From the NCBI RefSeq assembly GCF_900445235.1, contig NZ_UFSM01000001.1:310001-374000 (forward strand): 64,000 bases of DNA, written 5' to 3'. This document shows, in pieces, positions 1-64,000 of the stretch. The notes beneath the pieces were generated by a model that saw only the letters and a program-made list of their open reading frames with translations, searched no databases and was not told where the DNA came from. Within the stretch, counting starts at the first letter, position 1. Every line of letters begins with the position of its first letter. Source of the stretch: Aminobacter aminovorans (GTDB lineage: Bacteria > Pseudomonadota > Alphaproteobacteria > Rhizobiales > Rhizobiaceae). A program made the position numbers and the translations under genes.

Positions 1-1030
1 TGCCGGCGCGATCATCATCGGCAAGGCCAACTGCCACGAACTGGCCTTCGGCGGACCATCCTTCGACCTGCCGTTTCCGCCGGCGCGCAATCCCTGGAAC
101 CCTGAGATGTTCCCGGGCGGCTCGTCGAGCGGGTCGGGCGTCACTGTCGCCGGCGGGCTGTGCCTGGGCTCGGTGGCAACCGACACCGCCGGCTCGATCC
201 GCCTGCCGGCGACCATGTGCGGCATGGTCGGATTCAAGCCGGGCTTCGGTATGGTTCCGGTAGAAGGGATCGATACGCTGGCGCAGTCGATGGACCATTG
301 CGGGCCGATCGCGGCGCGGGTTGACGACTGCCACAGGCTCTATGCCGCGATGTCGGCGAGCGAAAGCCGGCCGATGTCTATCGGCGACAGGCCGTCATTT
401 GCCGGCATGCGCCTCGGCATCTCCGCCTGCCAATGGGGGCTGGGCGCCAGCCTGCGGCCCGAAATGGCAACGGCGATGCAGAACGCCCTCGACCTTTTCG
501 ACCACAATGGCGGCGAGATCATCGAACTCGAACTGCCGCCGCTCGAAACTTTCCACGCCCCCGGGGCAGTGGTGATGATGGCCGAGATTGCAGCGCATTA
601 CGGCGCCGAGGTGCGCGGCAACTTCTCCGCTTTCGGCGAAATGTTTCGCGGCCGCGCGCTGGTCGGCGAAAGTCTTGCCGCAGCCGAGATCGTCGCGGCA
701 GGGACGCTGCGCGACGTGCTGCGCAGACAGATCGACGCCAGCCTCGCCACTGTAGACGCGATTCTGTTGCCCGGCGCGCTGGCGCCGGCTGGACCGCTCA
801 AGACAGTCGACAAGTTCTATTTCCTCGAAGAGCCTATCCCCAACATCCTGGCCAACCTGACCGGCCACCCGGCCCTGGCCTTTCCGTTCGGCAAGGCCGG
901 CAATGGCATGCCGCTGGGGTTGCAGATTCTGGGCGCAGGGTGGGGCGAAAATCGCCTCTTCGACATCGCTGCCAGGTTCGAACGGCTCGACGGCAATCCC
1001 GTCAGGCTGCCGCCACGCTATTTCAGCTGA
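1..1030 (+). CDS. Amidase (amidase signature family), 5' end outside the window
   Basis: Hydrolase of the amidase signature family, which splits carboxamides with a Ser-cisSer-Lys triad. The reading frame is open from base 2, so the true start lies upstream. 342 residues are visible. The Gly/Ser-rich motif GGSSSGSG carries the cis-serine, and DTAGSIRLPA carries the probable nucleophile serine. The N-terminal part with the catalytic lysine is missing because of the window edge. It lies about 670 bases upstream of a peptide-type ABC transporter on the same strand, so its substrate may be something imported by that transporter (inference). The precise substrate cannot be read from the sequence. 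Confidence 0.9.
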   Translation, partial: AGAIIIGKANCHELAFGGPSFDLPFPPARNPWNPEMFPGGSSSGSGVTVAGGLCLGSVATDTAGSIRLPATMCGMVGFKPGFGMVPVEGIDTLAQSMDHCGPIAARVDDCHRLYAAMSASESRPMSIGDRPSFAGMRLGISACQWGLGASLRPEMATAMQNALDLFDHNGGEIIELELPPLETFHAPGAVVMMAEIAAHYGAEVRGNFSAFGEMFRGRALVGESLAAAEIVAAGTLRDVLRRQIDASLATVDAILLPGALAPAGPLKTVDKFYFLEEPIPNILANLTGHPALAFPFGKAGNGMPLGLQILGAGWGENRLFDIAARFERLDGNPVRLPPRYFS

Positions 1031-1036
1031 TGCAAG

Positions 1037-1055
1037 CGCCGCCGGCGTGGCGGCG
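1037..1055 (+). terminator. GC-rich hairpin just after the amidase stop
   Basis: A perfect 7-bp stem, CGCCGCC at 1037-1043 and GGCGGCG at 1049-1055, with a 5-base loop starts six bases after the amidase stop. No T run follows, so it may be an mRNA-stabilising hairpin or a Rho-assisted end and not a classic terminator. Confidence 0.35.
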
Positions 1056-1393
1056 TACCCCTAGAACGGCCACCGCCCTGCCAGCCGAAGCCGCCGCACG
1101 CGCAACACAGCACGAGCGAGGTGGTAGTTGAACATCGCTGGCGGCGAGAAACGCGATAACAGAACGTACAAGCATATCTCCGCCTTTAGCGACGACTTTC
1201 CAGCAATTGCATGCGGCTTCTGAGCTCAACCAAACAGGATAACGTCGCTGGCTGCACCAACAGGCTGGCGCAATTTGCACTCTTGTCGCTGAACTCCGGC
1301 ACGGCCGTAGCTGTTGCAACGATGTATTTTCCTCAGATGCGATCACCGGGAAAGGCCAGAGAGTGCCGGCATCATGGATGCAATGGTCATTTT

Positions 1394-1403
1394 TAGTATA
1401 CTA
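1394..1403. promoter_or_regulatory. TAGTATACTA palindrome, candidate operator
   Basis: A perfect 10-bp palindrome about 300 bases upstream of the ABC binding protein start. The core AGTATACT recurs upstream of the PhzS-like monooxygenase (12688), and GTATACT recurs upstream of the monooxygenase-like gene at 8107. A MarR gene sits within the cluster at 7344-7901 and is the nearest candidate binder (inference). Confidence 0.4.
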
Positions 1404-1698
1404 TATGCAAGAAATTGCCGGAATAGATGGTCGAGCCAACTTCCGGTGTGATATTCGTGAACGAAATTTCAGCAATCACGTTCTAAATTTTGTGCATTTT
1501 CAATAATTTATGTGGCTGATCGGCGAATTTCCGAAGCGCGGCCCGGCATCGTCAGCAAAGTTGATCAACTATCGCTTGACAGTCAATTGCATACAATCCA
1601 CTCTTCTGGCCGAGGGATGTGGCGGCCCGCATTATCAACGCAGCATAAGACTGCGCACATCAGGTCGAATTTGTTGTCTTTCGCGAATGGGTGGACCA

Positions 1699-3183
1699 AT
1701 GAACTTATTGACGAAACTGGCAAGCAGCGCCGCCGTTGCGGCGATCATGGCACTTTCCCCGCTGTCGGCGTACGCCGCCGACATCACCATCGCGATCGGA
1801 TCGGAGCCTTCGACGCTCGATCCGCAGGTGCGCGACGACGGCGGTGAACGCGCGATAAACGACAATGTCTATGAAACGCTGATGGCGCGCACGCCGGACG
1901 GCGAACTGGTCGCCGGACTGGCGGCGGCGACGCCGACCCAGGTCGACGCCAAGACCTGGGAATTCAAGCTCAGGCCCGACATCAAGTTCCACAATGGCGA
2001 GGCGTTCAATGCGGATGCCGTGGTCAACAGCGTCAAGCGCGTCATCGACCCGGCACTGAAGTCGGAGCAGGCCGCCTATTTCGGCACCATCACCGGCGCC
2101 GAGAAGGTCGACGACCTGACCGTGCGCATCATCACCTCCGGTCCGGATCCGATCCTGCCGTCGCGCATGTATTGGATGAAGATGATCCCAGCGACCTATG
2201 CGGCGGACGCGAAGTTCGCCGAAGCGCCTGTTGGCACCGGCCCTTACAAGTTCACCAGCTGGAACCGCGGCCAGGACATCGTGCTGGAGAAGAACGCCGA
2301 CTATTGGGGCGATGCCGCGTCGATCGACAAGGTGACCTACCGCTTCGTCGGCGAATCCGGCACGCGCCTTTCCGGCCTGATGGCGGGCGAACTCGACGTC
2401 ATCACCAACCTGCTGCCGGAGTTTGCCCAGCAGGCGCCGAAATTCGCGGCCGTCAGCGGCCTCGAAACCAGCCTGATGATCGTCTCGACCGACAACGAGG
2501 TGACCAAGGATCCGCGCGTCCGCGAAGCCATGAACATCTCGGTCGACCGCAAGGCGCTGGCCGAGAGCCTGTTCGGCGGCTATGCCACGCCGGCCAAGGG
2601 TCAGGTCGTCAATCCCAAGGCCTTCGGCTACAACAAGGCGCTGCCCGACTACGTGTTCGACGTCGAAAAGGCCAGGGCCCTGATCAAGGAAGCGGGTGCC
2701 GAGGGCAAGACCATCAAGCTCGTCGGCGAGGCCGGTCGTTGGCTCAAGGACCGCGAACTGATCGAGGCCGTCGGTGCCTATTGGAAGGACGCAGGCCTCA
2801 ACGTCGACATCAAGATCGAGGACTTCGGCGAGTACCTGAACCAGTTGTTCGACAAGAACACGCGGCCTGACGCGATTTTCCTGTCGAACTCCAACGAACT
2901 GCTCGACGTCGACCGTGAAATGACCGCCGTGCTACAGAGCAAGGCGAGTTCCGCGTCCAACAGCGACCAGGAAATGTCGGACCAGATCAGCGCCGCCAGG
3001 ACAGAGACCGACATCGAGAAGCGCCAGGCCATGTATGACGCCATCACCAAGAAGTCGTACGATCTGTCCTATCTCGTTCCTCTGCTCAACCAGCAGGACA
3101 TTTATGGCTTCTCGAAGCGCCTGGAATGGCAGCCGCGCGTCGACTCCAAGCTCCTGGTCAAGGAGATGAAGGTCACCGAATAA
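1699..3183 (+). CDS. Peptide/nickel-type ABC transporter, periplasmic binding protein (SBP family 5)
   Basis: Extracytoplasmic solute-binding protein of the DppA/OppA family, which captures ligand in the periplasm and delivers it to the permeases encoded next. The start at 1699 gives a clear Sec signal peptide (MNLLTKLASS through LSAYAA, cleavage near residue 27). The open frame runs back to 1510 but that extension is not signal-like. The mature part begins with the family hallmark SEPSTLDP, and the conserved KFHNGEAF segment follows. The length of 494 residues is normal. It is the first gene of a five-gene operon. Ligand identity (peptide, opine, nickel chelate or amide) cannot be decided. 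The amidase upstream hints at an amide or peptide. Confidence 0.92.
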   Translation: MNLLTKLASSAAVAAIMALSPLSAYAADITIAIGSEPSTLDPQVRDDGGERAINDNVYETLMARTPDGELVAGLAAATPTQVDAKTWEFKLRPDIKFHNGEAFNADAVVNSVKRVIDPALKSEQAAYFGTITGAEKVDDLTVRIITSGPDPILPSRMYWMKMIPATYAADAKFAEAPVGTGPYKFTSWNRGQDIVLEKNADYWGDAASIDKVTYRFVGESGTRLSGLMAGELDVITNLLPEFAQQAPKFAAVSGLETSLMIVSTDNEVTKDPRVREAMNISVDRKALAESLFGGYATPAKGQVVNPKAFGYNKALPDYVFDVEKARALIKEAGAEGKTIKLVGEAGRWLKDRELIEAVGAYWKDAGLNVDIKIEDFGEYLNQLFDKNTRPDAIFLSNSNELLDVDREMTAVLQSKASSASNSDQEMSDQISAARTETDIEKRQAMYDAITKKSYDLSYLVPLLNQQDIYGFSKRLEWQPRVDSKLLVKEMKVTE

Positions 3184-3233
3184 CCGGGACAATTGCGGGT
3201 TCGAACAAAAACACAAACGAACCCCAACAGTTC

Positions 3234-3266
3234 TGGAGCCGGCTCGACAAGGGGTAGCCGGCTCCA
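3234..3266 (+). terminator. Strong hairpin between binding protein and permease genes
   Basis: TGGAGCCGGC at 3234-3243 pairs perfectly with GCCGGCTCCA at 3257-3266 (10-bp stem, 13-base loop). There is no T tract. Such a hairpin between a binding-protein gene and its permeases commonly stabilises the upstream mRNA so that more binding protein than permease is made. That role is inferred here. Confidence 0.55.
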
Positions 3267-3282
3267 GCCAATGGAGAGGAAT

Positions 3283-4203
3283 ATGGGTGGTTTTCTGCTA
3301 CGCCGCATTGGACAAGGTCTCCTTGTCGTAATCGGCGTGACCGTGATCGTTTTCATCGCCACGCGCATGGTCGGCGATCCGGTCAAGGTGATGCTGCCGC
3401 TTTCGGCGACCGACGAACAGCGCGCGGCCTTTGCCCAGCAGATTGGCCTCGACCGCCCCATCGGCACACAGTTCGTCGATTTCGTCAGCGACATGGCCCG
3501 GCTCGACTTCGGCGAGAGCCTTTGGCAGCGCCGGCCGGCGCTCGACGTCGTGCTCGAACGCTTGCCCAACACGCTGAAGCTGATCGGCGCCGGCCTAGGC
3601 CTGGCAATCCTGCTATCGCTGCCGCTCGGCGCCATCGCCGCACTCAGGCCGGGAGGCTGGGTCGACCGAACGACAGTCTTTGTCGGCCTGTTCGGGCTGT
3701 CCTTGCCGCAATTCTGGTTCGGCCTTCTGATGATCGTGTTCTTCGCCGTCACCCTCGGCTGGCTGCCGACCTCCGGCATGGGCGGCGCGCGCTATTACAT
3801 TCTGCCTGCAATCACGCTGGCCCTGCCCTCGCTGGCCCGGCTGGTGATGCTGGTGCGCTCATCTATGATCGACGAGCTGAACCAGCAATATGTCCGCACC
3901 GCGCGCGCCAAGGGTCTGCATTTCAGGCGCGTGGTGATGGTGCATGCGATGCGCAACACGCTGGTACCATTCGTGACGCTGGCCGGCTGGGAGCTGATCA
4001 GCGCGCTGGCCGGCTACACGGTGGTGGTCGAGACGGTGTTTGCCTGGCCCGGCCTCGGGCTGACGGCGATGCAGGCGATCCAGAAGAGCGATCTGTTCCT
4101 GATGCAGGCGATCGTCTTCACCGTCGCCGTTCTGATCGTGGTCATCAATGTCGGCCTCGATGTCCTCTACAAACTCATCGACCCGCGGATAAGGTTGGCT
4201 TGA
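3283..4203 (+). CDS. Peptide/nickel-type ABC transporter permease (DppB type)
   Basis: Inner-membrane permease of the binding-protein-dependent transport superfamily, first of the pair. The start at 3283 is preceded by GGAGAGGA (3273-3280); an upstream ATG at 3271 overlaps that site and is less likely. The 306-residue protein opens with the usual N-terminal helix and has about six membrane segments. The cytoplasmic coupling loop around ARAKG, before the final helices, is where the ATPase docks. The periplasmic segment between helices 1 and 2 is family-typical. It ends one base before the next gene starts, so the two permeases are translationally coupled. Confidence 0.92.
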   Translation: MGGFLLRRIGQGLLVVIGVTVIVFIATRMVGDPVKVMLPLSATDEQRAAFAQQIGLDRPIGTQFVDFVSDMARLDFGESLWQRRPALDVVLERLPNTLKLIGAGLGLAILLSLPLGAIAALRPGGWVDRTTVFVGLFGLSLPQFWFGLLMIVFFAVTLGWLPTSGMGGARYYILPAITLALPSLARLVMLVRSSMIDELNQQYVRTARAKGLHFRRVVMVHAMRNTLVPFVTLAGWELISALAGYTVVVETVFAWPGLGLTAMQAIQKSDLFLMQAIVFTVAVLIVVINVGLDVLYKLIDPRIRLA

Positions 4204-4204
4204 G

Positions 4205-5275
4205 ATGGCTATGCCCATGCCTGTGACGACGCCGGTGGCAATCGCCCGCAAGGCCACGCAGCGCCCGACGCTGTTGACCAGGCTCGATGAGCTCGGTCGC
4301 GAGCTCTGGCAGGACAAGCTCGGCACGCTCGGCTTCGCCGTCATCGTCGCCCTTTTGCTGATGGCGATCTTCGCACCACTGATCGCGCCCTACGACCCGG
4401 CCGCACAGTCGGTGATCTCGCGTCTCAAGCCGCCGGCCTGGCTGCCCAAGGGCAGCTGGGAGCATATACTCGGCACCGATCACCTCGGCCGCGACGTGCT
4501 TTCGCGTGTCATCTACGGTGCCCGCGCCTCACTGCTTGTCGGCGTGCTGGTGGTGCTGTTCGCCGGTAGTTTCGGCGTCGTGCTCGGCCTGTGGGCCGGC
4601 TTCAGGGGCGGTCGCACCGACTCGATCATCATGCGCATCGTCGACGTGCAGGTGGCATTCCCGGGCCTGCTGCTGATCCTTCTTGTGATCTCGGTCATCG
4701 GCCCGAGCATGACGACGATGATCATCGTGCTCGTCGTCACCAACTGGATGGTCTATGCGCGTGTCGTGCGCGGCATCGTGCTGTCGGTGCGGCAGACGCC
4801 CTATGTCGAGGCGGCCGAAATGATCGGCTGCAAGACCTCGCGCGTCATCTTCCGCCACATCCTGCCCAATTTGACGTCGCCGCTTCTGACGCTAGGGATC
4901 CTCGAATTCACCAACATCGTACTGGCCGAAGCAGCCCTTTCCTTCCTTGGTCTCGGGGTGCAGCCGCCAGCGACGAGCTGGGGCCTCGATGTCGCCAACG
5001 GTCGCGACTACATTTTCGTCGCCTGGTGGCTGATCACTTTCCCCGGCCTGTCGATCGCCGCAACCGTGCTTGCAGTCAATCTCTTCGCTAGTTGGGTGCG
5101 CGTCACCACCGACCCGCAGGAGCGCGAGAAGCGCTTTGCTTACCAGCGTGCCAGGCTTGCCGCCCGGCAGGCGCGCCGTAGCCCGAAAGCCCAAAGCCCG
5201 AAAGCCAAGGGCCCCAAAGCTCCAAGCCCCAAAGCTGCAAGCCCCAAAGCTGCAAGCCAGGGAGGCCGGTCATGA
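4205..5275 (+). CDS. Peptide/nickel-type ABC transporter permease (DppC type) with Ser-Pro-Lys-Ala tail
   Basis: Second permease of the transporter, 356 residues. It has an N-terminal cytoplasmic segment of about 40 residues, the OppC_N-type first helix, a periplasmic GTDHLGRDV motif typical of the DppC group, and a coupling loop near EAAEMIGC. The last 30 or so residues, from about 325, are an unusual low-complexity basic tail made of SPKA/GPKA units, longer than expected for this family. The DNA there is a tandem repeat (see separate entry). Its TGA overlaps the ATG of the next gene (ATGA), indicating translational coupling. Confidence 0.92.
5180..5262 (+). repeat. Short tandem repeat coding the permease tail
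   Basis: Six or so imperfect copies of a unit like AGCCCCAAAGCT (12 to 15 bases), in frame at the 3' end of the DppC-type gene. Each encodes Ser/Gly-Pro-Lys-Ala. The last copies are almost identical, which suggests growth by replication slippage. Confidence 0.75.
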
Positions 5276-6300
5276 ACATCAGCGCCATGAGCAACCAGGA
5301 ACCGCTGCTTGAGGTCGAAAAGCTGAAGGTCGAGTTCGACACCAGGCGCGGGCTGGTCCAGGGCCTGCGCGGCGTGACATTGTCGATCGGTCGCGGCGAG
5401 ACGCTCGGCGTGGTCGGCGAATCCGGCTCGGGCAAGAGCGTGACCGCGCAAGCTGTGATGGGCCTGATAGACCTGCCCGGCCGCATCGCCTCCGGCGACA
5501 TCAGATGGAAGGGCCGTTCGCTGCTTGGCCCCGATGGCGAGCGTTATGCCCGCGACATCAGGGGCAAGGAAGTGGCGATGGTCTTCCAGGACCCGATGAC
5601 CTCGCTCAACCCGGTTCTCAGGATCGGCACGCAGATCGGCGAGGTGCTGGAGCGGCATCTCGACATGACGCGCGCTCAAGCGCGCAACCGTGCCGCAGAC
5701 CTGCTCGCCGCCGTCGGCATCAGCGCGCCGGGTCGCCGGCTCGACCAGTATCCGCACGAATTCTCCGGCGGCATGCGCCAGCGCGTGATGATTGCCATGG
5801 CGATTGCCTGCGAGCCGCAGCTGCTGATCGCCGACGAGCCGACGACGGCGCTCGACGTCACCATACAGGCGCAGATCCTCGAACTGCTCGCCGAGCTACA
5901 GCAATCGCTCGGCCTGTCGGTGGTGTTGATCACCCACGACCTCGGTGTCGTCGCCGGCCTCTGCCACCGCGTTGCGGTGATGTATGCCGGCCAGATCATC
6001 GAGACCGGCCTTGCCGAAGATGTGTTCGAGCGCCCGGCCCACCCTTACACGCAAGGGCTTCTGCGCTCGACGCCGCGGCTCGACGAGGTGTCGGACAGGC
6101 TGGTCTCGATCGAGGGCACGCCACCCAATCTGGTGACGCCGCCCGAGGGCTGTTCGTTCCAGCAGCGCTGCCCGCTGTCGGGCGAGGCCTGCCGCAAGGC
6201 GCCCAAGCTCGAACATATCCGCCCGGATGCTGAGGCCGCCTGCTGGCAGCCATCGGTGCCGGCCTGGGCAACGCCACTGATGTCGCCCACCTTCCCCTGA
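5272..6300 (+). CDS. Peptide-type ABC transporter ATP-binding protein (DppD type)
   Basis: ATPase subunit that powers the transporter. Walker A is GESGSGKS at about residues 49-56, the ABC signature is FSGGMRQRV near 163, and Walker B is [12 protein letters not shown] near 184-195, followed by the H-loop in LITHDLGVV. The C-terminal extension carries the cysteine-bearing CSFQQRC motif found in the oligopeptide/dipeptide transporter ATPases. The 342-residue length is normal. It overlaps the permease stop by four bases, so it belongs to the same operon. Two different ATPases (this and the next gene) form the heterodimer usual for Dpp/Opp systems. Confidence 0.93.
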
Positions 6301-6313
6301 CAGGAATTTTTCG

Positions 6314-7315
6314 ATGCTCAACCCCGTGCCAGCCCAGCCGCCAGCACCGCCGCTGCTCAGCGTGCAGGGCCTCGACGTGACTTATGAAACCGGGGCGCAG
6401 GGCTTCTGGGGGCGGCCAAAGGCGTTCAAGGCACTGGAAGATGTTTCCTTCGACCTTCACCCTGGCGAGACGCTCGGACTTGTCGGCGAATCCGGCTCCG
6501 GCAAGACCACGACGGGCCGCGCGGTGCTGCGGCGCATCACGGCCTCGTCGGGCAAGATCGTCTTCCAGGGCAAGGACATCACCCACACCAAGGGCGAGGC
6601 ACTGCGCAAGCTCCGCCGCAACATGCAGCTGGTGTTCCAGGACCCTTATGCCAGCCTCAACCCGCGCATGCGGGTGATCGACCTCGTCGCCGAGCCGCTT
6701 CTGGTGCACGGGCTGATCCGTCATGTCGACGAGGCGCGCGACCGCATCACCGAATTGCTGCGCATCGTCGGCCTGCCGGCGGACGCGCATGACCGTTTTC
6801 CGCACGCCTTTTCTGGGGGGCAGCGCCAGCGCATCGGCATCGCCCGGGCGCTGGCGTTGCAGCCCGAGTTCATCGTCGCCGACGAGCCGGTGTCGGCGCT
6901 CGACGTCTCGGTGCGGGCGCAGGTGGTGAACCTGATGCAGGACCTGCAGCGCGAGCTGGGGTTGAGCTACCTGTTCATCGCCCACGACCTGTCTGTCGTA
7001 CGCCACATCTCGCATCGCGTGGCGATCCTTTATGCCGGGCGCATGGTCGAGATTGCCGACCGCGACGATCTCTACGAGCATCCGATCCACCCCTATACCG
7101 AGGCGTTGCTATCGGCGGTGCCGGTACCCGACCCGCGTACCCAACGCCAGCGCAAGCGCATCGTTTATGGCGGCGAGATCCCCGATCTGGTCAACCCGCC
7201 GGCCGGCTGCCGCTTCTCGACCCGCTGCCCGCTGGCAACGGACCAGTGCCACAAGGAAGCGCCGAAGTTGTCGGAGCGCTCCGCCAGCCATCTCGTCGCC
7301 TGCTGGAACAGATAA
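6314..7315 (+). CDS. Peptide-type ABC transporter ATP-binding protein (DppF type)
   Basis: Second ATPase of the transporter, 333 residues. Walker A GESGSGKT lies near residues 58-65, the signature FSGGQRQRI near 165, Walker B FIVADEPVSALD near 185, and the H-loop in FIAHDLSVV. The C-terminal oligopeptide-ABC segment has the CRFSTRC motif. The insertion after the N-terminal strand (GAQGFWGRPK) is usual in DppF-type subunits. It starts 13 bases after the preceding gene and closes the operon; the next gene is convergent, 28 bases away. Confidence 0.93.
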   Translation: MLNPVPAQPPAPPLLSVQGLDVTYETGAQGFWGRPKAFKALEDVSFDLHPGETLGLVGESGSGKTTTGRAVLRRITASSGKIVFQGKDITHTKGEALRKLRRNMQLVFQDPYASLNPRMRVIDLVAEPLLVHGLIRHVDEARDRITELLRIVGLPADAHDRFPHAFSGGQRQRIGIARALALQPEFIVADEPVSALDVSVRAQVVNLMQDLQRELGLSYLFIAHDLSVVRHISHRVAILYAGRMVEIADRDDLYEHPIHPYTEALLSAVPVPDPRTQRQRKRIVYGGEIPDLVNPPAGCRFSTRCPLATDQCHKEAPKLSERSASHLVACWNR

Positions 7316-7343
7316 CCTCCGCGATCAAGCTGACGGCCGTCGG

Positions 7344-7901
7344 TCAGTCGCCGAACTTGCCGGTGGCAAGGGCGGCCCGGCCATATTTGTTGTTGGCCTC
7401 GAGCAGCTTGATCAGCGTCGACAGGAACGCCTCGCGTTCCTTGTCACCGAGCGTGTCGAGCAGCCTTTCCTGGGCGCGGCTCATCGCCGGATGCATGGCC
7501 GCCACCAGCTTCTCGCCCTCGCCGGTCAAGCGCGCCAGCACCATGCGCTTGTCCTCGGTGCTGCGGGTGCGCTCGACCAGCCCGCGCTGGGCCAGCCGCG
7601 ACAGCACGTCGGCGACGTTGGTGCGGTCGATGCCGAGCGCCTGGGCAAGCGAAATCTGATCGGAATCGGGATTGCCGGAGAGGATGGTCAATAGCCCGTA
7701 CTGCACCGGGGTGATGCCGAAACCCTCGCACTCCTCGAAGAACAGGGCATAGTGGACCTGGTGCAGCCGGCGGATGAGATAGCCCGGCCGCTTCCACAGC
7801 GGCAGCCGCTCGATGAGTTGCTGCAGTTCGGGATTGGGCGCGGCGGCCGTTGCTTTTTTCTTCTGCGTCCCGTCCGTCCTAACCGACTTGGCCACGCTCA
7901 T
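7344..7901 (-). CDS. MarR-family transcriptional regulator
   Basis: Winged-helix repressor of the MarR family, which acts as a dimer and usually releases DNA on binding a small aromatic ligand. At 185 residues it is longer than the usual 140-160 because of a Lys/Ala-rich N-terminal stretch (KKKATAAA). The DNA-binding part includes ISLAQALGIDRTNVADVL (recognition helix) and the wing DKRMVLARLT. It is divergent from the monooxygenase-like gene at 8107, and the space between them holds a GTATACT element over the probable -10 box. This makes it the best local candidate for the regulator of the AGTATACT sites. The ligand is unknown. Confidence 0.88.
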   Translation of the reverse strand: MSVAKSVRTDGTQKKKATAAAPNPELQQLIERLPLWKRPGYLIRRLHQVHYALFFEECEGFGITPVQYGLLTILSGNPDSDQISLAQALGIDRTNVADVLSRLAQRGLVERTRSTEDKRMVLARLTGEGEKLVAAMHPAMSRAQERLLDTLGDKEREAFLSTLIKLLEANNKYGRAALATGKFGD

Positions 7902-8043
7902 TCCCCTCGCCTGTCACTGCCCATCTCTATCCCTTGCCAGACCCGCGGGAAAGAGCGGTACCACCGCATATTTCCAGGCTCTCGAGACGGCAGTCGCGGG
8001 ACGCCCGCCGCTCCGGAACTTTTGCCTGGCAAGGCGTCGCGCC

Positions 8044-8071
8044 TTGCGCACGCAATAAAAGGCGGTATACT
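8044..8071 (+). promoter_or_regulatory. Probable sigma-70-type promoter of the 8107 operon
   Basis: TTGCGC at 8044-8049 and TATACT at 8066-8071, separated by 16 bases, lie 36 bases before the start codon. The -10 box is embedded in the GTATACTGA element, so a protein bound there would block polymerase. Confidence 0.4.
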
Positions 8072-8084
8072 GATGATTATTGGG
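8065..8084 (+). promoter_or_regulatory. Candidate operator, GTATACTGA-type element copy 1
   Basis: This 20-base stretch matches the one at 12689-12708, upstream of the PhzS-like monooxygenase, at 17 of 20 positions, including GTATACTGA and the TTGGG end. It lies in the divergent space between the MarR gene and the 8107 gene. Together with its overlap of the -10 box, this suggests repressor binding (inference). Confidence 0.45.
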
Positions 8085-8106
8085 AACGCCGGAAAAGGAG
8101 AGCAGC

Positions 8107-8475
8107 ATGGCGCAGGAACCACTGGCCACGAAAGGCAACTTCCTTCACATCTACGACTTCCGCGTCGAGGCCGGACGCGAGGAGGAATTCGTCCAATTGT
8201 TCGAGGAGTTCGACTATTCGGACGGCAATCCGATGCATAAATCCTCGGCCCAGGTGAAGGACGGCGTGTTGTGCCGCGACACCGAGGATCCGCAGCGCTT
8301 CTTCCTCATCGCCGAGTGGTCCGACATCGTCGAGCACGCCAAGATCCGCAAGGTGCTGGCGGAAGAGCTCAAGCCGGCTTTTGTCGGCCTGATCGAAGGC
8401 CGCACATTCGTGCCGAAATATGTCGAGGTCGTCTCGTCGACACCCGACGAGATCCTCAACGCCGCGTCACACTGA
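8107..8475 (+). CDS. Antibiotic-biosynthesis-monooxygenase (ABM) fold protein
   Basis: A 122-residue protein with the dimeric alpha+beta barrel pattern of ABM/YgiN-type proteins: an N-terminal strand with HIYDFRVEAGRE, then a helix with EEFVQLFEEF, and later FFLIAEWSD. Proteins of this fold act as small cofactor-independent monooxygenases or as quinone or aldehyde handling proteins. The start at 8107 follows AAAGGAG at 8094-8100; an in-frame ATG at 8080 lacks a ribosome site. The stop is 11 bases before maleylacetoacetate isomerase, so the two genes are co-transcribed. A role in aromatic ring breakdown is inferred from that partner. Confidence 0.75.
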   Translation: MAQEPLATKGNFLHIYDFRVEAGREEEFVQLFEEFDYSDGNPMHKSSAQVKDGVLCRDTEDPQRFFLIAEWSDIVEHAKIRKVLAEELKPAFVGLIEGRTFVPKYVEVVSSTPDEILNAASH

Positions 8476-8486
8476 CTGCCAAAACG

Positions 8487-9128
8487 ATGCGCACGCTCTA
8501 CACCTTCTTCAGGTCGTCGACATCATACCGGCTGCGCATCGCGCTCGCGCTCAAGGGGCTCGACTACGAGCCCCGCTTCATCAGCCTGCCCAGGATGGAC
8601 CACCGCACGGCCGACTACATGGCGCTCAATCCCCAAGGGCTGGTGCCGGCGCTGGTCGAGGACGGCCAGGTCTTCGCACAAAGCCTCGCCGTGCTCGAAT
8701 ATCTCGACGAAACCCACCCCGAGCCGCCGCTGCTGCCCACTGACCCGGCCGGGCGCGCCTATGTCAGGGGCCTCGCCCAGATCATCGGCTGCGACATCCA
8801 CCCGCTCAACAATGTGCGTGTGCTGAAATTCCTGAAATCGCGCTGGCAGATGTCTGACGACGACACCAACGAATGGTACCGGCACTGGATCGAAGAAGGG
8901 TTCCGCTCCTTCGAAGCGACGCTTCGCGCCGCCGCCCGCCACGGCCGCTACTGTCTCGGCGACACCATTACCATCGCCGACATCTGCCTGGTGCCACAGG
9001 TGGCCAATGCCCGCCGCTTCGACTGCGATCTTACCGCATTCCCGCTATCGGTGGAGATATCAGGTGCCGCCACCGCCCTGCCCGCCTTCGCCGAGGCGCA
9101 TCCGAGCCTGCAGGCCGACGCCTTCTGA
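8487..9128 (+). CDS. maiA: Maleylacetoacetate (or maleylpyruvate) isomerase, zeta-class glutathione transferase
   Basis: Glutathione-dependent cis-trans isomerase acting on maleylacetoacetate (tyrosine/homogentisate route) or maleylpyruvate (gentisate route). It has 213 residues, the family length. The N-terminal thioredoxin-fold domain has the zeta-class active site SSTSYRLRIAL (residues 10-20), where serine activates glutathione, and the NPQGLVPALV segment that binds it. The all-helical C-terminal domain has the typical IGCDIHPLNN and ADICLVPQ motifs. It is second in a two-gene operon with an ABM protein. No homogentisate or gentisate dioxygenase is visible in the window, so the exact pathway stays open. 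Confidence 0.88.
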   Translation: MRTLYTFFRSSTSYRLRIALALKGLDYEPRFISLPRMDHRTADYMALNPQGLVPALVEDGQVFAQSLAVLEYLDETHPEPPLLPTDPAGRAYVRGLAQIIGCDIHPLNNVRVLKFLKSRWQMSDDDTNEWYRHWIEEGFRSFEATLRAAARHGRYCLGDTITIADICLVPQVANARRFDCDLTAFPLSVEISGAATALPAFAEAHPSLQADAF

Positions 9129-9150
9129 ACCCGCGGCTCGGCCGTGTCGG

Positions 9151-9789
9151 TTAGCGCTTGCGAGCGACGATGTAGGGCCTGTTGTCGTTGCCCTTCGTCG
9201 CGTGGGTTTCGGTAGCCACAACCTCGAAACCCGCGGTCGAGATGAGCCTGACCAGTTCCGCCGTGCTGAAGGCACCGGCATGGGGTGCAAGGCCGGTGGC
9301 GCGCATCACCGGCAGCAGCGCCAGCCGGATCAGCGGGTTCATGTCGCCGAGGCAAGGTGTCTTGGAGACGAACAGGCCGTCGCTGGCAAGCAGGGTGTGG
9401 ATGCGCCGCAAGGTGCCAGGCAGGTCGCGCACCAGATGCAGGTAGTTGAAGCCGAGAACCACCTCGAACTGGCCGGACCCGAGTTCAGGCGCCTCCGCCG
9501 TCGCGGTCAGGAAATCGAGCCCTTTGAGGGGGCACACCAGGCGCTTTTCTTCGGCGATCGCGATCATGGCCGGCGAGAAATCCGTCGCCAGATAGGTTTT
9601 CACGTCGCCAGCCAGCAGCATGGCCGTCGATCCGGTGCCGCAGCCGAGTTCCAGCATCTGGTCGCCGGCCTGCAACAGCCCGCGCGTCCGGTCCAGCGTA
9701 CGCGCGTAGCCGTCGCGGTCTGCCACCGCCGACTTGGCATATCTGCGTGAAGACCGGTCCCAGAAGCGGGCGTCGCTGGCAATGCTCAT
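9151..9789 (-). CDS. Class I SAM-dependent methyltransferase
   Basis: Rossmann-fold methyltransferase of 212 residues. Motif I is MLELGCGTGSTAM, followed by an acidic residue at the end of strand 2 in ATDFSPAM that would bind the SAM ribose; the later strand VVLGFNYLHLV fits motif IV. The start at 9789 follows GGAGGAG. It is convergent with maiA, only 22 bases from its stop. The substrate is not recognisable; the UbiE/small-molecule type of domain is more likely than an RNA or protein methylase. Confidence 0.85.
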   Translation of the reverse strand: MSIASDARFWDRSSRRYAKSAVADRDGYARTLDRTRGLLQAGDQMLELGCGTGSTAMLLAGDVKTYLATDFSPAMIAIAEEKRLVCPLKGLDFLTATAEAPELGSGQFEVVLGFNYLHLVRDLPGTLRRIHTLLASDGLFVSKTPCLGDMNPLIRLALLPVMRATGLAPHAGAFSTAELVRLISTAGFEVVATETHATKGNDNRPYIVARKR

Positions 9790-10139
9790 GCAGGATGCTC
9801 CTCCACCGCAACGGCAATGCTCTGACTAAACCGACAGCCTTGCGGCAACATTGCAAAAATGACTCGAACAACCTTTCGGCGTCTGGGTGCGACCCGGCCG
9901 CTCCTGCGATTGGCGCAGATTACCGGCTGACGACATCGAAGCGATCGCGGCCCTGTCCGGCTCCGCGACTTCCTCAAGGCGGTAAAATGCCGGCCACGTT
10001 TCTGCGCGCGACTTTGCGCACCTGTGCCAAATGGCGTGCGACATCGGCTTCTTTGGCTCGCTGAAGAGGTCCGCCATGTGAGCCCGGTGACCGTTATCTC
10101 GAGTTGCGCCAATCAAACAAAGACCCGACGTCGAGAGGG
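9790..10139. other. Intergenic region with no supported gene
   Basis: About 350 bases between two leftward genes. Frames are open on both strands, but none has a family motif or a good ribosome site. It contains the upstream signals of the 9789 gene. No repeat or RNA gene is apparent to me. Confidence 0.5.
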
Positions 10140-10910
10140 CTACATTTCGCCTAGTGGGTTGAGGGCGCGGTTCACGGCGATCTGCTCTGCGTGGACTTCG
10201 CGATAGGTCGGATTGTCGGCAAAGAGCCTGCGGTGATTGTCCCACCATTCGTTGTCACGGATTCTCGGAGCCTTTCCCTTGACCGCCGCCACGAGGGCGT
10301 GGCGGGTCTTGTCGGCATCGAAATCGCAGCAATATGCAGGGGTCAGCGGCTGCTGGCGCCAGGACTCCGCCAACGACCCACCATCGACGGGATCAAAGCC
10401 GATTTCATTTATCAGGCTCATGACCATCTGCTTGCCACGCCCATCATCGCCAGCGACTGGAATTGCGAGACGTCCGCGTTCCCCTTCCGGCCTGCCAAGT
10501 TCGGCGAGGGAGTAGAACAAGATGCTGTTGAACGCCTTGAAGATCGGGCGCCCAAGCTGCAGCGAGACCCACACACTTTCCGGCATCCCGGCATCGATCT
10601 CGGCGATGTTTGGGTCGCGTATTCCGGGAAAATAATTGCTGACATCAATGATGACCACGTCGCCCGCAGCCCGCTCGAACAAATCATTCGGAAGCGTCGC
10701 CGCAGCCGGGAAAGGCATGGCAAGCAGCACGACGTCCGCGCCTTCGACCGCGCCATGGGTGTCGGTCGACTGAACGCCGATTTCGGTCGCAAATGCCAGC
10801 GCCGCCTCTGCGCCACGCGAATTGGCCACGCTAACGTCATGGCCTTTCTCGCTCCATTTGCGCGCCAAGGTGCCACCCATCTCGCCAATGCCAATAACAC
10901 CGATCTTCAT
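10140..10910 (-). CDS. NADP-dependent oxidoreductase of the F420:NADP reductase-like family (NAD_binding F420)
   Basis: A 256-residue protein with an N-terminal Rossmann motif MKIGVIGIGEMGGTLA and the DVSVANSRG turn, where Asn-Ser-Arg suggests preference for NADP. The segment VVLLAMPFPA and the later VFKAFN-like stretch (PIFKAFNSILFYSL) are typical of NADPH-dependent F420 reductase relatives found in bacteria that lack F420, whose substrate is unknown. The start at 10910 is chosen because the Rossmann strand begins there; the frame continues upstream without family features. It stands alone, between a methyltransferase and a flavin monooxygenase on the same strand. Confidence 0.8.
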   Translation of the reverse strand: MKIGVIGIGEMGGTLARKWSEKGHDVSVANSRGAEAALAFATEIGVQSTDTHGAVEGADVVLLAMPFPAAATLPNDLFERAAGDVVIIDVSNYFPGIRDPNIAEIDAGMPESVWVSLQLGRPIFKAFNSILFYSLAELGRPEGERGRLAIPVAGDDGRGKQMVMSLINEIGFDPVDGGSLAESWRQQPLTPAYCCDFDADKTRHALVAAVKGKAPRIRDNEWWDNHRRLFADNPTYREVHAEQIAVNRALNPLGEM

Positions 10911-11416
10911 TGTCCTGCCTTTCGTGGGCGACCGAATATGGGCCTTGTTCGGCTCTGGAACGCCAGGTCTCAACCGTGGAAGGCTTCTTGCCGCAGAACC
11001 AGGCCTATATGGACCCAGCGTTTCTTGCGGACCGGGTAGCCAAGTAATTTGAACAGCTTGTGGCTTTCATCGGCTTCACCATCTGGAAGGACAAGATATG
11101 CAGGCAAATACCTGCATGTCAATCCGCTTCCTTTGCGAGATCCGTTCCGCCCGTCAACTTCCGCTCACAGCGCAAGGCGGACTTTGGAGGATGCTAACGG
11201 GTTGCCGGTTAGCGCGCGCGTGGTGACAACGTGGAGAGAAGCCAGGAACTCCCTCAAGGGAGCCTCACAAGGGAGCCTCAAAAGGGAGCGATCGCGGGCA
11301 GACGAGCAGCGATTCAGGAGTTTGCTCGATCATGTCGGCAAATTTCCAGTCGAGCTTCGCCATGCCGAACCAGGTTAGTCGGCTACCGGGTTTGAACTTT
11401 GACCTAGCCCACTCAT
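10911..11416. other. Intergenic region, possibly with gene debris
   Basis: About 500 bases. On the + strand, 10976-11100 can be read as a continuous frame interrupted by one TAA at 11044-11046 (fragments MDPAFLADRVAK and FEQLVAFIGFTIWKDK), which looks like a decayed coding remnant that I could not identify. Further on there is a short run of direct repeats (11252-11288). No intact gene is supported. Confidence 0.4.
11252..11288 (+). repeat. Three direct repeats, CCTCA(CA/AA)AGGGAG
   Basis: Units at 11252-11262 (11 bases), 11263-11275 and 11276-11288 (13 bases each) differ only in the bases between CCTCA and AGGGAG. They are noncoding. Confidence 0.7.
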
Positions 11417-12664
11417 TCACGCCCGCCGTCGCTCGGCCACGGTTGCCTTGTCGTAGCCGGCGACCTTCTTGTAGCTGTTCGACAGTGCTGCCAGTTCGTC
11501 CTGGGTGATGACGTCGTCGAGCCGCGCGAAAGGGCGGTCGCCGGTACGCTCATAGACCTCCTTGAGGATGACGTCGGGCGGGGTGGTGCGGTTGGTGCGC
11601 ACGACAGTCGCGGTCGCCTGCAGCCGCTTGTCCTCATAGGCCTTGAGCACAGCCGCGACATCGCCGCCTGCGCCAAGACTGTCGGCCAGCGCGCGGGCGT
11701 CGAGGATCGCCTGGCCGGCGCCATTGGAGCCGCGCGGGTACATAGGATGGGCGGCATCGCCGAGCAGCGTGATACGGCCAAAGCTCCAGCGCACCAGCGG
11801 GTCCTTGTCGACCATTGGATATTCGAGGATCGACTCGGCACCTCGGATCAGGCCGGGCACATCGAGAAAATCGAAGCGCCAGTCGGCGAAGGCATGGATG
11901 AAATCGTCGAGTTGGCCGCGGCGGTTCCAGTCCTGCTGGTGATAGTCAGGCGTCTCGATCTCGGCGACCCAGTTGATCAGCTGGCGGCCGTCGGCGTCGA
12001 GCTTGTTGCGGATCGGGTAGATGACCATCTTGCCATGCGTCAGCCAGCCGGCGCGGACGTAGCTCGCGCCGCCGAGAAATGGCTGCCACCAACTCGTGCC
12101 GCGCCACATATTGACGCCGGAATAGATCGGGCCGCCATCGTCGGGCACCAGCTTGCGGCGCACGACGGAGTGGATGCCGTCGCAGCCGACGATGGCCGCG
12201 CCATGCTGGACGGGCCGGTCCTCACCGGTGCGTCCGTCGACGAAGCGGGCGGTAGCTGCCGTATCGGACTGCTTGACATCGATGCATTTCCAGCCGGTGA
12301 CCACGCAATCGAGGCCGGCGCGGTCGACCAGTGCGCGATACAGGATCTGCTGCAGGTCGCCGCGATGGATCTGGAACTGCGGGTAATCATAGCCGGCAAA
12401 GGTGCCGACCGGCTCCTTGTAGATCAGCTGGCCGAAGCGGTTGAAAAAGCAGGATTCGCGCGCCGTGACCGCGGCCTCGGCGAGTGCTGGCTGAAGGCCG
12501 AGCTCGGTCAGCTCGCGACTGGCATGCGGCAGGATCGAGATGCCGACGCCGATCGGCCGGATCTCCTGTGCACTTTCGTAGACGCGGAAAGGAATGCCCG
12601 CCTTGTGCAACATAAGGGCCAGCGTCAGCCCGCCGATACCTGCGCCGATGATCATCACGTCCAT
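11417..12664 (-). CDS. FAD-dependent monooxygenase of the PhzS/salicylate-hydroxylase-like group
   Basis: Group A flavoprotein hydroxylase that uses NAD(P)H and oxygen to hydroxylate an aromatic compound. It has 415 residues. The N-terminal FAD-binding motif is MIIGAGIGGLTLAL; the internal GCDGIHSVVRRKL contains the DG motif, and RITLLGDAAHPMYP is the GD motif that binds the FAD ribose. The MWRG, NWVAE and ILEYPMVDKDPL segments resemble 5-methylphenazine-1-carboxylate monooxygenase PhzS and its many uncharacterised relatives more than true salicylate hydroxylases. It lies downstream of a LysR gene on the same strand, with a CAGTATACTG palindrome just before its start. The substrate is not known. 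Confidence 0.87.
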   Translation of the reverse strand: MDVMIIGAGIGGLTLALMLHKAGIPFRVYESAQEIRPIGVGISILPHASRELTELGLQPALAEAAVTARESCFFNRFGQLIYKEPVGTFAGYDYPQFQIHRGDLQQILYRALVDRAGLDCVVTGWKCIDVKQSDTAATARFVDGRTGEDRPVQHGAAIVGCDGIHSVVRRKLVPDDGGPIYSGVNMWRGTSWWQPFLGGASYVRAGWLTHGKMVIYPIRNKLDADGRQLINWVAEIETPDYHQQDWNRRGQLDDFIHAFADWRFDFLDVPGLIRGAESILEYPMVDKDPLVRWSFGRITLLGDAAHPMYPRGSNGAGQAILDARALADSLGAGGDVAAVLKAYEDKRLQATATVVRTNRTTPPDVILKEVYERTGDRPFARLDDVITQDELAALSNSYKKVAGYDKATVAERRRA

Positions 12665-12687
12665 GTGGCTCTCCGATCAATTTAAGC

Positions 12688-12708
12688 AGTATACTGACTA
12701 TTTTTGGG
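12688..12708. promoter_or_regulatory. Candidate operator, GTATACTGA-type element copy 2
   Basis: The perfect palindrome CAGTATACTG (12687-12696) lies 23 bases before the monooxygenase start. The 20 bases from 12689 match the element at 8065 at 17 positions. Read on the minus strand, it also contains TATACT at a distance suitable for a -10 box of the monooxygenase gene. Confidence 0.45.
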
Positions 12709-12740
12709 TTTGAATGGCGTAGCCGACCGAAGCGGGCCGG

Positions 12741-13637
12741 CTAGACCGCCTCGCGAAACGGCAGTTCGAATTCCTGGCGGGCGTTACGGTCGAGGATCTC
12801 CTTGGCAAGTGCCGCCGCAACGCCCGTCGGCTCGTTGGCGGCGCTGGTCAGGATGAACTCGACCTCCTCGAGCTGCGGCAGCTGCTGGCTCGTCGGCAGC
12901 ACCATCAGTCCCGACGACACCATGCCGCGCGGCTGCACCATGACACCCAGGCCGGCACGGGCGGCTGCCTGCAGCCCGCTCAAGCTGCCGCTGGTACAGA
13001 CGATGCGCCACGGGATGCCCTTGCGGTCGAGCGCCTCGATCGCGGCGACGCGAGTGATGCCCGGACGCGAAAACAGGATCAACGGCAAGGGCTTGCCGGC
13101 TTCGACGACCGATGGGTCGCGTGCCGCCCATACCAGCCGCTCGGTGCGGACCGCAACGCCGCTGCGCGCCTCGCGCTGCTGGTTGAGCCCGACGCGGCGT
13201 TTGGCGATCACGAGGTCGAGCGCACCTTCGTCAAGCAGGTCGAACAGCGTGCTCGACAGTGCCACCGTCAGCTCGAGCTCGACGGATGGGTGGCGCTCGG
13301 TGAACTTGTGCAGCACGTCGGCCAGGCGGGTGGTGACAAAATCCTCCGAAGCGCCGAAGCGGATGCGGCCGCTGAGCCTGGCCCCCTGCAGATAGCTGCG
13401 GGCACGTTCGTTGGCGTCGAGGATCGAGCGGGCGAAGCCCAGCATCGCCTCGCCGTCCGGCGTCAACATCACCGAATGGGTGTCGCGGACCAGAAGCCTC
13501 CGGCCGACGCTGACTTCGAGCCGTCTGATGTGCTGGCTCACCGTCGACTGGCCGAGCCTGAGATGCACCGCCGCGCCGGTGAAGCTGCGCGAGCCGGCAA
13601 CCGCTACGAAGGTCTGGAGGAGTATCGGATCGAACAT
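12741..13637 (-). CDS. LysR-family transcriptional regulator
   Basis: A 298-residue LysR regulator. The N-terminal winged helix-turn-helix shows LQTFVAVAGSRSFTGAAVHLRLGQ-type residues and VSQHIRRLE; the rest is the periplasmic-binding-protein-like effector domain. The start at 13637 follows GGGAGGG. It is transcribed divergently from the symporter-family gene at 13757 and sits upstream of the flavin monooxygenase on its own strand, so it probably controls one or both. The 120-base divergent space holds two inverted repeats. The effector is unknown; an aromatic acid is a reasonable guess given the monooxygenase. Confidence 0.9.
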   Translation of the reverse strand: MFDPILLQTFVAVAGSRSFTGAAVHLRLGQSTVSQHIRRLEVSVGRRLLVRDTHSVMLTPDGEAMLGFARSILDANERARSYLQGARLSGRIRFGASEDFVTTRLADVLHKFTERHPSVELELTVALSSTLFDLLDEGALDLVIAKRRVGLNQQREARSGVAVRTERLVWAARDPSVVEAGKPLPLILFSRPGITRVAAIEALDRKGIPWRIVCTSGSLSGLQAAARAGLGVMVQPRGMVSSGLMVLPTSQQLPQLEEVEFILTSAANEPTGVAAALAKEILDRNARQEFELPFREAV

Positions 13638-13694
13638 GATCCCTCCCTGTGTTCACGAAACGAAATGAGCATCATTCCTGTATGTGCCATTCAC

Positions 13695-13725
13695 AATGCC
13701 GCTGGCATTTGGCATACTGTATACA
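13695..13725. promoter_or_regulatory. Inverted repeats in the LysR/symporter divergent space
   Basis: AATGCC-GCT-GGCATT (13695-13709) is a perfect 6+3+6 inverted repeat, and TGTATACA (13718-13725) is a perfect palindrome about 30 bases before the symporter start. The first is a candidate LysR site. The second resembles the GTATAC elements elsewhere in the cluster. Confidence 0.4.
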
Positions 13726-13756
13726 AAATTAACTCATTGCCAAGGGATGCCTCGCC

Positions 13757-14761
13757 TTGTTTGCACGTTTTCGTCCCGACACTTTCATCATGCTGATGGT
13801 CGCCTGCATCGCGCTGGCATCGCTGCTGCCGGCGCAGGGCAGCTTTGCCGGCCATTTCGGCACCGCGACCAACATTGCCATCGCGCTGCTGTTCTTCCTC
13901 CATGGCGCACGGCTGTCACGGGCGACGGTGATTGCCGGCATGACGCATTGGCGGCTGCACCTTTTGGTGTTTTCGACCACTTTCGTGCTGTTCCCGATCA
14001 TCGGGCTGGCGCTCGGCCTGCTGGTGCCGACCGTGCTGCCGGCAGCGCTCTATGCCGGCGTGCTGTTCCTGTGCGTGCTGCCGTCGACGGTGCAGTCGTC
14101 CATCGCCTTTACCGCACTTGCCGGCGGCAATGTTCCGGCCGCTGTGTGTTCGGCCTCCGCCTCCAACATCATCGGCATGTTCCTGACGCCGCTTCTGGTC
14201 GGACTGCTGTTCGCCAAGACCGGAGGCGGCGGCGTGTCGCTGTCGGCGATCGAAGGCATCATGCTGCAGCTTCTGGCGCCGTTCATCGCCGGCCAGCTCG
14301 TCCAGCCCTGGCTTGCCGGCTGGCTCGCCCGGCACAAATGGCTGGTGACCATCGTCGACCGCGGCTCGATCCTGATGGTGATCTATCTCGCCTTCTCCAA
14401 GGCGATGGTCGCAGGCCTTTGGCAGCAGCTGCCGCTACAGTCGCTGGTGGTGCTGCTGCTGATCGCCGCCTTCCTGTTGTCGACCGTGCTGGCCGTCACC
14501 ATCTCTGCCAGTCGCTTCCTCGGTTTTTCCCGGCAGGACGAGATCACCGTCGCCTTCTGCGGCTCGCACAAGAGCCTGGCCTCGGGCGTACCGATGGCCA
14601 ACGTCATCTTCGCCGGCCAGGAGATCGGCGCGATCGTGCTGCCCTTGATGCTCTACCACCAGATGCAGCTGATGGTCTGCGCCTGGATGGCCAGGCGCTA
14701 CGCCGAGCGCAACGCCGCCGAAAGTGCGACCCTCGCCGAGGCCCAGGGCGCGGCGCAGTAG
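13757..14761 (+). CDS. Bile acid:sodium symporter family transporter
   Basis: Integral membrane protein of 334 residues with about ten hydrophobic segments, of the SBF/BASS superfamily close to the YfeH type. Markers are the early ALLFFLHGARLS segment, VLPSTVQSSIAF in the first core repeat, and CGSHKSLASGVPMA in the second. These proteins import organic anions with sodium. The start is TTG at 13757, chosen because AAGGGA lies nine bases upstream and no in-frame ATG is near. It is divergent from a LysR gene, and the neighbouring flavin monooxygenase suggests it brings in an aromatic or other organic acid (inference). Confidence 0.85.
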   Translation: MFARFRPDTFIMLMVACIALASLLPAQGSFAGHFGTATNIAIALLFFLHGARLSRATVIAGMTHWRLHLLVFSTTFVLFPIIGLALGLLVPTVLPAALYAGVLFLCVLPSTVQSSIAFTALAGGNVPAAVCSASASNIIGMFLTPLLVGLLFAKTGGGGVSLSAIEGIMLQLLAPFIAGQLVQPWLAGWLARHKWLVTIVDRGSILMVIYLAFSKAMVAGLWQQLPLQSLVVLLLIAAFLLSTVLAVTISASRFLGFSRQDEITVAFCGSHKSLASGVPMANVIFAGQEIGAIVLPLMLYHQMQLMVCAWMARRYAERNAAESATLAEAQGAAQ

Positions 14762-14774
14762 CCGCGCCGAAAAC

Positions 14775-15905
14775 CTAGATCTTGGTGGCGCCACCGTGGT
14801 TGGCCGGCAGCGAACGGGCGCGCAGCGGGGCGACCGAGGCGTGCTGCTCGAAGGTCTCCTCGCCAAGCACTTCCACCTTGTGGTTGGGCAGGTCCGCCAA
14901 AAGGCCGGCGACGCGGGTGAACGACTGTTCGAGCGCGCGCTCCTTGATCTCGCCCGCCTTCAGCCCGGCCGCCATGTAGTCGATCATGCGCGTGATGATC
15001 TCGGTGTCGGCCCAGTAGGCGCACATGCACAGCAGGTCGCAGCCGGCGTTAATGATGCGGATCGTCGTCTCGGGCTTGTCGAGACGGTCGGAGATCGCCT
15101 TCATGCCGAGATCGTCGCTGACGACGACGCCTTCATAACCCAGTTCCTTGCGCAGTATATCCTGCAGGATCACCTTCGACATCGTCGCCGGGATGCCTGG
15201 ATCGATCTGCGAAATGACGATGTGAGCGGTCATGATCATCCGCGTCTGCGCATCGTTGAAATGTCGGAATGCCTCGAGCTCGCGGCTACGGAAGGTCCGG
15301 GGATCGACGTCGATGACCGGCAGCGAATAGTGCGAATCGACGGCCGTATCGCCATGGCCGGGGAAATGCTTGGGGCAACCGAGCACGCCTTCGGCCTGCA
15401 TCGCGTCAAGAAACGCCCGCGCCGCCGGCACCACATCGTCAGGCGTCGTGCCGAACGAGCGCTGGCCGATGACCGGATTGGCCGGGTTTGAATTGACGTC
15501 GACGACGGGCGCGAAATTGACGTTGAAGCCGAGCGAGCGCAATTCGACGCCCATTGCCTTTCCGACATCGGCGGCTTGCTTCGGCCACTCGCGAGCATAG
15601 GCGAAGGCGGTGATCGGCGCGGGCGGACGCAGCACGCCGCCGCCCTCATGGTCGATCGAAACGATCACCTCGTCGCGCTCGATGTATTCGCGCACGTCGG
15701 ACAGCAGTCTGGCGTGGTTGTCGAGCCAGTCCTCATAGGGCGCGTCGGGCAGGAAGTTGGCGCGGAACAGCACGACGCCGGCCGGTTTGAGCAGCGACAG
15801 CAGCCGCTTGTCCTTGTCGCCGAGCGTGTGGCCGGGCTGCAGGCCGATCAGAAACCGGTGTCCATAGGACGCAGGACCGCGCCCGAGATCGAATGAGAGA
15901 TCCAT
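14775..15905 (-). CDS. nagZ: Beta-N-acetylhexosaminidase, glycoside hydrolase family 3 (NagZ-like)
   Basis: Family 3 glycosidase of 376 residues made of a single TIM barrel, as in NagZ, which removes N-acetylglucosamine from anhydromuropeptides in cell wall recycling. It shows the substrate-binding KHFPGHGD motif (179-186), the catalytic His-Asp loop in DSHYSLP (190-196) and the nucleophile Asp in VSDDLGM (262-268). There is no signal peptide, in keeping with a cytoplasmic enzyme. Many alphaproteobacteria carry a second family 3 copy, so this could be a paralogue of the NagZ that sits next to segregation genes. It is convergent with the symporter gene, 13 bases apart. Confidence 0.85.
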   Translation of the reverse strand: MDLSFDLGRGPASYGHRFLIGLQPGHTLGDKDKRLLSLLKPAGVVLFRANFLPDAPYEDWLDNHARLLSDVREYIERDEVIVSIDHEGGGVLRPPAPITAFAYAREWPKQAADVGKAMGVELRSLGFNVNFAPVVDVNSNPANPVIGQRSFGTTPDDVVPAARAFLDAMQAEGVLGCPKHFPGHGDTAVDSHYSLPVIDVDPRTFRSRELEAFRHFNDAQTRMIMTAHIVISQIDPGIPATMSKVILQDILRKELGYEGVVVSDDLGMKAISDRLDKPETTIRIINAGCDLLCMCAYWADTEIITRMIDYMAAGLKAGEIKERALEQSFTRVAGLLADLPNHKVEVLGEETFEQHASVAPLRARSLPANHGGATKI

Positions 15906-16099
15906 TGCTGTGCCACACTCCGCCTGAAATCCGCTACCTCTTTGTGGCAGACCGATCCAAACAAGTCCTTAGTACATGAGCGCAGGATTCGGAATCGCTT
16001 TCGGAAAAGCCGCCCCGCAAAAGATGCGAGCCGGCGTAACCGGGGGCTAAATTTCCATCGACCGCCAGTATCGTCATTCGGTCCCGGACAGGCCGCCCT

Positions 16100-19000
16100 T
16101 CAGCCTTGCGCCCGCTCGGCGATCAGCTCGCCTTCGGCGCGATCCGCCTCGGTCACCGACGTCAGGCGCTTGAGACGACGGGCGAACCAGGCGTTGAGGT
16201 CGTCCATCGAGGTGAACATGACCGGCACGACGACAAGGCTGAGCAGCGTCGAGGTGATCAGTCCGCCAATCACCGCAACCGCCATCGGTGCGCGGAAGCT
16301 GGCGTCGGCACCGATGCCTGCCGCTGCGGGTACCATGCCGGCGACCATGGCGATCGTCGTCATGATGATCGGCCGGGCGCGGGTCATGCCCGCCTGCATC
16401 AGCGCATCGCGACGCTCCATGCCCTGGGCACGGCAGTCGATGGCGTAGTCGACGAGCAGGATCGAGTTCTTGCAGACGATGCCCATCAGCATCAGGATGC
16501 CGATCGTCGACGACAGGTCGAGTGCCGCGCCATAAAGCAGCAGGGCAAGGGCGGCGCCGCCCAGCGACAGCGGCAGGGCTACCAGGATGGTGAGCGGCTG
16601 CAGGAAGTTCCTGAACAGCAGCACCAGTACCGCCATTACCATCAGGATGCCCGCTACCAGCGCCAGCGCGAAGCCGCGGAACATTTCGCCCATCTCTTCC
16701 GAGGCGCCATATTTGACGTGTGCCACGCTGGGCGGAAGGTTCTTGAGCAGCGGCAGTGCCTCGACGGCTGCCATCGCGTCGCCGATCGTCACCCCGTTCA
16801 AATTGGCCTCGACTGCTACCATGCGCTTGCGGTCGAGCCGTTCGACCTTGCCTTCCTCGGCACCGAAGTCGATGTCGGCCACCGACGTCAGTGGCACCAC
16901 GGCGCCGCTGTCGGTACCGACCCTCAGGTTGCGCAATGTCTCGAGGTCGCCGCGCGCCGACTTGTCGAGCAGCACGCGGATCGGCACCAGCCTGTCGCCG
17001 AGGTTGAACTGCGCCGAATTGGCGTCGGTCTCGCCGAGGGTTGCGATGCGCGCCACGGTGCCGAGCGAGACCACGGAGACACCAAGGCGTGCCGCCTCGT
17101 CCATGCGCGGCCTGACCAGCAGTTCCGGCGCCGCCGGAGGCTGGTTGGACAGCACGTTGACCAGCTGCGGCAGCTTGCGCATCTCGTTCTCGAGCTGGCG
17201 TGCGGCCTTGTTCAGCTCCTCCGGATTGTTGCCGGCGAGGAAGACCGACAGCTCCTTGCCGCCGGAGTCGCTGGCGAAGCTGAACTGGATATCCGGCACG
17301 CTGGCCAGGATGGGAAGCACAGAGAGCTCGAACTCCTTGCGCGAGACCTGCCTTTCGTCGCGCGGCTTCAGCCTGATGATCAGCGACACCCTGTTGACGT
17401 CGCCGGTGATGGCCAGGACGCTCGCCACTTCCTGGCGCTTCAGCAGCTGCGCGACGATGTGGTCGGAGACACGCGCCGTCTCGTCGAGCCTGGTGCCCGG
17501 CGGCAAGGTGATGCTGGCCTCGGAGACGTTGCTGTCGGTGCCGGGCACGAAGCCGGTTGAAAGCTGTGACAAAAGAAGCACCGAGCCGATAAAAAACGCA
17601 CCGACCAGCGCAAACGTCGTCTTGCGATGATCGAGCGTCCAGCCGAGAAGCGCGAGATAGCGTCGCGACAGGCGCGAGGGTTCGGCGGCGTGGTGACCGG
17701 CAGGTTTGGGCTGCAGCAGGTAGGCTGCCATCAGCGGCGTCAGCAGGCGCGCGACGACCAGCGAGATCATTACGGCAACGGCAACGGTGATGCCGAACTG
17801 CCGGAAATACTGGCCGACGGCACCGCCGATGAAGCTGACCGGCGCGAACACGGCGACGATGGTCAGCGTCGTTGCCACCACCGCCAGGCCGATCGCGTCG
17901 GCCGCCTCGATCGAGGCGAGATATGGCCGCCGGCCCATGTCGACATGGCGCTCGATGTTCTCGATCTCGACGATGGCATCGTCGACGAGGATGCCGATCA
18001 CCAGCGTCAGCGCCAGCAGGCTGACGCCGTTCAGCGTGTAGCCGAGCAGATCCATGACGGCGAAGGTCGGAAGGATCGACAGCGGCATGGCGACCGCAGC
18101 GATCAGCGTGGCGCGCCAGTTGCGCAGGAACAGGAACACCACGAGGACGGTCAGGCCGGCGCCTTCGAGCAACGCGGTTACCGCGGCGTTGTAGCTTTCG
18201 AGCGTGTATTCGACGTTGGAGATCACCTCGACGAAGGCGACGTCGGATGTCCGCGCTGTGATCTCGCCAAGCCGCTTGGTCACCGCGTCGGCAACAGCCG
18301 TGTCGCTGTAGCCCTTGGCGCGATAGACCGAGAAGCCGACGACGGCGTCGCCATTGTAGCGGGCAAAGCCGCGGGCTTCGGTCGGCCCGTCGGTGATGGT
18401 GGCGATGTCGTTGAGCTGCACCCAGCGCTTGCCCGGCAGGGACACGGAGAGGCTGAGCAACTGGTCGAAGGAGGTGACGCTGCCAAGCGTGCGGATCGAC
18501 TGCTCCCGGTCGCCGACCTCGCCGCGTCCGCCGGGAACATTGACATTGATGCTGCGTAGCGCGGTATTGACCTGGTCGGCGGTGACACCGAGCGCAAGCA
18601 GTCTGTCGGGGTCGAGCGAGACCGTTATCTCGCGGTTGACGCCGCCGAAGCGCTCGACCTTCTGCACGCCCGGCACTGCAAGCAGTTCGCGGCTGACCAT
18701 GTCCTCGACGAACCACGAGGCGTCGAGTGCCGACATCTGGGGCGCCTGCATGGTGAAATAGAGGATGGCACCGCCTTCGACGTCGACACGCGAGACGACC
18801 GGCTCCTGGATCGACTGCGGCAGGTCGGACCTTATCTGGCCGACAGACTCGCGGACGTCGTTGGTCGCGCGGTCGGGATCGACGCCGATCTTGAACTCGA
18901 CCGTGGTCGTCGACACGCCGTCCTTGATCGTCGAGCGGATGTTCTTGACGCCCGCGAGGCCGGAGATGGAGCCCTCGACGCGACGGGTGATCTGGCTCTC

Positions 19001-19183
19001 CATCTCGGCGGGCGCGGCGCTTGGCTGCGTCACCGAGACGGTGACGATCGGGAAAGACAGGCTCGGATTGGCGTTGACCGGGAGGCGCATGAAGGCGGCG
19101 ATGCCGGCCAGCGTCGCCACGACGAACAACACGATGGTGGGTACCGGCTTGCGGATCGCCCAGGCGGAGATGTTGCTGATCAT
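16100..19183 (-). CDS. RND efflux transporter, inner-membrane permease (AcrB/MexB-like HAE1 type)
   Basis: Proton-driven multidrug or metabolite pump of 1027 residues. The start at 19183 gives the canonical N terminus with ISAWAIRKPVPTIVL; the longer open frame upstream is out of register with the adaptor gene. The transmembrane-4 region GILVDDAIVEIENIERH carries the two adjacent aspartates of the proton relay, and there are two large periplasmic loops in the usual duplicated layout. It overlaps the upstream adaptor gene by four bases (ATGA), so the two are coupled. No outer-membrane channel gene is nearby; a TolC-like protein must come from elsewhere. The substrate is unknown. Confidence 0.93.
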   Translation of the reverse strand: MISNISAWAIRKPVPTIVLFVVATLAGIAAFMRLPVNANPSLSFPIVTVSVTQPSAAPAEMESQITRRVEGSISGLAGVKNIRSTIKDGVSTTTVEFKIGVDPDRATNDVRESVGQIRSDLPQSIQEPVVSRVDVEGGAILYFTMQAPQMSALDASWFVEDMVSRELLAVPGVQKVERFGGVNREITVSLDPDRLLALGVTADQVNTALRSINVNVPGGRGEVGDREQSIRTLGSVTSFDQLLSLSVSLPGKRWVQLNDIATITDGPTEARGFARYNGDAVVGFSVYRAKGYSDTAVADAVTKRLGEITARTSDVAFVEVISNVEYTLESYNAAVTALLEGAGLTVLVVFLFLRNWRATLIAAVAMPLSILPTFAVMDLLGYTLNGVSLLALTLVIGILVDDAIVEIENIERHVDMGRRPYLASIEAADAIGLAVVATTLTIVAVFAPVSFIGGAVGQYFRQFGITVAVAVMISLVVARLLTPLMAAYLLQPKPAGHHAAEPSRLSRRYLALLGWTLDHRKTTFALVGAFFIGSVLLLSQLSTGFVPGTDSNVSEASITLPPGTRLDETARVSDHIVAQLLKRQEVASVLAITGDVNRVSLIIRLKPRDERQVSRKEFELSVLPILASVPDIQFSFASDSGGKELSVFLAGNNPEELNKAARQLENEMRKLPQLVNVLSNQPPAAPELLVRPRMDEAARLGVSVVSLGTVARIATLGETDANSAQFNLGDRLVPIRVLLDKSARGDLETLRNLRVGTDSGAVVPLTSVADIDFGAEEGKVERLDRKRMVAVEANLNGVTIGDAMAAVEALPLLKNLPPSVAHVKYGASEEMGEMFRGFALALVAGILMVMAVLVLLFRNFLQPLTILVALPLSLGGAALALLLYGAALDLSSTIGILMLMGIVCKNSILLVDYAIDCRAQGMERRDALMQAGMTRARPIIMTTIAMVAGMVPAAAGIGADASFRAPMAVAVIGGLITSTLLSLVVVPVMFTSMDDLNAWFARRLKRLTSVTEADRAEGELIAERAQG

Positions 19184-20346
19184 GGCCTGACGCTTCCAGT
19201 CTTGGCGCCGGTGTCGGTGGTGGCGACCACGTCGCCGTCGCGCAGCGAGGCACCAGCCTTGGCGACGACGATGTCGCCTTCCTTGAGGCCGGCGCGGATT
19301 TCCAGCCTGCCATTGTTGCGCATGCCTGTCTGGACCGGCCGCAGGTCGACCTTGCCATCCTCGACGACGAAGACCGATGTCTTGTCCTTGCCGCCGTAGA
19401 TCAGCGCCGAATCCGCGATGACAATCGCCTGGCGCTTGGCTACCACGACCGCGGCGCGAGCAAAGGCGCCGGAAAAAAGGGGGGTGGCCGTCTTGAAGGC
19501 GATGCGTGCCACGCCGAGACGGGTTTCGCGATCGATCTTCGGCGAGATCAGCCGGACCGTTCCAGGGATCTTGCCGTCCACGCCCGGCAAGGTAACCGAG
19601 GCAGCCTGGCCGACGGCCAGTTGCGGCAACTCGCGTTCCGGGATCTCCGCCGCCAGTTCGACGTCGCCGTCGCGGATCAGCCTGATCAGCGGGTCCGATC
19701 CGGTCAGCGCGCCGGCATTGGCGTGGCGTTCCGACACGACGCCGGCGACCGGCGCCACGATAACGTTGCGCTCGACCAGCCGGCGGGATTCGGTGAGCTG
19801 GGCCTCGGCCTGGTCGACCTCGGCCTGCGCCAAGGCAACACCCTCGCGCTCGACAGCCTCGGTCGAGGCACGGTCGGCATAGCCCTGTGCCGACAGCGCG
19901 CCCGAATGCTTCAGCGTCGTCGCGCGCTGCAGTGCCGCCAGCGCCTGTGACGCCTTGGCCTGCTGCTGGGCAAGTGCTGCCTTGGCCCGCGCCAGCCGGC
20001 CTTCGCTCTCGTGCAGCTGGTTTTCGCGCATCGCCGTGTCCAGCCGGACCAGGATCTGGCCGGCCTCGACCCGATCGCCGACCTCGACCTCGACGCTTGC
20101 TATGCGCTGTTCCTGGAACGGCGCGCCGACGGCAACCTCCTCGCGGGCAGCAAGCACGCCGGTGAACGACAGCGTCCATTCGGTCATGTCGCTGGCCACG
20201 ACGAAGGTCGACACCAGCCGCCTGGCGGTTTCGCCCTGCACCGCGGCATTGGCGGCGGTGTCGGCCGCCGCGGGCAGGACCGTGCTTGCCAGCAGCGCCG
20301 CGACCGCCGCCGCGATCCGCGCCCGGCGGTGAAGATAGTGCGTCAT
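19180..20346 (-). CDS. RND efflux periplasmic adaptor (membrane fusion protein)
   Basis: Adaptor of 388 residues linking the RND pump to an outer-membrane channel. The start at 20346 gives a signal peptide (MTHYLHRRARIAAAV to LPAAADT). The order is signal, lipoyl half-motif with GDRVEAGQILVRLD, a coiled-coil hairpin rich in Ala, Gln and Glu (about residues 100-170), the second lipoyl half with IVAPVAGVVSERH, then the beta-barrel and membrane-proximal domains. It is the first gene of the two-gene operon with the pump. The 12-bp palindrome at 20425 sits about 80 bases upstream. Confidence 0.92.
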   Translation of the reverse strand: MTHYLHRRARIAAAVAALLASTVLPAAADTAANAAVQGETARRLVSTFVVASDMTEWTLSFTGVLAAREEVAVGAPFQEQRIASVEVEVGDRVEAGQILVRLDTAMRENQLHESEGRLARAKAALAQQQAKASQALAALQRATTLKHSGALSAQGYADRASTEAVEREGVALAQAEVDQAEAQLTESRRLVERNVIVAPVAGVVSERHANAGALTGSDPLIRLIRDGDVELAAEIPERELPQLAVGQAASVTLPGVDGKIPGTVRLISPKIDRETRLGVARIAFKTATPLFSGAFARAAVVVAKRQAIVIADSALIYGGKDKTSVFVVEDGKVDLRPVQTGMRNNGRLEIRAGLKEGDIVVAKAGASLRDGDVVATTDTGAKTGSVRP

Positions 20347-20668
20347 TGGTACAAACTTTCCACAGTCAGATGTCTCCGAAGACCGGCGTCCGCCGGCATC
20401 CTCCAAGCCAGCGTACCATTATTCGATTGATCAATCTAATATTTGGGCCAGACCCGTTTTCATGATCAGCCAAATGACAGAGCACCATTGCAGCAATCTG
20501 TCGTGACGCATGCAGCCGGCAGTTTTTGCATCGGCAGCTTGAATTTCCCTTGTTAAGGCTCATCGGAAGGTGATTTGCCGAGTTAGATTTGCTCAGGCGC
20601 ATGCCATGCCCATCACTTCATCGACAGCATGCCAGACTACTTCGACGGGGCTGGACAGATAAGGGTCG
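20347..20668. other. Divergent space between RND operon and winged-helix gene
   Basis: About 320 bases, with an AT-rich core around 20420-20450 that should hold the RND promoter. The palindrome at 20425 is its clearest element. No small gene is supported. Confidence 0.5.
20425..20436. promoter_or_regulatory. GATTGATCAATC palindrome upstream of the RND operon
   Basis: A perfect 12-bp palindrome 79 bases before the adaptor start, inside an AT-rich stretch. TetR/AcrR-type repressors of RND operons bind palindromes of this general kind, but no TetR gene is adjacent. The nearest regulator-like gene is the divergent winged-helix protein at 20669. Confidence 0.45.
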
Positions 20669-21574
20669 ATGCGCGGATATAGCAAACAGTTCGAGGGCCG
20701 ATTCTTGCCGATGACTGCGGACGAAATCGCCAGCCACGCCGCGCTGCAGGAGTTCATCCGGCGGCAGTCGCAGGCATTGCTGATGGCCTACGAGGCCAAT
20801 CCCCGTCAGTCCTCCGTCTTCGCCACTCAGCAGCGCTGGCTGATGGGCCATATCGGCTTCGCCCTGTACTTCCGGCGGGAAGCCGGCGAGTCAGGGCTGC
20901 TGACCTCGCGCTTCCTCGACATGACCCAGGCCCATGCGGTGGCGAGCCGCAACACAGCCGACGCCTTCATCAAGGAGCTGCTCAACTACGGCTACATCGA
21001 GTATTGCCCCGAGACCGACGATCGACGCGCACGGCCGGTGCGTCCCTCGCAATCGACGATAGATGCGATACACGGCTGGGTCATGGTGCATCTGGCGACG
21101 CTCGACGGCCTCGACGGCGGCCAGCGCCTAGCCACCTATCTGGCGACATCGGACGGCCTGGCCCGTATCGAGCCGCTGATCTGCGACGGGCTGTTGTCCT
21201 CGCATGCCATCCGCGAGCCGGCCAACACCTTCTCGCTGTTCACATGGCTCAACAATGGCGGCATCATCATGGAGCGGCTGATCGCCGGGCTGGAAGAAGC
21301 CACCACCGATGCCGAGCAGCTGTCGACAAGCATCACCTCGATCGCCGAAATGGGCCTGTGGCTGCAATTGTCGCGGTCGCATCTCGCCCGCAAGTTGCGC
21401 GAGGCCGAGAGCCTTGGCAGCATCGGCTGGCGCGGCAAGCGCGGCAGTTCGGTGATGTGGGTATCCAGGGGTTTCCTCGGCGAAATTGCCGCCGCACAGG
21501 CCGCGAAGCTCGCCGTCATCGACGCGGCATACGAGGCCTCCCTCGCCCCGAAATCGGCTAAACACCTGCAATAA
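20669..21574 (+). CDS. Winged-helix (MarR-like) protein with unknown C-terminal domain
   Basis: A 301-residue soluble protein. Residues around 50-125 read like a MarR-type winged helix: a helix pair, AHAVASRNTADAFIKELL as the likely recognition region, and the wing ETDDRRARPVRPS. The second half (FSLFTWLNNGGIIMERL, then a further LARKLREAE helix) resembles a second helix-turn-helix rather than an enzyme. I do not recognise a named family. The start at 20669 follows AAGGG closely; 20711 is an alternative. It is divergent from the RND operon and 219 bases upstream of the giant autotransporter on the same strand, so it may regulate either (inference). Confidence 0.7.
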   Translation: MRGYSKQFEGRFLPMTADEIASHAALQEFIRRQSQALLMAYEANPRQSSVFATQQRWLMGHIGFALYFRREAGESGLLTSRFLDMTQAHAVASRNTADAFIKELLNYGYIEYCPETDDRRARPVRPSQSTIDAIHGWVMVHLATLDGLDGGQRLATYLATSDGLARIEPLICDGLLSSHAIREPANTFSLFTWLNNGGIIMERLIAGLEEATTDAEQLSTSITSIAEMGLWLQLSRSHLARKLREAESLGSIGWRGKRGSSVMWVSRGFLGEIAAAQAAKLAVIDAAYEASLAPKSAKHLQ

Positions 21575-21793
21575 CGGCCGAAATTCCCCCCAATAATAGT
21601 CAGTCTCTAACAATTGACCCCCTTTTTCGGCGGGCATAGGGTCCCGTTCATCCGGCGCTTGGGGTTTTTGGGCGGGCGCCGGAGCTGAACTTAGCAGCCG
21701 ATGTGAACTGCGCCGACAACACCTGTCGCGGCGCCGGCGGAGCCTTGCGCGCCGCCGGCTGCCGGTTTGCGTCCGCGATCCGGGGAATATCAC

Positions 21794-24700
21794 GTGAGCA
21801 GCATTCGCAGCCGAAATGAAGCAGCACGGCATGACCATGTAACCGGAGATCACTGCGCGCCGTCCCGCTATGGCATCTACCGCGCCGCGCTTTTGACCTG
21901 CACAGCACTTGTTGCTCCGCTGGTGATGCCAGCCGCCGTCGGCCCGGCTGCCGCACAGACCACGGGTGCAGACGGCGGCAATGGCGGCAACGGTTCCGGC
22001 ACCCGAGCCGGAGGTACCGGCATGGGTGCAGTGCTAGCGTCGGGCGGCGGCGGCGGCGCTGGCGGCCAGTCGGGCAACGGACAGCCTTCCGGCACCAACG
22101 GCGGCAACGGCGGGACCAACGGCTTCGGCGGCGGCGGCGGCGGTGCTGCCGACAGCGGTGCTGGCGGTGGCGCCGGCTATAACGGCGCTGGCGGCGGCGG
22201 TGGTGGTGGCGGCGGCGGCGCGGGGCTGGTGATCAACTCGGGCAACGTTACCGTCAGCCAGAGCTCGACTGGCGGCAAAGGCGGCAAGGGTGGTTACGGC
22301 GGCGTCCAGATTGGCGGCACCTCGATCGCCGGCGGCGGCGGGGGCGGGGGCGGGGGCAGCGGCATTGTAATCGGCGGCACCAGCGGTTCGACAACCGTAA
22401 CAGTTGGCGCGGGCGTGTTCGTGCGTGGTGGCCTGGGTGGTGAGGGGGAAGCCGGCAACTCCAATGGCGGTCCAGGTGGAACACTGTACCCACGCGATCA
22501 TGGCGGCGGCGGCAGTGGTGGCCATGGCATCTCGGTCACCGACCCGAATGGCGCAACGATCATCGTCAATGGCGATGTCTCTGGCGTCGAAGGCGCCGCA
22601 GGCGGCGGCTGGAATGGCAACAGGGCGGCGAGCGGCGCCAGCGGTGTCGGTATTCGCGGCCAGAACCTTAACATCACCATCGGCACCGCGGGCGCGATCA
22701 GGCGCACGCTCAGCGGGCAGGACGCAATCTACATCACCGGCGGCACCAACAGCATCAACAGCCTGGGTTCCGCCCCCAACCAGGGCACGGTGCAGGGTGC
22801 GATCCATCTCGACGCCGGCGTAACTACGATCTCGGGCACCTATTCCTACGGCACCAGGCCGACCTGGGTCCTGATCGACGGCGGCGCCGAGATGAAGGTG
22901 CAAGGGGCCAGTTCCGCCAACAACGCCAGGTCCATCTACGACCTGAAGAACTATGGCCTCGTCACCGTCGACACCGGCAGGTCGCTCAGCCTGGACATGG
23001 GCACGAACTTCGCGACGATGAACATCGCCTCGGGTGCAACGCTCGAAACGACAAATGGCGGCGTCCTCAACAACGGCACCATCAATGTCGCCGACACCGG
23101 CACCGTCAACGCTGCCGGCGGATGGACGAACGAAACCGGCGCGACACTGAACTTCAACGGCCGCGGCACGCTGTCGGGCGGCTGGGGCCAGTTCGTCAAT
23201 CGCGGCACCGTCAACGTGAAGGCCGGCGACGTCACCGCCAGCAACGTCACCTTCAGCAACAATGGCACGCTGTCGCTGACGGGGGGCAACCTGACCGGCA
23301 TCGGCGAACTGACCAACGGCGCGGGCGGCACCATCGACATCAGCGGGGGGCGCACGCTTTCGCTCGCCACCCTGACCTCGACCGGCGGCAACGCCGCCGG
23401 CGCCGGCACCATCGAGGCGTCGACCGCCTTCAACTTCAACGCCGGGTCCTACGCGACGAAACTCACCGGCACGGCAGTGCTCAACAAGATCGGCGCCGGC
23501 ACGGTCACCCTGACCGGCACCAACACCTACACCGGCGGCACCAACATCTCGGGCGGCACGCTGTCGGTGGCTTCAGACGCCAGCCTCGGCAACGGCGCGC
23601 TGAGCTTCAGCGGCGGCACGCTGAACGCCACCGCGTCCTTCGCCACCGGCCGCGACGCGACCCTTGGCGCCAGCGGCGCCGGGCTTTCGGCGGATGCCGG
23701 TATGACGCTGACCTATAACGGCCTGCTCAGCGGCGCTGGCGCGCTGAGCACATCAGGCGACGGCACGGTGGTGCTCGGCGCCGCCAACACCTATGCCGGC
23801 GGCACCGCGGTCAACGCCGGCACGCTCAGGCTCGCCACCGGCGGCAGCCTGCTGTTCGGCAAGGATCTTTCCGTCGCCTGGGGCGCCACATTCGACCTCA
23901 ACGGCAAGGCCCAGACCATCGGCAGGCTGACCGGCACCGGCGCGGTTGCGCTCGGCGCGGGTGCCCTGACCGTCGGCCTGGGCGATGTCTCCTCGACCTT
24001 CGCCGGCGCTACTTCGGGCTCCGGCTCGCTGGCCAAGGTGGGCAGCGGCCTGCTCACGCTCACAGGAGCCAATACCCACAGCGGCGGCACCACGGTGAGC
24101 GGTGGACAATTGCAGATCGGCGATGGCGGCGCATCAGGCTCGCTCGCCGGCAATGTCGAGCTGGCCAGCAGCACCACGCTGTCGTTCAACCGCGCCGGCA
24201 CGCTGACCTTCGGTGGCGTCATTTCCGGCGGCGGCACGGTGACCATGCTGGGCGGCGGAACCACGATCCTTGCCGCCGACAACACGTATTCCAACGGCAC
24301 CGAGATCTACTCAGGCACGCTCCAGCTCGGCAATGGTGGGACCACCGGCTCCGTTCTTGGCGCGATCAGCAACTACAATGGCACGCTCGCCGTCAACCGC
24401 TCCGACACCTATACACTTGCCAACAGCATCTCCGGCAATGGCGGATTCAGCCAGAACGGCACCGGCAAGACGATCCTGACCGGCACCAATTCCTTCCTCG
24501 GCGGCATCGCCGTGAATGCCGGCACCTTGAATGTCGGCAACGCAAGTGCACTCGGCAGCGGTTCGAGCGCCATCGATGTCGCGGCCAACGCAACGCTTGA
24601 GATCGACGGTGAAATGTCGATCAACACACGCGCGCTGAGGCTCAATGGTATCGGCGCAAACGGAAAGGGTGCCCTCCACACGGTCTCCGGCGAAAGCAGT

Positions 24701-27700
24701 GCCATGACCCGGGCTAGCCTGAGCGGCACCGCGCTGGTCCTGACGGAAGCGGACACCGGCATCGTGTTCTTCGGCGGCGTGGACGGCAACGGCCACCGGC
24801 TGACCGTCAACGGCAGCGGCCGAACCGGCATCTGGGGCCTGAGCGGTGCCGGCACCGAGCTTGTGAAAACCGGCTCCGGCAGGCTCCTCATGCGCGGGCC
24901 CAGCACTCATACCGGCGGCACTTACATCGATGGCGGCACCCTTGAGGTCGACGGAAGCGGAGGGCTCGGCACCGGCACCGTCACCTTCGGCGGCGCGGCA
25001 ACCCTGCACGGCGCCAACGCCTGGCTCGAGAATGCTTTCGATCTCGATGCCGCCGCCACGCTCGACACCGACACCTACATGCTGCTCAACGGCGCGATCA
25101 GCGGCTCGGGCAGCCTTGTCAAGACGGGGTCGGGCGAGCTGACCCTCAATGGCGTCAACAGCTACTCCGGCGGAACGACCATCGCAGCTGGCAAGCTTAT
25201 CCTCGGCAACGGCGACCCTGCCACGCTCGGCAGCGGCGCGGTCGTCAACAACGCGATGCTGGTACTCAACCGCGACGGCGACTTCACCCTCGGTAACAGC
25301 TTCTCCGGCACAGGCACCATGGAGAAGTACGGCTACGGCACGTTGACCCTGAGCGGCCCCAACACAATGTCCGGCACCACGTCGCTTTTCGGCGGCACTT
25401 TGCAGATCGGCGATGGCACTTCGGGCGGCGGCATCGGCAGCAACTCGGTCGTCGCCCTGAACGACAGCACACTTGCGTTCAACAGGTCGAACCAGGTGAC
25501 CTTCAATGGCATCCTGTCCGGCACGGGTGGTCTCGCGCAGAAGGGCAGCGGCACCACTGTGCTATCGGGCGAGAACAGCTATACCGGCACCACCAGCGTC
25601 ATCGGCGGCACGCTGCAGGTCGGCGATGGCGCTACGTCAGGCAAGCTAGGTTCGGGCAACGTCCAGAACGCCGGCACCCTTTCCTTCAACCGCTCTGATA
25701 TCGTCACCGTCGCCAACGCCATCTCGGGCACCGGCACGTTCGAGCAGGTCGGGTCCGGCACCACCATTCTCACAGGCACCAGCAGCTACACCGGCGCGAC
25801 CAGGGTTTCCGCCGGCAAGCTGGTCGTCAACGGCTCGATTGCGTCGTCCTCCAGCGTCACGGTCGATGCCGGCGCGACCATCGGCGGCAGCGGCACCATT
25901 GCCGACACCACGATCTACGGCACGCTCTCGGCCGGCAATAGCCCGGGCACGCTGACCGTCGATGGCGACCTTACCCTCGATGGTGGCTCCACCAGCGTCT
26001 TCGAGCTCGGCAAACCTGGCGTTGTCGGTGGCCTGACCAACGACCTCGTCGTCGTCAATGGCAACCTGACGCTCAGCGGCACGCTGGAGACCCCCGACGC
26101 AGTGACCGGCTACTACCGCCTGTTCAACTTCTCGGGCATGGTCACCGGATCGTTCCACACGCTTCCCACCGACGCCTTCATCAGCACGGCGGTCGCCAAC
26201 CAGGTCAACCTGCTCATCCGCAACAACAACCAGCTGCTGCAGTTCTGGGACGGCTCGGATACTTCAGGCAACGGCACGGTCGACGGCGGCACCGGCACCT
26301 GGAACGCGTCGAACGGCAACTGGACCGGGGCGCCAGGAGAAGCCACCATCAACGCAGGCTGGCGCGGCGAGGTCGGCGTGTTCGCCGGCACGGCCGGCAC
26401 GGTCAACGCCTATGGCACGCTGGCCTTCCAGGGCCTGCAGTTCTCGACCGACGGTTACCATCTCGTCGGCGGCATCCTCGCCCTGTCGGGCAATCCCCAC
26501 GGCAACGAAAAAGCGAGCTTCATCAACACCGACAACGGCGTGACGGCAACCATCGGATCCGTCATCGCCGACGGCGACATGACCGAGCTCGACAAGTTCG
26601 GCCTCGGCACGCTGATCCTGACCGGCGAAAACACCTACACCGGCAAGACCACCATCTCGTCGGGCACCCTGCAGCTTGGTGATGGCGGCACGTCGGGCTC
26701 CGTTGCCGGCGACATCGTCAACAACAGCGTGCTTGCCTTCAACCGCTCCGACGACGCCCTCGTCATCGGCGGCTACATCGGCGGCACCGGGCGCGTCGAG
26801 CAGAACGGCGACGGCACCACCACGCTGACCTCCGCCAACTATTACACCGGCGGCACGACGATCAACGCCGGCACCTTGCAGATTGGAAATGGCGGCTCGA
26901 TCAAGGGCGACGTGCTCAACAACAGCAGACTGGTCTTCAACAATACCGAGGCCAATGGCGAGTTTGCCGGCGACATCACCGGGAGCGGCGCGGTGACCCT
27001 CACTGGCAACAGCATCGTCCTGATGAGCGGCGACATCAGCCACTCCGGCGGCACGACGATCGACAGCGGCAGCGTCCTGCAGATCGGCAAATCCGAGACA
27101 AGCGGCACGCTGTCCGGCAATGTCAGCAATTCCGGCACGCTCGCTTTCGACCGGTCGGACGACAGTTCCTTCGACGGCGACATCTCAGGCTCAGGCGACT
27201 TCAAGAAGTACGGCGAAGGCAAGCTTACGCTGTCGGGCGACAGCGGCGGTTTCGACGGCATCGTCTACTCGCTTGCCGGAACGTTGCGGCTCGAAAACAG
27301 CCTCGCCGCCGGCACCGGCTACATCATGATGTTCGGCGGCGCCCTCGACTACGGCGCCGACGTCGAGCTTGCCAACATCATGACCCTGCAGCAGGACAAC
27401 ACCGTGCTGTCGGTCGCGTCCGGCACCGCCACGCAGTCGGGCGTCATCCTGTCGGGCGGCGGCGTGCCACGCGCCGTGGAAAAGACCGGCGACGGCACGC
27501 TCGTCGTCAAGGCCATGCAGCACGGTGGCCCGACCACAGTCAGCGAAGGCACGCTCAAGGCGGGCAATGCGAATGCATTTGACATGACTGGCGCGGTGAC
27601 CGTCAAGGCCGACGCCACGCTCGACCTCGACGGCTACGACCAGCAGATCGGCTCGCTGGCAGGCGCTGGTTCGGTCACGCTCGGCGTGGCCAGGCCGCTC

Positions 27701-30700
27701 TGGGGCTCGCCGCAAGAAGTCACGCTGACGACGGGCGGCAACGACGCCTCGACCATTTTCTCCGGCTCGATTTCCGGCGCCGGCAACCTGTCCAAGGTCG
27801 GCAGCGGCATCTTCACTCTGAGCGGCGCCAACAGCTACACCGGTAAGACCTGGCTCGATGGCGGTAGCCTCAAGGCGGGGGCTGTCAACAGCTTCTCCTC
27901 GGCCAGCGCAGTTGAAGTCGCCACCGGCACGGAACTCGATCTCGACGGCTTCGACCAGGTCATCGGATCTCTCGCCGGTGCGGGCACGGTTTCCCTCGGT
28001 GCCGGTACCCTGACCACAGGCGGCAACAACGATTGGACCGACTTCTCCGGCGTCATCAACGGCTCCGGCGGCCTGACCAAGCAGGGTTCTGGCACCTTCA
28101 CACTGTCAGGTTCCAACACATACACCGGCGCAACCAAGATCGACGCCGGCACGCTGAAGGCTGGGGCTGCAAACACGATCGCATCGGCCAGCGCCGTCAG
28201 CGTCGCCTCAGGCGCCACCTTCGACCTCGACGGCCACAGCCAGACCATCGCCTCGCTGGCCGGCGCCGGCGACGTCAAGCTTGGTGCCGGCACGCTGACA
28301 TCGGGCAACGGCGACGACACCGAATATCAGGGCGTCATGTCGGGCACTGGCGGCTTTACCAAGCAGGGCAACGGCAAGCAGACCATGTCAGGCGAGAGCA
28401 TCTACACCGGTGCGACCTCGGTCAAGGCGGGCGAGCTCCAGGTCAACGGCAAGCTCGGCAACACCGCCATCACCGTGGACAGCGGCGCGACGCTGTCCGG
28501 CTCGGGCACTGTATCGGGCAGCGTCGAAGTCTCCGACGGCGGCCATATCGCCCCCGGCGCCGGCAAGGGCACGCTGACGGTCGGCTCGCTCAGCCTGTCC
28601 AGCGGCGCCAATCTCGACTTCGAACTCGGCGCCCAGAGCGACCGTATCGACGTCAACGGCAACCTCATCCTCGACGGCAAGCTCAATGTCAGCGGCGGCA
28701 ACGATTTCGGCGCCGGCGTCTATCGCTTGATCAACTATGGCGGCTCGCTGACCGACAATGGCATGGTCATCGGCACCGTTCCCGGTGCCTTCCAGGCCAG
28801 CGACCTCACCATCCAGACGCAGATTGCCCAGCAGATCAACCTGATCAACACCGGTGGTACGGCGCTCGCCTTCTGGGATGGCGGCGCCAGTGGCAATCTC
28901 AACAACGGCACCGTCGACGGCGGCGACGGCACATGGAGCGCCGCAAGCGGCAACTGGACCCGACAGGACGGCGCCTTCAACGCGCCGATGACGCCGCAAC
29001 CGGGCTACGCCATCTTCCAGGGCACCGCCGGCACTGTGACTGTCGACGCCAATCAGGGCGCCATTGCAGTCACCGGCATGCAGTTCGCCACCAGCGGCTA
29101 CGTCATCAAGGGCGACGCGATCGGCCTTCATGATGCCGCAACCACCATCCGCGTCGGCGACGGAACCGTGTCGAGCGCCGGCACCGTTGCATCGATCGAA
29201 TCCGAGCTCACCGGTTCCGGCGGGCTGGTCAAGGACGACTACGGCACGCTGGTCCTCAGCGGCGCCAACAGCTACACCGGCGGCACCACGATCAAAGGCG
29301 GCACGCTGTCGATCTCCTCCGACGGCAATCTCGGCGCAGCTTCGGGCGGCCTCACCTTCGTCGGCGGCATCCTGACCAATACCGCCGCCATGACCACCGA
29401 TCGCGACATCGAGCTGCGCCTTGCCGGCGGCACCTTCGACGTCAAGGCCGACCTCACCGCATCTGGCACGATCTCCGGCCAGGGCAAGCTGACCAAGACC
29501 GGCTCGGAAACGCTGACGTTGACCGGCACCATCAGCGCCGGCACGCTGCAGATAGGCAGCGGCGGCACGGCTGGCTCGATCGTCGGCAACGTCGAGAACA
29601 ATGCCGTGCTTGCCTTCAACCGCTCCGACCTGCTGACCTTCGCCGGCGCGATCTCCGGCAGCGGAGCGGTCAAGCAGATCGGATTGGGCAAGACGGTCCT
29701 GACGGGCACCAACAGCTACACCGGCGGCACGACCATCTCCGCCGGCACGCTCTCCGGCTCGGCCACCAGCTTCGGCAGCGGCGCGATCCTCAACAACGCC
29801 GCCTTCATCATCGACCAGGCCACCGACACCAGCTTCGCCAATGCCATCAACGGCACCGGCAGCTTCACCAAGTCGGGCAACGGCGCGCTCACCCTGACCG
29901 GTACCAGCCTGCTCTCGGGTGACACGACCGTCAGCACCGGCAAGCTCTCGGTGAACGGCTCGCTCGCCAAGTCGGCGGTGACGGTCGCCTCGGGAGCGAC
30001 CCTTGGCGGCACCGGCATTGTCGGCAAGCTGACCGCGCAGTCCGGCTCGATCGTCAACACCGGCAGCTCGATCGGTACGCTCAGCGTCACTGGTGACGCC
30101 AGCTTCGCCGCCGGCTCGACCTTCCAGGTCGACGTCGACACGACCAAATCGGACAGACTCTCGGTCGCCGGCAAGGCGACGCTCTCGGGCGGTACTGTCC
30201 AAGTGCTCGCCGGCAGCGGCAACTACGCGCCGTCGACGCAGTACACCATCCTGACCGCGGCAACCGGTGTGCTCGGCCAGTTCACTTCCGTCACCAGCAA
30301 CCTCGCCTTCCTGACCCCCACGCTGACCTACACCAGCAACGCCGTCGGCCTGTCGCTCGACCGCAACGACATCAAGTTCACCGACATCGCCGCGACCCGC
30401 AACCAGTTCGCCGCCGGCGGGGCGGCCGACAAGCTGGGCAACAAGCACGCGATCTACAAGGCGATCGTCAATCTCGACAAGGACGCGGCGCGCAAGGCCT
30501 TCGACACGCTGTCGGGCGAGGTTCACGCCTCCATCGGCGGCATGCTCGTCCAGGACAGCCGCTTCCTCGCCAGTGCCGCCAACGACCGTATCCGCGCTGC
30601 CTTCGGCGACATCGGCACTGCAGCCCTGCCCGTCATGGCTTATGGCCCTGACGGCCCAGAGATCGCCGAGGCGACGACCGAGCGTATGGCATTCTGGGGC

Positions 30701-31504
30701 CAGGCCTATGGTTCCTGGGGCAGAACCGGCAGCGACGGCAACGCGGCAGCCTTCGGCCGGACCACCGGCGGCTTCATCGGCGGTCTCGATGCCGGCATCG
30801 GCGACAACCTTCGCGTCGGTACCTTCGCCGGTTTCAGCAATGGCAGCTTCGATGCCGACGACCGCGCGTCCTCGGGCGACAGCAGCGCCTACCATGCCGG
30901 TGTCTTTGCCGGCGGCCGGTGGCAGGCGTTCAGCCTGCGCGCCGGCGCCGCCTACAGCTGGAACCATATCGAAACCAGCCGCACCGTTGCCTTTGCCAAC
31001 TTCAAAGACAAGCTGACCGCCAGCTATGACGCCGGCATCACCCAGGTCTTCGGCGAGGCGAGCTACCGCCTGCAGACGGGCGACGCGATCGTCGAGCCCT
31101 TCGCAGCGCTTGCCTACATCAACGTCAAGACCGACGGCTTCACCGAAAAGGGCGGCCAGGCAGCGCTGAGGGCCGACGCCTCGACCGCCGAGACGACGTT
31201 CACGACGCTCGGCGTCAGGGCCAGCACCGACATCGCCATCCGCGGCATGGATGCCACGCTGCACGGCATGGCCGGCTGGCGCCACGCCTTCGGCGACGTC
31301 ACCCCGATGACCTCGGTCGCCTTCTCAGGCGGCGGCGCCTTCACCATCGCCGGCTCGCCGGTCGCCAAGGACGTGGCGATCGTCGAAGCCGGCCTCGACC
31401 TCGCGCTCACCCCTGATGCCAAGCTCGGCGTCACTTATGCCGGCCAGTTCGGTTCCGGCGTGGTCGACCAGAGCTTCAGGGCCAATCTCGGCGTGAGTTT
31501 CTGA
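21794..31504 (+). CDS. Giant autotransporter (type Va) with about 22 passenger repeats
   Basis: Secreted surface protein of about 3236 residues. A GTG start at 21794 with GGGGA seven bases upstream gives an extended signal region (hydrophobic core near 30-48, AAAQ cleavage near 54). Residues about 58-210 are extremely Gly-rich. The passenger, about 560-2725, holds roughly 22 units of the autotransporter-associated beta-strand repeat, with consensus like GTLTLTGxNTYTGGTTIxxGTL, predicting a long beta-helix. I saw no cysteine after the signal. A helical linker (about 2855-2960) and a C-terminal beta-barrel (from about 2965, MAFWGQAYGSW, ending in Phe) complete it. Adhesion or biofilm is the usual role of such proteins; here it is inferred. 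Confidence 0.9.
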   Translation: MSSIRSRNEAARHDHVTGDHCAPSRYGIYRAALLTCTALVAPLVMPAAVGPAAAQTTGADGGNGGNGSGTRAGGTGMGAVLASGGGGGAGGQSGNGQPSGTNGGNGGTNGFGGGGGGAADSGAGGGAGYNGAGGGGGGGGGGAGLVINSGNVTVSQSSTGGKGGKGGYGGVQIGGTSIAGGGGGGGGGSGIVIGGTSGSTTVTVGAGVFVRGGLGGEGEAGNSNGGPGGTLYPRDHGGGGSGGHGISVTDPNGATIIVNGDVSGVEGAAGGGWNGNRAASGASGVGIRGQNLNITIGTAGAIRRTLSGQDAIYITGGTNSINSLGSAPNQGTVQGAIHLDAGVTTISGTYSYGTRPTWVLIDGGAEMKVQGASSANNARSIYDLKNYGLVTVDTGRSLSLDMGTNFATMNIASGATLETTNGGVLNNGTINVADTGTVNAAGGWTNETGATLNFNGRGTLSGGWGQFVNRGTVNVKAGDVTASNVTFSNNGTLSLTGGNLTGIGELTNGAGGTIDISGGRTLSLATLTSTGGNAAGAGTIEASTAFNFNAGSYATKLTGTAVLNKIGAGTVTLTGTNTYTGGTNISGGTLSVASDASLGNGALSFSGGTLNATASFATGRDATLGASGAGLSADAGMTLTYNGLLSGAGALSTSGDGTVVLGAANTYAGGTAVNAGTLRLATGGSLLFGKDLSVAWGATFDLNGKAQTIGRLTGTGAVALGAGALTVGLGDVSSTFAGATSGSGSLAKVGSGLLTLTGANTHSGGTTVSGGQLQIGDGGASGSLAGNVELASSTTLSFNRAGTLTFGGVISGGGTVTMLGGGTTILAADNTYSNGTEIYSGTLQLGNGGTTGSVLGAISNYNGTLAVNRSDTYTLANSISGNGGFSQNGTGKTILTGTNSFLGGIAVNAGTLNVGNASALGSGSSAIDVAANATLEIDGEMSINTRALRLNGIGANGKGALHTVSGESSAMTRASLSGTALVLTEADTGIVFFGGVDGNGHRLTVNGSGRTGIWGLSGAGTELVKTGSGRLLMRGPSTHTGGTYIDGGTLEVDGSGGLGTGTVTFGGAATLHGANAWLENAFDLDAAATLDTDTYMLLNGAISGSGSLVKTGSGELTLNGVNSYSGGTTIAAGKLILGNGDPATLGSGAVVNNAMLVLNRDGDFTLGNSFSGTGTMEKYGYGTLTLSGPNTMSGTTSLFGGTLQIGDGTSGGGIGSNSVVALNDSTLAFNRSNQVTFNGILSGTGGLAQKGSGTTVLSGENSYTGTTSVIGGTLQVGDGATSGKLGSGNVQNAGTLSFNRSDIVTVANAISGTGTFEQVGSGTTILTGTSSYTGATRVSAGKLVVNGSIASSSSVTVDAGATIGGSGTIADTTIYGTLSAGNSPGTLTVDGDLTLDGGSTSVFELGKPGVVGGLTNDLVVVNGNLTLSGTLETPDAVTGYYRLFNFSGMVTGSFHTLPTDAFISTAVANQVNLLIRNNNQLLQFWDGSDTSGNGTVDGGTGTWNASNGNWTGAPGEATINAGWRGEVGVFAGTAGTVNAYGTLAFQGLQFSTDGYHLVGGILALSGNPHGNEKASFINTDNGVTATIGSVIADGDMTELDKFGLGTLILTGENTYTGKTTISSGTLQLGDGGTSGSVAGDIVNNSVLAFNRSDDALVIGGYIGGTGRVEQNGDGTTTLTSANYYTGGTTINAGTLQIGNGGSIKGDVLNNSRLVFNNTEANGEFAGDITGSGAVTLTGNSIVLMSGDISHSGGTTIDSGSVLQIGKSETSGTLSGNVSNSGTLAFDRSDDSSFDGDISGSGDFKKYGEGKLTLSGDSGGFDGIVYSLAGTLRLENSLAAGTGYIMMFGGALDYGADVELANIMTLQQDNTVLSVASGTATQSGVILSGGGVPRAVEKTGDGTLVVKAMQHGGPTTVSEGTLKAGNANAFDMTGAVTVKADATLDLDGYDQQIGSLAGAGSVTLGVARPLWGSPQEVTLTTGGNDASTIFSGSISGAGNLSKVGSGIFTLSGANSYTGKTWLDGGSLKAGAVNSFSSASAVEVATGTELDLDGFDQVIGSLAGAGTVSLGAGTLTTGGNNDWTDFSGVINGSGGLTKQGSGTFTLSGSNTYTGATKIDAGTLKAGAANTIASASAVSVASGATFDLDGHSQTIASLAGAGDVKLGAGTLTSGNGDDTEYQGVMSGTGGFTKQGNGKQTMSGESIYTGATSVKAGELQVNGKLGNTAITVDSGATLSGSGTVSGSVEVSDGGHIAPGAGKGTLTVGSLSLSSGANLDFELGAQSDRIDVNGNLILDGKLNVSGGNDFGAGVYRLINYGGSLTDNGMVIGTVPGAFQASDLTIQTQIAQQINLINTGGTALAFWDGGASGNLNNGTVDGGDGTWSAASGNWTRQDGAFNAPMTPQPGYAIFQGTAGTVTVDANQGAIAVTGMQFATSGYVIKGDAIGLHDAATTIRVGDGTVSSAGTVASIESELTGSGGLVKDDYGTLVLSGANSYTGGTTIKGGTLSISSDGNLGAASGGLTFVGGILTNTAAMTTDRDIELRLAGGTFDVKADLTASGTISGQGKLTKTGSETLTLTGTISAGTLQIGSGGTAGSIVGNVENNAVLAFNRSDLLTFAGAISGSGAVKQIGLGKTVLTGTNSYTGGTTISAGTLSGSATSFGSGAILNNAAFIIDQATDTSFANAINGTGSFTKSGNGALTLTGTSLLSGDTTVSTGKLSVNGSLAKSAVTVASGATLGGTGIVGKLTAQSGSIVNTGSSIGTLSVTGDASFAAGSTFQVDVDTTKSDRLSVAGKATLSGGTVQVLAGSGNYAPSTQYTILTAATGVLGQFTSVTSNLAFLTPTLTYTSNAVGLSLDRNDIKFTDIAATRNQFAAGGAADKLGNKHAIYKAIVNLDKDAARKAFDTLSGEVHASIGGMLVQDSRFLASAANDRIRAAFGDIGTAALPVMAYGPDGPEIAEATTERMAFWGQAYGSWGRTGSDGNAAAFGRTTGGFIGGLDAGIGDNLRVGTFAGFSNGSFDADDRASSGDSSAYHAGVFAGGRWQAFSLRAGAAYSWNHIETSRTVAFANFKDKLTASYDAGITQVFGEASYRLQTGDAIVEPFAALAYINVKTDGFTEKGGQAALRADASTAETTFTTLGVRASTDIAIRGMDATLHGMAGWRHAFGDVTPMTSVAFSGGGAFTIAGSPVAKDVAIVEAGLDLALTPDAKLGVTYAGQFGSGVVDQSFRANLGVSF
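22030..22360 (+). repeat. Glycine-codon-rich low-complexity segment of the autotransporter
   Basis: Dense GGC/GGT runs encode stretches of eight or more consecutive glycines in the N-terminal passenger. The simple-sequence character makes this region prone to length change by slippage. Confidence 0.8.
23491..29960 (+). repeat. Array of degenerate passenger repeats in the autotransporter gene
   Basis: I count about 22 units of roughly 55-105 codons, each opening with a GSGTLTLTGxNxYTGGTT-like strand pair. Three adjacent units (about 27530-28350) are close copies sharing LDLDGxxQxIGSLAGAG. A larger module with FWDGxxxxNGTVDGGxGTW occurs twice (about 26243 and 28871). One unit near 29520 lacks the NxYTGGTT part. 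Confidence 0.8.
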
Positions 31505-31513
31505 TCAGTCGGG

Positions 31514-31529
31514 GCGGCGGAGACGCCGC
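31514..31529 (+). terminator. Hairpin after the autotransporter stop
   Basis: GCGGCG (31514-31519) pairs with CGCCGC (31524-31529) across a GAGA loop, ten bases after the stop codon. There is no strong T run, so this is a weak terminator or 3'-end stabiliser. Confidence 0.35.
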
Positions 31530-31728
31530 TCCTACGATCTTCGCGTCATGCATTCATCCAGAAAATCACGGTAAGACTGGTGGCTCCAGCAGCTTGGCCT
31601 GTTAGGGGTCGTCTTGCATTTTCAAAGCCAGCTATCCGGTTACTGAAATCCATGACCCGACCATTTGTTGACAGGGTTCATCCGTCGTAGAAACGGCAAG
31701 GGCCTCCAAGACCAACAGGGAGTGTTGC

Positions 31729-32493
31729 ATGGCATGCCAGTGCGCTGATTTCTACGACGCGGAGTTGGCGCGGCATCATCCGCATCTGCTGGCCGCTGCC
31801 CGCGTCGGAACGTTCGACCGGGTGCTCGACATCGGTTGCGGCGCGGGCCAGACCACCCGCGAAGCCGCCCGTGCCGCGGCGAAGGCAAATGTGCTCGGCA
31901 TCGACATTTCAGCCGACATGCTCGAGATCGCACGGCAGCGTTCCGCGAAGGCACGGCTGGCGAATGTGGCGTTCGAACTGGGCGACGCGCAACATCACGA
32001 CTTCCCGGCTGCCGGCTTCGATCTGTGCATCAGCCGCTTCGGGGTGATGTTCTTTGCCGATCCTGCGGCGGCATTCGCCAACATCGCGCGGGCAATGCGC
32101 CCAGGCGCCCGTCTTGCCTGGATGGTGTGGCAAAGCCAGGATCGAAACCCATGGTCCGGCGCCATCAGACAGGCGCTGGCTCCAGGAGCCGCCGTTGTCA
32201 CGGACGCCGGCAAAGCGTTTTCGCTTGGCGATCCCGCCATCGCCACGGAGCTCCTGAGCACGGCCGGCTTTGGCTTTGCCGAGGTGCGGGAGCCGGTCTT
32301 CTACGGGTCGGACGTGAATGCGGCGCTCGATGCGCTTGTCGGCCTTTACATGGTGAAGGACGCGCTTGCCGGCGCTGACGAACCACCTGAAAAGCCGCTC
32401 CAACGGCTGCGCAACCTGCTCGAGAAGCATATGACTGCCGAAGGTGTGATGTTCGACTCGCGTGCATGGATCATCAGCGCCGAGCAGCAATAG
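31729..32493 (+). CDS. Class I SAM-dependent methyltransferase
   Basis: A 254-residue methyltransferase with motif I VLDIGCGAGQTTRE, the ribose-binding acidic residue in LGIDISADML, and GDAQHHDFPAAGFDLCISRFGVMFF as the later strands, a pattern of the Methyltransf_11/UbiE-like small-molecule group. The start at 31729 follows AGGGAG. It is alone between the autotransporter and a stress protein, all on the + strand but widely spaced. The substrate is unknown. Confidence 0.85.
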   Translation: MACQCADFYDAELARHHPHLLAAARVGTFDRVLDIGCGAGQTTREAARAAAKANVLGIDISADMLEIARQRSAKARLANVAFELGDAQHHDFPAAGFDLCISRFGVMFFADPAAAFANIARAMRPGARLAWMVWQSQDRNPWSGAIRQALAPGAAVVTDAGKAFSLGDPAIATELLSTAGFGFAEVREPVFYGSDVNAALDALVGLYMVKDALAGADEPPEKPLQRLRNLLEKHMTAEGVMFDSRAWIISAEQQ

Positions 32494-32593
32494 CGGGCTG
32501 GGCTGTAAGCACGCGTCGCCCACTTAGGATCGCCGGCCAGATGGAACCTCCCGTGACGCCAGGGGTTGAACCTCCTTCAAGGAGACATTCACG

Positions 32594-33070
32594 ATGGCCG
32601 ACAAGAGAGAGTTCGAAGCGAAGTTCTGGAAATCGATACGTTCAGACATGACCGTGATGGTGAGTGTAGCTGGTATCGACTCACGCCCGATGACCGCGCA
32701 GTTCGATGGCGATCGCACGACCATCTATTTTTTCACGGCAAGCGACACCGAGCTTGCAGGCAAGCTGGCGCGGGCCAGGAAAGCCACGCTCGTCTACGCC
32801 TCCAAGAAGCATGACCTGTTTGCCACCGTCCATGGCACCCTCAGGATCGACAGCGACCGTGGCACGATCGATCGGCTGTGGAACCGCTTCGTGGCCGCGT
32901 GGTTCGAGAAGGGCAAGGATGATCCGAAGCTCAGGCTGCTGCGGTTCGAACCGGCAGACGCCCAGATTTGGCTCGACGCTTCCAGCCTCGTTGCCGGCGT
33001 CAAGATGTTCCTGGGCCTGGGTGACCCGAAGCAGGACTACAAGGACAGCGTGGCGAAAGTGCCACTTTAG
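32594..33070 (+). CDS. General stress protein, pyridoxamine-5'-phosphate-oxidase-like FMN-binding fold
   Basis: A 158-residue protein of the split-barrel flavin-binding family often called general stress protein 26. It shows [21 protein letters not shown], the core strand set that binds FMN, the [18 protein letters not shown] strand pair, and a conserved [16 protein letters not shown] stretch. The start at 32594 follows AAGGAGA. Such proteins are usually single-gene units induced by stress; no enzymatic activity is known with certainty. Confidence 0.87.
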
Positions 33071-33100
33071 CCAGCGAATTCGGGAAGCAATCGAAACGTC

Positions 33101-33177
<77 letters not shown>

Positions 33178-33369
33178 TCGTCGGCGAATTCGCGCCGAAC
33201 ACGCCCGGCGCACCGGACGACGCGCGTTCATAACCGATGCGGCGGCAAGCTTCAACGGGGGAAGTGGCAAATCGCAATGCCCAGACCGATCGGGTGTTGC
33301 GGCTATCGGTCGACTCAAGCAAGGCGCAATTGACGGCCACCCTTCCGGCATTGTCTAACGCCCTCAGAC

Positions 33370-33957
33370 ATGTTCACGCTCGCTCACCCCGCAACCTTCG
33401 CCCAGGACATCAAGAAGAGCCGGTTCCTGGCAACCGCCGCGCCTGTGGCGGACGAGGCGGCGGCGAAGGCGTTTATCGCTGCGAGTTCTGATGCCGGGGC
33501 CAATCACAATTGCTGGGCCTGGCGCTTCGGCCAGAGCTACCGCTTCAGCGATGACGGCGAGCCGAGCGGGACGGCGGGCAAGCCGATCCTGCAGGCGCTT
33601 GATGGCCAAAACCTCGACAATGTCGCCGTCGTCGTCACGCGCTGGTTCGGCGGCATCCTTTTGGGCAGCGGCGGGTTGGTACGAGCCTATGGCGGCACCG
33701 CGGCCGCCTGCCTGCGCAGTGCTGCCAAGACCGAGATCGTCATTACGGTCGAGGCAACAATCACCTGCGGCTTCGCCGATCTTGCGATCGTTCAGGCAAG
33801 GCTCGCGGCCCAGCCGGGCGTGCGCATCGTCGCCGAGACCTTCACCGCGACCGGCGCCGAGCTTGTGGTTGCGCTGCCCGTGGCTGACACGGCTGCGACC
33901 GCGCGGATGATAACCGACCTGACCAGCGGGCGAGCGATCGTCGCCCTGCCGGACTGA
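33370..33957 (+). CDS. YigZ/IMPACT family protein (UPF0029)
   Basis: A 195-residue two-domain protein of the YigZ/IMPACT family, homologous to the eukaryotic translation regulator IMPACT. The N-terminal UPF0029 domain has the signature GEPSGTAGKPIL and VVVTRWFGGILLGSGGLVRAY; the C-terminal ferredoxin-like domain shares features with elongation factor G. The cellular role in bacteria is not settled. It stands alone after the tRNA gene. Confidence 0.88.
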   Translation: MFTLAHPATFAQDIKKSRFLATAAPVADEAAAKAFIAASSDAGANHNCWAWRFGQSYRFSDDGEPSGTAGKPILQALDGQNLDNVAVVVTRWFGGILLGSGGLVRAYGGTAAACLRSAAKTEIVITVEATITCGFADLAIVQARLAAQPGVRIVAETFTATGAELVVALPVADTAATARMITDLTSGRAIVALPD

Positions 33958-34099
33958 CGCAGCCACGATACTTCAATCGATCAAGCGCGGCTAGACTTGT
34001 CGGCGGCCAAGAGGCACTGCTTCAGCTTGTGACGCGGTGCGCGCCCAGCGGGATGCGCAGGGACGGCCACCAAGGGCGTTCCCGCTCGCTGGAACAACG

Positions 34100-34173
34100 T
34101 TCCAGGAAAAGCGTGCAGTGGTGTTCCGTCCGGAATAGCGTAGCAACGGGAAATGAGGCTCCGCGATCCGAAG
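34100..34173 (+). repeat. Dispersed intergenic repeat, copy 1
   Basis: It shares TTCCAGGAAAAG, TTCCGTCCGGAAT and TCCGCGATxCGAAG, in the same order and with similar spacing, with the reverse complement of 53885-53988. This copy is shorter and has lost the outer hairpin. It lies just upstream of the cupin gene's ribosome site (TAGGAG at 34196). Confidence 0.65.
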
Positions 34174-34207
34174 AGAGAGCGGCCAGGCACGACCATAGGA
34201 GACCAGA

Positions 34208-34609
34208 ATGGAAATCAAACGCAGCGGTTCGCGTCCTTCGGCAACGCCCTCCCCCGACTATTTCACCGGCGCAGTGCGTCAGGATCCTGTTATCGAAGCG
34301 CCGGCGCCGGCGCGGCTGCGCGCCGTCACCGTCACCTTCGAACCGGGCGCACGCACGGCTTGGCACACGCACCCGCTCGGCCAGACGCTGGTCATAACCT
34401 CGGGTCTCGGTTGGGCACAGGTCTGGGGCGGCAAGGTCGAAGAGATCAGGACCGGCGACGTGGTCTGGTTCGCGCCCGGCGAAAAACACTGGCACGGTGC
34501 TTCCGCGACAACAGCCATGACCCACATCGCGCTGCAGGAAGCGCTCGACGGCCGCGCCGTCGACTGGCTCGAGCACGTCACGGATGATCAGTACAACGCG
34601 CCGGCGTGA
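34208..34609 (+). CDS. Cupin protein resembling manganese-dependent hydroxynitrile lyases
   Basis: A 133-residue single-domain cupin. Cupin motif 1 holds the metal ligands in [10 protein letters not shown] (His53, His55, Gln59), and motif 2 in PGEKHWHG gives His94. The H-H-Q-H metal set and the overall sequence resemble the bacterial cupin hydroxynitrile lyases described from Granulicella, which reversibly split mandelonitrile. Most such homologues are simply annotated as cupins. The start follows TAGGAG. It is convergent with the carboxypeptidase gene, 24 bases away, and preceded by a dispersed repeat. Confidence 0.8.
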
Positions 34610-34633
34610 GCCGCGCTGCGCCAACCAGCAAGG

Positions 34634-35677
34634 CTACTGGATTTCGCCCATCGGCACAGGCGCGTCGCCCTGCTGGATGGTCGCGGACGTGTCGACAGGC
34701 ATAGGCATGCCAGGGGCAGCGGGTGCCGGCAAGGGTGCTGCCAATGCGGTAGCCGCCGGTGCCGGGGTGAACAGTGAGGACGCCAGGCTGCCGCCGGCGG
34801 CCTGTGGCATGTAGCGGACGATCATTTCTTCGACCTGGGCGTTGCGCTTGCGCGCCGTGTCGCCGCCCATGACGACGATCACCAGCTTGCGGCCGTCGGC
34901 CTGCACGGAGGTGACGATGTTGAAGCCCGAGGCCCTGATATAGCCGGTCTTGATACCGTCGACGCCGTTGACCCGGCCGAGCAGGTCGTTATGGCCGCGG
35001 ATGCGCTTGCCGCGGAAATTGAAGTCGGTCGCCGAGAAGTAGTAGTAATTCTGCGGAAAATGCTTGCGCAGCGCCATGCCGAGCACCGCCATGTCGCGCG
35101 CTGTGGTGCGCTGCTGCGGGTCGGGCAGGCCCGAGGCGTTGCGGAAGATGGTGCTGGTCATGCCGAGTTGACGCGCCTTTGCCGTCATCTGGCTGGCAAA
35201 ACCTGCTTCCGAACCGCCGAGATATTCGCCGACGGCCACCGCCACGTCATTGGCCGACTTGGTCGCAAGCGCCCGGATCGCCGATTCGAGCTCGATCTGC
35301 TCGCCACGCTTGAAGCCGAGCTTGGAGGGCGGCTGCGAGCGGGCGTTCTCCGACACCGGGATGAGCGTCGTCTTGGAGACGCGCCCCTGCTGCATCGCCT
35401 CGAAGGTCAGATACAGCGTCATCATCTTGGTCAGCGAGGCGGGATAGCGGGGTGCCGTCGAATAGGCCTGGTAGAGGGTGCGCCCGTTGGAGGCGTCGAC
35501 GACTATGGCGGCGAACTTATCGGGCGCCGCGGCTGGCGGCGCAACATTCAGCGTCTCGGATGTGGCGCAGCCAGCGACAAGAGTTATCACCGCAAGCAGT
35601 GCCACGACATTGCGCCACAGCCCAGAAAACCGGGGGTGTCCGAGAGGCAGCAAAATCGAGTGGGTCTGAGCTAACAA
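34634..35677 (-). CDS. D-alanyl-D-alanine carboxypeptidase (penicillin-binding protein, S11 family), predicted lipoprotein
   Basis: Periplasmic serine peptidase that trims the terminal D-Ala from peptidoglycan stem peptides. The three penicillin-binding motifs are SLTK (residues 81-84), SAN (140-142) and KTG (242-244). I place the start at the TTG at 35677, which has AGG upstream and gives a compact signal; a GTG at 35758 would add 27 residues. The signal ends in LVAGC, a lipobox, so the protein is probably a lipoprotein (Cys37), unlike the usual DacA anchored by a C-terminal helix. The C terminus is Ala/Pro-rich without an amphipathic anchor. Confidence 0.88.
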   Translation of the reverse strand: MLAQTHSILLPLGHPRFSGLWRNVVALLAVITLVAGCATSETLNVAPPAAAPDKFAAIVVDASNGRTLYQAYSTAPRYPASLTKMMTLYLTFEAMQQGRVSKTTLIPVSENARSQPPSKLGFKRGEQIELESAIRALATKSANDVAVAVGEYLGGSEAGFASQMTAKARQLGMTSTIFRNASGLPDPQQRTTARDMAVLGMALRKHFPQNYYYFSATDFNFRGKRIRGHNDLLGRVNGVDGIKTGYIRASGFNIVTSVQADGRKLVIVVMGGDTARKRNAQVEEMIVRYMPQAAGGSLASSLFTPAPAATALAAPLPAPAAPGMPMPVDTSATIQQGDAPVPMGEIQ

Positions 35678-35890
35678 GAAAGAACCTGTCGGTGATCGCC
35701 AAAATTGGGCTTTGTCACATGTCGGCCGGCAACAACAGCCGAAAACTACAGAACGCACGCCATTCCGTCCATTTGGTCGGACGCACCAGATGCATGTTGC
35801 GCCGGCGGTGTTGAATATTGGTTACACCCGCCGGCTTGCGCGAAGGATGCCAAATCGGCTCTGTTGGGCCATGCAGCGGGGTGATTTGGC

Positions 35891-36982
35891 ATGAGCGAAC
35901 ATGGTTTCCGGGCCGAGGGCATTTCAGCCGCGCTCGACCTTGCCGTCGGCCACATTGCCGATTTCGCCATCACAAGCGGCGGACGCACGCTGAAGCCGCT
36001 GCACCGCGCAGCCTGGATCGACCGCCAAGACTTGCCTGAAGGCCTGCCCAAGGGTGTCGTCAGGCTGTCAGGCGATTTCCTGTGTGCACCGTTTTCGCGT
36101 AGCGACGTCGAGGCAGCGCCGCTGCATGGCTGGCCGGCCAACAGCGCCTGGGATCTCGTCGCCGACCAAGCCATCCCAGGCGGCCACAGCGTAAGCTTCC
36201 GGCTCCGGCACAAGGTGATGGGGGCCACCGTCGACAAGACGCTCGTCCTGCGCGACGGCCACCCGTTCCTGTACCAGGAGCACACATTTACCGGCGGATC
36301 GGGGGCAATCTCGGTCGCCCATCACCCGATGACCGAGATGGCCGCGGGCGGCCGCCTCGCTTTTTCGCCGAAGCGTTTGGCTGTGACCCCGCCCGATGTG
36401 ACCGAGCCCGATCCGCTACGGGGCGCCCATCTGCTTGCTTACCCTGCCCGCAGCGACGACCTCACCAGCTTCCCGGCCGCCGATGGCGGGCAGACCGACC
36501 TCACCTGTTACAGTGCCGTGCGCCGGCACGAGGATTTCGTCACCCTGGTCGAGGCCGATCACGGCGGCATGGGCTGGACGGCGGTGGCGCGCAAGGCCGA
36601 GGCCGATGTCGTCCTGGTGCTGAAGAACCCGGCCGAGCTGCCCGTCACCATGCTGTGGATCAGCAATGGCGGCCGCTATTATGCGCCATGGAACGGCCGC
36701 CACGGCGTCCTGGGCATCGAGGACGGGCGCTCGGCAATCGGCCATGCAGCATCCCTCGGCGACAACTGGCTGAAGCAGGAAGGCATAGAGACAGCCTTTG
36801 GGCTGGGTGGCCGCGTCGCCTTCCGCCAGATCGTCGGCGCGATGCCGCTGGATGGCGGTGATCCGCCATCGCAGGTCGAAGCCCTGCCGGGCCGCTTGCA
36901 GCTCACCTTCGCCGATGGCGGCCGGCGGGAGGCGCCGTTCGACGAAACATTCCTGCGGATCGGCCAGCCGATCTTGAAGTGA
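35891..36982 (+). CDS. Uncharacterised protein with galactose-mutarotase-like pattern
   Basis: A 363-residue cytoplasmic protein, all-beta in character, with features of the aldose-1-epimerase/mutarotase superfamily: early ITSGGRTLKPLHRAAW, a central HHPMTEM, and a late WISNGGRYYAPWNGRHGVLGIED. I cannot assign an enzyme activity, and the classical catalytic His/Glu pair is not certain by eye. It starts 17 bases after an upstream stop region and precedes a P-loop kinase gene by 66 bases on the same strand, so a sugar-linked role with that kinase is conceivable (inference). Confidence 0.7.
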   Translation: MSEHGFRAEGISAALDLAVGHIADFAITSGGRTLKPLHRAAWIDRQDLPEGLPKGVVRLSGDFLCAPFSRSDVEAAPLHGWPANSAWDLVADQAIPGGHSVSFRLRHKVMGATVDKTLVLRDGHPFLYQEHTFTGGSGAISVAHHPMTEMAAGGRLAFSPKRLAVTPPDVTEPDPLRGAHLLAYPARSDDLTSFPAADGGQTDLTCYSAVRRHEDFVTLVEADHGGMGWTAVARKAEADVVLVLKNPAELPVTMLWISNGGRYYAPWNGRHGVLGIEDGRSAIGHAASLGDNWLKQEGIETAFGLGGRVAFRQIVGAMPLDGGDPPSQVEALPGRLQLTFADGGRREAPFDETFLRIGQPILK

Positions 36983-37048
36983 CGCCGCCGCCGCCTCATT
37001 TTTGACGGGTGCGGCGGCAGAATGTCATCGAAACCATCGGGGAGATCC

Positions 37049-37657
37049 ATGTCCGAAATCGCCCACATCGCCGCAACCCTGTTCAAGCGCGCCCATCATG
37101 CCGAGCGCTTCGTGATCGGCATCGCCGGACCGCCCGGATCTGGCAAGTCTACCTTGTCGGCGGCGCTGCACGACGTGCTGCCCGAAGGCTCAGCCGCGGT
37201 GGTGCCGATGGACGGCTTCCACTTCGACGACGCGGTACTGGCAAAGCGCGGCCTCAGTGAACGCAAAGGCGCGCCCGAGACTTTCGACTTTGCCGGCTTC
37301 GAAGTTCTGCTCAAGCGCCTGCGCGCCGCCGAGCCCGACATCGCCATCCCGGTCTTCGACCGCAGCATCGAGTTGTCGCGTGCGGCGGCGGACATCGTCT
37401 CGGCCGACGTCAAGTTCATCCTCGTCGAGGGCAACTACCTGCTGCTCGACGAGGAGCCCTGGCAACGGCTGCATCAGCTGTTCGACTTCACTATCTTCGT
37501 CGATGTGCCGCGCGAGGAGCTGGAGCGGCGGCTGGTCGAGCGCTGGCGCCAGCATGGCCGCTCGGACGCCGACGCGCGCAACTGGATCGACAGCAACGAC
37601 ATGCCCAACATCGATCGCGTGCTCGCCGCGCGACGCAAGGCCGATCTGGTGATCTGA
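37049..37657 (+). CDS. P-loop kinase of the uridine/pantothenate kinase family (FrcK-like)
   Basis: A 202-residue NTPase with Walker A GPPGSGKST (residues 27-35), the DGFHFDDAVL motif typical of pantothenate/uridine kinase relatives, and the VEGNYLLLDEEPW segment. Rhizobial members include FrcK from the fructose transport operon and YggC-like proteins, with no confirmed substrate. The start at 37049 follows GGGGAG; an in-frame ATG at 37022 is less well placed. No sugar transporter is adjacent. Confidence 0.82.
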   Translation: MSEIAHIAATLFKRAHHAERFVIGIAGPPGSGKSTLSAALHDVLPEGSAAVVPMDGFHFDDAVLAKRGLSERKGAPETFDFAGFEVLLKRLRAAEPDIAIPVFDRSIELSRAAADIVSADVKFILVEGNYLLLDEEPWQRLHQLFDFTIFVDVPREELERRLVERWRQHGRSDADARNWIDSNDMPNIDRVLAARRKADLVI

Positions 37658-37753
37658 CCACAAGCGGAACCGAACCGCAGCATGCCCGTTGTCTCGCATC
37701 GGACGATTCGCAAATGCGCGTCCAGAAATTCACGAAACAGCGAGGCGACAGCA

Positions 37754-38077
37754 ATGGCGACCAAGGCGAAAAAAGCTGCCCCGAAGACGGGCAAAGCACT
37801 TCAATCGAAGGTGGGCGCTGGCCCGGCGTTGGCCGAAAGATCCAAGGACGCAGCCAAGCCGGAACTCGGCAAGAGCGCGCCGAAAAAGGTGACGCCTGAA
37901 GCTGAAAAACCGGTCAAGGCGGCAACTCCGCAAAAGACCGCAGCCGAGAGGCGGCCGTCGGTGGCTACTCGGATCATGCGCAAAGTCAAGGGTGTGGCAA
38001 CCGGCGTCGCCGGTTTTGCCGCCTCCGTGGTGAAGCGCGACGGCTCCAAGGCGAAAGCCAAGGCCAGCACCAAATAG
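37754..38077 (+). CDS. Small Lys/Ala-rich basic protein, histone H1-like composition
   Basis: A 107-residue protein dominated by Lys, Ala, Pro and Thr (KAKKAAPKTGK near the start, KAKAKAST at the end) with a short central more hydrophobic stretch (ATGVAGFAASVV). The composition is like eukaryotic H1 tails and bacterial H1-like or PhaF-type DNA-binding proteins; no named domain is evident. The start at 37754 follows GAGGCGACAGC. It is convergent with a GST gene, 25 bases apart. DNA or polyanion binding is an inference from charge only. Confidence 0.65.
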   Translation: MATKAKKAAPKTGKALQSKVGAGPALAERSKDAAKPELGKSAPKKVTPEAEKPVKAATPQKTAAERRPSVATRIMRKVKGVATGVAGFAASVVKRDGSKAKAKASTK

Positions 38078-38102
38078 CTTGACCCTGACTTGACGTTGTT
38101 GG

Positions 38103-38807
38103 CTACGAGCGTGCCGGAATGTTCAGCCCCGCCTGCACTGCCGGGCGGGCCAGGCCGCGCTCCAGCCATGCCCCGACATTCTCGAAGCTCTTGAAGCCGA
38201 CCAGGTCGCCGGCGTCGTAGAAGCCGATCAGGTTGCGCACCCAGCCAAGCATCGAGATGTCGGCGATGGTGTAGTCGTCGTCCATGATCCACTTGCGGCC
38301 TTCGAGCCGCTTGTCGAGCACGCCGAGTAGGCGGCGCGACTCGTCGCGATAGCGCTCGAGCGGTCGCTTGTCTGATATCTCGCGGCCGGCGAATTTGTGG
38401 AAGAAGCCGAGCTGGCCGAACATCGGGCCGACAGACGCCATCTGGAAGAATACCCACTGAATGGTCTCGTAGTGGCGGGCGCGGTCGGCAGGGATCAGGC
38501 GGCCAGTCTTCTCGGCTAGATAGAGCAGGATGGCGCCCGACTCGAACAACGCCAGCGGCTTGCCGCCGGGACCGTTGGGGTCAATGATCGCCGGGATCTT
38601 GCCATTCGGGTTCAGCGCCAGGAATTCCGGCGTCCAGCTTTCATTCTTGCCGATATTGATGGCATGCGCCTCGTAGGGCAGGTCGAGCTCTTCGAGCGCG
38701 ATCGACACCTTGACGCCATTCGGCGTCGGGAACGAGTAAAGCTGGATGCGGTCCGGGTGCTGCGCCGGCCAGCGGGCAGCAATCGGAAAGGGAGTGAGAT
38801 CGCTCAT
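38103..38807 (-). CDS. Glutathione S-transferase, nu class (YghU/YfcG-like)
   Basis: A 234-residue two-domain protein. The N-terminal thioredoxin fold has TPNGVKVSIALEEL (T28, N30), matching the Thr/Asn active site of YfcG/YghU proteins, which reduce disulfides with glutathione. NPNGKIPAIID and LFESGAILLYLAE bind glutathione. The start at 38807 follows GAGGAA; the open frame extends upstream without family features. It is a single gene downstream of the NodE-like gene on the same strand, after 143 bases. Confidence 0.9.
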   Translation of the reverse strand: MSDLTPFPIAARWPAQHPDRIQLYSFPTPNGVKVSIALEELDLPYEAHAINIGKNESWTPEFLALNPNGKIPAIIDPNGPGGKPLALFESGAILLYLAEKTGRLIPADRARHYETIQWVFFQMASVGPMFGQLGFFHKFAGREISDKRPLERYRDESRRLLGVLDKRLEGRKWIMDDDYTIADISMLGWVRNLIGFYDAGDLVGFKSFENVGAWLERGLARPAVQAGLNIPARS

Positions 38808-38950
38808 CGACGGTTCCTCGTGGGGTGGCCGGCGTGAAGCGCACGAGCCAGAATGGTGGGGCACACAAGAGTTAGTCATGCGGACGCGCCGCATCAATAT
38901 GCAGCGCACCTGTTTTGTCTCGATGACAGATTAGGCCGAAGAAGGCGCGG

Positions 38951-40162
38951 TCAGACCGCCTTCACCGCAACCACGGCATTGGTGCCGCCAAAGGCAAAGC
39001 CGTTGCTGATCGCAACGCGCACCGGGCGCTGCCTGGAGACATTAGGCGTGATGTCGAGATCGCAATCGGCATCGGCCTCGCGATAATTGGCGGTCGGCGG
39101 CACGATCCCTTCGCGCACGGCGTTGACGCAGGCGATCATCTCGAGCGCGCCTGAGGCGCCGAGGCAGTGGGCATGCATCGACTTTGTCGACGACACCGAC
39201 AGCTTGTCGGCATGGGCGCCAAAGACACGGCGGATGGCCGCCGTTTCGATCTGGTCGTTTGCCTTGGTGCCGGTGCCATGGGCGTTGACGTAGTCGACCT
39301 CTTCCGGTGCCAGCCCAGAGTCGAGCAGGCAGGCACGCATCGCCGCGGTCGGGCCTTCGACAGTCGGCGCCACGATGTCGGAGGCGTCGCCGGACATGCC
39401 GGTTCCGGCAAGTTCGGCCAGGATCGTCGCGCCACGGGCAACCGCGTGGTCATGGGTTTCGAGCACGACCATGCCCGCGCCTTCGCCGAGAACCAGCCCT
39501 TGCCTGTCCGCGGAAAACGGACGGCAGGTGTCGGGCGCAACGACGCGCAACGCTTCCCAGCCCTTGATCACGCCCCACACCAAGGGCGCATCGGTGCCAC
39601 CGGCAACGATCGCGTCGGCGCGGCCGAGCAAAAGCTGGTCCATTGCGGTGGCGAATGCATGGTTGGACGACGAGCAGGCCGAGGTGACGCCGAACACCGG
39701 CCCGCGCAGGCCAAGGTTCATGCTGACCTGGCCGGCAGCCGCACCCGGCATGACCTTCGGCACGGTGAAGATGCCGGCGCGGTTCCTGCCTTCGAGCAGG
39801 ATGGCGCGGTAGTTTTCCTCGATCGCTTCCCAGCCGCAGACGCCGACGCCGACGATGGTGCCGACACGATGGGTATTGCTGTCGTCGACCACCAGGCCGG
39901 ACTGACGCAATGCTTCCTTGGCCGCGATCACGGCGAGAAGGCTGAACCGGTCCATCGAAACGAGCTGCTTGCGGTCGATGCCGTGCTCGGGCAGATGCTT
40001 GATCTCGGCGCCGATGCGGATCTTGAGCTCATGCAACTCGCCATTGGTCAGCGGCCCGATGGCCGAACGGCCGGCACGCATGGCATCCCAGATGGCTGGA
40101 GCATCGGTGCCGAGACCGCACAGCCCGCCGATACCGGTGATGACGATGCGGGGTCGCTTCAT
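38951..40162 (-). CDS. Beta-ketoacyl-ACP synthase closely resembling NodE
   Basis: Condensing enzyme of 403 residues with the thiolase fold. The catalytic triad is visible: Cys163 in TSACSSS, His295 in NAHGTGT and His332 in HAHCLGASG. By memory of the family, segments such as GGLCGLGTD near the N terminus, [27 protein letters not shown] and [13 protein letters not shown] match NodE of rhizobia, which with NodF makes polyunsaturated acyl chains for Nod factors. It begins one base after the acyl carrier protein gene ends, as in nodFE. No nodABC, nod box or other nod gene is seen, so a non-symbiotic lipid role is likely. FabF is the alternative. Confidence 0.85.
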
Positions 40163-40163
40163 C

Positions 40164-40418
40164 TCAGGCCGATTTTGCAATCAGGGCGCGAACGGCTTCG
40201 ACCATGTCGCCGACATTCTTGAGGCTGCTCCAGGCGTCGACGGTGTTCATCTCGATCTCGATGCCGTACTCTTCCTCGAGGTCGAAGATAATCTCGGTGA
40301 GTTCGAGCGAGTGGATGCCGAGCGCGGTCAGCTCTGTGCCGAGCGTGATCTCTTCGCCACCTTCCTCAGCATGCGCCTTGATCTTGGCGATGATGTCCGT
40401 TGCCAACTGGTCGGCCAT
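40164..40418 (-). CDS. Acyl carrier protein resembling NodF, with HSL in place of DSL
   Basis: An 84-residue acidic four-helix carrier protein. The phosphopantetheine serine is Ser37 in LGIHSLEL. In almost all carrier proteins the residue before it is Asp (DSL); here it is His. The second half, [18 protein letters not shown] followed by [11 protein letters not shown], is very like NodF. Its stop is one base from the start of the NodE-like synthase, so the pair is coupled and presumably works as a unit on a special fatty acid. It is divergent from ureD, with a 196-base space. Confidence 0.85.
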
Positions 40419-40614
40419 AAGTACCCTTCCCCAGAACTCTCACATTTGTCATGCCCGCGCCGCGCAGCACTTGCGCCGGGCCCGAGCCAGACCTTTCAGA
40501 CGATATCGCCCCCGAATTGAGCCAAAAAGGCATCCCTGTATAGAAAGCGAAACGCGAGGAGGCAACAAGCTTGTATATCGACAATTCCGCCTGTGCGGCT
40601 AACCTTGGGGCACC

Positions 40615-41469
40615 ATGACTTCAGGCATATCATCGTCCGTCCAGGCGGACGCAGCGGCAATTTCGACGCAGCGCGTGGCGGCGCGCGGCCGCATCGAGAT
40701 CGATCACCGTGCCGGCCGCAGCCGCCTCGCCCGCCTCTACCAGGATGGCGCTGCCAAGATCAGGCTGCCCGAGACAGGCGCCGATCCGCTCGAAGCCGTG
40801 CTGATCAATATGGCCGGCGGGCTGACCGGCGGCGACAGGCTCGGCTGGGAGGTTTCGGTCGGCGCGAGCGCACGCGCCGTCATCACAACCCAAGCCTGCG
40901 AGAAGGTCTACCGCGCGCTTACCGACCGTGCCGAGGTCGAGGTTCGCCTGTCGGTCGGCGCCGGCGGTTACCTCGGCTGGCTGCCGCAGGAAACGATCAC
41001 TTACGATCGCTCCGCCTTTTCACGCAGGCTCGACGCCGACCTGGCAGTGGGTGCCGAGGCGCTGATCGTCGAAGCGACCGTCTTCGGCCGCAGCGCCATG
41101 GGCGAGCGCGTCGAAAGCGGCACGTTCCGCGACCGGTGGCGCGTCAGGAGCGCGGGCCGGCTCATCCACGCCGAAGATTTCTCCGTCGGACCAGAGATCG
41201 AAGCAACGCTCGGCCGAAAGGCATCGAGCGGCGGGCGCATCGCCATGGCAACGCTGCTGCTCGTCTCCGAACGCAGCGAACATCTGCTGGAGCCGGCGCG
41301 GCAAATTGTCGGCGACGACGGCGGCGCCAGCTTCTGGTCGGTCGGGCCAACTGGCAAGCTTCTTGCGAGGCTTTACGCCGGGGACGGCTACACGCTACGG
41401 AAACGACTCATGCCGCTGGTCGCCCTGCTCAATGGACAGGCAGGCCTGCCCAGATTGTGGTCACTCTAA
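40615..41469 (+). CDS. ureD: Urease accessory protein UreD
   Basis: Chaperone of 284 residues that docks on apo-urease and, with UreF and UreG, passes nickel to the active site. It has the family landmarks [23 protein letters not shown] and [10 protein letters not shown]. It is the first gene of the urease cluster, 16 bases before ureA. The divergent region upstream, shared with the NodF-like gene, must carry the promoter. Confidence 0.95.
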
Positions 41470-41485
41470 GAATTTCGGTGCGCGA

Positions 41486-41788
41486 ATGAACCTGACGCCA
41501 AGGGAAAAGGACAAGCTTCTGATCGCCATGGCGGCAATGGTCGCGCGCCGGCGTCTGGAGCGCGGCGTCAAGCTCAACCATCCCGAAGCCGTGGCACTGA
41601 TTTCCGACTTCATCGTCGAGGGCGCCCGCGACGGCCGCTCGGTCGCCGAGCTGATGGAAGCAGGCGCTCACGTCATCACCCGCGCCCAGGTCATGGATGG
41701 AATTGCCGAGATGATCCACGACGTCCAGGTCGAAGCCACGTTTCCCGACGGCACCAAGCTCGTCACCGTCCACGAACCTATCCGCTGA
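41486..41788 (+). CDS. ureA: Urease gamma subunit UreA
   Basis: Smallest structural subunit of urease, 100 residues, the normal length. It begins [12 protein letters not shown] and contains [14 protein letters not shown] and the C-terminal VTVHEPI, all hallmark segments. The start at 41486 is fixed by the family N terminus; the open frame continues upstream over ureD's end without meaning. The three-subunit (gamma, beta, alpha) arrangement is the usual bacterial form. Confidence 0.97.
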
Positions 41789-41795
41789 GGCCGCC

Positions 41796-42050
41796 ATGCT
41801 CGAACTGCGCCCGAATTGCGAATGCTGCGACCGCGACCTGCCGCCCGAGGCGACGAACGCCGTCATCTGCACCTTCGAATGCACCTTCTGCAGCGACTGC
41901 GCGGAAGGCGTGCTCTCGGGCAGCTGCCCCAATTGCGGCGGCGATTTTTCGGCTCGGCCGATCCGGCCCGCGGCCATGCTTGCGAAATATCCTGCTTCGA
42001 CCAGGCGCGTGCTGAAAGCCGAAGGCTGCGCGTCGAAATCCGCCGCCTGA
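41796..42050 (+). CDS. DUF1272 small cysteine-rich protein
   Basis: An 84-residue protein with several CxxC-like pairs (CECC, CTFC, CSDC, CPNC) that should bind zinc or another metal. The opening MLELRPNCECCDRDLP matches the DUF1272 family. It lies eight bases after ureA and before the HupE/UreJ gene, so it is co-transcribed with urease. Function is unknown; metal handling or a regulatory zinc ribbon is possible. Confidence 0.85.
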   Translation: MLELRPNCECCDRDLPPEATNAVICTFECTFCSDCAEGVLSGSCPNCGGDFSARPIRPAAMLAKYPASTRRVLKAEGCASKSAA

Positions 42051-42076
42051 TTGCCCTGAACGAAAGGTTATCAACG

Positions 42077-42667
42077 ATGCTCAAGCGTCTCGCTGTCGCC
42101 CTCTCCTTGATGTCTTTGTCGGTCGCACCCGCCTTCGCCCACCTCAATCCGGATGAGCACGGCTCGCTGCTCGCCGGCGTGTCGCATCCGCTGTTCGGCA
42201 TGGACCACATCCTCGCCATGGTGGCCGTCGGCCTGTGGGCTGCCCTGCTCGGCGGCCGCGCTTTGTGGCTGGTGCCCGCGGCGTTCGTCGGCACCATGGC
42301 TCTGGGCTTCGGGGCTGCCATCGCCGGCGCGCCGCTGCCCTTCGTCGAACCCTTCATCCTCGCTTCCGTCGTGGTGATCGGCCTGCTTGCCGCGATCGCG
42401 CTCAAGGTGCCGACATGGGCGGGCATGTTGATGGTCGGCGTCTTTGCCTGCTTCCATGGCCACGCCCATGGCGGCGAACTCGGTTCGGCCGGCGCGCTCA
42501 GCTTCGGCATCGGTTTTGCGCTGTCGACGGCGCTGCTGCATGCCGCCGGCGTCGGTCTTGGCCTCGGTATCGGTCGCGCCTTCGGCAGCGACACCGGCCG
42601 TCTCGTCACCCGCATCGCCGGCGCTGCGACAGCGCTCGGCGGCCTCTGGCTGGCGCTCGGAGCGTGA
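42077..42667 (+). CDS. ureJ: HupE/UreJ family membrane protein, probable nickel permease
   Basis: A 196-residue inner-membrane protein with a cleavable signal ([10 protein letters not shown] to APAFA), then the family motif [20 protein letters not shown] on the first helix and the His-rich [12 protein letters not shown] between later helices. HupE/UreJ proteins import nickel (or cobalt) for hydrogenase or urease. Its position between ureA and ureB is common in rhizobia and supports nickel supply to the enzyme. Confidence 0.9.
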
Positions 42668-42672
42668 GACCC

Positions 42673-42977
42673 ATGATCCCGGGCGAAATTATTGCAGCCG
42701 AAGGCTCGATCGAACTCAACAAGGGCCGGCCGACGGTAACGCTCAAGGTCGCCAATACGGGCGACCGGCCGATCCAGGTCGGCAGCCACTTTCATTTCTA
42801 CGAGACCAACAACGGCCTGAAATTCAACCGCGAGCAGGCGCTCGGCATGCGGCTCGACATTGCCGCCGGCACCGCCGTGCGCTTCGAGCCGGGCCAGGAG
42901 CGCGACGTGACGCTGGTGCCCTATGGCGGCAAGCGCGAGGTCTATGGTTTCCAGAAGAAGGTGATGGGTAAACTCTG

Positions 42978-42978
<1 letters not shown>
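42673..42978 (+). CDS. ureB: Urease beta subunit UreB
   Basis: Structural subunit of 101 residues. It opens [11 protein letters not shown] and contains the [12 protein letters not shown] segment and the [10 protein letters not shown] end. The start at 42673 is six bases after the ureJ stop. The stop TGA shares its A with the ureC start (TGATG), giving tight translational coupling. Confidence 0.97.
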
Positions 42979-44690
<1,712 letters not shown>

Positions 44691-44717
44691 CTTCAGGCTT
44701 GCGATGAGGAGGCCGCG

Positions 44718-45506
44718 ATGAAGCTCGAAATGATCCAGTTGGACGCCTTCACCGACACGGTTTTTTCGGGCAATTCGGCCGCCGTCGTGTTCCTCGCGGC
44801 CTGGCTGCCCGATCAGGTGCTCCAGGGCATCGCCCTGGAGAACAACCTCGCCGAGACGGCCTTCCTCAAGCCCAGCCACGATGGCTGGGACATCCGCTGG
44901 TTCACGCCCACCGACGAGGTCCCGTTCTGCGGCCACGCCACGCTGGCCTCGGCCTGCGCGCTTCATTTGCGCAAGGGCATCGAGCGGACCATGCGCTTCT
45001 CCACCCGCGAGGTCGGCGATCTCCTCGTCACACCGCAGGGTGGCGGCTATCGCATGGACATCCCACGCTTCGACGCCGACTTCGCCATCCCGGACGATGC
45101 GCTGGTCAACGGCCTGCGCGATCACCGCTGGGTGCAGTTGTTCCGCAACCGTGAGAACTACTTCGTTGAGCTAACGTCCGAAGCTGTGCTGCGCGCCTAC
45201 CAGCCCGACCTGCCACGCATCGCCGAACTCGGATCGTTCGGCCTGTGCATCACGGCGCGCGGCAATGAATGCGATCTCGTCTCGCGCTACTTCGCCCCCG
45301 GCGCCGGCATCCCGGAGGATCCGGTTACCGGCTCGACGCATGCCACGCTTGCCCCCTACTGGGCTGAAAAGCTCGGCAAGACCATCCTTTCAGCGCGCCA
45401 GCTGTCGCCCCGCGGCGGTGTGCTCGGCTGCGAAGTCGCCGGCGACAGGATGTTCCTCACCGGCCAGGCAGTGATCTACATGGACGCCACGATCCACCTT
45501 GCCTGA
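44718..45506 (+). CDS. PhzF-family isomerase/epimerase
   Basis: A 262-residue protein of the diaminopimelate-epimerase fold. It begins with the family pattern QLDAFTDTVFSGNSAAVV. The general base Glu46 sits in NNLAETAF; the second half has the PEDPVTGSTHATLAPYW motif. PhzF itself isomerises a phenazine precursor, but most relatives have unknown substrates. GAGGAGG precedes the start. The gene separates ureC from the peroxiredoxin and lies inside the urease region. Confidence 0.88.
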   Translation: MKLEMIQLDAFTDTVFSGNSAAVVFLAAWLPDQVLQGIALENNLAETAFLKPSHDGWDIRWFTPTDEVPFCGHATLASACALHLRKGIERTMRFSTREVGDLLVTPQGGGYRMDIPRFDADFAIPDDALVNGLRDHRWVQLFRNRENYFVELTSEAVLRAYQPDLPRIAELGSFGLCITARGNECDLVSRYFAPGAGIPEDPVTGSTHATLAPYWAEKLGKTILSARQLSPRGGVLGCEVAGDRMFLTGQAVIYMDATIHLA

Positions 45507-45666
45507 GCAGTCCTGCCGCCAAGGAACCGCCCGCGACCTGATGCCACGCCGGCAGCGCTGGAACCACCTCCAGCCAGTTGGTATTGAGCCGCCGCTAGCT
45601 AAAAATTCGGCAGGATTCCCCGAGCCCAAGATCGGGGACCCTGCTTTCTTGGAAATGGAGTTTCAA

Positions 45667-46212
45667 ATGATCGGCAAGAACGTTCCTGCTGTCACCTTCC
45701 GCACGCGCGTGCGCGACGAGGCCGTCGGCGGCCCGAACCCCTTCCGCTGGGAAGACAAGTCTTCGGCCGACTATTTTGGCGGCAAGCGCGTCGTGCTGTT
45801 CTCGCTGCCGGGCGCCTTCACGCCGACCTGCTCGACCTACCAGCTGCCCGATTTCGAGAAGCTGCATGGCGAGTTCCAGGCCGAAGGCATCGACGAGATC
45901 TATTGCGTCTCGGTCAACGACGCCTTCGTCATGAACGCATGGGGCAAGTCGCAGAACCTCGACAAGGTCAAGCTGATCCCGGATGGCTCGGGTGAATTCA
46001 CCCGCAAGATGGGCATGCTGGTTGCCAAGGACAATGTCGGCTTCGGCATGCGCTCCTGGCGCTACGCCGCCGTCATCAGTAACGGCCGCATCGAAAAGTG
46101 GTTCGAGGAAGAAGGTTTCGCCGACAATTGCGACAGCGACCCCTATGGCGTCTCCTCGCCGCAGAACATTCTTGAGGCGCTGAAGAACGACGACGTCGCC
46201 GAAGCCGCATAA
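45667..46212 (+). CDS. Peroxiredoxin (Prx5/PMP20-type)
   Basis: Thiol peroxidase of 181 residues. The peroxidatic cysteine is Cys55 in PGAFTPTCST. Two further cysteines (IYCVSV and DNCDSD) are candidates for resolving roles. The closest pattern is the atypical Prx5 group often reduced by glutaredoxin or glutathione. The start at 45667 has GGAG six bases upstream; an ATG at 45655 overlaps that site. The 160-base space before it suggests its own promoter, and a strong terminator follows, so it is likely an independent unit inside the urease region. Confidence 0.9.
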   Translation: MIGKNVPAVTFRTRVRDEAVGGPNPFRWEDKSSADYFGGKRVVLFSLPGAFTPTCSTYQLPDFEKLHGEFQAEGIDEIYCVSVNDAFVMNAWGKSQNLDKVKLIPDGSGEFTRKMGMLVAKDNVGFGMRSWRYAAVISNGRIEKWFEEEGFADNCDSDPYGVSSPQNILEALKNDDVAEAA

Positions 46213-46235
46213 GCTTCACCGTCTTTGCTTGATAC

Positions 46236-46269
46236 AAACCCCGGCCGCGAAAGCGCGCCGGGGTTTTTT
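46236..46269 (+). terminator. Rho-independent terminator after the peroxiredoxin gene
   Basis: AAACCCCGGC (46236-46245) pairs with GCCGGGG followed by six T residues (46257-46269), with an 11-base loop, 24 bases after the stop codon. This is the clearest intrinsic terminator in the window. It should separate ureD-C transcription from ureE-G. Confidence 0.85.
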
Positions 46270-46401
46270 GTGTCACGGCGTGCTCACGGCAACGTCTATT
46301 GGCTGGACAGCTGAATCGGCGCACGATGCTCTCTCCTACCCCGCCGTGAAAACCTTCCCGGAACCGACAATGCCCGCATTCGACCATCCCAGGAGCGTCC
46401 C

Positions 46402-46989
46402 ATGACGCCCGAAATCCCGGCCGAGGTCTTCCCGCATATCCGCATCGTCATGGGCATGATCATCGGCCTGGGCATGGCGCGGCTTCTGTCGGGCGTCGCC
46501 CGCATCGTCCAGCATCCCGACCAGTACAGGCTCTATCCGGTGCACCTCGCCTGGGTTGCGTCGCTGCTTCTGACGCTGGTGCATTTCTGGTGGTGGGAAT
46601 TCGGCCTCTACGCCGTCCCGAACTGGACCTTCGGCACGTACCTGTTCATCCTCGGCTACGCGATCGCGCTGTTCCTGCTGTGCGCGCTGCTCTTCCCAGA
46701 CTCGATGCAGGACTATAAAAGCTACGAGGACTTCTTCTACTCGCGTCGCGCCTGGTTCTTCGGCCTCCTGGCCATGACCTATCTGCTCGACATCATCGAC
46801 ACCTTGATCAAGGGCGAGGCGCATTTCGCCCATTTCGGCGGCGAGTATCTGATCCGCACGCCGATCCTGGTGGCACTTTGCCTCATCGCCATCGCCACCC
46901 CGAGCAGGCGATATCATCTGGCATTCGTGACAGCTACTTTGCTGTATCAGATATCGTGGATCTGGCGGCTGTTCGACACCATCGTCTGA
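46402..46989 (+). CDS. Integral membrane protein of unknown function
   Basis: A 195-residue protein with about five hydrophobic helices and many aromatic residues (FWWWEFGLY, WIWRLFD). I do not recognise a family. AGGAG seven bases upstream supports the start. It sits after the terminator and 42 bases before ureE, so it is probably the first gene of a ureE-F-G transcript, but a link to nickel or urea cannot be shown. Confidence 0.75.
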   Translation: MTPEIPAEVFPHIRIVMGMIIGLGMARLLSGVARIVQHPDQYRLYPVHLAWVASLLLTLVHFWWWEFGLYAVPNWTFGTYLFILGYAIALFLLCALLFPDSMQDYKSYEDFFYSRRAWFFGLLAMTYLLDIIDTLIKGEAHFAHFGGEYLIRTPILVALCLIAIATPSRRYHLAFVTATLLYQISWIWRLFDTIV

Positions 46990-47031
46990 CCCGCCGCCGG
47001 CTCCACCACCACGCCACAGGAACAACGACCC

Positions 47032-47577
47032 ATGCTGCGCGCAACCAAGATCATCCGTGCCGACGTCACAGCAGGCGCGCAGCCCTTCGACGTCGCCGTG
47101 CTCGACCATGACGAGCGCCACATCAGGCGCCGTGCCATCGCGCTCTCCAATGGCGAACGCGTGCTTGTCGACCTGCCCGAGCCGGTCGTGCTCGAAACCG
47201 GCGACCTCGTGCTTCTGGAAGACAATCGCACCGCCAGCATCGTCGCCGCCGAGGAGGAGCTCTACGATATCCGCGCCCGCGACGCCGTCCACCTGACGCA
47301 GCTCGCCTGGCACATCGGCAACCGCCATCTCGCCGCTGCCATCTCAGTCGATCGCATCCTCATCCTGCGCGACCATGTCATCAAGGCGATGCTGGAAGGG
47401 CTGGGCGCTACCGTCACCGACATCCTCGCCCCCTTCGAGCCGGTGCGCGGCGCCTATTCCGGCCATGGAAATCACGGTCATCACCACGAGCACGGCCATT
47501 CACATGGGCACGACCATAAGCACGACCATGCTCATCACCACGACCATGGCGACCACCATCATCACCACCATGACTGA
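47032..47577 (+). CDS. ureE: Urease accessory protein UreE (nickel metallochaperone) with long His tail
   Basis: Nickel-binding dimeric chaperone of 181 residues. Residues 1-143 form the usual UreE N-terminal (peptide-binding) and metal-binding domains, with the interface region [14 protein letters not shown]. From residue 144 a His-rich tail with 23 histidines, spaced by Gly, Asp, Glu and Ser and ending in six consecutive His, can store several nickel ions. Its end overlaps the ureF start by eight bases; the His codons CACCATGAC supply the ureF ATG. Confidence 0.95.
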
Positions 47578-48238
47578 GCGCGGCAATGCCTCGCTGTTGC
47601 GGCTGATGGCGTGGCTGTCACCGGCCTTTCCAGTCGGCGGCTTTTCCTACAGCCACGGCCTCGAACAAGCCGTACATGATAATCTGATCGCCAGCCGCGA
47701 CGACCTCGCAGCATGGCTGACTGCGCTCGCCGAGATCGGCTCGGGCTGGAACGACGCGGTGCTGTTCGCCGAAAGCTGGCGCCGCGCCGCTACCGACGGC
47801 GACCTGCGCGAGGTAGCGGAACTCGCCGAAGCATTGGCCGGCTCGCGCGAGCGCCACATGGAATCGATGCTACAGGGCGAGGCCTTCCTCAGCGCCGCCG
47901 CTGCTTGGCCGCATCCTGTCATCGCGCGGCTTCCGGCCGAGTGCCCCTATTGCGTCGCCGTCGGCGCCGTCGCCGGCGCCCATGGCATAACGCTGGAATA
48001 TGCGCTGGCCGCCTGGCTGCAGGCTTTCTCCACCAATCTCATTCAGGCGGCAATCCGGCTAAGCGTCATCGGCCAGACGGCTGCAACCAGCATCATTGCC
48101 GGCTTCGAGCCTGTGGCGCTCGGTGTGGGCGCCCGTGCGGCAGTATCGACCCTCGACGATCTGGGGTCCGCCGCCCTAACCTCCGACATCATGGCGATGC
48201 GCCACGAGACCCAACATTCGAGACTGTTCCGCTCATGA
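47570..48238 (+). CDS. ureF: Urease accessory protein UreF
   Basis: All-helical accessory protein of 222 residues acting as an activation gate between UreG and UreD-urease. The family N terminus is seen in [20 protein letters not shown] followed by HGLEQAV. The start ATG at 47570 lies inside the last His codons of ureE; the open frame further upstream is only the shifted His-tail. It overlaps the following DUF3995 gene by four bases. Confidence 0.95.
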
Positions 48239-48675
48239 CCGTCCTCGCCTTCGCCCTCGCCGCCGTGCTCTATTTGATTGCCTCGATCCATGCCTATTGG
48301 GGGCTTGGCGGCGTCTGGCCGGGCACCGATCAGGCTTCCTGCGCCCGTACCGTCGTCGGCGCGCTCGGCATCGAGACGATGCCCTCGCCCGTCGCCAGCT
48401 TCGCCGTCACTGCCTGCCTTATCGTTGCGACGCTGTGGCCGCTGGCGCTTGTCGGCATCTTTGCCACGCCATTCCCCAAGGTAGGCCTCGCCGCCTCGGC
48501 GCTGATGGTCGCGCTGGTGTTCCTCGGCCGCGGCATTGCCGGCTTCACGCCAGCATGGCGCAGGCTTACGCCCGAGATGCCATTCGCCCGGCTCGACCGG
48601 CAGTATTATTCACCGCTGTGCCTCGCCATCGGCGCGGGTTTCGTTATCCTTGCCATCTCAGGATTCCAGTCATGA
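48235..48675 (+). CDS. DUF3995 membrane protein
   Basis: A 146-residue protein with four predicted membrane helices, beginning [23 protein letters not shown] and matching the DUF3995 pattern. It overlaps ureF by four bases (ATGA) at its start and ureG by four at its end, so all three are translationally coupled. Function is unknown. Its insertion in the ureFG pair may mean a role in urease maturation or nickel supply, or mere hitchhiking. Confidence 0.85.
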
Positions 48676-49307
48676 CCTCGAAAAACGGCCCGCTTCGCAT
48701 CGGCATCGGCGGCCCCGTCGGCTCGGGCAAGACGACGCTGACCGAAAAGCTGTGCAAGGCACTGCGCGACGAGTTCTCCATCGCGGTGGTCACCAACGAC
48801 ATCTATACCAAGGAAGACGCGATGATGCTGGCCCGCCTGCAGGCGCTGCCGGAAGAGCGCATCATGGGCGTGGAGACGGGCGGCTGCCCGCATACCGCCA
48901 TCCGCGAGGACGCCTCGATCAATCTGCAGGCGATCGCCGAGATGAACAGGAAGTTCCCCGACCTCGACATCGTCTTCATCGAATCGGGCGGCGACAATCT
49001 GGCAGCGACCTTCTCGCCCGACCTTGCCGACATCACGCTCTATGTCATCTCGGTCTGCCAGGGCGAAGAGATTCCGCGCAAGGGCGGCCCCGGCATCACC
49101 CGCTCCGACTTCCTGGTCATCAACAAGAGCGACCTTGCACCTTATGTGAACGTCAATCTCGAGGTCATGGAAGGCGACGCCGCCCGCCAGCGCGGCAAGC
49201 GTCCGTTCGGCTTCACCGACCTGTCGCGCGGCAAGGGGCTGGAAGCGGTCATCGACTTCATCGTCGAGAATGGCGGGCTGAGGCTGGACCAGCCGATTTC
49301 AGCCTGA
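48672..49307 (+). CDS. ureG: Urease accessory GTPase UreG
   Basis: SIMIBI-class GTPase of 211 residues that drives nickel insertion. The P-loop is GPVGSGKT (residues 14-21); the nickel-binding Cys-Pro-His is in [17 protein letters not shown], and the guanine-specificity motif NKSD is present in [12 protein letters not shown]. It overlaps DUF3995 by four bases and closes the urease cluster. Confidence 0.97.
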
Positions 49308-49422
49308 GCCGATGTTGCCGTGCCAGTCATGACGCGGCATTCTTCCTGTCAGCGCATCGCCCCGATGCCGGCAACGGCCTTGGGAAAGTACGATGCGCCA
49401 GCAAATTGCGAGGGAGGAACAA

Positions 49423-50181
49423 ATGCCCGTCACCCAGCTCAAGCAGACCAATCTGCCGTTCTACGAAGAGCGCGTCGACCTCGCCTGCGCCTTCCGCTGG
49501 ACGGCGCGGCTCAATATGCACGAAGCGGTGGCCAACCATTTCTCGCTTGCCGTCAACGACGACGGCTCGAAGTTCCTGATGAATCCCAACCAGGTGCACT
49601 TCTCGCGCATCAATGCGAGCGATCTGCTTTTGATCGACGCCAACGACCCCGAGACGATGAGCGGCCCCAACGCGCCCGACCCGACCGCCTGGGGCCTGCA
49701 TGGCGCTGTCCACCGCAACTGCGCGCACGCGCGTTGCGTCATGCATGTCCATTCGATCCACGCCACGGTGCTGGCCTCGCTTGCCGATTCCACCCTGCCG
49801 CCGATCGACCAGAACACGGCGATCTTCTTCCGCCGCCATGTCGTCGACGGCCATTATGGCGGGCTCGCCTTCGAGGAAGAGGGCGAACGCTGCTCGCAGC
49901 TGCTCGCCGACCCCAAGGTCAAGGTGATGATCATGGGCAATCACGGCGTCATGGTCATCGGCGACAGCGTCGCCGATACCTTCAACCGGCTCTATTATTT
50001 CGAGCGCGCCTGCGAGACTTACATCAAGGCTCTGTGGACCGGCCGTCCTCTGCGCACGCTATCCGATGAGACCGCCGAAAAGGCAGCGCTCGAGCAGGAA
50101 GACTATCCCGGCCAGGCCGAGCGCCACCTCGCCGAGCTCAAGGCGATCCTCGATGAGCAGGAGCCGGTGTACCGAAACTGA
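49423..50181 (+). CDS. Class II aldolase/adducin domain protein
   Basis: A 252-residue protein of the zinc-dependent class II aldolase/adducin fold (relatives are fuculose-phosphate aldolase and many decarboxylases). Zinc ligands are expected from the HVHSIHA motif and the later MGNHG motif region. The start at 49423 is supported by AGGGAGGAA; an ATG 30 bases earlier overlaps that site. It lies 115 bases after ureG on the same strand and has no kinase or sugar transporter beside it, so the substrate is unknown. Confidence 0.85.
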   Translation: MPVTQLKQTNLPFYEERVDLACAFRWTARLNMHEAVANHFSLAVNDDGSKFLMNPNQVHFSRINASDLLLIDANDPETMSGPNAPDPTAWGLHGAVHRNCAHARCVMHVHSIHATVLASLADSTLPPIDQNTAIFFRRHVVDGHYGGLAFEEEGERCSQLLADPKVKVMIMGNHGVMVIGDSVADTFNRLYYFERACETYIKALWTGRPLRTLSDETAEKAALEQEDYPGQAERHLAELKAILDEQEPVYRN

Positions 50182-50336
50182 GAGGCGGGTTTTGGTTCGT
50201 CATCGTATGATCGCCGAGGTTACGGCATGGATGCGGGGTCTCCGCAGTCGTTTCACTCCTGCTCCGCCCGAGGATGACGAATTTGAGATGACGGCTATGC
50301 CATTCACCGTCGTTGGGAGTTAGCCACGAGGGCTAG

Positions 50337-50972
50337 CTAGTCCAGCCCGAGCAGCGCCCTGACCTCTTCGGCGCTGTGCGCCACAAGCGCACCCGCCGGG
50401 CCATCGATCTTGTCTTGCGGCCAGAAGATGGTGCGCATGCCGGCGGCAACGCCTGCCATGGCGCCGGTGATGCTGTCTTCCATGACAGCCGTGTCGGCAG
50501 GATCGATGCCGGTGAGATAAGCGGCGCGGAGATAGGGTTCGGGATCAGGCTTGCCGAGACGCACGTCGTTGCGGCTGATCGTTTTCATCGTCGGCTCATG
50601 CATGCCGACGGCCTGCAGATTGGCCTCGACCACCATGCGGTCCGAATTGGAGACGATCGCCTGGACCACACCCTTTGCCTCCAGATCGCGGAAGATTTCC
50701 ATCGCGCCCTCGCGCGGAAGCAGGTCCGGCGCACGGCCCATATAGTGATCGTATTTGAGGGCGATCCAATCGTCGAATTCGAGGGCGAGGCCGAACTTGT
50801 CGCGCAACACTTCATAGACCGGCCGCGCCGCCTGGCCGACGACACGCGCGTGCAGGTCGGCGGGCGGCTCGATGCCGACGCTGCGCAGCGCCGAAACAAG
50901 CGATTCCTCGTGCAGCGGCTCGCTGTCGATCAGCGTGCCGTCCATGTCCCAATACACTGCCTTCGGCGTCAT
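50337..50972 (-). CDS. HAD-superfamily hydrolase (phosphoglycolate/beta-phosphoglucomutase-like subfamily IA)
   Basis: A 211-residue phosphatase or phosphomutase. Motif I DMDGTLID (D9 nucleophile, D11 acid/base), motif II in IVSNSDRM, motif III Lys in RLGKPDPEPYL and motif IV in AVMEDSITG are all present, with the helical cap between I and II. The physiological substrate cannot be told. It is transcribed away from the class II aldolase and stands alone. Confidence 0.9.
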   Translation of the reverse strand: MTPKAVYWDMDGTLIDSEPLHEESLVSALRSVGIEPPADLHARVVGQAARPVYEVLRDKFGLALEFDDWIALKYDHYMGRAPDLLPREGAMEIFRDLEAKGVVQAIVSNSDRMVVEANLQAVGMHEPTMKTISRNDVRLGKPDPEPYLRAAYLTGIDPADTAVMEDSITGAMAGVAAGMRTIFWPQDKIDGPAGALVAHSAEEVRALLGLD

Positions 50973-51068
50973 ATGACCGGTCCCTGTTCACCCCTTTGCT
51001 CATAGGAGCTTTGGCGGAGGAAATGAACCGTTGATATGACCTAGCGAAACACATGCGCGTGCGGAGGC

Positions 51069-51248
51069 TCAAACCCGCCGGCCGCAAGTATCCTTGCCGT
51101 CGATGTAGCCGACGTCGCGCTGGAGGTGATCCGGCAGGTCGCGGAAGTCCAGCACGCGTTTGCGCGAACGCAGCCCGAAGGCCGCAGCCAGACGTGCGGT
51201 CCAGCCGATCTGCTCGCAATGGAAAAGGCTTGCCTGTGCCGTGGCCAT
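51069..51248 (-). CDS. DUF1127 small protein
   Basis: A 59-residue basic protein whose C-terminal half, VLDFRDLPDHLQRDVGYIDG, matches the DUF1127 pattern (Asp-Leu-x-Asp-x-x-Leu-x-Asp-Ile/Val-Gly). These small proteins are abundant in rhizobia; some bind RNA and affect phosphate or growth regulation. The start at 51248 has AAGG nine bases upstream; an ATG at 51257 sits too close to it. It is divergent from the LysR gene at 51380. Confidence 0.8.
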   Translation of the reverse strand: MATAQASLFHCEQIGWTARLAAAFGLRSRKRVLDFRDLPDHLQRDVGYIDGKDTCGRRV

Positions 51249-51379
51249 GATCGTCATCCTTTTGAGACGCTTGAAATGTGCTGATGTCTTGGCCTAGATA
51301 TTGGTCTGGAATGATTGACTTTTCCAATTGAACATCGATCACAACCCATTAAATGGCCTTATGTATCGGAGTGCGTGAA

Positions 51380-52282
51380 ATGCCGCTTCAGCTACCGCCT
51401 TTGACCGCGATCAGGGTGTTCGAAGCCGCCGCCCGGCAGGGCAGTTTCACCAAGGCCGCGGCCGAGCTCGGCATGACCCAGGCCGCCGTCAGCTACCAGA
51501 TCAAGCTGCTCGAAGAGCGTGTTGGCGCGCCTTTGTTCCTGCGCAAACCGCGCCAGGTGGTGCTGACCGAGGTCGGCAGCCGCATGGTGCCTATGGTGAC
51601 CGAGGCATTTGGCCTGTTGAGCGAGGCCTATCAGGTGGCGCGCGCCGGCTCCGGCGGCACGCTCGGCATTTCGACCGTCCACACCTTCGCGTCGAACTGG
51701 CTGGCCCCCCGCATCGGCTCGTTCCAGCTGCGCCACCCCAACATCGCCGTCCGCCTCGACACCTCGAGCTACCTCGTCGATTTCTCGCGCGAGGAGATGG
51801 ATATCGGCATCCGATCCGGCTCAGGCAAATGGCCTGGGCTTGCCGCCCATTTTTTGCTGCGCTCGCAATTTTCGCCCATGCTCAGCCCGCGCCTTGCCGA
51901 GAGCATCGGCGGGATCAAGGAGCCGGCGGACCTGCTCAAGCTCAGGATCCTCAACCCCGCCGACATCTGGTGGAAGGACTGGTTCGCAAAGGCCAATGTG
52001 CCGGCGGACGCTCTCGACAGGATGCCAGATACCAGCCTGGGTTCGCAGGCCGCCGAGGCCAATGCCGCCATAGCCGGCCAGGGCGTGACGGTCCTGACCA
52101 CGGCGCTGTTCACCGCGGAACTGGCCGAGGGCCGGCTGATCCAGCCGTTTGAACTCACCGCCCATGGCGGCGACTACTGGCTGGTCTATCCCGAGGGGCG
52201 CCGCAACGTGCCCAAGATCCGGGCTTTCCGCGAATGGATCATGGCCGAGCTCAATTGCCCCCCGGATGCGACAGGCGACTGA
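51380..52282 (+). CDS. LysR-family regulator, GcvA type
   Basis: A 300-residue regulator. The helix-turn-helix is in GSFTKAAAELGMTQAAVSYQI, with the opening LPPLTAIRVFEAAAR typical of the GcvA/AmpR branch. The C-terminal effector-binding domain follows. The start at 51380 is set by that N terminus; an upstream in-frame ATG (51353) adds a non-family leader. Its neighbours are a DUF1127 gene (divergent) and a MATE pump (downstream, same strand, 177 bases), which it may control. Confidence 0.9.
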   Translation: MPLQLPPLTAIRVFEAAARQGSFTKAAAELGMTQAAVSYQIKLLEERVGAPLFLRKPRQVVLTEVGSRMVPMVTEAFGLLSEAYQVARAGSGGTLGISTVHTFASNWLAPRIGSFQLRHPNIAVRLDTSSYLVDFSREEMDIGIRSGSGKWPGLAAHFLLRSQFSPMLSPRLAESIGGIKEPADLLKLRILNPADIWWKDWFAKANVPADALDRMPDTSLGSQAAEANAAIAGQGVTVLTTALFTAELAEGRLIQPFELTAHGGDYWLVYPEGRRNVPKIRAFREWIMAELNCPPDATGD

Positions 52283-52459
52283 CAGCACAGGCCAGCCCAC
52301 CTCTGCTGGCATAATCCTTGGTCTTCGTGACAGCTTGCCACAACTCACACTTTCGGTCACAAACGGCGCCACGACGCGCCAAAAGGGCGGATTTCGTCGT
52401 CAAAACTTGCGATATCGACGCCAATGAGCCGCGATATCGCCACCGAAAGACGAAAAACC

Positions 52460-53863
52460 ATGTCTGCGATCGCAACCGGCGCGCAATCACCGGCCACTCC
52501 TTGGCGCGACGAACTTCGCGCCATGCTGGCGCTTGCCTGGCCGATGATCCTCACCAATCTCGCCCAGACCGCGATGACGGCGACCGACGTGATGATGCTC
52601 GGCAGGCTGGGTCCCGATGCGCTTGCCGCCGGCGCGCTCGGCTCCAACCTCTATTTCGCGCCGCTGATCTTCGGCCTCGGCCTGATGTATGCAACCTCGC
52701 CGATGATGGCGGCCGAGCTTGGCCGCAAGCGCCATTCGGTGCGCGACGTCCGCCGCACCGTGCGCCAGGGCCTGTGGCTCGCCGTCCTCATCTCGATCCC
52801 GATCTGGGCCCTGTTGTGGTACGCCGAGGACATCCTGCTCGCCATGGGCCAGGAACCCAAGCTCGCCGAGCAGGCCGGCATCTACGTCCACCACCTGCAA
52901 TGGGCGGCCTTGCCGTTTTTCGGTTACATCGTGCTGCGCTCGTTCATCTCGGCGCTGGAGCGCCCCGGCTGGGCGCTGGTCATCATGGCGATCGCGGTGG
53001 CGGCCAACGCGCTCGGCAACTGGCTTCTGGTATTCGGCAAATGGGGCTTCCCCGAGATGGGCATCGCCGGCTCCGGCCTTGCCACCAGCATCGCCAGCGG
53101 CATGATGTTCGTCGGCATGGCGGCCGTCGTGATGATGGAAAAGAAGTTCCGCCGCTACCACCTGTTCGGCCGCTTCTGGCGCGCCGACTGGCCGCGCTTC
53201 AGGGCGCTGCTCAAGCTCGGCTTGCCGATCTCCGGCATCCTCGCCTTCGAGGTGACGATCTTCAACGCCGCGGCATTCCTGATGGGGCTTATCAGCTCGT
53301 CCTCACTCGCCGCGCACGCCATCGCGCTGCAGATCTGCTCGGTCACCTTCATGATCCCGCTCGGTCTCGGCCAGGCCGTCACTGTGCGCGTCGGGCTGGC
53401 TTACGGCGCCAAGGACCGCGACGGTATCACGCGTGCCGGCTGGACGGCCTATGTACTCGGCGTAGGCTTCATGGCGCTGATGGCGCTGGTGATGGTGTTC
53501 TGGCCGCACCTGCTGATCTCGGCCTTCATCGACGTCAGCGACCCGGCGAATGCGCAGGTGATCGGTCTTGCGGTCAGCTTCCTGGTCTTCGCAGCGCTGT
53601 TCCAGGTGGTCGACGGCGCCCAGGCGGTATCGGCCGGGCAGCTGCGCGGGCTGCAGGATACGAAGGTGCCGATGATCCTCGCTGCCATCGGCTACTGGGG
53701 CATCGGCCTGCCGCTTGGCGTGCTGCTCGCCTTCCATTTCGGCTTCGAGGGCCGCGGCATCTGGATCGGCCTGTTCTCCGGCCTGGCGGTGGTGTCGGTG
53801 CTGCTGTTGTGGCGCTGGCTCAGGCGCGACCGCCTCGGCCTGATGCACAAGCCGGTGATCTGA
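52460..53863 (+). CDS. MATE-family multidrug/sodium antiporter (NorM-like)
   Basis: Twelve-helix efflux protein of about 467 residues. Two homologous halves each carry the conserved opening, for example LAWPMILTNLAQTAMTATDVMMLG and LKLGLPISGILAFEVTIFNAAAF-type segments, and the QVVDGAQAVSAGQLRGLQDTK loop marks the second half. NorM-type members expel cationic drugs against sodium or protons. The start is uncertain between 52424 and 52460; I prefer the latter since the upstream dozen residues are charged and the ribosome site is weak either way. A dispersed hairpin repeat follows. Confidence 0.9.
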   Translation: MSAIATGAQSPATPWRDELRAMLALAWPMILTNLAQTAMTATDVMMLGRLGPDALAAGALGSNLYFAPLIFGLGLMYATSPMMAAELGRKRHSVRDVRRTVRQGLWLAVLISIPIWALLWYAEDILLAMGQEPKLAEQAGIYVHHLQWAALPFFGYIVLRSFISALERPGWALVIMAIAVAANALGNWLLVFGKWGFPEMGIAGSGLATSIASGMMFVGMAAVVMMEKKFRRYHLFGRFWRADWPRFRALLKLGLPISGILAFEVTIFNAAAFLMGLISSSSLAAHAIALQICSVTFMIPLGLGQAVTVRVGLAYGAKDRDGITRAGWTAYVLGVGFMALMALVMVFWPHLLISAFIDVSDPANAQVIGLAVSFLVFAALFQVVDGAQAVSAGQLRGLQDTKVPMILAAIGYWGIGLPLGVLLAFHFGFEGRGIWIGLFSGLAVVSVLLLWRWLRRDRLGLMHKPVI

Positions 53864-53884
53864 CGGGCGCTCAGTGCCCGTCTA

Positions 53885-53988
53885 GAGTGGTTCCGCGCCG
53901 TTCTTCGAATCGCGGAACCCCTCTATATTCTCGTATCTGCGCAATTCCGGACGGAAAACCGCTACGCACTTTTCCTGGAATTGCTCTA
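53885..53988 (-). repeat. Dispersed intergenic repeat, copy 2, with two hairpins
   Basis: Contains GGTTCCGCG (53889-53897) pairing with CGCGGAACC (53911-53919), and GCAATTCC (53941-53948) pairing with GGAATTGC (53977-53984). Its reverse complement aligns with 34100-34173. The element ends with the bases that form the TAG stop of the asparagine-synthase-like gene, and it lies between two convergent genes, where it may act as a bidirectional terminator. Confidence 0.7.
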
Positions 53989-55506
53989 AGCCGCCGCCAC
54001 CGACACCCGGTTGGCTACCCATTTGCCGGCCGCATTGATGATGCGGTCGGGATCGCTGTAGCTTTGCCGCAAGAGGCTCTCATAGACCGCACCCTCGGCG
54101 GCACGGTCCAGCGGTGTGGCCGAGCCGGTCATCGCCTGCAGCGCCTCGCCAAGTGCCGCCACAGCACCCGACCCCTCGTCGAATTGCGCCTTCTTGCGCC
54201 AGACGAGATCGTGCGGCAGCAGGTCGGCGCAGGCCTTGCGCAGGATCCACTTTTCCGTCGTCGGCCCGGTGCTTTCGGGTGAGGCCGGATCGGTGCGCCT
54301 GAGCTTCAGCGTCGCCGGAATGCTCTGGGCGAAACCGATCAGCTCTCGGTCAAGGAACGGCGTGCGCGCCTCCAGGCTCTCGGCCATGGTGACGCGGTCG
54401 ACGCGCTGCAGATTGATGTTGTGCATGGTGCCGAGCGACCGCGTCAGCTCGTCGGCCAGTTCGCGCGGCCGGTCGACATAGGCGTGATGATAGGTGTAGC
54501 CGGCAAACAGCTCGTCGGCGCCCTCGCCCGTCAGTACCGCCTTGACATGTCGCCGCGCCAGCCTGGCGGCGAAATGCGTCGGCACCGCCGAGCGCACCAG
54601 GTCGATGTCGGCGCTTTCGAGATGATAGATGACATGCGGCAGGACGCGGGCGACCTCTTCAGGCGTAAACGCATGCTCGTAGTGTTCGGTGCCGAGATAG
54701 TCGGCCACCCGCCGGGCGGCAATCAGGTCAGGGCTGCCGGCGAGGCCGACGGAAAAGGTCTTCAGCCGCTTCGGCGACTGCCTTGCGGCGATCGCGGCGA
54801 TGAGCGAGCTGTCGAGCCCGCCCGACAGGAACGAGCCGACCTCGACGTCGGCGACCATCCACTTGGCGACCGCCTCCTCCAGCACCAGCCTGAGCTCGCG
54901 CCAGGTCAGCTCTTCGTCGATACCGGGTTCCGGGTCGGCGGCGCCTTGCGGCATGCGATACCAGCGCCGCATGCCGGCCTGGCTGTCGAACATGGCGCCA
55001 GGTGCGAGCGCCTCGATCTTTGCGGCATCCACGCCGTCGAAGGCCTTGAGCTCGGAGGCGAAGGCCAGCCCCTCGCCGATATGGGCGACATAGAGCGGCT
55101 TGATGCCGAGCGCGTCGCGCGCCGCGATGATGCGATCCGGCGTTGCCAGAACGAAGGCGAACATGCCGTCGAGCCGCGACACCCAGCGCAGCGTATTGTT
55201 GCGGAAGAGATGCAGCACGGTCTCGCTGTCGCTGCGGGTCTGGAAGGCGGCCTCGCCGAGGATCGCCCTGAGGTCGGTATGGTTGTAGATCTCGCCGTTG
55301 ACGACCAGGATGTTGTCGCCCTGGTAGATCGGCTGGGCGCCGTTGTCGGGGCCTATTATCGCGAGCCTTGCATGCGCCATGACGACGGGAATGTTCTTCG
55401 GTCGCAGCACCTCCAGCGCGTCGGGGCCGCGATGTTCCATCTTGCGGATCATCCGCGAGGCCAGCTGCTCGTCGTCGAGGTTCCAGAGGCACACAAATCC
55501 GCACAT
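53986..55506 (-). CDS. Asparagine synthase (glutamine-hydrolysing)-like amidotransferase
   Basis: A 506-residue two-domain enzyme. The N-terminal glutaminase domain begins with the nucleophile Cys2 (MCGFV) and has the HRGPDA and NGEIYNH motifs. The synthetase domain has the ATP-pyrophosphate loop SGGLDSS (228-234), GEGADELFAGY and EARTPFLDREL. This set makes a beta-aspartyl-AMP type amide ligase. It resembles AsnB, yet lies directly downstream of a polyamine-type transport operon on the same strand (149-base gap), so a different carboxylate acceptor is possible. The start is fixed by Cys2; the frame extends upstream. Confidence 0.88.
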   Translation of the reverse strand: MCGFVCLWNLDDEQLASRMIRKMEHRGPDALEVLRPKNIPVVMAHARLAIIGPDNGAQPIYQGDNILVVNGEIYNHTDLRAILGEAAFQTRSDSETVLHLFRNNTLRWVSRLDGMFAFVLATPDRIIAARDALGIKPLYVAHIGEGLAFASELKAFDGVDAAKIEALAPGAMFDSQAGMRRWYRMPQGAADPEPGIDEELTWRELRLVLEEAVAKWMVADVEVGSFLSGGLDSSLIAAIAARQSPKRLKTFSVGLAGSPDLIAARRVADYLGTEHYEHAFTPEEVARVLPHVIYHLESADIDLVRSAVPTHFAARLARRHVKAVLTGEGADELFAGYTYHHAYVDRPRELADELTRSLGTMHNINLQRVDRVTMAESLEARTPFLDRELIGFAQSIPATLKLRRTDPASPESTGPTTEKWILRKACADLLPHDLVWRKKAQFDEGSGAVAALGEALQAMTGSATPLDRAAEGAVYESLLRQSYSDPDRIINAAGKWVANRVSVAAA

Positions 55507-55655
55507 GGCGCTTCGCTCCCGCATGGCCGCCAGCGTCTTGGCCGGCATGAAAGCGATGCTAGGAGCGCCAGCCACGAGGCGCGACAACCCGGCGACTGGC
55601 AATTGTCACTCAGGCGACACCGGCCAAAGGTGTGGCGCTGGCCGTTGCAGGCGGA

Positions 55656-56456
55656 TCAGGTCTCCGAGGACATTGCGCCCAAGAGCCGCCTGATGTCGCC
55701 GAATTTGGCGATCAAGCCGAACACCAGTGCCGCCACGGCGACGAAAAACACCGACACCGAGGCCATCGTCGGCGTGTAGCCATAGCGCAGGGCGTTGAAG
55801 ATCTTGATCGGTAGCGTCTCCAGCGTGAAGCCGATGGTCATGTAGGCAACGATGTACTCGTTGAGCGACAGGACGAAGGCGAAGGCGTATCCCGAGACGA
55901 GGTAGGGCCGGATCAGCGGCAGCACCACCGTCTTCAGCACTGTGCGGTCGTCGGCGCCCATCGTCGCCGCCGCCTCGACCAGTGAACGGTCGATGGAGGC
56001 GAAGCCGAGCGACAGCGTCACCAGCGGCAGGGTGACAAAGAAGATCGCGTGGCTGATGACAGCCGTCCAGGGTTGGCCATAGAAGCCTGACGTCGCCCAG
56101 AAGGTGAGCATGCCGAGTGCGGTGATGACCGGCGGGAGGATGAATGGAGCGAGCCCGAGGATCTGGAACACGTTGGCCCATGGCGCTATGCGCCGCCACA
56201 GGAACCATGCAAGTGGCAGCGCGATGGCAACCGCAAGTGCCGCCGCAGTCACCGCCAGCGACAGCGAGGCGAACAGCGCCTTGCGCCATTCCGGATCGGC
56301 GAAGATCTGCGCGTACCAGGCCAGCGAGAAGCCTTTCGGCGGAAAGGCCAGATCCTGCTTTTCGTTGACCGACACGCCGGCAACGACAATCAGCGGTGCT
56401 GCCAGGAACAAGGCGACGGCGAAGAAATAGAGCCGGCGAAAGAATGTCTGTATCAC
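55656..56456 (-). CDS. Spermidine/putrescine-type ABC permease (PotC type)
   Basis: Inner-membrane permease of 266 residues with six helices and the coupling loop EAAATMGADDRTVLKTVVLPL (Glu-Ala-Ala...Gly pattern). The late FVLSLNEYIVAYM segment resembles the PotC conserved region with FSFDEF/VLSLNEY. It overlaps the upstream permease gene by four bases and is the last transporter gene of the operon. Confidence 0.9.
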   Translation of the reverse strand: MIQTFFRRLYFFAVALFLAAPLIVVAGVSVNEKQDLAFPPKGFSLAWYAQIFADPEWRKALFASLSLAVTAAALAVAIALPLAWFLWRRIAPWANVFQILGLAPFILPPVITALGMLTFWATSGFYGQPWTAVISHAIFFVTLPLVTLSLGFASIDRSLVEAAATMGADDRTVLKTVVLPLIRPYLVSGYAFAFVLSLNEYIVAYMTIGFTLETLPIKIFNALRYGYTPTMASVSVFFVAVAALVFGLIAKFGDIRRLLGAMSSET

Positions 56457-57307
56457 AGCGCGTTCTCCCTACGTCCGACGAGCAGAGTGAGCCCGACAAG
56501 TGCCAGCGACATCAGCACCAAAAACACCGCCATCGCAGCCGCAAACGGCATGTTGGACTGGTAGATGGCCTGGTCGGTGATCAACACCGACAACGTCCAG
56601 TGCGACGGCCGGCCAAGGATCTGCGGCAGCAGATAGGAGCCGAGCGCGAACACGAAGACCATGATCAGCGTCGCGACGATGGTGTTGCGCAGCGCCGGCA
56701 CGACGACGTTCATGAACGCCCTTACAGGCGAGGCGCCGAGCGTGCGCGCCGCCTCCAGCAAGGTCGGGTCGAGCCGCACCAAAGCGGGATAGAGCACCAG
56801 GATGGTGTAGGGCAGTGCCTGATAGACCATGCCGGTCAGCACCGCCCAGATGCTTGGCGTCAGCGCCACCGGCTCACTCATCAGGCCAATCGCCACGAAC
56901 AAATTGGTGATGCCGGCGGTCCGTGTAAACAGCGTCGACCAGGCAAAGCCGATGATGACCTCCGACAACGAAAGCACCGACAGCAGGCAGACCAGCCAGA
57001 CCGTTTGCACCTTTCGCGGCCGCTTGGTGAGCAGATAGGTGAAGGGAAAGGCGATGACCACGCAGCAGATCGCCACCATCACCGCCAGCACCAGCGAGAA
57101 GCCCAGCACCTTGGCGAAGAACAGGCTTAGGAAGCGGGCATAATTGTCGAAGACAAAGTCGGGCGTATAGAAGCCCGAGGGATCACGCTGGAAGAAGCTG
57201 ACGGCGATCATCGTCGAGAACGGCACGACGAAAAAGACGATCAGCATCAGCCCGGGAAAGAACAGCGGGCTGTAGTCGGCCAGCGATTTTGGCGCCTCGC
57301 GTTTCAT
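56453..57307 (-). CDS. Spermidine/putrescine-type ABC permease (PotB type)
   Basis: Permease of 284 residues, six helices, with the coupling loop EAARTLGASPVRAFMNVVVPAL. The N-terminal PLFFPGLMLIVFFVVPF and the first periplasmic loop are PotB-like. It overlaps the ATPase gene at its start and the PotC-type gene at its end, four bases each. Confidence 0.9.
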   Translation of the reverse strand: MKREAPKSLADYSPLFFPGLMLIVFFVVPFSTMIAVSFFQRDPSGFYTPDFVFDNYARFLSLFFAKVLGFSLVLAVMVAICCVVIAFPFTYLLTKRPRKVQTVWLVCLLSVLSLSEVIIGFAWSTLFTRTAGITNLFVAIGLMSEPVALTPSIWAVLTGMVYQALPYTILVLYPALVRLDPTLLEAARTLGASPVRAFMNVVVPALRNTIVATLIMVFVFALGSYLLPQILGRPSHWTLSVLITDQAIYQSNMPFAAAMAVFLVLMSLALVGLTLLVGRRENAL

Positions 57308-58341
57308 GACTTGAGCACCACGCAGGCTTCCGCCGGCAGGATCAGACCTACCTGCTGACCGGCCACCACTTCGGGCCGTTGGCGCGGCGTGGCCACCGCA
57401 ATGATGGTCTTGCCGCCTGTTTCAACGAAGGTCTCGATCGTGCCGCCAAGATCGCGCACGAAAGTCACCGTGCCTGATATGGCGTCGCCGCCGACAGGGC
57501 CGAGATGCACGTCTTCGGGCCGGATCGACACCGAGGCCTTGGACAGGCCTTCGGGCATCGTCAGATTGGGAATGGCCTGGCCGAGCACCGAGACGCGGCC
57601 AAGCCGGTCGGCGGTCACGTCGAGCAGGTTGGTCATGCCGATGAAGTCGGCGACGAAGGCGTCGGCCGGCTTGCGGTAGATCTCGATCGGCGGTGCGGCC
57701 TGCAGGATCTTGCCGTTGCCCATGACGACGACCAGGTCGGCCATGGTCATCGCTTCGCGCTGGTCGTGGGTGACGACGAAGGTGGTGATGCCCAAGCGCT
57801 GCTGCAGCTGGCGCAATTCGACCTGCATCGCCTCGCGCAGCTTGGCATCGAGCGCCGACAGCGGTTCGTCGAGCAGGAACAGCTTCGGCGACAGTGCGAG
57901 TGCGCGGGCAATGGCCACGCGCTGGCGCTGGCCACCCGACAGCTTGGCGACGGGCCGATCGGCGAAGCCGGTCAGATGGATGAGCTTCAAAAGCTCGTCG
58001 GAGCGCTTCTTCTGCTCGTCGCGCGAAGCGCCCCGAATGCGCAAGGGATAGGCGATGTTGTCGCCGACCGACAGATGCGGAAACAGCGCCAGCGACTGGA
58101 ACACCATGCCGAGGTTGCGCTTGTGGGTCGGTACCGGCGTGATGTCGGTGCCGTCGAGCAGGATCGCGCCGCTCGAGGGATCCTCGAGGCCTGCTATCAT
58201 GCGCAAAAGCGTTGTCTTGCCGCAGCCGGACGGACCGAGCAGGCAGACGAACTTGCCATGCGGGACCGACAGATTGGCCGTGTCGACAGCCGTGAAGCTG
58301 CCGAATGACTTGGTGATGTCCTTAAGCACGAGTCCGGACAT
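57304..58341 (-). CDS. Spermidine/putrescine-type ABC ATPase (PotA type)
   Basis: ATPase of 345 residues. Walker A GPSGCGKTT, signature KLSGGQRQRVA, Walker B LFLLDEPLSALD and the H-loop in FVVTHDQREAMTM are all present. The C-terminal TOBE domain (KASVSIRPEDVHLGP) is typical of PotA/FbpC/MalK-type importers. It is separated from the binding protein gene upstream by 219 bases that hold a RIME-type repeat. Confidence 0.93.
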   Translation of the reverse strand: MSGLVLKDITKSFGSFTAVDTANLSVPHGKFVCLLGPSGCGKTTLLRMIAGLEDPSSGAILLDGTDITPVPTHKRNLGMVFQSLALFPHLSVGDNIAYPLRIRGASRDEQKKRSDELLKLIHLTGFADRPVAKLSGGQRQRVAIARALALSPKLFLLDEPLSALDAKLREAMQVELRQLQQRLGITTFVVTHDQREAMTMADLVVVMGNGKILQAAPPIEIYRKPADAFVADFIGMTNLLDVTADRLGRVSVLGQAIPNLTMPEGLSKASVSIRPEDVHLGPVGGDAISGTVTFVRDLGGTIETFVETGGKTIIAVATPRQRPEVVAGQQVGLILPAEACVVLKS

Positions 58342-58426
58342 GCGAGGTCCTCAGAAGTGTTGTTGTAACTGTCGAGACGGAACGCGGCACGCGTCACGTC
58401 GAAGTGGAGCGTTGCGGAAAGCGTCT

Positions 58427-58549
58427 CTTCCCCCGTTCACGGGGAGAAGATGCCGGCAGGTAGATGAGGGGCGGCGCGAACCTTGCCACGGTGGCTCTGC
58501 CCCTCATCCGACCCTACGGGCCACCTTCTCCCCGCAAGCGGGGAGAAGG
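58427..58549. repeat. RIME-type rhizobial intergenic hairpin element
   Basis: A palindrome-rich mosaic element. CCTTCTCCCCG (58524-58534) pairs perfectly with CGGGGAGAAGG (58539-58549) over a CAAG loop, and a similar, imperfect hairpin lies at 58427-58449. The middle carries GATGAGGGGCGG and GCCCCTCATC, which can pair with each other. This matches my recollection of the Rhizobium-specific intergenic mosaic element. The perfect hairpin starts 12 bases after the stop of the binding protein gene (read leftward), so it may protect that mRNA end. Confidence 0.75.
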
Positions 58550-58560
58550 AATGAGGCAGA

Positions 58561-59649
58561 TCAGCCGACGATCAGCTCGGTCCACTTCTGGTTAATCCAG
58601 TCGGCCTTGGTGGTGTAGAGGTCGTAGCGTGGGATGATCGGCGGGATGTCGGACGACACGCCGGCAAACTGTTCCGGCGTCAGATCGAGCAGCTCGCGCT
58701 TGACCGTCGGCGCAGTGCCGACCTTGCGCGACATCAGCGACTGCACGGCCGGCTGGCACATGTGGTCGATGAAGGCGTGCGCCTCTTCGGTCTTCTTCGA
58801 GGCGCGCGACAGCACCCACGAGCCTGAATCCTGGATGCCGCCTTCCTTCGGGAAGGTCGACCGCACCGGCTGTCCCTCGGCGGCGGCGAGGCCGGTGACG
58901 TCGTGGTAATACTGGCCCATCGGGATTTCGCCCGACTTCAGCGCCTGTTCGAACTGCGCCTCGTCGCGATACCACAGCCGCACGTTCGGCTTGACCTCGG
59001 CGAGCTTCTCGAGCGCCTTCTGGATGCCCTCCTCGGTGTCGAGCGCCTTGGTGCCACCCATGAAAGTGGTGGCGGTCACTTCGAGCAGGAACGAGTTGGA
59101 GGCGAGCGCCAGGAGGCCGAGCTTGTCGGCGTTGGCCGGATCCCAGAACGCCGCCCAGCTGTCGGGTGCAGCCGGGAAGACGTTGGTGTTGGTCACCAGC
59201 GTGATGTACCAGGCAACGGCACCGATGCCCGCGACGCGGCCATCCGGGTACTTGTTGACGAAGTGGTCGATCAGGTTCGCGCTGTTCTTGATCTTGGCGA
59301 GGTCGAGCGGCGCCCACAGCTCGGTCGACTGGCCCTTCAACATCGAAGTCTGCGACATCATCGAAAGGTCGGCCGGGGCCTGGCCAGCCTTGGCGGCCTG
59401 CTCCAGCTGCACCAGCCAGGCTTCGCCAGTCGGCTCGGCGACCGATTCCACCGCGATGCCGGTCGACTTGGTGAATTCGGGGAAGATGTGCTCGTCGAAC
59501 GATTTCTTGAAGTAGCCGCCATAGACGCCGATCTTGATCGACTTGTCCTGGGCGCGCAGGATGGACGGCATCGCCAGCAGGCTCGCCGACGCGACGCCGG
59601 CGCCCAGCACGGTGCGCCGGCTGATCGGGTGGTTCAGAATCTTGCTCAT
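58561..59649 (-). CDS. Polyamine-type ABC periplasmic binding protein
   Basis: Solute-binding protein of 362 residues, of the PotD-like group. The start at 59649 follows GAGGAG. The N terminus has a twin-arginine signal, SRRTVLG with a hydrophobic stretch and cleavage near SILRAQ, suggesting export by Tat in folded form. The mature part begins IKIGVYGGYFKKSFDEHI and has the DLSMMSQ and GAVAWYITLVTN segments of this group. It is the first gene of the second transporter. Its ligand is polyamine-like by family only; many rhizobial members bind other amines, amino acids or guanidino compounds. Confidence 0.88.
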   Translation of the reverse strand: MSKILNHPISRRTVLGAGVASASLLAMPSILRAQDKSIKIGVYGGYFKKSFDEHIFPEFTKSTGIAVESVAEPTGEAWLVQLEQAAKAGQAPADLSMMSQTSMLKGQSTELWAPLDLAKIKNSANLIDHFVNKYPDGRVAGIGAVAWYITLVTNTNVFPAAPDSWAAFWDPANADKLGLLALASNSFLLEVTATTFMGGTKALDTEEGIQKALEKLAEVKPNVRLWYRDEAQFEQALKSGEIPMGQYYHDVTGLAAAEGQPVRSTFPKEGGIQDSGSWVLSRASKKTEEAHAFIDHMCQPAVQSLMSRKVGTAPTVKRELLDLTPEQFAGVSSDIPPIIPRYDLYTTKADWINQKWTELIVG

Positions 59650-59721
59650 GCTAGTTCTCCTCATTTATTGCCGGCTTTGTGCCGGCTGTTCCCACGGGTT
59701 CTTATGATGATGGAGTGTCGT

Positions 59722-60369
59722 TCAGCGTGCTGCGGCGCGGGCCTCCAATGAACGTGCATACTGGGTAAGCGGGTAGCAGAGCACGAAGAAGATCAGTGCC
59801 ACCAACCCGTAGACGGTGAAGGGTTCGAACGTCGCGTTGTTGATGGCGTTCGAGGTCCTGAGCAGTTCCTCGAAGCCGATGATCGAAGTCAGCGCGGTTG
59901 CCTTGATCAGTTGGACGAGGAAGCCGACGACCGGTGCGCGCGTGATGGCAAAGGCCTGCGGCAGGATGATCAGGCGCAGTTCCTGGATATAGTGCAGCCC
60001 AAGGCTGGCGCCGGCATCCCACTGGCCGCGCGGCAAGGCATCGACGCCGCTACGCCAGATCTCGGCGAGATAGGCGCTGGCAAAGAAGGTCAGGCCGAGC
60101 ACAGCCGCCGTCCACGGCTCGATGCGGAAGCCAAGCATCGGCAGGCCGAAGAACATCAAAAACAGCTGCATCAGCAGGGGCGTGCCCTGGAACAGCGCGA
60201 TGTAGCCACTGGCGAAGCGCCGTGCCCACTTGGCCTTGGATATGCGCAGGAACAGGATGATGACGCCGACGATGCCGCCGCCGACAAAGGCCGCGATCGA
60301 CAGGAGCACGGTCCAGCGCGTGGCGAAGATCAGGTTGCGCAGGATGTCCCAGAAGGTGAACTCGATCAT
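59722..60369 (-). CDS. Polar amino acid-type ABC permease (HisM/GlnP family), second of a pair
   Basis: Permease of 215 residues with the His/Glu/Gln/Arg-opine family N terminus and the loop ALPRGQWDAGASLGLHYIQELRLIILPQA (Gly-Gln-x-Glu/Asp-Ala...Gly). It overlaps the other permease by four bases. No ATPase gene of the usual GlnQ/HisP type lies in this group. Confidence 0.9.
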   Translation of the reverse strand: MIEFTFWDILRNLIFATRWTVLLSIAAFVGGGIVGVIILFLRISKAKWARRFASGYIALFQGTPLLMQLFLMFFGLPMLGFRIEPWTAAVLGLTFFASAYLAEIWRSGVDALPRGQWDAGASLGLHYIQELRLIILPQAFAITRAPVVGFLVQLIKATALTSIIGFEELLRTSNAINNATFEPFTVYGLVALIFFVLCYPLTQYARSLEARAAAR

Positions 60370-61034
60370 GACACACCCGCCGAGAGCGTGCGTCGGCCGA
60401 CGCCGACGAGAAGACGGCGCAATATGATCGACAGGCCGAGATATATCATCGCCACGACGAAGTAGGTCTCGAACGGACGGAAGGTCCGTGCCTGCAGCAT
60501 ATCGGCTTCGTAGGTGAGTTCACTCACTGCGATCTGCGACACGACCGAAGACTCGAGCATCATGATCACGATCTGGCTGGTCAGCGCTGGGAAGATGACC
60601 TTCAGTGCCTGCGGCAAAACGATCTTGACGAAGACCTGCCGTGGCCGCAAGCCCAAAGCAGCGGCCGCCTCGCGCTGACCCTTCGGCACCGCGTCCAGGC
60701 CGGCGCCGACGATCTCGGTGGTGTAGGCGGCCATATTGAGCGTCATCGCCAGGATGGCGGCAACGATCGGGTCAAGCCGGATACCGAGGCTCGGCAGGCC
60801 GAAGAAAATGAAAAACAGCTGCACCAGGAACGGCGTGTTCCTGATCACCTCGACATAGACAGTGATCGCGCGCTGGAGCCATTTCGGCCCGCTGCGCCTG
60901 CCGGCGGCGGCCAGCACGCTGATCAGCGTGCCGGCAATCGTCGTCACGAAGATCAGCAAGACCGTCATGGCGGCACCGCGGGCGATCGCGCCCACGGCAC
61001 CTTCAAGCCAGCCGAAGTCGAGGCTGTAGCTCAC
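60366..61034 (-). CDS. Polar amino acid-type ABC permease (HisQ/GlnP family), first of a pair
   Basis: Permease of 222 residues. The family motif RNTPFLVQLFFIFFGLPSLG is in the first half and the coupling loop VPKGQREAAAALGLRPRQVF in the second. It begins three bases after the binding protein stop (61038) and overlaps the next permease by four bases. Confidence 0.9.
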   Translation of the reverse strand: MSYSLDFGWLEGAVGAIARGAAMTVLLIFVTTIAGTLISVLAAAGRRSGPKWLQRAITVYVEVIRNTPFLVQLFFIFFGLPSLGIRLDPIVAAILAMTLNMAAYTTEIVGAGLDAVPKGQREAAAALGLRPRQVFVKIVLPQALKVIFPALTSQIVIMMLESSVVSQIAVSELTYEADMLQARTFRPFETYFVVAMIYLGLSIILRRLLVGVGRRTLSAGVS

Positions 61035-61037
61035 CGA

Positions 61038-61841
61038 TCAATCCTTGAGGTTTTCGGGATTGAGCGGAACCTTGAGCCATTCTTCCGACGACTTCGAGAG
61101 CCGGCCATCGGTGAGCATCGCTGCGACCGTGTCGTTGATGACCTTCTTCAGGCCTTCCTCGTTCTTGTTGAGGCCGATATGCGACGGCGAGGTCAAAAGC
61201 TGGAACTTCTGCTCCGGCTTCAGCGCCTCCTGGCGTGCCAGCACCTGGGCGCCGACGTCGTTGCCGACCACCATCAGTTGGGTCTGGCCAGAGATGAAGG
61301 CCTGGATGACGGCGTTGTAGTTGTCGAAGCGCTTGATGTCGGCGCCGGCAGGTGCGGCCTCGGTCAGCGAGGTGTCTTCCAGCGTGCCGCGATTGACGGC
61401 GATCGACTTGTCGGCGAGGTCTTCCTTGCCGGCAACCTTGAGCTCGGCGGGGCCGATCACGGCGATATAGTAGGGCGCGTAGGCGGCGGCGAAGTCGATG
61501 ACCTCTTCACGCTCCTTGGAGTAGCCGACGCTCATCAGCAGGTCGACGCGCTTGTCGGTCAGGTAGGGAATGCGGTTCTGGCCGGTCACCGGCACCGGGT
61601 TGAGCTTGACCTTGAGCGCGTCGGCGATCGCCTGCGCCACGTCCATGTCATAACCCTTGAGGCTCATGTCGGCGCTGGCCGAGGAGAAGGGCGGGAAATC
61701 GGCGAAGACGCCGACATTGATCTGGCCGGCCTTGGCGATGTCTTCGAGCGCGTCGGCATTGGCGGGCTGCACTGCGAAGATGGCGGTGCCTGCGACAAGC
61801 AGGGCCGCTGCTGTCGACTGCAGGAGCGTCTTGATATTCAT
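61038..61841 (-). CDS. Amino acid-type ABC periplasmic binding protein (SBP family 3)
   Basis: Binding protein of 267 residues. The start at 61841 follows AGAGGGAAG and gives a Sec signal (MNIKTLLQST to QPANA). The mature part has INVGVFADFPPFSSASADMSLKGYDMDVAQAI, the hallmark of family 3, and a second-lobe VDLLMSVGYSKEREEVIDFA. It lies 93 bases after the ureohydrolase gene on the same strand. Arginine, agmatine or another guanidino or amine compound is a fair guess for the ligand (inference). Confidence 0.9.
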   Translation of the reverse strand: MNIKTLLQSTAAALLVAGTAIFAVQPANADALEDIAKAGQINVGVFADFPPFSSASADMSLKGYDMDVAQAIADALKVKLNPVPVTGQNRIPYLTDKRVDLLMSVGYSKEREEVIDFAAAYAPYYIAVIGPAELKVAGKEDLADKSIAVNRGTLEDTSLTEAAPAGADIKRFDNYNAVIQAFISGQTQLMVVGNDVGAQVLARQEALKPEQKFQLLTSPSHIGLNKNEEGLKKVINDTVAAMLTDGRLSKSSEEWLKVPLNPENLKD

Positions 61842-61934
61842 GTCGTGCTTCCCTCTGGGATGTTTGTTGTTGAAGTGTCGCGTTAGCATCTGGCCGCCGC
61901 TTCCCAAACAGCGGCCAGTCGAAATTGCTGTTGG

Positions 61935-62996
61935 TTATGCGCCCTTGCTGGTGACGGAGGGGCTGAACATCATCAGGCTGAGGATCTCGAACAGCACCTG
62001 GGCGCCGGCATGCGCCGTGTTGGTCGTCGAATCATATTGCGGTGCGACCTCGACGACGTCGCCGCCGACAAGGTTGAGGCCCTTCAGCCCGCGCACGATC
62101 TCCAGCACCTCACGCGTCGTCAGCCCGCCCACCTCGGGCGTGCCGGTGCCGGGCGCGAAGGCCGGGTCGAGGCTGTCGATGTCGAAGGACAGATAGGTCG
62201 GACCGTCGCCGACGATCTTCTTCGCCTTCTCGATCACCGCCTGTATGCCCATGCCACTGACCTCTTCGGCGTGGATGATGGTCATGCCGGACTCGTAGGA
62301 GAACTCCCACAGATATTCGGCCGAACCGCGGATGCCGATCTGGATGACGCGGCTGGGATCGAGGACGCCGTCGAGCACGGCGTTGCGGAACGGGCCGCCA
62401 TGGTGGAACTTGGTCAGGTCGTAGGCGCCGCCGGTGTCGCAATGGGCGTCGATGTGGATCATGCCGACCGGGCGCTTCTTGCCGACAGCCTTGAGGATCG
62501 GATGGGTGATCGAGTGGTCGCCGCCGACCGACAGCGGCACAACGCCGGCGTCGACGATCTGGCCGATGCGGCGCTCGATGTCCTCATGGCTGAGCTCGAG
62601 GCGGTAGCGGCTGCGGAACGGCACGTCGCCGATGTCGGCCACGCGCAGCTCCTGTACCGGGGCGCAGTCGAGCACGTGGTTGTAGGGCCCGATGCGCTCG
62701 ATGGTGCGCAGCGCGCGCGGGCCGAAACGCGAGCCCGGACGGTTGGTCACGCCGAGATCCATCGGCACGCCGATCATCGCCACCTGCAGATCGCCGAAAT
62801 CGGGATTGTCGTTATCGACCTGGAGGTAAGGTGCCGTCAGGAAAGTGGGCACGCCCGAATAGGGCGCGAGGCGGGTGCCCGACTTGTTGAAGATCTTGTC
62901 GGCGACGCGGCGGAACTTCGGGTCGAACAGGTCGCCGCCATGGCCTTCGCCATATTTCTTGCGCAGCTCGTCGAGCTTTTTGACGTCGAAACCCAT
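61935..62996 (-). CDS. Ureohydrolase of the agmatinase/arginase family
   Basis: Dinuclear metal hydrolase of 353 residues that releases urea from a guanidino compound. Metal ligands are His161 in GGDHSI, the Asp183-His185-Asp187 set in HIDAHCDTGG, and Asp272/Asp274 in SFDIDSLDP. The start at 62996 follows AGGAGG. The enzyme has about 50 residues more at the N terminus than E. coli SpeB, and the substrate loop reads KFHHGGPFR. Agmatinase is the default name; guanidinobutyrase, guanidinopropionase or guanidine hydrolase are alternatives I cannot exclude. It is the first gene of the long leftward transporter run and divergent from a GcvA-type LysR gene. Confidence 0.88.
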   Translation of the reverse strand: MGFDVKKLDELRKKYGEGHGGDLFDPKFRRVADKIFNKSGTRLAPYSGVPTFLTAPYLQVDNDNPDFGDLQVAMIGVPMDLGVTNRPGSRFGPRALRTIERIGPYNHVLDCAPVQELRVADIGDVPFRSRYRLELSHEDIERRIGQIVDAGVVPLSVGGDHSITHPILKAVGKKRPVGMIHIDAHCDTGGAYDLTKFHHGGPFRNAVLDGVLDPSRVIQIGIRGSAEYLWEFSYESGMTIIHAEEVSGMGIQAVIEKAKKIVGDGPTYLSFDIDSLDPAFAPGTGTPEVGGLTTREVLEIVRGLKGLNLVGGDVVEVAPQYDSTTNTAHAGAQVLFEILSLMMFSPSVTSKGA

Positions 62997-63162
62997 GGTG
63001 TCCTCCTGTGGTCCGAGATGGCAATGCGGTACGATCGCCTGCGGCCGTCCGCTCCCGGCGGTCGGCCTGATACCTCGTGTTCCCCGCATGCTTTTTGGTT
63101 GTTATGAGGCAAGTTTCCGGCAGCGCCGTTGAAATAGCAATTGATAATGTTAAGGTCTGTGC

Positions 63163-63179
63163 TGTGAGAATTTCTCACA
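63163..63179. promoter_or_regulatory. TGTGAGAATTTCTCACA palindrome, probable LysR operator
   Basis: A perfect 17-base inverted repeat around a central T, containing a T-N11-A arrangement (T63165 to A63177) as in LysR boxes. It lies 30 bases before the LysR start and about 165 bases before the ureohydrolase start, in the divergent space, and is therefore the expected site of autoregulation and target control. Confidence 0.6.
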
Positions 63180-63208
63180 ATCGACGCTTCTCCCCCGGTG
63201 GAGTTTCC

Positions 63209-64000
63209 ATGTCCCGGCGCCTGCCCCCGCTCAATCCGCTGCGCGCCTTCGAGGCGACCGCGCGCCATGGCTCGCTGACCAAGGCGGCGGGCGAGCTCAA
63301 CGTCACCCATGGCGCCATCAGCCACCAGATCCGGGCGCTGGAAGCCACGCTCAAGGTCAAGCTGCTGGAGCGCAGCGGCGCGCGCCTCAAGCTCACCCCG
63401 CAGGGCGCCGAGCTTCTGCCCGCGGTCACTGGCGCCTTCGAAAGCATCGCTTCCGCCACTGCGCGCATGACCCGCCCGACGAGTTCGGGCAAGCTCACCG
63501 TCAGCTGCGTTCCGGCACTGTTGTCCCTGTGGCTGGTGCCGCGCATCGGCGGCTTCACCGCGCAATATCCCGGCATCAGCCTCAGCCTCAACGCCTCCAA
63601 CGACCCACGCGAGATCCATGCGCCCGACGTCGATGTCTGCATGCTCTATGGCGACGGCAGCTGGACCGACTGCTGGCTGAAGAAGTGGTCGACGCTCGAG
63701 CTGTTTCCCGTCGTCAGCCCGACCCTGATCAACAACCGGCCGATCCGCAGCGTGCGCGACCTGTCCGATCACGTTCTGCTCCATGCCGATGACGGGCGCG
63801 AATGGCACACCTGGCTCGCCGCCGCCGACGCGCTCGATGTCAAGCCGGTGCAGCAGCACCGCATGTCGGGCGCGAGCCTCACCACCGAAGCGGCGGTGCA
63901 CGGCCATGGGCTGGCGCTTGGCGACAGCGTCACCGCGTCGGGCATGCTCGCCAAGGGCCAGTTGGTCACGCCGTTCAACCTGTCGGTGCCGGCTGTCGAT
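63209..64000 (+). CDS. LysR-family regulator, GcvA type, 3' end outside the window
   Basis: The frame opens at the ATG at 63209 (GGTGGAG upstream) and stays open to the window end, giving 264 codons. The N terminus LPPLNPLRAFEATAR, the recognition region LTKAAGELNVTHGAISHQI and the wing ARLKLTPQG are GcvA/AmpR-like. The effector domain is nearly complete; perhaps 30-45 residues are missing. It is divergent from the ureohydrolase and the two ABC systems, with a T-N11-A palindrome between them, so it is the likely activator of that operon. Confidence 0.9.
   Translation, partial: MSRRLPPLNPLRAFEATARHGSLTKAAGELNVTHGAISHQIRALEATLKVKLLERSGARLKLTPQGAELLPAVTGAFESIASATARMTRPTSSGKLTVSCVPALLSLWLVPRIGGFTAQYPGISLSLNASNDPREIHAPDVDVCMLYGDGSWTDCWLKKWSTLELFPVVSPTLINNRPIRSVRDLSDHVLLHADDGREWHTWLAAADALDVKPVQQHRMSGASLTTEAAVHGHGLALGDSVTASGMLAKGQLVTPFNLSVPAVD

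What the first reader, a model, noticed from the sequence alone, without database searches (positions are those of the whole stretch)
38951..40418. NodF/NodE-like carrier protein and ketoacyl synthase beside the urease operon, with HSL instead of DSL
The synthase and carrier pair look much more like the Nod-factor-specific NodE and NodF than like housekeeping FabF and AcpP. The gene order and one-base spacing of nodFE are kept. Yet no nodABC, nodulation regulator or nod box is visible, and the neighbours are GST and urease genes. The carrier has His36 where carriers nearly always have Asp before the phosphopantetheine Ser37. This could be the chromosomal ancestor of nodFE, or a dedicated system making an unusual acyl chain for a surface lipid or signal.
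Basis: partly seen in the sequence, partly recalled or inferred. Interest (0 to 1): 0.75.

Follow-up and report, generated by a model that had tools for sequence, protein, structure and literature searches.

The report
Chromosomal source of nodulation nodFE genes
A two-gene set for building a special fatty acyl chain sits beside the urease genes of a bacterium in which no NodA nodulation gene was found, and sequence trees indicate that sets like it were taken up twice to shape the fatty tail of the signal that rhizobia send to legumes.

Summary
Window 40164-40418 (-) encodes an 84-residue carrier with His36 before Ser37; 38951-40162 (-) encodes a 403-residue ketoacyl synthase one base downstream. 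The synthase is 67-74% identical to NodE but 41% to the genome's own FabF.

The pair is syntenic (GST next in 80 of 80 named loci, ureD in 74) and under purifying selection. All 80 have HSL and no nod-box-like site within 500 bases upstream. No NodA was found in this genome.

Synthase trees place classical NodE (carrier with Asp and a longer loop) inside the HSL group, in its Mesorhizobium-Aminobacter part; NodE outside is rejected (AU p 0.014, 0.0025). A separate lineage of 83-residue HSL/QSL carriers lies on rhizobial plasmids, each with a nod-box-like site (9 of 9); one origin with classical NodE is rejected. So the module was probably recruited twice, and NodF's Asp is a reversion from His.

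Likely mechanism (inferred): a dedicated carrier and condensing enzyme borrow housekeeping enzymes to make an acyl chain for an unknown lipid. Chromosomal copies were noted before as 'apparent duplicates' (PMC6331556); the tree reverses that direction.

The parts
40164..40418 (-). NodF-like acyl carrier protein, 84 aa, LGIHSL with His36 before the phosphopantetheine Ser37
   Evidence: PF00550, E 1.4e-9; best PDB hit NodF 1fh1; HSL conserved in family
38951..40162 (-). NodE-like beta-ketoacyl-ACP synthase, 403 aa, catalytic Cys-His-Lys-His kept
   Evidence: below NCBIfam fabF equivalog cut-off; catalytic residues; trees
38103..38807 (-). Glutathione S-transferase family protein, conserved downstream neighbour (start read at the ATG of MSDLTPF)
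   Evidence: (80 of 80 named loci)
40615..41469 (+). ureD, conserved divergent neighbour at the head of the urease genes
   Evidence: (74 of 80 named loci)
40530..40584 (.). Conserved block in the carrier-ureD intergenic region, possibly promoter or regulatory DNA; no sigma-70-like match reached the scan's threshold
   Evidence: alignment of 17 intergenic regions; no promoter-like site found

Best explanation
This is a non-symbiotic member of the NodF/NodE family: a two-gene module of one dedicated acyl carrier and one dedicated condensing enzyme. Shown: it is widespread in this bacterial family, syntenic, under purifying selection, with intact synthase catalytic residues, and classical symbiotic NodE falls inside its relatives. 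Inferred: AcpS, the only phosphopantetheinyl transferase detected in the genome, loads Ser37 despite His36. The synthase extends chains on this carrier; FabD, FabG, FabZ and FabI are borrowed from the housekeeping pathway; and because the chain stays on a distinct carrier, a still unidentified transferase delivers it to a particular lipid. Nod-factor biosynthesis probably recruited such modules twice. One recruitment came from the Mesorhizobium-Aminobacter part of the family and became classical NodFE, where His reverted to Asp, a loop of 7-10 residues was inserted and the Phe gate residue mostly became Met. The other came from a different part of the family and kept His or Gln, the short loop and Phe.
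For: Family and synteny: 80 of the 80 named loci kept have HSL and a synthase 0-11 bases downstream; GST next in 80 of 80 and ureD next in 74 of 80. Survey: 99 of 297 genomes of the family have a match at E 1e-6. By my hand count, 67 have a match without the long NodF-type length and at least 56% identical; I read 42 of these 67 (my choice, one or a few a genus) and all 42 are HSL. 5 of the 67 have NodA. Trees: the 37-row Aminobacter-Mesorhizobium-NodE clade has support 100/99 and NodE 100/99; NodE outside the HSL/QSL set (plasmid type included) is rejected, AU p 0.0137 and 0.00251. A carrier tree with the motif column removed also puts classical NodF inside the HSL set (59 rows, 99). One origin for classical NodE and the plasmid HSL/QSL type is rejected (lnL difference 91). 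Nod-box-like sites: 9 of 9 plasmid HSL/QSL loci score 33-37 of 41 at 277-393 bases upstream, with 0 sites of 28 or more in 20 shuffles of a 9.2-kb locus; the 80 named loci reach at most 23 in 500 bases, shuffles 24. Synthase: Cys-His-Lys-His in 124 of 124 non-plasmid HSL members and NG86 dN/dS 0.05-0.18 in nine comparisons. Transferase: one PF01648 match, no 4PPT_N match.
Against: No biochemical or lipid evidence. No neighbouring transferase or reductase points to a product. Where within the Mesorhizobium part classical NodE arose is not settled: NodE just outside the Mesorhizobium/Pseudaminobacter rows is not rejected (AU p 0.123). The clade of Aminobacter, Mesorhizobium and NodE had only 85/99 in the 92-row tree, whose bootstrap had not settled, and the fork joining NodE to the nearest non-symbiotic rows 98/91 and 88/94. 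The tested groups were named after a first quick tree was seen. The carrier tree is poorly resolved and does not show NodF with Mesorhizobium in particular (83 columns). Chromosomal location is stated by the record title for 3 of the 80 named loci; otherwise it is inferred from synteny. The 4PPT_N control was weak (over cut-off in 3 of 14 control genomes).
Confidence: 0.68

Rival explanations
1. The chromosomal pair is a later duplicate of symbiotic nodFE that moved from a symbiosis island or plasmid to the chromosome.
For: [quoted passage not shown] huakuii 7653R (passage).
Against: Classical NodE nests inside the family, not the reverse; the loci are syntenic across many genera, and by hand count 62 of 67 such genomes lack NodA.
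Confidence: 0.06
2. A plain FabF/AcpP paralogue pair that merely backs up housekeeping fatty acid synthesis.
For: The synthase is still a FabF-type enzyme: it passes the broad PRK07314 subfamily cut-off (414.8 against 387) with the same catalytic residues.
Against: It fails the fabF equivalog cut-off (427.7 against 493.75), and the carrier fails every acyl-carrier cut-off listed (for example 26.7 against 70.45). The own genome keeps a separate DSL carrier directly upstream of its FabF-type gene.
Confidence: 0.12
3. The carrier is no longer phosphopantetheinylated because Asp was lost; it works as an apo scaffold or partner of the synthase.
For: Asp before Ser is the usual contact of AcpS with carriers (recalled); one transferase was detected in the genome.
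Against: The Ser is kept in all 170 carriers aligned; relatives have D, E, Q, N and H before it, and the Q/H plasmid forms have nod-box-like sites. A purely structural role would not predict conserved catalytic residues in the synthase.
Confidence: 0.1
4. The pair serves urease or glutathione metabolism, since synteny with ureD and GST is deep.
For: ureD next in 74 of 80 and GST next in 80 of 80 named loci.
Against: In other genera the stretch held (mostly 16 kb) shows the pair without urease (for example L126, L129, L133, L142, L145, L146, L148, L149) or without an adjacent GST gene (L143, L145, L148, L149), and outer relatives (L154, L157, L158, L160) sit between leuD-type and leuB-type genes (names from the L154 proteins).
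Confidence: 0.05

Closest known systems
Classical NodF/NodE (Nod-factor acyl-chain pair, e.g. Rhizobium johnstonii pRL10, L183)
   Same: Carrier-synthase order, short spacing, 67-74% synthase identity and 47-67% carrier identity depending on row and method, catalytic residues
   Different: Window pair: HSL not DSL, without the 7-10 extra residues, Phe instead of Met at the gate position (15 of 16 classical NodE have Met), no nod-box-like site, no NodA found, beside urease
83-residue HSL/QSL pairs on rhizobial plasmids (S. fredii GR64, S. americanum, S. chiapasense, S. mexicanum, S. terangae, R. etli IE4771 and Mim1, Rhizobium sp. NXC14 and CC1099)
   Same: Short carrier, H (4 of 9) or Q (5 of 9) before Ser, Phe at the gate position in the eight intact synthases
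   Different: On plasmids; the five of Sinorhizobium lie beside nodABC; each has a nod-box-like site; separate branch of the synthase tree
FabF/AcpP of type II fatty acid synthesis
   Same: Fold family and catalytic residues
   Different: 41% identity to the own FabF-type gene, own AcpP-type carrier has DSL, NCBIfam equivalog cut-offs not met
Other specialised rhizobial carriers AcpXL, RkpF, SMb20651, SMc01553
   Same: Idea of an extra carrier dedicated to one product
   Different: Not compared by sequence, except that the own carrier taken to be AcpXL-like has DSL; lipid A and capsule are the products named for AcpXL and RkpF in PMC9386255 (passage)

Membership tests
NodF/NodE protein family (sequence sense) | Closer to NodF and NodE than to AcpP and FabF | tested here: met
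NodF/NodE protein family (sequence sense) | Carrier directly followed by synthase, short gap | tested here: met
   (gap 0-11 bases in 80 of 80)
Functional nodFE (nodulation genes) | NodD-controlled nod box upstream | tested here: not met
   upstream best 20 of 41, whole window 25; best site in each of 15 symbiotic control loci 30-41. Note: only 4 of 9 classical plasmid loci have a site within 300 bases of the carrier gene
Functional nodFE (nodulation genes) | NodA acyltransferase in the genome | tested here: not met
   no PF02474 match in G000
Functional nodFE (nodulation genes) | Classical carrier features: Asp before Ser and 91-94 residues | tested here: not met
Functional nodFE (nodulation genes) | Makes the polyunsaturated acyl chain of Nod factors | not testable with these tools
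   Known for a classical member: IRBG74 nodE deletion loses polyunsaturated chains and chains over C18 (passage, PMC5080398)
FabF (beta-ketoacyl-ACP synthase II equivalog) | NCBIfam TIGR03150 curated cut-off | tested here: not met
   427.7 against 493.75
AcpP (TIGR00517 equivalog) | NCBIfam curated cut-off | tested here: not met
   26.7 against 70.45
Active elongating ketosynthase | Cys-His-Lys-His (E. coli FabF C163, H303, K335, H340; numbering recalled) | tested here: met

The most novel reading that the evidence does not exclude
A pre-symbiotic, chromosomal carrier-synthase module whose carrier uses His instead of Asp before the phosphopantetheine Ser was recruited at least twice, independently, into NodD-controlled Nod-factor synthesis. 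In the classical lineage the carrier changed back from His to Asp, gained a loop, and the synthase changed its gate residue. The original module still makes an undiscovered, set-aside acyl chain in many non-nodulating bacteria.
Probability: 0.6. Interest if true: 0.75.

Novelty: new variant of a known kind. Interest (0 to 1): 0.62.

Why it matters
nodFE shape the acyl tail by which legumes such as Medicago recognise their partner, and the passages and listings seen in these searches (open-licence papers only) did not state where the two genes came from. A syntenic family that contains classical NodE, plus a second separate plasmid lineage, makes the origin of this host-specificity trait directly testable: the same assays can be run on the ancestral-type pair, the His/Gln plasmid type and the classical Asp type. 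It also offers a natural series (H, Q, N, E, D before Ser) for asking what the usual Asp of carriers is for, and points to an unknown lipid in soil bacteria that do not nodulate.

Tried and rejected
Urease or GST function from synteny: rejected as a main reading because other genera keep the pair without urease or without an adjacent GST gene in the stretch held, and outer relatives sit between leuD-type and leuB-type genes. Sfp-type transferase as partner of an HSL carrier: no 4PPT_N match and only one PF01648 match in the genome (the 4PPT_N control was over cut-off in only 3 of 14 genomes). Sigma-70-like promoter upstream of the carrier: none at the scan's threshold, although a block is conserved by alignment. 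Inverted repeats: none in 38800-40720. Literature for a stated origin of nodFE: (open-licence papers only; one search was useless because 'node-like' is an ordinary phrase) gave only the passages cited. Looked into without gain: PMC5702008 (passages) and PMC7178038 (passages). G462, with a partial NodF-like match (L103): my quick script printed nothing for it, left open. No structure prediction was run.

Rows dropped: the 92-row tree used 25 of the 80 named loci; the 72-row tree dropped 27 of those 92 rows (for speed, three of them long branches) and added 7. R. etli Mim1 (L218) was left out of the trees because its synthase frame is broken; L155 has a carrier but no adjacent synthase; L161, L162, L166 and the ESL relatives were left out of the careful trees. 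The best 80 of 184 genome loci were returned, and one of the six search patterns contained HSL, so the 80 of 80 count leans towards HSL; the genome survey, searched with the window's own carrier, agreed in the 42 of 67 loci that I chose to read.

Full report
What is there. The minus strand of the window holds an 84-residue carrier (40164-40418) followed after one base by a 403-residue ketoacyl synthase (38951-40162; junction TGA-G-ATG). GC of the pair is 0.648 against 0.645 for the window. Upstream and divergent lies ureD, downstream in the same direction a GST-family gene. The window lies on contig C1 of a 5.89-Mb genome (hits on that contig reach position 4.29 Mb). The nearest named relatives are Aminobacter (carrier 96-98%).

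Is it NodF/NodE-like? Yes. The carrier's best solved relative is NodF 1fh1 (E 2.8e-22), far ahead of the next (5.5e-6). The synthase is 68-75% identical to the 60 best plasmid records listed of 1302 but 41% to the own FabF-type gene, 33-34% to two other own synthases and 28% to part of a fourth. NCBIfam equivalog cut-offs for fabF and acyl carrier are not met. His36 is real. Of six PF00550 matches in the own genome, the AcpP-type carrier reads LGADSL and the AcpXL-like one LGIDSL (names recalled); HSL was seen only in the window's.

How widespread and how constant? Of 184 genome loci that encode a relative, the best 80 were kept; all 80 have HSL and a synthase 0-11 bases downstream. One search pattern contains HSL, so I asked again with a genome survey: 99 of 297 genomes of the window's family, in 39 of 109 genera, have a match at E 1e-6, and 90 of 397 in the order (places outside the family are 28-46% identical but for one at 59%). 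Of the 20 order-level loci that I read, 16 have ESL, one ESI, two DSF and one NSL. By hand count, 67 genomes have a match of at least 56% identity that is not of the long NodF type; the 42 of them that I read (window included) are all HSL. In all, the 170 aligned carriers read HSL 127, DSL 16, ESL 16, QSL 3, NSL 3, DSF 3, ESI 1, DSI 1; this is not an even sample.

Synteny. In the 80 named loci the GST gene is next in 80 and ureD in 74; the other six show GST but no ureD in the stretch held. The same order is seen in many other genera of the family, not in all. Three of the 80 loci are on records titled chromosome, complete genome (L022, L050, L082); for the others chromosomal location is inferred from synteny. 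NG86 dN/dS between the window's synthase and nine relatives is 0.05-0.18. The catalytic Cys, His, Lys and His are in all 124 non-plasmid HSL synthases aligned.

Link to nodulation. NodA was not found in the window's genome or in four others of its genus; 18 of 297 genomes of the family have a match. Of the 67 genomes above five (G086, G147, G165, G226, G271) have NodA. The best nod-box-like site upstream of the carrier is 20 of 41 in the window and at most 23 (mean 21.1, 500 bases) in the 80 named loci; shuffles give at most 24 (mean 21.3). The best site anywhere in each of 15 symbiotic control loci is 34-41 in 14 and 30 in one. Directly upstream of the carrier gene the classical loci are mixed: 4 of 9 named plasmid loci have a site of 35-40 on the coding strand within 300 bases, L186 and L188 have one at 1.0-1.2 kb, and L184, L220 and L221 none of 28 or more within 3 kb. 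So lack of a site alone would not exclude a nod role; lack of NodA in the genome is the stronger point.

Where do the symbiotic genes fall? Classical NodF has 91-94 residues (88 in one row as trimmed by me) and Asp before Ser, with NodE next to it. In a 92-row synthase tree and a 72-row tree, all 16 classical NodE rows form one clade (100/99) inside the HSL family. It lies within a clade of Aminobacter, Mesorhizobium and a few rows of other genera (37 rows, 100/99; 52 rows, 85/99, where the bootstrap had not settled) and, more finely, with rows from Mesorhizobium sp. 1M-11, IRAMC:0171 and a MAG (98/91; 88/94). Holding all other HSL/QSL members together (plasmid type included) with NodE outside is rejected (p 0.0137; 0.00251). 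Holding only the 22 Mesorhizobium/Pseudaminobacter rows together is not rejected (p 0.123), so 'inside' or 'beside' Mesorhizobium is open. The groups were named after the quick tree was seen, which the AU test does not allow for. A carrier tree without the motif column also nests classical NodF inside the HSL set (59 rows, 99), with little resolution below that.

A second recruitment. Plasmids of S. chiapasense, S. fredii GR64, S. terangae, S. mexicanum and S. americanum carry an 83-residue HSL or QSL carrier and synthase beside nodABC; plasmids of R. etli IE4771 and Mim1 and of Rhizobium sp. NXC14 and CC1099 carry the QSL form with no nod genes annotated in the stretch shown. All nine have a nod-box-like site scoring 33-37 of 41 on the coding strand 277-393 bases upstream; 20 shuffles of a 9.2-kb locus gave no site of 28 or more. 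The eight with an intact synthase form a clade (100/100) in a different part of the family (99/98). One common origin with classical NodE costs 91 log-likelihood units and is rejected (the printed p of 2e-156 should be read as 'very small'). PMC9048898 lists GR64 as having nodEF (passage) without this distinction in the passages I saw.

What changed on recruitment. Since the HSL type surrounds classical NodF in the tree, Asp in NodF is most simply a change back from His. Classical NodF also has 7-10 extra residues before the motif. At the position of FabF Phe400, a gating residue (passages of PMC7138838), all 124 non-plasmid HSL synthases have Phe and 15 of 16 classical NodE have Met (two more with Met); the exception, L132, is the first branch of the clade. 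The plasmid HSL/QSL type keeps Phe in the eight intact synthases.

How it probably works. Classical NodFE give Nod factors their polyunsaturated chains: deleting nodE of IRBG74 removes polyunsaturated chains and chains over C18 (passage, PMC5080398; L192 here has that strain's BN877 tags), and nodF mutation in S. meliloti replaces C16:2 by C18:1 (abstract, PMC3908372). By homology I infer that the window's pair likewise diverts chain elongation onto its own carrier, with borrowed FAS enzymes, for a transferase that is not NodA. One transferase match, taken to be AcpS, was detected (none with 4PPT_N), so AcpS must load an HSL carrier if it works. The product is unknown. Apart from GST, which is not adjacent in several other genera, no third gene is constant beside the pair, which fits a two-gene module that depends on the host's general pathway.

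What is known. Copies of NodE/NodF in Mesorhizobium strains lacking the symbiosis island have been called 'apparent duplicates', with the suggestion that they are in the main chromosome (passage, PMC6331556), and M. [quoted passage not shown] NodF, AcpXL and RkpF are specialised carriers discussed in PMC9386255 (passages). I found no statement of the origin of nodFE, of the HSL signature or of two recruitments in the listings or the passages read; the library holds open-licence papers only, and I read no paper whole.

Noticed in passing
window 43130-43419 (-): Rfam RF02514 (5' ureB sRNA) matches at 123 bits, antisense to the start of ureC; the score may reflect conservation of the urease coding sequence rather than an RNA.
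   Followed up: no
window 40530-40584: A strongly conserved block in the carrier-ureD intergenic region across 17 Aminobacter and Mesorhizobium loci, with AT-rich pieces; no standard promoter match.
   Followed up: partly
L154, L157, L158, L160 (about 4.5-12 kb): Outer relatives of the pair (QSL, DSL, NSL) sit between leuD-type and leuB-type genes instead of beside urease.
   Followed up: partly
L163-L165, L167-L179: More distant ESL carriers with a synthase: 15 of these 16 loci have an acyl-CoA-ligase-type gene and 12 each a thiolase-type and a FadB-type gene in the stretch held: a related system of unknown product.
   Followed up: partly
L126:7323-7811, L145:8385-8888: A family of about 160-residue proteins without Pfam match lies directly upstream of the carrier in several genera.
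   Followed up: partly
L155:7905-8255: A GIHSL carrier without a neighbouring synthase.
   Followed up: no
L218:4001-5212: In R. etli Mim1 the plasmid QSL-type synthase frame is broken, though its nod-box-like site remains.
   Followed up: partly
L217:5360-5950: S. americanum CCGM7 has a second NodA-family gene directly beside the plasmid HSL-type pair.
   Followed up: no
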